Origin: a virus
Direction: 5' to 3' (one strand)
Virus record (IMG/VR): IMGVR_UViG_3300032782_000034
Span: 1 to 20,144 of that record
DNA: 20,144 nt
Under the pieces are notes generated by a model, which worked only from the letters and a program-made list of their open reading frames with translations, was not told where the DNA came from and did not search any database. A program made the translations under genes and the position numbers. Position 1 is the first letter of the stretch, and each line of letters opens with the position of its first letter. This document shows, one piece after another, positions 1 through 20,144 of this stretch.

Positions 1-2416
1 CCTTCGCTTGCCATTCAGCAGAAGCAGGAATCTTATTTAGTTTACGGCCCCAAATCTTTTGGGCCATATCAAGAGTCTTTTCAGCAAGCGTACCGGGATG
101 CCGAACGACTCCTTCTTCATCTATAATAGCTTTACCCTTACTTGCATATACTTTGCGAGTAGGAGTACGGCCAATCAGTTCTCGTAACCCCTTAATCTTA
201 TCCGCAAGAGTCTTTCCATTAGCATCTCTTTCGGAAAGCAATTGACGAGTAGCTTCTTTCTTAGCCTCATCTTGCAGTTCTTCTTCGCCAATTTCCTGAA
301 GGCGTCCGGGGTTGTTTTCAATATAACTGGTTGCGAGTTCAGCCAAGCGGCGTTTGCCATAGGCTTGTAGTTCAGCGAGTTCCTTTTTAGCCTTATCAAC
401 AACGGCTTGTCTATCCGCGTCAAGTCCTGCATCGGGGTCAATACCCTGTTCACGCAGCTTCGCTCGCTGGTTAATAGCAACTTCATCAAAGGTTTCTTTG
501 CTGACATCACCCAAAGACTCATGTAGCGCAACACGAATATCTCCATGAACGCTATTGGCAATCATGGTGCCGCCAGCGGGAGACTTTACAGGGGTTCCGG
601 CAGCCAGTTCTTCTCGAATGGCTTGAGCAATAGGATGTTGTTTAATGATGCGTTCGACTTCAGTAGCTTGAGCATCAAGCTTATCAGCTTTGGCACTCTG
701 AGCATCCCGAAATGCAGCAGCATCGGTTTTACCTAGTTTGCCAACAAACTTAAGTATACCGTCTTGAACATCGCGCTTTAGCTTATCGAGATTGCCGAGG
801 GCAGTCTTACGCTCAGGAGAAAGTTCATTTGTCAAACCCGCAAGACGCCGAACCTCAGGCAAACGAGCCATCTGGTTCTGTAGCCAAGTAGGAAGTTCAG
901 GGGCTTTAACGGGACCCGATGGGGTGGAAGGTTGTTCCACCGGTTTCGGCTCAGGCTTTGGTTCAGGCTTTGGCTCTGCGGGAACTTCAGATTCCTTGGG
1001 GGCAGCTTCCTCAACCGGAGGCTTCGGTTCAAATTCGCGCAGCTTTTCCGCCATGCGATTCTGAATGCCTTCAACGGTCAGGTCCTCTTTAGGAACCGTG
1101 ACAGAAACCCAGTTCTTTCCATAGTCAGGAATAGACTGGACCCCTTCAGTCATAGACCGAGGGAGCGTGACTTCTACACGTCCATCCTCAAAGCTACCGC
1201 GATAAATACCACCGGCTTGCTGAACGATATCGGCATGAGTTGGGTCAGTGAGCTTCTCACCCACCTTCATCGCAGCTTTCTTCGCTGTATCCTTGGCAAG
1301 AGCCTGATTGATGATATCGTTTTGTTCTTGGGAGAGATTAGCGACTTCAACCTTGGGCTGAAGAACTTCAGTCGGCTTGACCGGCTCGGGTGCTATAGCC
1401 GCTTGAGCAACCTTCTCGGGAATCGGTTCGGTTGGAGATTTATCAAACCGCAACGCCAATTGCCCCGACTCAATGTGCGGGGTGGTTGCCTCAGGAAGTG
1501 GACCTGAGAAGTTAAGTTGTAGTTGGTCCGTGGCAGGAGCAGTAGCTTCCGACATAGGCGGACCATAAAGAATCTTTGAAACTTTGCCTTTTACGGGGAT
1601 AGGTTGTTGGTTGGCCGCATAGGGGCTAGGCTCAGCACTTGCGGCTTCAGTTGCAAGATGGCTACCAAGGGCACCAGAGATTACACCTTTAGCAAGGAAA
1701 TACCGGGCCTTATCCTCATCTCCCGCATCAATAGCTTGCTTAAAGGGAGCATACTGTTCGTATGCCGACTTAAGCATATCATAGGAAAACTTACTTTGAA
1801 TAAGCTTAGTGATTAAACTAGGTATGCCAAGTTCAGCAGCAGCGGCTCCACCAGTTGCCGCAATAAGCGCAATGTTCTCAGGAGTCGTGAAAGATGAGCC
1901 AATTTCTGTGGCTGCCCGTGCTTCAGGACCCATTGTATTAAGAAGCTTTTCGCTTGGTTGAAAAAGCGGACGGTCCTCTACCGGAGTGGCATAGGTTGTC
2001 TTAGGCGGTGGACTGGCCTTAACGCCAACGATTCCAAGCAAACCTCCACCAGTGAATCTGGGCTTTTCAATATCCCAAACGGTAGCAAGGTCGCCTTTCT
2101 TAATCGCATTCCATTCCGCTTCACGCGCAGTCAAAGGCGATTGAGTAGGACCTTCTGTGACAGGAGCGGCTTTAGGAGCAGTTCCTTGAGTCGGAAGATT
2201 CTTAAAACCCTTCCAACGCATATCATATAGAGTTTGCTTTGAGGCATCGTCTATATCGAGGGAATTGAGAGACTTGACAAATGCACCTTGGTCCCCATCC
2301 ACATGATAGGCATTCCAAATTTTTTGCCGCTGGTCATCCGTGATATTCGAACGACGTAGCGTATCCAGCAGAACATCCGAACCCGGAATTGTCTGTTGAG
2401 GAGTATCGTTGGGCAT
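1..2416 (-). CDS. Large internal virion / ejection-type protein, 3' end outside window
   Basis: An uninterrupted reading frame of 805 codons starts at ATG 2416 and is still open at the left edge, so the C-terminus is missing. I recognise no enzyme motif. Residues about 15-60 form a short helical segment (ITDDQRQKIWNAYHV... and an SLDIDDASKQTLYDM stretch). An Ala/Gly-rich hydrophobic patch (ENIALIAATGGAAAAELG) follows, then a proline-rich linker with three EPKP units near residues 480-495, then a long charged Lys/Glu/Ala helical region. The codon before the ATG is CTA, and TAATAAGG lies just upstream as stop plus weak ribosome site. It follows two other likely internal virion proteins, in the place where T7 has gp16. 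The role as an injected protein is inferred from position, size and composition. A large polyvalent protein carrying an enzyme domain beyond the edge is an alternative. Confidence 0.6.
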   Translation of the reverse strand, partial: MPNDTPQQTIPGSDVLLDTLRRSNITDDQRQKIWNAYHVDGDQGAFVKSLNSLDIDDASKQTLYDMRWKGFKNLPTQGTAPKAAPVTEGPTQSPLTAREAEWNAIKKGDLATVWDIEKPRFTGGGLLGIVGVKASPPPKTTYATPVEDRPLFQPSEKLLNTMGPEARAATEIGSSFTTPENIALIAATGGAAAAELGIPSLITKLIQSKFSYDMLKSAYEQYAPFKQAIDAGDEDKARYFLAKGVISGALGSHLATEAASAEPSPYAANQQPIPVKGKVSKILYGPPMSEATAPATDQLQLNFSGPLPEATTPHIESGQLALRFDKSPTEPIPEKVAQAAIAPEPVKPTEVLQPKVEVANLSQEQNDIINQALAKDTAKKAAMKVGEKLTDPTHADIVQQAGGIYRGSFEDGRVEVTLPRSMTEGVQSIPDYGKNWVSVTVPKEDLTVEGIQNRMAEKLREFEPKPPVEEAAPKESEVPAEPKPEPKPEPKPVEQPSTPSGPVKAPELPTWLQNQMARLPEVRRLAGLTNELSPERKTALGNLDKLKRDVQDGILKFVGKLGKTDAAAFRDAQSAKADKLDAQATEVERIIKQHPIAQAIREELAAGTPVKSPAGGTMIANSVHGDIRVALHESLGDVSKETFDEVAINQRAKLREQGIDPDAGLDADRQAVVDKAKKELAELQAYGKRRLAELATSYIENNPGRLQEIGEEELQDEAKKEATRQLLSERDANGKTLADKIKGLRELIGRTPTRKVYASKGKAIIDEEGVVRHPGTLAEKTLDMAQKIWGRKLNKIPASAEWQAK
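942..977 (-). repeat. Three 12-bp repeats encoding EPKP linker
   Basis: Three imperfect copies of a 12-bp unit (plus-strand form ggctttggttca) occupy 942-953, 954-965 and 966-977. On the minus strand they encode consecutive Glu-Pro-Lys-Pro units in the large internal virion protein. This is most likely an extended, stiff linker between its N-terminal part and its helical C-terminal part. The copy number may vary by slippage. Confidence 0.75.
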
Positions 2417-2428
2417 TAGATAGCCTTA

Positions 2429-3640
2429 TTATTGAGGAGTCCAGTTAGAGCCAGAGTTAGAAGGAGTTGAGGGTTCTTCGGCAGTAGAAACTGAAGGGGC
2501 GGCTACTCCGTGATTTCGTTGAGTGGCCATCCAGTCTGTAAAAGAAGTTCCCTTCTTGGATGCGCCAGAAGAGATATAAGAATCAACCCACTGTTGCTGG
2601 TTGGCGAGTTGCTGATTTGCGGCAGCGCGGTCAGAGGCATATAGCTTATTAGCATCTTCAAGAGAAGTGGTAAAACCACCCTTCAAATACTCCATTGGGT
2701 TATTAGCGCGGGGTTTATTAATACCTTTTCCAATGGTTGCCCGAGCAGCCTGTTCAAGTTCCTGCGCTGTGGCCTGAGGATGTGGAGCACTTTGCTCCGC
2801 ACCGGTTCTTGCACCAGCGGAAGAAGCAGCATACCCTGTCATAATCTTCAAAGCCGCATCTGCACGCGCTTTAGGGTCAGTAATACCCGCAGTTTCTTCT
2901 GCAATAATTCGCCCCATGACACCACCGCCATATTCTTGAGCAGCGCGGTCAAGCTTACCAACAAATTGTGGCGGATTATTCGGGTCTGCCTTTTGATGCG
3001 TAATAGGATTCCAGAGTTCAACAGTTCCCCCGCTAGTAGTACGCGGAACCCACATCTGGCCCTTAGTGTCAATCTGCGGAGGCTGAATATGGCCCTGCTC
3101 CATCAAGCCTTCATATCGGTCAGCTTGAGCAAGCGCCCTTTGTTCCATCGCATGTCTATAGGGAATCTCAGATTCTCTAGCCCCAATTTCAGACATCAAA
3201 TTTTGAGCCTGTAGTTGAGGCATCATCAACTGATAGGGCAACATAGCTGACTCAAGCGCCTTCTGACGAGTGAGTTGCTGTGCTCCCAATAGACCTTGGA
3301 AAGTGCGGCTGATACCTTCGCCCACCCCCTCGGGTCCCCTCGGTCCCGGAGTCAATGCAGCGACGGTGGAAATACGGTCTATTAGACCCGCAATTCCGGG
3401 GTGGTTTTGAGCAAGCCAGCTATTCTGACTCATCGTGTTATACGGCGAGATGAGTTTATTAGCTAGCTCTTTATATTGGTCAAACTGTGCCGAAAGATTA
3501 GGCGACCCCATGAACGTTCGGATAGGCGTAACGTTAGAGTCTAGATTAATCTTATCCGTTGTCGGTGCCGTAAGTTCTCCACCAATCGGAGACATTACAG
3601 TTTCCGGCGGAGCAAACGGACCATAGTTTTCGAACGCCAT
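2429..3640 (-). CDS. Putative internal virion protein (403 aa)
   Basis: The gene encodes 403 residues from ATG 3640, with a clear ribosome site made from the upstream stop codon (TAAGGAACTCAAATG). The protein is Gln/Ala-rich and mostly helical in character. It has a proline-rich N-terminus, a central Gln-rich helical region (residues about 115-180), a short stretch that looks beta-like (GQMWVPRTTSGGTVELW, about 195-211), and a low-complexity Ser/Pro/Asn C-terminus. No enzyme motif or signal peptide is seen. It ends in a tandem TAA TAA and is followed after 12 nt by the >805-aa gene, in the same frame. Place and composition match the T7 gp15-like position in the internal-virion series, but I recognise no direct homologue, so the function is inferred. 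Confidence 0.6.
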   Translation of the reverse strand: MAFENYGPFAPPETVMSPIGGELTAPTTDKINLDSNVTPIRTFMGSPNLSAQFDQYKELANKLISPYNTMSQNSWLAQNHPGIAGLIDRISTVAALTPGPRGPEGVGEGISRTFQGLLGAQQLTRQKALESAMLPYQLMMPQLQAQNLMSEIGARESEIPYRHAMEQRALAQADRYEGLMEQGHIQPPQIDTKGQMWVPRTTSGGTVELWNPITHQKADPNNPPQFVGKLDRAAQEYGGGVMGRIIAEETAGITDPKARADAALKIMTGYAASSAGARTGAEQSAPHPQATAQELEQAARATIGKGINKPRANNPMEYLKGGFTTSLEDANKLYASDRAAANQQLANQQQWVDSYISSGASKKGTSFTDWMATQRNHGVAAPSVSTAEEPSTPSNSGSNWTPQ

Positions 3641-3649
3641 TTGAGTTCC

Positions 3650-4276
3650 TTAGTATGAGGAAAGGTTATACTGGGGTGCTTGTGGAAGGTTGTTGGAAAG
3701 TAAAGCATTCATTTGAGGAGAAGCGCCTGTAGCTCCAAATTTAGAGCCGGCTCCTGCCATTCCGAGTAGACTACCACCCATACCACCACCCATACCCATA
3801 GTTGCAGCACCAATACCCGCACCTACAAGTTGTGGCAGCCAAGTTCCAAGCCCACTCTGACTCTGCGTTTGAGTTCCAGTCATACCAGTCTGAAGTGGAC
3901 GATACGAACCTGCCATTCCAAGAGCCTGTTGACGAAATTGACCAGCTTGAAGTAAAAGATTGTTATACAGGTTAGACTGATTCGACATACCCTGTCGCTG
4001 CAATCCAAGAAGTTGCTGAGCCATTAGCGGAGAATTCGAGCCGAAACCAAGCGCCCTAGAACGCTGCAAGAGCGCACTATTAGCGGAAGCCTGTTGCTGC
4101 GCAATAGCTTGACGGCCCATGCCCAATTGTTTATTGAAAAACATATTGGTATATGGGTCACTGATTTCAGACTGAATAGTATTACCGAACGTAGGCTGCA
4201 AGGAGTTGTATTGACTCATCGCTGCCGGGTTGTATTGATACTGTTGGCTTGTACTAGTTGTAGTCTTTGTAGACAT
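3650..4276 (-). CDS. Putative internal virion / ejection protein, T7 gp14-like position (208 aa)
   Basis: The gene encodes 208 residues. ATG 4276 shares one base with the stop of the preceding gene (TAATG). The N-terminal third is Gln/Tyr/Asn-rich, and residues about 60-130 are helical and Gln/Leu-rich. Near residues 150-177 there is a Gly/Met/Ala-rich hydrophobic stretch (GAGIGAATMGMGGG and on) that could enter a membrane. T7 gp14 is 196 aa, follows the small gp13, and is an ejected protein that forms part of the envelope channel. Here the size, the hydrophobic segment and the place directly after a gp13-like gene agree with that role. This is an inference from synteny and composition, because sequence similarity to gp14 is not evident by eye. 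Confidence 0.6.
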   Translation of the reverse strand: MSTKTTTSTSQQYQYNPAAMSQYNSLQPTFGNTIQSEISDPYTNMFFNKQLGMGRQAIAQQQASANSALLQRSRALGFGSNSPLMAQQLLGLQRQGMSNQSNLYNNLLLQAGQFRQQALGMAGSYRPLQTGMTGTQTQSQSGLGTWLPQLVGAGIGAATMGMGGGMGGSLLGMAGAGSKFGATGASPQMNALLSNNLPQAPQYNLSSY

Positions 4277-4626
4277 TAGAGAACTTTCTTAAACCGAAAT
4301 TCTGGCTCCGTACTTACCTTTTCCGCTCCCCACTTCTTTAGAAAAGCAAGCCACTCATCGTTCCCTTCAGCTTGCACATTAAAGTAATACGACAAAACTC
4401 CCTGACTCCAAAGATGCGTTTCAAGGTCCCGATAAAACAGAATCTTAGACCGAGGTTCCCAATCATTCGGAGTAATAACGGGGTCTAGCTCCGTTGCAAA
4501 CCTACGAACTGCGAACGCTGTCCCTTTGGTTGTATCAAGTGCCAATACCGAACAAGTCGAATCTAAATCTGACGTATCCTGAATTGACTTGACTTCTTCT
4601 TCTGTTGCCAATCTAATGCGATTCAT
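4276..4626 (-). CDS. Small acetyltransferase-fold-like virion protein, gp13-like (116 aa)
   Basis: I choose ATG 4626 (MNRIRLATEEEVKSI), which has AAGGGAG five to six bases upstream. A GTG at 4632 would overlap that ribosome site. The opening (M-x-R-x-A-x-x-E-E-x-x-x-I) and the ending (NDEWLAFLKKWGAEKV followed by FRFKKVL) look like the first and last strands and helices of a GNAT domain. The chain is short and shows no clear acetyl-CoA-binding Q/R-x-x-G-x-G/A loop, so it may be catalytically inactive. T7 gp13 (138 aa), a virion assembly protein, is to my knowledge also a GNAT-like fold and occupies this place between nozzle and gp14. Its stop overlaps the next start by one base. Fold and role are inferred. 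Confidence 0.55.
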   Translation of the reverse strand: MNRIRLATEEEVKSIQDTSDLDSTCSVLALDTTKGTAFAVRRFATELDPVITPNDWEPRSKILFYRDLETHLWSQGVLSYYFNVQAEGNDEWLAFLKKWGAEKVSTEPEFRFKKVL

Positions 4627-4636
4627 ACCCACTCCC

Positions 4637-4891
4637 TTAGTGTTTGAATAAATGAGATAAGGCTGGAAACTGAGTCACAGCCCATCCTATAATTGCTCCA
4701 ATAACAGACGCACCACCCGCACTAGTCCAAACATTCTTCTCAACATCTCTTACTCGTTTTTCTAAATCAGAATGTTGGGCCGAGAGGAATGGAAGTGCTT
4801 TGTCTATACGTTCGGATAAATCTAGAAGTGCTTGCTCTGTTCTAGACTGTCCTTTGATGAGTTCTAAAACATTATCTTCGCTGAGTTGCAT
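4637..4891 (-). CDS. Small coiled-coil membrane protein, XhlA/holin-like (84 aa)
   Basis: The gene encodes 84 residues from ATG 4891. Residues about 3-54 form a charged heptad-type helix (LLDLSERIDKAL, DLEKRVRDVEKNV). One membrane segment follows at about 57-74 (SAGGASVIGAIIGWAVT), with a short tail. This plan of N-terminal coiled coil and C-terminal membrane helix matches the XhlA/haemolysin-like accessory holins of phages. It lies after the tail fibre gene, eight bases downstream of its stop, and far from the other lysis-type genes at 10480-11797. It may instead be a virion-associated membrane protein. The ribosome site is weak (TAAGAGAAACTATG), which suggests translational coupling to the fibre gene. 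Confidence 0.55.
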   Translation of the reverse strand: MQLSEDNVLELIKGQSRTEQALLDLSERIDKALPFLSAQHSDLEKRVRDVEKNVWTSAGGASVIGAIIGWAVTQFPALSHLFKH

Positions 4892-4899
4892 AGTTTCTC

Positions 4900-6522
4900 T
4901 TATAAGGCTTCTACTCTTATCCGTAGGCTATAGACCATAGAAGTCGCGCCAGATGAAGCATATGCAGTAGAGTCCCCGGTTTGGTATTTCACAGCCTGTG
5001 AACCCGAAGCGTAAATCGGGAAACTAAAGTCTACTGAAGTAGTCAATGTATTTCCTGAAGGACTACTTGCTACAAAAGACTTAGACTGTGTAGTTGTATT
5101 GTCTGCATCTTGCCATTGAAACTGAATATCCGGTAAAGTCGAGGATATAGTTCCAACGGTTTTTACAATCATGCGCCCGGAAATCTTATATAACCCTGAC
5201 GCTGATGGTGTGAAAATAGTCGTTAAGCCTACATTAGCAGATAGATTGTTGCTATCTACTAAGCCTTGCTCTGTAACAAGTCCTTGGCTAACGAGAGTGA
5301 CTCCATTGTATTTGGCAGCGAGATTTCCGCTACCACCCGCTATATCGTTGTAATCTAACTTACCAACTGTAATAGCTGCGCCAACAGAGGATTGTTTTAG
5401 GACTTGACTTGCTCCGCCAGTAGCGGATAAATCAGCATGAGTGCCGCCATTCGACAAGGGGACTTTTCCGAATATGCCGCCCTCCGCATTAATCGGAGGA
5501 ATCATGCTAGTAACTAGAGTGGAGAAAAGTGGAGTATTACCGCCAGTATCTACCGCACTAATTTCGATAAGAGTAAGGTTCCCATTTATACCACCACTGA
5601 TAGTTCCATTGAGAGCAAAGGTAACAGTGGTTGCACCGCTAGCCGCATTGGATGCCATGTAGACGGTCTGTGTAACATACACAGGAGATGTGCTATGTCC
5701 ACCAATAGCCTGAGTGCCAGATACTAAAGAGTAGTTATTCCCATTAGTATCCGTAATTCCAGAAACTACAACGGGATTGCTTACGTTAAAAGTTTGTCCG
5801 ATAACAAGAAGTGTGCTACCTGCACTCACACTAGAAGTAAAGGCTGACGTTCCACTTGCGCTAACCGATGAAGTCTTACTCTGAATAACGCTAGGTGTTC
5901 CGCCACTATTCTTGAATGCTAATAGAGCTTGAATCACACCCGAGTTAACAGTTCCAAGAAGAGGACTTCCACCTTGGAAAGTTTGAGTGGCAGAGCTAGA
6001 ACTTCCACCGGTTGTTGCTTTATAAGCAACGGTTCCAACAGTAGAACCGCTGTAAGTCATGTTCTTGATGAGGGTCCAACCCGAAGGGGTGGTACTCGCA
6101 CTTGTGATACACGACCCAGTAGCTATGTAGAGAGCGAATCCATCATCGCCACCGGCAATAGCTCTAGAGATTGTCTGAGCTATAGTTGAGTTAATGGTGG
6201 TAGGATTAAGAGCGTTCCCAACCAAATCGGGTGAACCCGCCGGGGGAACCATGAACACCGAACCGGGACTTTCATCAGTCCAGCTTAATTCAATGTCCTG
6301 CTCAGTAGAAGAGGGAGAAGTAGTAGTGACGGTGATTTCCGGCGGTGCGGTAAGCACAACCGAAGTTAGACCGCCACTCCCACTAGAAACAACCGGATTA
6401 TTAGCAGTCTTATTCGTAGCCGCAACTTTAGCCTGTGTCTTTTTAAGTTGCAGTTCAATCCAATCTGCCCACTTGTTAAGAACAGCTACTTGAGTGCTTG
6501 GATTTGTAATCTTAAGAGGCAT
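4900..6522 (-). CDS. Tail fibre / receptor-binding protein with tandem adhesin-like and C1q-like domains (540 aa)
   Basis: The gene encodes 540 residues, and ATG 6522 overlaps the nozzle stop by one base. Residues 11-40 form a short coiled coil (LNKWADWIELQLKKTQAKV), probably for trimer formation or attachment to the tail. Two related beta domains follow. The first (about 95-205) contains TPSGWTLIKNMTYSG. The second (about 211-328) contains GITDTNGNNYSLVSG and YMASNAASGATTVTF. Residues 345-400 are a fibre-shaft type linker (VPLSNGGTHADLSATGGASQ). Residues about 425-540 form a beta-sandwich ending in RIRVEAL that looks like a C1q/TNF-type trimeric head (IFTPSASGLYKISGRMIV, IQFQWQDADN). Placement after adaptor and nozzle supports a fibre that contacts the host surface. 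Domain names are judged by eye. Confidence 0.75.
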   Translation of the reverse strand: MPLKITNPSTQVAVLNKWADWIELQLKKTQAKVAATNKTANNPVVSSGSGGLTSVVLTAPPEITVTTTSPSSTEQDIELSWTDESPGSVFMVPPAGSPDLVGNALNPTTINSTIAQTISRAIAGGDDGFALYIATGSCITSASTTPSGWTLIKNMTYSGSTVGTVAYKATTGGSSSSATQTFQGGSPLLGTVNSGVIQALLAFKNSGGTPSVIQSKTSSVSASGTSAFTSSVSAGSTLLVIGQTFNVSNPVVVSGITDTNGNNYSLVSGTQAIGGHSTSPVYVTQTVYMASNAASGATTVTFALNGTISGGINGNLTLIEISAVDTGGNTPLFSTLVTSMIPPINAEGGIFGKVPLSNGGTHADLSATGGASQVLKQSSVGAAITVGKLDYNDIAGGSGNLAAKYNGVTLVSQGLVTEQGLVDSNNLSANVGLTTIFTPSASGLYKISGRMIVKTVGTISSTLPDIQFQWQDADNTTTQSKSFVASSPSGNTLTTSVDFSFPIYASGSQAVKYQTGDSTAYASSGATSMVYSLRIRVEAL

Positions 6523-9041
6523 TAGACTCGATTAAGCGGATAGAATACGACGCTAAAGTAATCCAAAATATTGTCAGTAACTTTACTAGTCACTGCATCG
6601 GAAGTTGAAGAGAAGGTTATACGGAAGAAGCGAGCTAGCGTATTAGAAGTCACGCACATAGCTTTCATCTGACCGAAGATGTCCGTGGTGAATGGAACGT
6701 CATCCAAAAGCACAGTCGGATTATCAAAGTCAGCTTGGGTTTGCGCCGCTTCAAGTGTAACGGTGATGTCGGGGTCTGAGGAGAGAACTTCGATACTATT
6801 GAGAAGCTTTCTCATACTCGGGTCGCCGAAATGAAGCCAGCTAGTCTGAAGAGTAACTGTGATATCAGTGGCATCATCTTCGCTCTGTTTGTCCACAACA
6901 AGAGTTGGGTCAACATAGCGGCAAGTGCCATCATCAGAAAACAGTAACCACCGAGGAATGCCGCCGAGATTGAAATAGAAAATATCGGTCAGCATCTTAT
7001 CGGCAAACTTCCAAACGTACCATCTGTTCGTGTGTAGGTCAAAGACAAATGCCGTGTCGCAATTTGTATTCGAACCTGTGGGGCACATAATCACATAGAA
7101 GTTATATGGCCCGTATCCGACGAAGGTGCCGAAGGATTTGGTTGCAGCATCCGGGTTAACGGTGTTTAGGAGAGCCTGAATCGGAGTTCCGACATCTTCA
7201 TAGGTATTGAAATCGCTGAAGATAATGCGGAAATCCGGCGTCATCCAGATACATCCAACCGGCGTACCTTCACGGAACACGATGTTCCAAGTGCTTTGAT
7301 TGAGCAAACCGGTTTCAGAAAAGATAACGTTCGGCGGGGAGAAGTTGGTTGGGTCGTCCCCAAGCACTCTGCGAATATGGCGTTCAGTCCCGATATAGAG
7401 GGTATTGCCATCCGAGAGCATTCCACGCACAATTTCGGAACCGGGGGCGATATCTAGGGCGTTCGACGCTGGCCAGCATTCTTCGTACCGTCCGGCGACT
7501 ATTCCGGTTGACGTTAATACGTCCGATAGCCCCTTGGAGAAATAAACGTATTGACCGAGGGCGAGCCATAGTCTACCTTTGTGGAGCGTAGGAAAGAACC
7601 CGTTCGGGGGTGGGGTATTATTATAGACCCCAATTTCGTTCCCGTAGGTATCGGATTCCTGCCAGATATTCTTGTTCAGCAACGCACTCTCATCGAGAGA
7701 GTCAATGAACTGAGTGGTCGTGGAGGGGAAGGTTCCGACTTCATAAAGAGTGGTTGGGTCGCCGCCATCAGCCGTTGCAAGTAGGATATAGGTGTCTACT
7801 TGGCTGTCGGGGGAGGCTTGAAAGTTGGTTAGCTCAACCTGCCCACCCGTTAAGGGTCCTGTGGATGCGCTAATTGGGGAAACGTCACTATAGCTGGAAT
7901 CAACGGAGTTCCCATAGACTAGATAATAATTCCGTCCAACTTGAAGTGTGATTTGGCCCGAGCCGGGAATCGAAGCTTGGATGTTGATGGAGTAAATCTT
8001 TTGGTACATATCATCATGGGCATCCAAGAATGCCATGACGCGAATGTTACCAAAGTCCTGTCCATCAGGCAGCGGAATAATATCCCACTGCTTATTGCGT
8101 TGCGGTACATCGTAGATTTGAGTCCACGAACTCCCTGCATCAAGCGAATACCAAATGCCGGCAGACCGTTGATTTACGGATTGCCCATCAGTTCCATCGA
8201 GAGGAACTTCGCTAAGAATATTTAGAACAGCATTCGCCGGAGGAGAACCCGCCGTAGAGAACTTCCAGACACAACCATAGTAAGTATGAGTGTGTTGACC
8301 ACTTGCGTAAGCATAGGTGCTATCATCTCCGTCAGCCACGTTGCCCGGATTGGTATAAGCAGAAACAGAGCCGCCAAGACCAAAGCTATAGCCCTGAGCT
8401 ACTCCACCTTCATACGAACCGACATGCTGGTTGGCGCTCCATCCGTTTGTATCGGTTGACGGATAGTAGGCATTGAGAGTAGTGACAGTTGCATCTTCCG
8501 TTGCCGATGTACCACTTGGGTTATTGACTGTTAGAGTGGTGGAAGTGGAAGAGACTACAGTAAAGATGCCATTGTTATTGGCCGCAGTAAAACCAAAGAT
8601 AGTTACAGTCGTACCCGAGATAATAGCATCGAGTCCGCTAGTAGCATTGTAAACGGTATTTCCGCCCGAAGCATTATTTACTGAAGTGAGTGCAACAGAG
8701 AGGGAACCACCAAGAGTATTTGGTGAGACAAGAACGGGTTGAGTAGGAGCCGCGATACCCGCTTTGGTCAGCGAAGTATTTATGTTCCACTTATACAAAT
8801 CCGCCGCTACGCCATCTTCGAAGAAAGCATAGTCTCTCGAATAAGCCATGCGCGGATTGCTTGCACCTGCACTCGGAGTAAAGATGGATTGTGGGTCCCC
8901 TGAACCGTCCCAATAAAGTACATTATTGGTAAGACTTTGAACACCTGTCCCATCAGCCGCAACTGCAATTAGGGTGCGAGAGTTATTCGCAATATTCTGA
9001 TAGAGAAAGGCGTTGCTAGCTTTTAGTGTGGGATTCCCCAT
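6522..9041 (-). CDS. Tail nozzle / tail tubular protein B-like, main part (839 aa)
   Basis: The gene encodes 839 residues. Its ATG at 9041 shares one base with the stop of a 77-aa gene that seems to hold the nozzle N-terminus. Residues 1-95 and about 455-839 show the propeller-like pattern of podoviral nozzle proteins: LYWDGSGDPQ, FPTLHKGRLWLAL, YVYFSKG, SDGNTLYIGTERHIRRV, FVFDLHTNRWYVWKFADK. Three modules sit in between. Residues about 110-190 hold a small beta domain with NNGIFTVVSSTSTTLTV. Residues about 195-355 look like an F5/8-type carbohydrate-binding fold (NVADGDDSTYAYASG, SAGIWYSLDAGSSWTQI). Residues about 360-455 form an Ig/fibronectin-III-like domain. The family normally closes the tail channel and triggers DNA release. 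The inserted modules suggest extra surface contacts. Confidence 0.75.
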   Translation of the reverse strand: MGNPTLKASNAFLYQNIANNSRTLIAVAADGTGVQSLTNNVLYWDGSGDPQSIFTPSAGASNPRMAYSRDYAFFEDGVAADLYKWNINTSLTKAGIAAPTQPVLVSPNTLGGSLSVALTSVNNASGGNTVYNATSGLDAIISGTTVTIFGFTAANNNGIFTVVSSTSTTLTVNNPSGTSATEDATVTTLNAYYPSTDTNGWSANQHVGSYEGGVAQGYSFGLGGSVSAYTNPGNVADGDDSTYAYASGQHTHTYYGCVWKFSTAGSPPANAVLNILSEVPLDGTDGQSVNQRSAGIWYSLDAGSSWTQIYDVPQRNKQWDIIPLPDGQDFGNIRVMAFLDAHDDMYQKIYSINIQASIPGSGQITLQVGRNYYLVYGNSVDSSYSDVSPISASTGPLTGGQVELTNFQASPDSQVDTYILLATADGGDPTTLYEVGTFPSTTTQFIDSLDESALLNKNIWQESDTYGNEIGVYNNTPPPNGFFPTLHKGRLWLALGQYVYFSKGLSDVLTSTGIVAGRYEECWPASNALDIAPGSEIVRGMLSDGNTLYIGTERHIRRVLGDDPTNFSPPNVIFSETGLLNQSTWNIVFREGTPVGCIWMTPDFRIIFSDFNTYEDVGTPIQALLNTVNPDAATKSFGTFVGYGPYNFYVIMCPTGSNTNCDTAFVFDLHTNRWYVWKFADKMLTDIFYFNLGGIPRWLLFSDDGTCRYVDPTLVVDKQSEDDATDITVTLQTSWLHFGDPSMRKLLNSIEVLSSDPDITVTLEAAQTQADFDNPTVLLDDVPFTTDIFGQMKAMCVTSNTLARFFRITFSSTSDAVTSKVTDNILDYFSVVFYPLNRV

Positions 9042-9274
9042 TAAGCTTCGTCTCCACTGCCTGTGTCAAGTTGTGGATAAAAGGTACGATAGCCCCATCG
9101 CCGTTGAAACACTCCCGTCAAAGGTGAGAGAGTATTCTCAATCTGCATTAGCGAAGATTCGCTTTGGGCTGGCGGTTGAGTGAAGATATCAATCCCCGCT
9201 TCGCGCCAGTTCGCTATCGTATAGCGAGATAGTGTATGTTCAGAGACTTCGTAAGGTGAGATAATTCCAGCCAT
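9041..9274 (-). CDS. N-terminal segment of split nozzle protein (77 aa)
   Basis: The gene encodes 77 residues from ATG 9274. The C-terminal half (ENTLSPLTGVFQRRWGYRTFYP) matches the pattern near the start of podoviral nozzle and tail tubular B proteins, where a chain of the form 'L-x-x-G-x-x-x-R-x-G-Y' precedes the first propeller blade. The next gene begins at exactly that point of the fold and overlaps by one base (TAATG). It is therefore best read as the first part of the nozzle encoded separately, and the two products probably assemble together. A single-base sequencing error that breaks one gene is the main alternative. I see no slippery heptamer, so programmed frameshifting is unlikely. 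The 42-nt spacer before it gives only a poor ribosome site. Confidence 0.6.
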   Translation of the reverse strand: MAGIISPYEVSEHTLSRYTIANWREAGIDIFTQPPAQSESSLMQIENTLSPLTGVFQRRWGYRTFYPQLDTGSGDEA

Positions 9275-9316
9275 TTAATCACTATTTTCCATTGTAAACG
9301 ATTGATTCTAAAGGTA

Positions 9317-10480
9317 TTAAAAAAATGGGGGCAGATACCCTAGAATTTGCTGGTTGACGTAACTTCCACTATCAGGACGAATAAACTCCACGCCTTCAGG
9401 AAACAGATTCTTGTCAACGACCATCTGACGGTATCCGTCAGTATACTTCTGAAAGAACGTTAAAGCTTTGTTAGTATCTCCGATAAGTTCCCATGCAAGT
9501 GCGCTAACACCGTTAATCAGGATATCCCGATACTTCTCCGGGACCAAAGGAACATCATCCACTGTGATTAGATTCTTGCGGGTGCGGAAATAGGTGAAGC
9601 CGATTACATATCCGCCAATCGGTTGAATAGAGCTATCGGCTGGCCACATAGCGCCAGTTGTGATAAGGCCGGTATCCGGTTCAACCCAATCTGTCCCAAT
9701 CGGAATTGGACTGGCATTCTGAAGTGTTTCGGTCTGCGGGTCAGTGCTAGATGCGGTAAAGTCAGAAGCTTCCACAGCATACACATTGTAGCTAGCGTAC
9801 TTGACTCCATTGGAAGCAGCCGGGAAATAAAGTTTCGGTGAACGCACAACGGCTACAGAGTTAGCCGGCACATAGAGATTGGCATTGGTAGTGCAACGAG
9901 CACTTTCCCCGCCCAGTTCATCAACCAAAGTGATTCCGATATAATAAACCCGTGCAGACAACGCTCCACTTACTTGCGTGTCACACACGGGGGTAGAAGG
10001 CACAGGTTGATAGGTATTCAAGTTCTGCGGGGCAGGATAGATGGAAATAACATTTGGATTGTTATAGACATCCTGAATCCACACGGACGGCTGTCCGGGA
10101 CGAGATTGCCCAGTAGATTGCGTAAGCACTGGACCCACAGGCTGTTGACGGAACCATTTGAGTTCGCGGAAGTTCGACATATCATAGACGCTATCCTTAC
10201 GGATTTTGTCCATGTCAGAGATATTAAGATTTGTCTGAACAGTGCCGGGAGTACGGTCAGGAACCGGACCAAGCCAATAATCAGTTGCACCTTGAATAGT
10301 TAGAAAGAACTTGGGAATAGACTCAATAAAAGGCCAGTTAGACCACCGCAAAACTTCTTTGTGAATGCGGTCTGTGTAGTCAATAAGAGCCGTCTGCGCT
10401 GCACCAACTGTCTTAGAAGCGAGTTGATTACGGCAATCTTGAGACACTGAATCAATGATAGATTGGACGTTGTACGCCAT
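9317..10480 (-). CDS. Head-tail adaptor (gp11/SU10-adaptor-like) with inserted Ig-like domain (387 aa)
   Basis: The gene encodes 387 residues from ATG 10480, overlapping the preceding stop by one base (TAATG). The N-terminus is a helical hairpin typical of podoviral adaptors: IIDSVSQDCRNQLASK, then TALIDYTDRIHKEVLRWSNW. It continues with beta segments (FFLTIQGATDYWL) and closes with a helical C-terminus (EKYRDILINGVSALAWELI, ALTFFQKYTDGYRQMV) that returns to the bundle. Between residues about 163 and 285 lies an insertion with Ig/fibronectin-III character (ARVYYIGITLVDELGGESA, VKYASYNVYAVEAS), probably exposed on the outside of the neck. In the family the adaptor ring binds the portal on one side and the nozzle on the other. 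The following nozzle genes agree with this. Confidence 0.72.
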   Translation of the reverse strand: MAYNVQSIIDSVSQDCRNQLASKTVGAAQTALIDYTDRIHKEVLRWSNWPFIESIPKFFLTIQGATDYWLGPVPDRTPGTVQTNLNISDMDKIRKDSVYDMSNFRELKWFRQQPVGPVLTQSTGQSRPGQPSVWIQDVYNNPNVISIYPAPQNLNTYQPVPSTPVCDTQVSGALSARVYYIGITLVDELGGESARCTTNANLYVPANSVAVVRSPKLYFPAASNGVKYASYNVYAVEASDFTASSTDPQTETLQNASPIPIGTDWVEPDTGLITTGAMWPADSSIQPIGGYVIGFTYFRTRKNLITVDDVPLVPEKYRDILINGVSALAWELIGDTNKALTFFQKYTDGYRQMVVDKNLFPEGVEFIRPDSGSYVNQQILGYLPPFF

Positions 10481-10731
10481 TAATTGCTGTCCTTAAAATG
10501 TTCTTCAATCGCTTCTTTGGCACTATGCGCGAAGATTAATGTTTGCAACGCTGTAATAAGATGAACGTAAGAATCAGTTAAACGTCCAGTAAGAGCTAGA
10601 TAGAAGCCACTTCCAGTAAAGAAAATTGCGAAGAAAGTATGGCGTCCTTGGAAGAATCCAAAAGTAGCTCGGCTTAGATTCCTAAAACCGTTCTCGTCAG
10701 TAATCCAGCGACGTACCCTATCCCAAACCAC
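10480..10731 (-). CDS. Small membrane protein, probable holin (83 aa)
   Basis: The gene encodes 83 residues from GTG 10731. In-frame stop TAA lies two codons upstream and there is no internal Met, so the GTG start is the only reasonable choice. The first 58 bases overlap the end of the preceding coiled-coil gene in another frame. Residues about 31-49 form a membrane helix (HTFFAIFFTGSGFYLALTG), and a second, weaker hydrophobic helix spans about 54-70 (SYVHLITALQTLIFAHS). The tail is acidic (EAIEEHFKDSN). Size, topology and context beside a DUF5675 protein and a coiled-coil membrane protein suggest the holin of a lysis cassette, but no holin family is recognised with certainty. Its stop overlaps the adaptor start. 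Confidence 0.55.
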   Translation of the reverse strand: MVWDRVRRWITDENGFRNLSRATFGFFQGRHTFFAIFFTGSGFYLALTGRLTDSYVHLITALQTLIFAHSAKEAIEEHFKDSN

Positions 10732-11369
10732 TTTAGTTTACTCTTTCTATTGTCGGCCTTAAGTTGAGAGATAGTCTTTGTATCGGCATCAATCTGGGCT
10801 TTCAGAGCCTTTACATCGCCATCATGTGATTGCTTCTCAAGGACGATTTGCTTGCTCAAGTCATCTGCAACCTGAGTCTCTTGCTGAAACTGAGATTCCA
10901 AATCCTTCTTGTCTTGCTGTAGCAGAGGAACTAACTGAATATCAGTTAAGATAGTTTGTGCAGTCGGTAGGTCGAGAATGATAGAGGACCCGGAAGGGGT
11001 GGCGCTACCATTTGTCGCCGCTGCAATCTTATCCGCCGTCTGCGTTACATCCAACTTGGCATTTACCTTGGGCAGATTCGTTTCAGATATTGCTCTCTGA
11101 GTTAGAGCCTGAGCCAGCTTGGAATTCAAATCTTCGAGTGCTTGTCTATCGGCATCAAGCTGTGTTTGCTGCGCTTGAATCATGGATTGCAAAGTTTTAT
11201 TCTGTGCAATCTCTTGGTCGGCTAGTATCTGATACTGAGCCGCAATCTTGGCATCATGCTTGTCAATCAGGGAAAGCGTCCCTTCGACTCCGCCAAACAC
11301 CAGTCCAGCGGTGATGCCCACTAAAATCAAATGGGTCTTAACCCATGTATAGTCCCCGGTTAAACTCAC
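10674..11369 (-). CDS. Coiled-coil protein with N- and C-terminal membrane segments, spanin/Rz-like candidate (231 aa)
   Basis: The gene encodes 231 residues from GTG 11369, whose GTGA overlaps the stop of the DUF5675 gene by four bases. Residues about 12-32 form a membrane helix (THLILVGITAGLVFGGVEG). Residues 35-105 are Gln/Lys/Asp-rich coiled coil. About 115-140 is a Ser/Gly turn followed by SSIILDLPTAQTILTDI. A second coiled coil covers about 150-208. A basic patch (RKSKLKWF) leads to a second hydrophobic segment at about 213-230. Rz-type inner-membrane spanins have one N-terminal anchor and a periplasmic coiled coil; the second anchor here is unusual. Location between a cell-wall-type protein and a holin candidate supports a role in lysis, perhaps envelope disruption. 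No lipobox or outer-membrane partner is visible. Confidence 0.55.
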   Translation of the reverse strand: MSLTGDYTWVKTHLILVGITAGLVFGGVEGTLSLIDKHDAKIAAQYQILADQEIAQNKTLQSMIQAQQTQLDADRQALEDLNSKLAQALTQRAISETNLPKVNAKLDVTQTADKIAAATNGSATPSGSSIILDLPTAQTILTDIQLVPLLQQDKKDLESQFQQETQVADDLSKQIVLEKQSHDGDVKALKAQIDADTKTISQLKADNRKSKLKWFGIGYVAGLLTRTVLGI

Positions 11370-11797
11370 GGTTTATCCTCCACGATTATTGAAAGTTCTT
11401 CCCCCGCTGCAACCGCCGCGTCAATCTTCCCTTTCAATTCGGTATAAGCATCTCTGCTTTGTCCGATAAAATCCTTAGAGTGACTGTGGCCAACCAATAT
11501 ACAACCTTCAGTATCTTTGGCTGTGTTGCCCCAATGTATTAAGATATACTGCCTGTTTGGTACATCTACTAAATGACAAATACTTTTTCCCTGCTGTCTT
11601 TCCCATGCATCAGAAGAATTCTGGAACTTAGGAGATGGAGCAAGGACTATCTTATACGTTCCTGCTTTAATGCAGGACCCCGGATTCCCATCTTTAAATG
11701 GTTCTTCTAGAGTCCAGCACTCAAGCGAGTTATCTACAAATAGTTGGCCGCATGTAGAATTAGCGGTGAGAACTAATCTTTGTAGAGCGAGATTCAT
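11366..11797 (-). CDS. DUF5675-family protein, possible cell-wall lysis enzyme (143 aa)
   Basis: I place the start at ATG 11797 (MNLALQRLVLTANSTCGQLFV), directly after the preceding stop (TAA-T-ATG). The frame stays open upstream, but that part is out-of-frame overlap with the preceding gene. Typical DUF5675 features are present in order: a strand set with LECWTLEEPFKD (about 25-36), CIKAGTYKIVLAPSPKF (42-58), and the signature ILIHWGNTAKDTEGCILVG (85-103), with His88, Asn91, Asp95 and Cys99. The His...Gly-Cys arrangement resembles L,D-transpeptidase-like catalytic sites, so an action on peptidoglycan is plausible but not established. It is followed by spanin-like and holin-like genes, so an endolysin role is the best reading. 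The gene ends with TGA, the only non-TAA stop in the window. Confidence 0.75.
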   Translation of the reverse strand: MNLALQRLVLTANSTCGQLFVDNSLECWTLEEPFKDGNPGSCIKAGTYKIVLAPSPKFQNSSDAWERQQGKSICHLVDVPNRQYILIHWGNTAKDTEGCILVGHSHSKDFIGQSRDAYTELKGKIDAAVAAGEELSIIVEDKP

Positions 11798-11798
11798 A

Positions 11799-12251
11799 TT
11801 AAGCAATCGGATAAGGAGCGTCTGAGGAAGTCGGGTAGGGATTGAAAAGTCTATCGTTCCCAACCACATTTTCCTGAACCGTAGTTCCCGCCGTAGTAAC
11901 CGGACGCCCAACGCGAGCCATGATTTCGACCATCTTGCTATCCTGAGTGGGACGCAAAATTCGCATATCCGCTTTGTATCGAGCCGCGAGAATCTGAGTT
12001 AGAGCCTCTCCGATATCGGGACGAACGAAATGTTTGCCCGGACCGTATTCAATTAAGTTAAGGGAGATATTGCCGAAAGGCTTGTCAAACAAGTCCTTGC
12101 TTGGCACCTGCACCGTGACCCAATTGCTCTGGTCCTCACAAAACTCTTCGTGCGCTTCCCAAATCTTTTGATGGCGCTCGTTTCGAATCTTTTTGTTCTG
12201 AGCTACTCGCTGAGAGTAGGTCTGTTCTTTCTTAACGCTGTTGTCAGCCAT
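11799..12251 (-). CDS. Unknown protein after the capsid gene (150 aa)
   Basis: The gene encodes 150 residues from ATG 12251 with AAAGG eight bases upstream, and one of the CACAA hairpins ends 12 bases before the ATG. The first 40 residues are highly charged and helical (KKEQTYSQRVAQNKKIRNERHQKIW). A compact central part follows (NWVTVQVPSKDLFDKPFG, LNLIEYGPGKHFVRPDIGEALTQIL), then a flexible Thr/Val/Asn-rich tail. I recognise no family. Its position directly after the major capsid gene would suit a head-associated protein, such as a decoration or completion protein, but nothing in the sequence proves this. The next gene starts two bases after its stop. Confidence 0.55.
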   Translation of the reverse strand: MADNSVKKEQTYSQRVAQNKKIRNERHQKIWEAHEEFCEDQSNWVTVQVPSKDLFDKPFGNISLNLIEYGPGKHFVRPDIGEALTQILAARYKADMRILRPTQDSKMVEIMARVGRPVTTAGTTVQENVVGNDRLFNPYPTSSDAPYPIA

Positions 12252-12263
12252 TGCGATACCTTT

Positions 12264-12276
12264 ATCCTTGTGGGAT
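12264..12276 (-). promoter_or_regulatory. CACAA-loop hairpin before the 150-aa gene
   Basis: On the minus strand this reads ATCC-CACAA-GGAT, a four-base-pair stem with a CACAA loop. It ends 12 bases before start codon 12251, just upstream of the AAAGG ribosome site. Two further hairpins with the same loop and different stems lie at 14386-14398 and 14414-14428. The structure is read directly; a function in translation or mRNA processing is inferred. Confidence 0.5.
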
Positions 12277-12292
12277 TTAAATTAATGGAGTA

Positions 12293-12315
12293 GGGTGGGT
12301 GGTAGTTACCCACCC
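12293..12315 (-). terminator. GC-rich hairpin downstream of capsid gene, possible terminator
   Basis: On the minus strand GGGTGGGT pairs perfectly with ACCCACCC (arms 12308-12315 and 12293-12300) around a 7-base AACTACC loop, 63 bases after the capsid stop. The following bases (TACTCCATTAATTT) are AT-rich but lack a proper T run. It could be a leaky terminator or an mRNA-stabilising element that sets capsid expression above that of the tail genes. Confidence 0.45.
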
Positions 12316-12335
12316 CATCCAGTTTTTGGTTACAA

Positions 12336-12367
12336 ACTCAGGCGAAACCAAAGTGAAGTACCTGAGT
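12336..12367 (-). promoter_or_regulatory. Second inverted repeat after capsid stop
   Basis: A 7-bp perfect inverted repeat (ACTCAGG / CCTGAGT, arms 12361-12367 and 12336-12342) with an 18-base loop lies between the capsid stop and the stronger hairpin at 12293-12315. Together they make a structured 3' end for the capsid transcript. The stem is modest and could be chance. Confidence 0.3.
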
Positions 12368-12377
12368 CCGAAATTGA

Positions 12378-13400
12378 TTAAGCGTTGTTAACCGAGTTCT
12401 GACCAGCAGACACAATGCGGTAAATCCAGCTTTGATTGGTGATGATTGCCTTGAAAGCAAACTTGTAACCAATCTTACGGGACTGTTGCAAGGTGTCAGT
12501 CTGACCACCGGGGGCCGCAGCATACACGCGGAGGTTCTGCAAATCAGAAATCTGATAAGCATTCCGCGCGATACCGAACGAGTTATACGTCTTGTTGGCA
12601 TAGCCAGAAGTGGCAGACGTATTCGGAGCAAAACCGGGGGCGTTGCTCTTGACCACGCGCCAACCCGCAAGTTCATCAACCTCACCGCGCCAAATCCGCT
12701 CGGGCTTGCCGAACTGGTTTGAAGCCTTGAAGTCAGGGTCGTTCTGAAGGACAGCGTGTACCTGAGGAGCGAGAACGAGGACATAATCCCCATCTTCGAA
12801 CATCTGTGCGCCGGCATCCATCAACGACGCATGGACCTGCGTCATATCCGTATAACCGAAAGTGTCGCTCGCGGTCAGCGTAGAAACCGTCTTGCTGTTG
12901 GGGCAATAGACGTTAGAAGCCGCATTCAACACGTTGAAAACAAGAATGTCATACGTTTCAGCCGCGTGCAGACCGAGCATATAGAGTGCTCGACCCACAA
13001 CGTCATGCTTCGACGTGAGTTCCGCAAGGTCGGACAGACGGAGCAACTTACCGTACTGTTCCGCAATTGCTTGAAACTGAGACATTTGGAGTCCATCGGC
13101 ATCCGGCTGCACGCCTTCAGACAACTGCACCGGAGAAAGAGTCGTAGACAGCTTCTCCATACGGTTGAACTGAATCGTTTTGCTGGAATTGGAAGGAATC
13201 GGTTCTTTATCGCCGAACTGGTCGAGCACGGTTTTCAGAACCGCAACTTCGAGCAGCTTCGCGCTAAAGTAAGTCTGTTGGTCGCTCGCAAGCGAACCAG
13301 CAGGACCGGGGGTGCCAGTAGCACCAGTGATGACCGTAATAACATCATCACCAAGACCAAAGACAAGCCCGATAAGACCAAAAATAAGCTTACTAAACAT
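12378..13400 (-). CDS. Major capsid protein, N4-gp56-like family (340 aa)
   Basis: The gene encodes 340 residues from ATG 13400 with AGGA six bases upstream. It is the head shell subunit. From about residue 40 the sequence has the plan of N4-gp56-type capsid proteins (HK97 fold): an extended arm with FSAKLLEVAVLKTVLDQFGD, the loop KTIQFNRMEKLSTTLSPVQLSEGVQPD, a long helix region (LSDLAELTSKHDVVGRALYML, AAETYDILVFNVLN), DGDYVLVLAPQVHAVLQNDPDF, and a late domain with SFGIARNAYQISDLQNLRVYAAAPG. It follows the scaffold-like gene by 17 bases. The N-terminus is odd: residues 3-16 are hydrophobic (SKLIFGLIGLVFGL) and 26-36 carry collagen-like Gly-x-x triplets (GATGTPGPAGS). The segment may be cut off or may act as a contact during assembly. 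Confidence 0.78.
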   Translation of the reverse strand: MFSKLIFGLIGLVFGLGDDVITVITGATGTPGPAGSLASDQQTYFSAKLLEVAVLKTVLDQFGDKEPIPSNSSKTIQFNRMEKLSTTLSPVQLSEGVQPDADGLQMSQFQAIAEQYGKLLRLSDLAELTSKHDVVGRALYMLGLHAAETYDILVFNVLNAASNVYCPNSKTVSTLTASDTFGYTDMTQVHASLMDAGAQMFEDGDYVLVLAPQVHAVLQNDPDFKASNQFGKPERIWRGEVDELAGWRVVKSNAPGFAPNTSATSGYANKTYNSFGIARNAYQISDLQNLRVYAAAPGGQTDTLQQSRKIGYKFAFKAIITNQSWIYRIVSAGQNSVNNA

Positions 13401-13417
13401 GGAATATCCTAATCTTC

Positions 13418-14374
13418 TTAGAAGTCCAGTTTTGCTCCCGAAGCCTCATGCTGAGCAATAATCGCTCGGATGCCATCAATCGTACCAAATGAAGGCTTGG
13501 CTGCTCCTGTGACAGGCGTCAGCGTTGGGGTGGTAGGGGTAGCAGTGGGAACTGGCCTAGAAGGGGTTTGGGTTTGAGACAGTTGAGTAGCCGCCGCAAC
13601 AGCTTGTGGTAGTGACAACCCTTTGCCGATAAGGTAGGCAGCTTTATAAAGCCCCGGCAACTGACCACTGAACTGAGTATCAGATTCAGCAGTAGCGATA
13701 GCGTTCTTAAGCTCGGGCACAACTTCCAAAGCCTTCTGATAGCCTTGACTACCGTAGAAGGTATTGAAATCCTGAATCTCAGAAGCCACAGTCTTAATCG
13801 CCTGATTTCGAACAACATCCGTCGAAGCGGCAATTACACTTGGCCCGAGAGAATCGAGCAAGAACTTTTTCTGAACGGCAGCATATTGCTCAGGACTCGC
13901 TTGCGCGGCCTTATACAAATCTTCAATATACTGCTTGGGGTTCTGCGCGTAGTTCACAACCTGAGGCTGTGGCTGAACTCCATTCGTTCCAACAGGCTGA
14001 CCGGAAATCGGGTCAACACCCGTCGCCAATACATATCGCTGGCGTAACGTATCAATGAGTTGGTCTTTTTGGTTAAGACCCTCAACAGCCGCATCCTTCG
14101 TCTTATACACAGACCTCTCGCCCTTGATGAACGTGTCATCCGCTTGCGGGACAACTGGCGTATCTTGGGTCTGCTGCGCTTGTGGTGCAACAGTCTGTGG
14201 AGTTGGGGTTTGGGAAACGGGTGTTCTCGTTTCAACCTGTTGTGCAGGTTTAGATGGGGTTCCGTCCGCAGAGAACAGCGCGTCGAAAGCATCATCGGTA
14301 AAGCCACCGGGCATATCGTTCAACTGGACGATTCCACCGGGAGCTACTTGGTCTACAGTCGTATCTTCTGGCAT
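13418..14374 (-). CDS. Scaffold-like head assembly protein (318 aa)
   Basis: The gene encodes 318 residues from ATG 14374 with GAGG six bases upstream. The first 110 residues are acidic and low in complexity, with a Pro/Gln/Thr-rich stretch (about 40-80), followed by a helical core (VYKTKDAAVEGLNQKDQLIDTLRQRYV). Residues about 140-260 are helical and Ala/Gln-rich, and a Pro/Thr linker leads to a short basic C-terminal helix (TIDGIRAIIAQHEASGAKLDF). Scaffolds usually bind the capsid protein through such a C-terminal helix. Immediate placement before the major capsid gene and between it and the portal fits. No protease motif is seen. The call rests on context and composition rather than recognised homology. 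Two CACAA hairpins sit in its leader. Confidence 0.7.
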   Translation of the reverse strand: MPEDTTVDQVAPGGIVQLNDMPGGFTDDAFDALFSADGTPSKPAQQVETRTPVSQTPTPQTVAPQAQQTQDTPVVPQADDTFIKGERSVYKTKDAAVEGLNQKDQLIDTLRQRYVLATGVDPISGQPVGTNGVQPQPQVVNYAQNPKQYIEDLYKAAQASPEQYAAVQKKFLLDSLGPSVIAASTDVVRNQAIKTVASEIQDFNTFYGSQGYQKALEVVPELKNAIATAESDTQFSGQLPGLYKAAYLIGKGLSLPQAVAAATQLSQTQTPSRPVPTATPTTPTLTPVTGAAKPSFGTIDGIRAIIAQHEASGAKLDF

Positions 14375-14385
14375 TACTTACCTCG

Positions 14386-14398
14386 GTCCTTGTGGGAC
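14386..14398 (-). promoter_or_regulatory. CACAA-loop hairpin before scaffold gene
   Basis: On the minus strand this reads GTCC-CACAA-GGAC, with four base pairs. It ends 11 bases before start codon 14374, immediately upstream of the GAGG ribosome site. Position relative to the start almost equals that of the hairpin before 12251. Confidence 0.5.
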
Positions 14399-14413
14399 TT
14401 CAGATTTAACTAC

Positions 14414-14428
14414 AACCCTTGTGGGGTT
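14414..14428 (-). promoter_or_regulatory. CACAA-loop hairpin at the end of the 137-aa gene
   Basis: On the minus strand this reads AACCC-CACAA-GGGTT, with five base pairs. The loop is identical to the other two copies while the outer stem pairs differ but stay complementary. The stem begins inside the TAA stop of the preceding gene (14427-14429) and lies 15 bases before the next hairpin. Confidence 0.5.
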
Positions 14429-14840
14429 AAACTTGTTCATTGCCGATGAAATTGTAGGTAGCTTCAATCTGCTTGATAGCTTCCACATCTTCCATCTCAG
14501 CGTCACGCTTCGCAATAGCGACTCGATTAGTAGCGGCGTCAACTTGCTGCTTCAACCAATTGCACCAGAAAATGCCGCTTTGAAGAAACTCGACATCCCT
14601 AATATTCGCATGACGTTCATAATTAAGCTTCTGTTTGAGATTAGCCGCTTGTAAAGCCAATCTATCACACAGAGCTACGAACCCCGGATGGGCACTCAGA
14701 GTCGTAACGGTTTCCCGCATCTCTCTGTTCCACCCCGATTGGGTCCTTAGATTCGGGACTTCAACAACTTGATATTTAACTACTTCCCGAACCTCTGGCT
14801 TAATATCTAATACTCGAATTACCCACTCCCTAAAAGACAT
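14427..14840 (-). CDS. Unknown helical protein between portal and scaffold genes (137 aa)
   Basis: The gene encodes 137 residues from ATG 14840, with the best ribosome site in the window (TAAGGAGAGGATATG), formed partly by the preceding stop. The protein is mostly helical and charged. A short N-terminal beta-like segment (VREVVKYQVVEVP) is followed by helices (REMRETVTTLSAHPGFVALCDRL, LQAANLKQKLNY, GIFWCNWLKQQVDAATNRV). No membrane segment or enzyme motif is seen and I recognise no family. Small helical proteins are common between portal and scaffold genes and may assist head assembly. The role here is unknown. Confidence 0.6.
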   Translation of the reverse strand: MSFREWVIRVLDIKPEVREVVKYQVVEVPNLRTQSGWNREMRETVTTLSAHPGFVALCDRLALQAANLKQKLNYERHANIRDVEFLQSGIFWCNWLKQQVDAATNRVAIAKRDAEMEDVEAIKQIEATYNFIGNEQV

Positions 14841-14849
14841 ATCCTCTCC

Positions 14850-15119
14850 TTATTTCTTTGCGTCGTCTGCGTCCCCATCTTTGATATTATCCATAATCTG
14901 TTTCTTGTACCAATCGGGGGCACGCATATCTTCAGAGTATGGATTGTAGCAAACGCCATCGGGAATCACACCGCTCTTAGCAGAGCCGGCGGCATCGAAA
15001 CCATTAGGACGCGCCATATCAACAACGGGACAAGGAACCTCAGCGGAGACTGAAGTAGATTCAGAACCACCGCGTCCCTCATTCATAAACTGTGCAGCTA
15101 AACTTGCGCTATCGGGCAT
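14850..15119 (-). CDS. Unknown small protein after portal gene (89 aa)
   Basis: The gene encodes 89 residues from ATG 15119, two bases after the portal stop, without a strong ribosome site, so translation is probably coupled. The first 60 residues are Ser/Ala/Gly-rich and look unstructured, with two cysteines (C29, C57) and the patch DGVCYNPYSEDMRAPDWYKKQ. The C-terminus is acidic then basic (KDGDADDAKK). No family is recognised. The intact frame with proper spacing on both sides supports a real gene. Confidence 0.6.
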   Translation of the reverse strand: MPDSASLAAQFMNEGRGGSESTSVSAEVPCPVVDMARPNGFDAAGSAKSGVIPDGVCYNPYSEDMRAPDWYKKQIMDNIKDGDADDAKK

Positions 15120-15121
15120 TG

Positions 15122-17299
15122 TTATTCACTTCCCGCAGTACCAAGGGCATTGCTTCCCATGTGCTGCGCAAAACTAGACATTTCGGTTCCACCCTCACCG
15201 CCGGGAATCTGTCCTTCATGTTGGCTTTGCGATGGTCTGCCGACGTGACGACCCGTTTCGGGTGGGTGAGGTGGAAAAATTGAATCCATTGTTTCAGCCA
15301 GATAATCCTCAACCACGCCCTGAACTTTCTGAGCACGTTGGGCAATCTGGTCGCCAGAGCCTTCTTTACCTGCTTGACCGAGGGCGGCTGGTAGAGCCTT
15401 GCCTTCAATCTTGAGCAACTCACGGATGAGTTCCTCTTGGTAGGCCATCTGTCGGGACTGAGCCGCTTCTGCCTGAACCTGTTGGTCGGGCTTGAGCAGT
15501 CGGTTCTGGTTCGGAATCTCCATGCAGCGAGCAATTTCCCGTAGGAATTCCCCCTGATTGGCGTATGGAGACTGCATGGCAATGTTGTAGAACGCCATCA
15601 AATTCCGCTGCTTGACAACTTTGCCAGTGGCGTAGTTAGCGCCAACAAAATCAAAACTATAGCTCCCGATTAAGGAAGATAGCGGGACACGTCCGTACTT
15701 GGGGATTCCGGGCGGTAGTCCTGTGATTTCATACTCCATCTCATCCGTGCCATATTGCTGAATGAGCGCCGCAACTATTTCGCAAAGCGGCTGTAGAATC
15801 TGTATTTCGAAATTTGAAATAAAGCGTTTGAAAGTGTATCCACTCTCATTGATGACTTGGCTGATGCCACTGGATGTACGGTTGCCTGTTGGTGAGCCTA
15901 CACCTTTCGCATAGAAGTCGCTGACTCCTGAAGCCATCTCAATCATGCTCCGATAGACATCGAGAATCATGTAATCATTGGAATTAGGAGTAAAAGTTGG
16001 CAGAGGCATGATACCCTTTGAAGGGTCGCCTGTGACTGCCACTTTTCCACCGGGAACGTTGCCTTGGTCCAACTGTTCATGGTCAATATCCATCTCAGTG
16101 TTGTATGCAACACGACGATTGATACCCATGTTCCAGTTATCAGTAATCATGTTGGTGAAGACGTTGATGCCTTCATTCAAGTCACTGATGCGTTCAATCA
16201 GGCCATAACCAAAGGCATCACCGGGAACCTTGGTATAGGGCATGTGTAGAATCGGAATTCGTTTGTGAGCAAAGGGATTCGGGCCGTTATAGAGAATGAT
16301 GGCAGGTCCATTATACAAATCTCTCTTGTATGCAGAGAGACTAGCATTGCGATATTGATACCTGCGGTCTTTCCAAGACAGAGCATCCCAATCATCCGGG
16401 CTGGTGATTAGAATAACTTCTTGCTTCGTCTTATCCCAAATCTCTGCGATGCGAATGAGAATACCATCTCGGCTCTCACTCTTGTACTTCATAATATTCT
16501 TCGTGATTTCTGCAACAGCTTCCGGGCGATACATCTTCGGATTCTGTTCAAACTCACGCATGAACTGCCCGTAGGGCTTCTCGACCAACATAGCGAGAAT
16601 GTCTCCATCGGGGTCCATCAAAAAGTCATAAATATCAATAGGAATCAGCTTCGGGCAATTGCGAGGAACGCGCTTGGTGACAAGCTGAGTGCCAATTTGA
16701 ATCGGCTGACCAGTGACTCCCGTAATGGGAATCATACTTGGCTGACCAGTGTTGGCATCTATAATCGGTTGACCTGTATTCGGGTCAAGTACCGGCTGCA
16801 TTGCAAAAACCGGTTCGGGACCCATAACAGTCTCGTAATCCCAATCCCAATCTACCTTGAGTGCATAATGGCCATAGATAGCATCGCCGGTAAGGAATTC
16901 TTCCAGCTTAGTCATCCAGTCTGCACGCTTGAGGCAAGTCAGTAACACCCGCTGCATGTTCTCAGCAGCTTCGTCTGTTCCACCCCTAGAACGGGTTTCA
17001 ATAGGCGGGTCAATGCTAAAGAACGCATCCCGAGTCCGAGATACAACCGCATCTACGTTAGACTGAGAATAAGGAACAAAAGTATTCGAACGCGGAGTCA
17101 GGTTATCAGGATAGAGTCTCCGGTCCCTTTGGCCAATGTATTGCCGATAGAAATAGCTTCTGCGCTGGTCGTAAGGCCGACGGAAGTTACGCAAACGGGA
17201 AAGAGTAGCTTTTGCCCAGTTAAGCTTTGCTGTCAATTCAACCGTTTTGTCAATGTCACTGACACCGGTACCGGCAGCAGGTTGTGGGTTTTGTGCCAT
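15122..17299 (-). CDS. Portal protein (725 aa)
   Basis: The gene encodes 725 residues, and ATG 17299 shares one base with the preceding stop. It forms the dodecameric ring at the DNA entry vertex. The N-terminal helical part (LTAKLNWAKATLSRLRNFRRPYDQRRSYFYRQYIG) and the following SNTFVPYSQSNVDAVVSRTRDAFFS are typical of large podoviral portals. So are FLTGDAIYGHYALKVDWDWDY, the FLMDPDGD segment, the middle region with YGLIERISDLNEGINVFTNMITDN, and the helical Gln/Ala-rich C-terminal barrel (PDQQVQAEAAQSRQMAYQEELIRELLKI). Residues about 175-190 contain two NTGQP units. The length is similar to P22 (725 aa) and N4-type portals. Position before scaffold and capsid genes supports the call. The terminase genes are not in the window and may lie beyond 20144. 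Confidence 0.82.
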   Translation of the reverse strand: MAQNPQPAAGTGVSDIDKTVELTAKLNWAKATLSRLRNFRRPYDQRRSYFYRQYIGQRDRRLYPDNLTPRSNTFVPYSQSNVDAVVSRTRDAFFSIDPPIETRSRGGTDEAAENMQRVLLTCLKRADWMTKLEEFLTGDAIYGHYALKVDWDWDYETVMGPEPVFAMQPVLDPNTGQPIIDANTGQPSMIPITGVTGQPIQIGTQLVTKRVPRNCPKLIPIDIYDFLMDPDGDILAMLVEKPYGQFMREFEQNPKMYRPEAVAEITKNIMKYKSESRDGILIRIAEIWDKTKQEVILITSPDDWDALSWKDRRYQYRNASLSAYKRDLYNGPAIILYNGPNPFAHKRIPILHMPYTKVPGDAFGYGLIERISDLNEGINVFTNMITDNWNMGINRRVAYNTEMDIDHEQLDQGNVPGGKVAVTGDPSKGIMPLPTFTPNSNDYMILDVYRSMIEMASGVSDFYAKGVGSPTGNRTSSGISQVINESGYTFKRFISNFEIQILQPLCEIVAALIQQYGTDEMEYEITGLPPGIPKYGRVPLSSLIGSYSFDFVGANYATGKVVKQRNLMAFYNIAMQSPYANQGEFLREIARCMEIPNQNRLLKPDQQVQAEAAQSRQMAYQEELIRELLKIEGKALPAALGQAGKEGSGDQIAQRAQKVQGVVEDYLAETMDSIFPPHPPETGRHVGRPSQSQHEGQIPGGEGGTEMSSFAQHMGSNALGTAGSE

Positions 17300-17616
17300 T
17301 AGTTCTTCTCTACAGTAACTTCAGGTCTATGCAGAAATTCCATCTGTTGCAGTTCACCGCGCTTTTCAGCTTCAATCATGTGGTGAACAGAGTATTCTAA
17401 CATCTCAATAACTTCGTCCCAACGTTCGCGGGGAAGATTACAAAGCAAGCCTACAAACTCTACCATCTGGCAATCATAACAACTAAAGACAGGCGGCTTG
17501 CCATCGCCATAAGCATGAAAGTGCTTACCACAAGTCAGAATAACTTTATTGTCTTTATCGAGAAAAGAAGCTGCGAACTTCTCCATCTCTCCCATCCGAA
17601 AGATGTCTGAACTCAT
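17299..17616 (-). CDS. Unknown protein with putative zinc-binding cluster (105 aa)
   Basis: The gene encodes 105 residues from ATG 17616, with GAGGGG seven bases upstream and one-base overlaps with both neighbours. Cys29, His32 and His34 (TCGKHFHAYG) and Cys46 and Cys49 (SCYDC) form a plausible Zn-ribbon or treble-clef-like set spaced about 12-16 residues apart. A helical C-terminus follows (ERWDEVIEMLEYSVHHMIEAEKRGEL). No family is recognised. Immediately before the portal gene it could be a small regulatory or assembly protein. Metal binding is inferred from residue spacing only. Confidence 0.6.
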   Translation of the reverse strand: MSSDIFRMGEMEKFAASFLDKDNKVILTCGKHFHAYGDGKPPVFSCYDCQMVEFVGLLCNLPRERWDEVIEMLEYSVHHMIEAEKRGELQQMEFLHRPEVTVEKN

Positions 17617-17921
17617 TATCGCCCCTCAAGAAGCTGTACGTACACATTCGCACTGCTAGACCCATCAAGGTTATAGACCTTGAAATAAGAATTAGCGCCA
17701 GTGTCGAATGTAGTCTGTTGTCCTGCTGGAATCCGGTAGTTTGACGTTCCGGGGTCTGCAACACCGCTTCCACCGAAGTCAATTGTAATATCTTGGTCCG
17801 CATTAATAACCATAATGCGATGTTGTCCTGTGAACTTCGCAGCAGAAGCCGTGCTAGCGGAAACCGAAAAGACAATAGGACTGTCGCCAGCGAACGTTAA
17901 AATTTGTGCAAATCTAGCCAT
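17616..17921 (-). CDS. Small beta-rich virion-type protein (101 aa)
   Basis: The gene encodes 101 residues from ATG 17921, with AAGGA six bases upstream (the stop TAA of the preceding gene leads into it). The chain alternates short beta strands with Gly/Ser/Asp turns (RIMVINADQDITIDFGGSG, NYRIPAGQQTTFDTG, SYFKVYNLDGSSSANVYVQLLEG), a pattern found in small phage decoration or base-plate type proteins. It is not specific enough to name one. It lies just before the zinc-like gene and the portal. Confidence 0.6.
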   Translation of the reverse strand: MARFAQILTFAGDSPIVFSVSASTASAAKFTGQHRIMVINADQDITIDFGGSGVADPGTSNYRIPAGQQTTFDTGANSYFKVYNLDGSSSANVYVQLLEGR

Positions 17922-17931
17922 GGTTTATCCT

Positions 17932-18228
17932 TTACTTCACCAATTTATAATTTCGAATAGTCATATAAGTTTCAAGCGCCGCAATCGCTGCCGCATAAAT
18001 AATCCCGGCAATCGGCTTCAATTTAAAAGCAAGAGTAGCAGTAGCGATGAATGCACTTATTGTTACGAATGCTGAAAGCGATACACCAAGCTTTTTCTGA
18101 AGGAATCTCGCGACAGGATTGCCTTCACCATAACCCTTAGCAAAACCTGTCTCAGTTGTATAAGTATCTCCGAGACAAGCAATGATAGCATAGGCTGTAA
18201 GAATAAAGAATATCAAAGAACTGGACAT
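17932..18228 (-). CDS. Small multi-pass membrane protein, DUF5658-like (98 aa)
   Basis: The gene encodes 98 residues, starting at ATG 18228 with a one-base overlap. There are three hydrophobic segments: about 4-19 (SLIFFILTAYAIIACL), 50-68 (SLSAFVTISAFIATATLAF) and 71-89 (IAGIIYAAAIAALETYM). Asp21 near the end of the first segment and the GEGNPVARFL motif (34-43) recall DUF5658 membrane proteins, in which an Asp and an E-x-N-P motif occupy the same places. Function is unknown. In a phage it could be a holin-like or host-envelope-modifying protein, yet it is far from the other lysis-type genes. It could be a host-derived gene. Confidence 0.58.
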   Translation of the reverse strand: MSSSLIFFILTAYAIIACLGDTYTTETGFAKGYGEGNPVARFLQKKLGVSLSAFVTISAFIATATLAFKLKPIAGIIYAAAIAALETYMTIRNYKLVK

Positions 18229-18446
18229 TATTTGGTTGCTCCAAAGACTAGACTTACCTTACCGACATGCTTGGTTCTGAAAGACCCGGGTTTGAATTCT
18301 TCAGGTGGACGTTGACGAAATCGAAAACTTGTAGAAGTTTCTCGATGAGTATGAAGCGTGCCGAATTTCTTTGCGATTTTCTTTGCAGCTTCGAGAGAGC
18401 TAGCTTCCGCTTTCGGAACAATTATAGTTTGGAGTTTTAAAGCCAT
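18228..18446 (-). CDS. Unknown small basic protein (72 aa)
   Basis: The gene encodes 72 residues from ATG 18446 with one-base overlaps at both ends and no visible ribosome site. The predicted fold is an N-terminal strand (LKLQTIIVP), a helix (SLEAAKKIAKKFG), then basic strands (TSFRFRQRPPEEF, SFRTKHVGKVSLVFG). The protein is rich in Lys/Arg. No family is recognised. Its intact frame between two coupled genes is the main evidence that it is real. Confidence 0.5.
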   Translation of the reverse strand: MALKLQTIIVPKAEASSLEAAKKIAKKFGTLHTHRETSTSFRFRQRPPEEFKPGSFRTKHVGKVSLVFGATK

Positions 18447-19129
18447 TACGTGTGCACCAACTGATAAATCATCGCGGGGCCATCTTCAATAGCTGTAGTT
18501 GAGTTTCCAGAAGAAGAAGGAGTAGGATTTGAAACATTCCCTACGACTACTTGAGCCATTTGAACGTCATCTACCGAATCGTTGATAGCTAAATCAAATT
18601 CTCCGTTCGTGGTTCCACTTACATCAGAAACATCGCCAGTACTGAGTTGAACCCCATTTCGAAAAGCGTAGGCAGTATTTCCAATGACAGCAAGTGTATA
18701 AACATCATTAAGGTTAATTGTGCTATCTTGGGAATAGAATGATGTAAGACTACCACTTACCGATTTAGAGAAATCAATAGTAATTCCGCCAACATCATCT
18801 GCTTTACTTGTAATACCAAAAAGGATATAAGTTGTATCGTCTGCTAAATCTATCTTAAGATATACTGACGCCCCTAAATTGGTACTAGGGTCTGAGTTTT
18901 CCCATGTAGCTAGTTTAAATGAGATATAGCAATCAGAGTCTAAAGAAGGTGTTCCGCTATAGTAGTTTGTCCCATACATATCAGTGAGATTTGTTATCTC
19001 ACCTACTCCACTAACAGCAGCTATAGTATCATCTGGGTAGTTTGGGTCCACTGTCCAATATGTAGGATTAAGTGGATTGGAATCTGGCGTGAAGTTTTCA
19101 GTGTAGACAGAAATGAATGCTAAAGCCAT
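18446..19129 (-). CDS. Beta-sandwich protein, probable fibre or virion surface protein (227 aa)
   Basis: The gene encodes 227 residues from ATG 19129, whose start touches the preceding stop (TAAATG). The sequence has the strand pattern of a concanavalin/LamG-like beta-sandwich: ENFTPDSNPLNPTYWTVD at the front, SDCYISFKLATWEN, ASVYLKIDLADDTTYILFGI, DVYTLAVIGNTAYAFRNGVQL, GEFDLAIND. A Ser/Asn/Pro linker and a short C-terminus follow. Such domains bind glycans in many surface proteins, so a receptor contact is plausible. It is the second of three fibre-type genes in a row. No direct homologue is recognised. Confidence 0.6.
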   Translation of the reverse strand: MALAFISVYTENFTPDSNPLNPTYWTVDPNYPDDTIAAVSGVGEITNLTDMYGTNYYSGTPSLDSDCYISFKLATWENSDPSTNLGASVYLKIDLADDTTYILFGITSKADDVGGITIDFSKSVSGSLTSFYSQDSTINLNDVYTLAVIGNTAYAFRNGVQLSTGDVSDVSGTTNGEFDLAINDSVDDVQMAQVVVGNVSNPTPSSSGNSTTAIEDGPAMIYQLVHT

Positions 19130-19819
19130 TTAAGTACCACAGCCCATCATCATAAGAGAATTTGGGACACCGCTCGCCGACGTTTTCACGCCGAACATGA
19201 AACCAACCCAGTCTCTTCCGCCGCTGGTATTAATACCACCGCTATCATTTCCTGTTCCAACTTTATCCGCAAACACACAAAACGCCCCGTTAATGCTAAC
19301 AGTGGGACTAGCTTGCACAGTACACCCATTATTACCAGAAATGGTGTCGGACTTACCGTTAGGAGCATTGCAAGCCCAAATTACTTTAGAACCAGCCGCA
19401 TTTCCTAGTCCACTTAAAACCTCTGAAGTTTGAGGAGAAGGTGCATGTCCTTGAACTGCTCCATCAGCAGAAAGAGAACCGGCCGCCGCACTGTTGGCCC
19501 ATTCGCCTATCAACAAACCTAGGTTAAGATTTGTGTTTCCCGGCGTATATGTGAGTGTAACGGTATTAGCACCTGCTATAGCGTTATAACAAACAAAAAT
19601 CGAGGCTTTGCTGATGACTCCCGTTTCCAATGTGCCTATCTGCACCCAAGTGTTACCTTGACTATCAGATACAGAAAAACTAGTGACAGATGTATTTCCT
19701 GTTCCAATTGCCACAAGCAAGTTTCCCGCAATATTTGAAGAAGTATATGCACAGGTGAAACTAGAAGCACCGCCCCCCGTAAAAGTCGCATTATTGGCTT
19801 GGCTAAAAGTCAGACTCAT
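19130..19819 (-). CDS. Adhesin-like beta protein related to the second domain of the tail fibre (229 aa)
   Basis: The gene encodes 229 residues from ATG 19819, with TAAGG (from the upstream stop) before the start. Residues about 30-115 contain GNLLVAIGTG, SDSQGNTWVQIGT, YNAIAGANTVTLTYTPG and LGLLIGEWANSA. The same order and spacing occurs at residues about 235-328 of the 540-aa fibre (GSTLLVIG, TDTNGNNYSLVSG, SNAASGATTVTF, LTLIEISA). The C-terminal half is Gly/Ser/Asn-rich with Cys156, Cys172 and Cys189. It may be a tip or accessory fibre, or an adhesion protein on the head. The domain type is, as far as I know, common in secreted proteins of environmental bacteria. Confidence 0.6.
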   Translation of the reverse strand: MSLTFSQANNATFTGGGASSFTCAYTSSNIAGNLLVAIGTGNTSVTSFSVSDSQGNTWVQIGTLETGVISKASIFVCYNAIAGANTVTLTYTPGNTNLNLGLLIGEWANSAAAGSLSADGAVQGHAPSPQTSEVLSGLGNAAGSKVIWACNAPNGKSDTISGNNGCTVQASPTVSINGAFCVFADKVGTGNDSGGINTSGGRDWVGFMFGVKTSASGVPNSLMMMGCGT

Positions 19820-19828
19820 TGATATACC

Positions 19829-20122
19829 TTACGTGATGTTGGCTACCCAAGCAGTTCCGTTGTATCCGAAGTTCTGATATAAGCCGGGACCGATGCCGCC
19901 AATTTGAGTATTTCGGTTCGTCCAATATTGCAGCAAATAAGCTTCAATAACCGCCGCTGAAGTGCCGACAGGAAACTGGAAAGCATTAACCTCTTCCACT
20001 ATATTGCCATTCTGAATCGCAGCATTCTCAGCCGTGCTAGCATTTGGCCATGCACTTACGCCAGAAGTTGCCTTCTGACCAGAAGTAATCGGATACCAGA
20101 GCACAACATTAACTGTCAGCAT
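19829..20122 (-). CDS. Unknown protein, 5' end uncertain (97 aa or longer)
   Basis: The frame runs from ATG 20122 and is still open for seven further codons to the window edge, so the true start may lie outside. No ribosome site precedes the ATG. The visible chain begins with MLTVNVVLWYPITSGQ, has a short AWPNASTAENAAIQNGN segment and a helical AAVIEAYLLQYWTNRNTQ, and ends GLYQNFGYNGTAWVANIT. Tyr/Trp/Asn-rich endings like this occur in phage virion and fibre proteins. No family is recognised. Confidence 0.5.
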   Translation of the reverse strand: MLTVNVVLWYPITSGQKATSGVSAWPNASTAENAAIQNGNIVEEVNAFQFPVGTSAAVIEAYLLQYWTNRNTQIGGIGPGLYQNFGYNGTAWVANIT

Positions 20123-20144
20123 AACTGAATTGACAGTCGAGCCT

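Follow-up and report, generated by a model that had tools for sequence, protein, structure and literature searches.

In one family of uncultured phages from soil and peat, small RNA hairpins with an almost invariant CACAA loop stand before the scaffold-like gene, and in one clade also around the start of a small gene 3′ of the capsid gene. We consider it probable that these hairpins serve the late head-gene mRNA as a multi-site translational operator, bound by a putative phage protein. The function class is already known; what appears to be new is the element itself, the genes it targets, and its arrangement in multiple sites.

The window, i.e., the whole 20,144-base virus record analyzed here, carries a podovirus-like head module on its minus strand. 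The portal gene (15122-17299, minus strand; PHROG 332/1216) is separated by two small genes on that strand from a 318-aa scaffold-like gene (13418..14374, minus strand), the principal hairpin target, which lies directly before the major capsid gene (12378..13400, minus strand; PHROG 1357, E 1e-36). A small gene 3′ of the capsid gene, encoding 150 aa and named P150 here (11799..12251, minus strand), is the second target in the window’s clade. The scaffold-like protein has a Q/P-rich N-terminus, a helical core, and a conserved C-terminal helix, and among viral folds it matches a phage scaffolding protein best, albeit weakly (E 6e-3); the predicted structure of P150 gave no PDB fold match. Several other features of these genomes were recorded alongside. 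A terminator-like hairpin, GGGGUGGGUAACUACCACCCACCC, lies directly 3′ of the capsid gene (12293-12316, minus strand), and relatives carry long-stem versions of it, some with loops containing ACAA (e.g., GGGGAGGA-CACAA-UCCUCCCC in L055). An invariant 14-mer, TCCCTCGTCGGGAT, occupies capsid codons 9-12, near +28 of the ATG, in L024 (at 10023) and about 24 other relatives, with its synonymous sites frozen and a possible fold UCCC-UCGUC-GGGA; it is not present in the window. Five relatives (L024, L025, L027, L040, and L051) have a small extra ORF between the capsid and P150 genes that by eye resembles an HNH endonuclease (YRRL...GNKCxCCG), and the D hairpin described below lies 3′ of that ORF wherever the P150 start was readable. 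One genome of this phage family encodes two COOH.NH2 ligase-like proteins of the phiEco32 type (L078:1867-3276 and L078:6176-7210, minus strand).

Three hairpins of this module had been reported in an initial annotation of the window, and all were found where it had placed them on the minus strand: hairpin A (14413..14429, UAACCC-CACAA-GGGUUG, i.e., the reported 14414-14428 plus one U-G pair), hairpin B (14386..14398, GUCC-CACAA-GGAC), and hairpin D (12264..12276, AUCC-CACAA-GGAU). A and B are the outer and inner members of a tandem pair before the scaffold gene, and the distances it had given to start codons, 11 nt from B to the scaffold ATG and 12 nt from D to the P150 ATG, are correct. The list was incomplete, as it had missed two further minus-strand members: hairpin C (14234..14250, AACCUG-CACAA-CAGGUU), inside the scaffold gene with its loop at +130 from the ATG, and hairpin E (12237..12248, GCUG-ACAA-CAGC), a tetraloop form over P150 codons 2-5. 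Likewise, the CC/GG stem base that it had described is present in the three reported copies but does not belong to the motif, since relatives use many other stems. Counted against dinucleotide shuffles, CCCACAAGG occurs three times in the window, always on the minus strand, vs 0.11 expected (0 of 100 shuffles reached three), and CACAA is the commonest loop (4 copies) among the 96 perfect minus-strand hairpins with a 4-bp stem and a 5-nt loop. The linker between A and B (14399-14412, minus strand) is conserved between the window and its clade relatives as about GUAGUWAAAUCNAA, and within this clade AGUUUC often lies just 5′ of hairpin A. Searches against Rfam 15 returned no covariance-model match at gathering score in the window, L136, or L030.

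Relatives were collected by capsid and portal scans of IMG/VR, which yielded more than 100 loci with portal identities from 81% down to about 40%; after clustering, the scaffold start was located in 69 non-redundant loci. The 130 nt before the scaffold ATG in these loci hold 144 YACAA pentamers, 102 of them closed by at least four standard pairs, as compared with a mean of 10.4 and a maximum of 23 when 3′ arms were redistributed among sites (2000 shuffles), while at distances beyond 1.5 kb just 71 of 1778 YACAA pentamers have such a stem. A pentaloop hairpin precedes the scaffold gene in 67 of the 69 loci, and two or more do so in 53; in the other two loci (L012 and L027) that position is occupied by hairpins with an ACAA tetraloop, so the element is kept in 69 of 69, in line with the selection on RNA structure that the initial annotation had suggested. 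Copies inside the scaffold gene recur as well, with 48 of 201 YACAA closed by four pairs vs 4.6 for shuffled arms (maximum 13), distributed over 39 of the 69 loci and mainly at +100 to +200. At the P150 start, where hairpins occur in the window’s clade, 17 of 50 loci have a pentaloop form and several more have tetraloops, and at the position of hairpin E relatives show gctg/gccg/ggtg stems with ACAA, or the pentaloops gccgaCACAAtcggt and gctgaCACAAtcagc. Hairpins were found at neither the portal start (0/62 loci), the capsid start (0/62 relatives), nor the start of the gene before scaffold (0/55 and 0/63 in two queries), and they are almost absent from tail genes. Across the six near-complete genomes examined, each about 60 kb, the gene-start hairpins are essentially those of scaffold and P150, and those of the head region lie on the sense strand. 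Hence, the motif is not as frequent in genes generally, a distribution on which the annotation had made its reading depend, but concentrated at two gene starts.

How far the element extends was further assessed with a tandem-pattern scan of IMG/VR, which returned at least 120 stretches; among the matches listed, only three have both stems, namely two known family contigs and L288, whose leader and gene start are the same as those of the family member L132. CACAA hairpins are absent from the gene leaders that were read in six cultured phages of the same capsid family (HMO-2011, Page, Y3, StenR_269, API480, and Slicky01), as they are from the stretches examined in two fecal contigs of that family, and the element is therefore, as far as seen, particular to the uncultured group. 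Searches for the host found no prophage, and the portal family matched a bacterial genome only once, through a 3.3 kb contig (L163) binned in a Terriglobia (Acidobacteriota) MAG, which gives a weak hint of a host in that group.

Stem pairing was evaluated at A sites that were picked for YACAA at the right distance, not for pairing, using column shuffles and a parsimony count. Pairs 1-5 are kept in 63, 61, 61, 63, and 50 of 64 sites; farther out, at pairs six to eight, pairing falls close to what shuffling gives, which delimits the stem to five pairs. In the set of 62 distinct sequences, pairing is seen in 92.9% of cells (50.0% after shuffling) and double changes in 136, and the covariation score reaches 1.058 vs 0.240 (0 of 500 shuffles); sliding the partner arm by one to three columns abolishes the covariation. 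The compensating stem changes noted at the outset in three copies thus extend through the family. Parsimony on one approximate tree of the scaffold protein places about 100 compensatory double changes in the stem (21, 27, 27, and 23 for pairs 2, 3, 4, and 5, respectively), as against 2-4 per pair for shuffled arms. Taken together, the shuffle, occurrence, and covariation counts rule out a chance origin. A DNA-level motif such as a promoter was rejected because the stem sequence is free, complementarity alone is kept, and the hairpins lie on the sense strand. Promoters of the N4 DNA-hairpin type were set aside too, as these have 3-nt loops vs the 5 or 4 nt seen here, and no match to a giant virion RNA polymerase was obtained for the largest protein (about 2,100 aa) or the others scanned.

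The loop, in contrast to the freely varying stem, is 95-99% CACAA: A and B together comprise 127 CACAA and 4 TACAA sites, with C-G or U-G preferred as the closing pair. The 80 nt immediately 5′ of the scaffold gene hold 90 pentaloop hairpins across the loci; CACAA accounts for 61 of these and no other loop for more than 3, single-base variants of CACAA being found in only 2 hairpins. Before scaffold genes, 61 of 130 CACAA lie in hairpins. The loop may also consist of just the four bases ACAA, as seen at P150 starts and before the scaffold gene in L004, L012, L027, and L183. Such a free stem under an almost invariant loop implies that some ligand recognizes the loop in the context of a helix. 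An N-like arginine-rich peptide that binds nascent-RNA hairpins and modifies RNA polymerase would recognize elements of the same size class, as lambdoid boxB likewise combines a 5-bp stem with a pentaloop holding an extra base relative to a tetraloop, is bound by a phage peptide, and in P22 has the loop GACAA (PMC12550061). However, the first loop base here is C rather than G, none of the 11 GACAA before scaffold genes is in a hairpin, leaving the GNRA-like pentaloop starting with G of the boxB/nut class absent, and the sites lie mid-operon at two ribosome sites instead of at the operon start and are repeated in coding sequence; we regard boxB-like antitermination as improbable. Loop-loop pairing with a phage RNA exposing UUGUG might accommodate either pyrimidine at the first loop base, which could pair with a partner G, but the six near-complete genomes share no position at which a hairpin with a UUGUG loop recurs, and the second-gene hairpins and some A and B sites have a 4-nt ACAA loop, such that this pairing is very hard to credit. 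CsrA/RsmA targets were also rejected, given that the loop is CACAA with no exposed GGA and that A and C sites mostly have no GGA.

With respect to the genes, 60 of the 67 loci having hairpin B have their best Shine-Dalgarno beginning in the loop or the 3′ arm of this hairpin (e.g., UUCC-CACAA-GGAG-caataAUG in L136), and the window has a separate GAGG just below hairpin B. This overlap with the ribosome site, together with that of E with P150 codons 2-5, argues for control of translation initiation. Since the A+B leader of the window folds no more stably than shuffles (z −0.8), occlusion of the ribosome site would need a bound ligand. Hairpins that overlap or adjoin ribosome sites, as B does at scaffold and as D and E do in flanking the P150 start, and a conserved loop on a compensating stem are both features of the gp43/MS2-type class of phage autogenous operators.

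These positions also bear on two other readings. In the first, the CACAA hairpins would be mRNA processing or stability sites, recognized by a nuclease of phage or host origin or by a protein that protects the RNA, and would thereby set how long the scaffold, capsid, and P150 segments of a single long transcript persist relative to one another. The sites do bracket the scaffold-capsid pair and lie at segment borders, and the in-gene copy C fits this reading as well as it fits repression. Processing nonetheless requires neither the Shine-Dalgarno within B nor the placement of E over codons, and no dedicated RNase was found among the minority of proteins scanned; this possibility, raised by the initial annotation beside that of a protein-bound operator, is the less likely of the two, and we think it unlikely, whereas the annotation’s wider reading of selection on RNA structure is supported and a translational-operator function is probable. 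No minus-strand terminator-like site coincides with the hairpins, and they were accordingly not classed as intrinsic terminators. Alternatively, the hairpins could activate translation by recruiting a host factor or by holding the ribosome site open, in which case it would be the translation machinery of the host that reads the loop. High amounts of scaffold and P150 are presumably required, and the AA of the Shine-Dalgarno AAGGA is displayed in the B loop, but A and C, which have no Shine-Dalgarno and often no GGA, are equally conserved in their loops, and capsid, the most needed product, has no hairpin at its own start, making activation rather doubtful.

For the translational operator that we prefer, we infer every step beyond a ligand reading the loop. 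A head protein encoded by the phage would recognize the loop on its stem; unassembled scaffold is the simplest candidate binder, since no site other than the one at scaffold is conserved across the whole family. The candidate protein would bind A, which has the longer stem, and B cooperatively, a mode suggested by the tandem arrangement and the greater strength of the outer stem, and thereby block the ribosome; the A-B loop distance is variable, mostly 15-40 nt, which makes a rigid dimer unlikely and favors a flexible contact. The block would limit scaffold, and in the window’s clade also P150, relative to capsid, since no hairpin stands at the capsid start although capsid lies directly 3′ of scaffold. 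Assembly would then use up the candidate protein and lift the block. Some observations stand against parts of this scheme. The scaffold protein is acidic overall (pI about 5.2), and neither its predicted structure nor that of P150 contains a known RNA-binding fold, which argues against scaffold as the binder as far as the models go. Hairpin C lies too far inside the scaffold gene to block initiation directly, and the P150-start hairpins are missing in distant relatives, which weighs against the operator model. A broader reading, which we advance tentatively as a possibility, is that the hairpins form an RNA element family not described before, by which a head protein of a tailed phage would sense its own assembly state: several (Y)ACAA copies, namely those at the scaffold ribosome site, within the scaffold gene, and at P150, would be bound simultaneously by scaffold not yet assembled or by a partner of it.

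Among known systems, the autogenous operator of the T4/RB69 DNA polymerase gp43 lies immediately 5′ of the gene it controls; it is a small hairpin in the mRNA whose loop, UAAC, is conserved (CAAC being the SELEX alternative) and whose stem is less constrained (PMC3014915). The hairpins here resemble it in being small, in lying at the regulated gene of a tailed dsDNA phage, and in combining a conserved loop with a looser stem, but they occur in tandem and within genes, serve head genes, and have a (Y)ACAA loop, whereas the gp43 system has a single hairpin, a replication gene, and a known binder. In MS2-type RNA phages, the coat protein-replicase operator is a loop-specific hairpin over the ribosome site or start codon, bound by a virion protein such that assembly is linked to translation; it has an ANYA tetraloop and a bulged A in the stem, whereas the hairpins here have no bulge, are present in several copies, and serve two genes. 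As for scaffold itself, Wyckoff and Casjens reportedly found in 1985 that P22 adjusts scaffold synthesis post-transcription to the amount of unassembled scaffold, and a lowering of scaffold relative to capsid here would have the same sense. The present phages have soil podovirus-like genomes unrelated to P22, for which we know of no such hairpin family.

How dsDNA phages proportion scaffold, capsid, and accessory head proteins is an old question, and to our knowledge no RNA operator family has been described for a scaffold gene. The element offers a defined 15-nt target with about 70 natural variants and clear testable mutations, and a loop-specific hairpin of this kind would provide a new RNA-protein tethering pair if its binder were found. 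It also illustrates that strong RNA covariation can go unnoticed in uncultured phages. If the broader reading of simultaneous binding at several sites holds, head-protein ratios in these tailed phages would be set by RNA binding, as they are in RNA phages.
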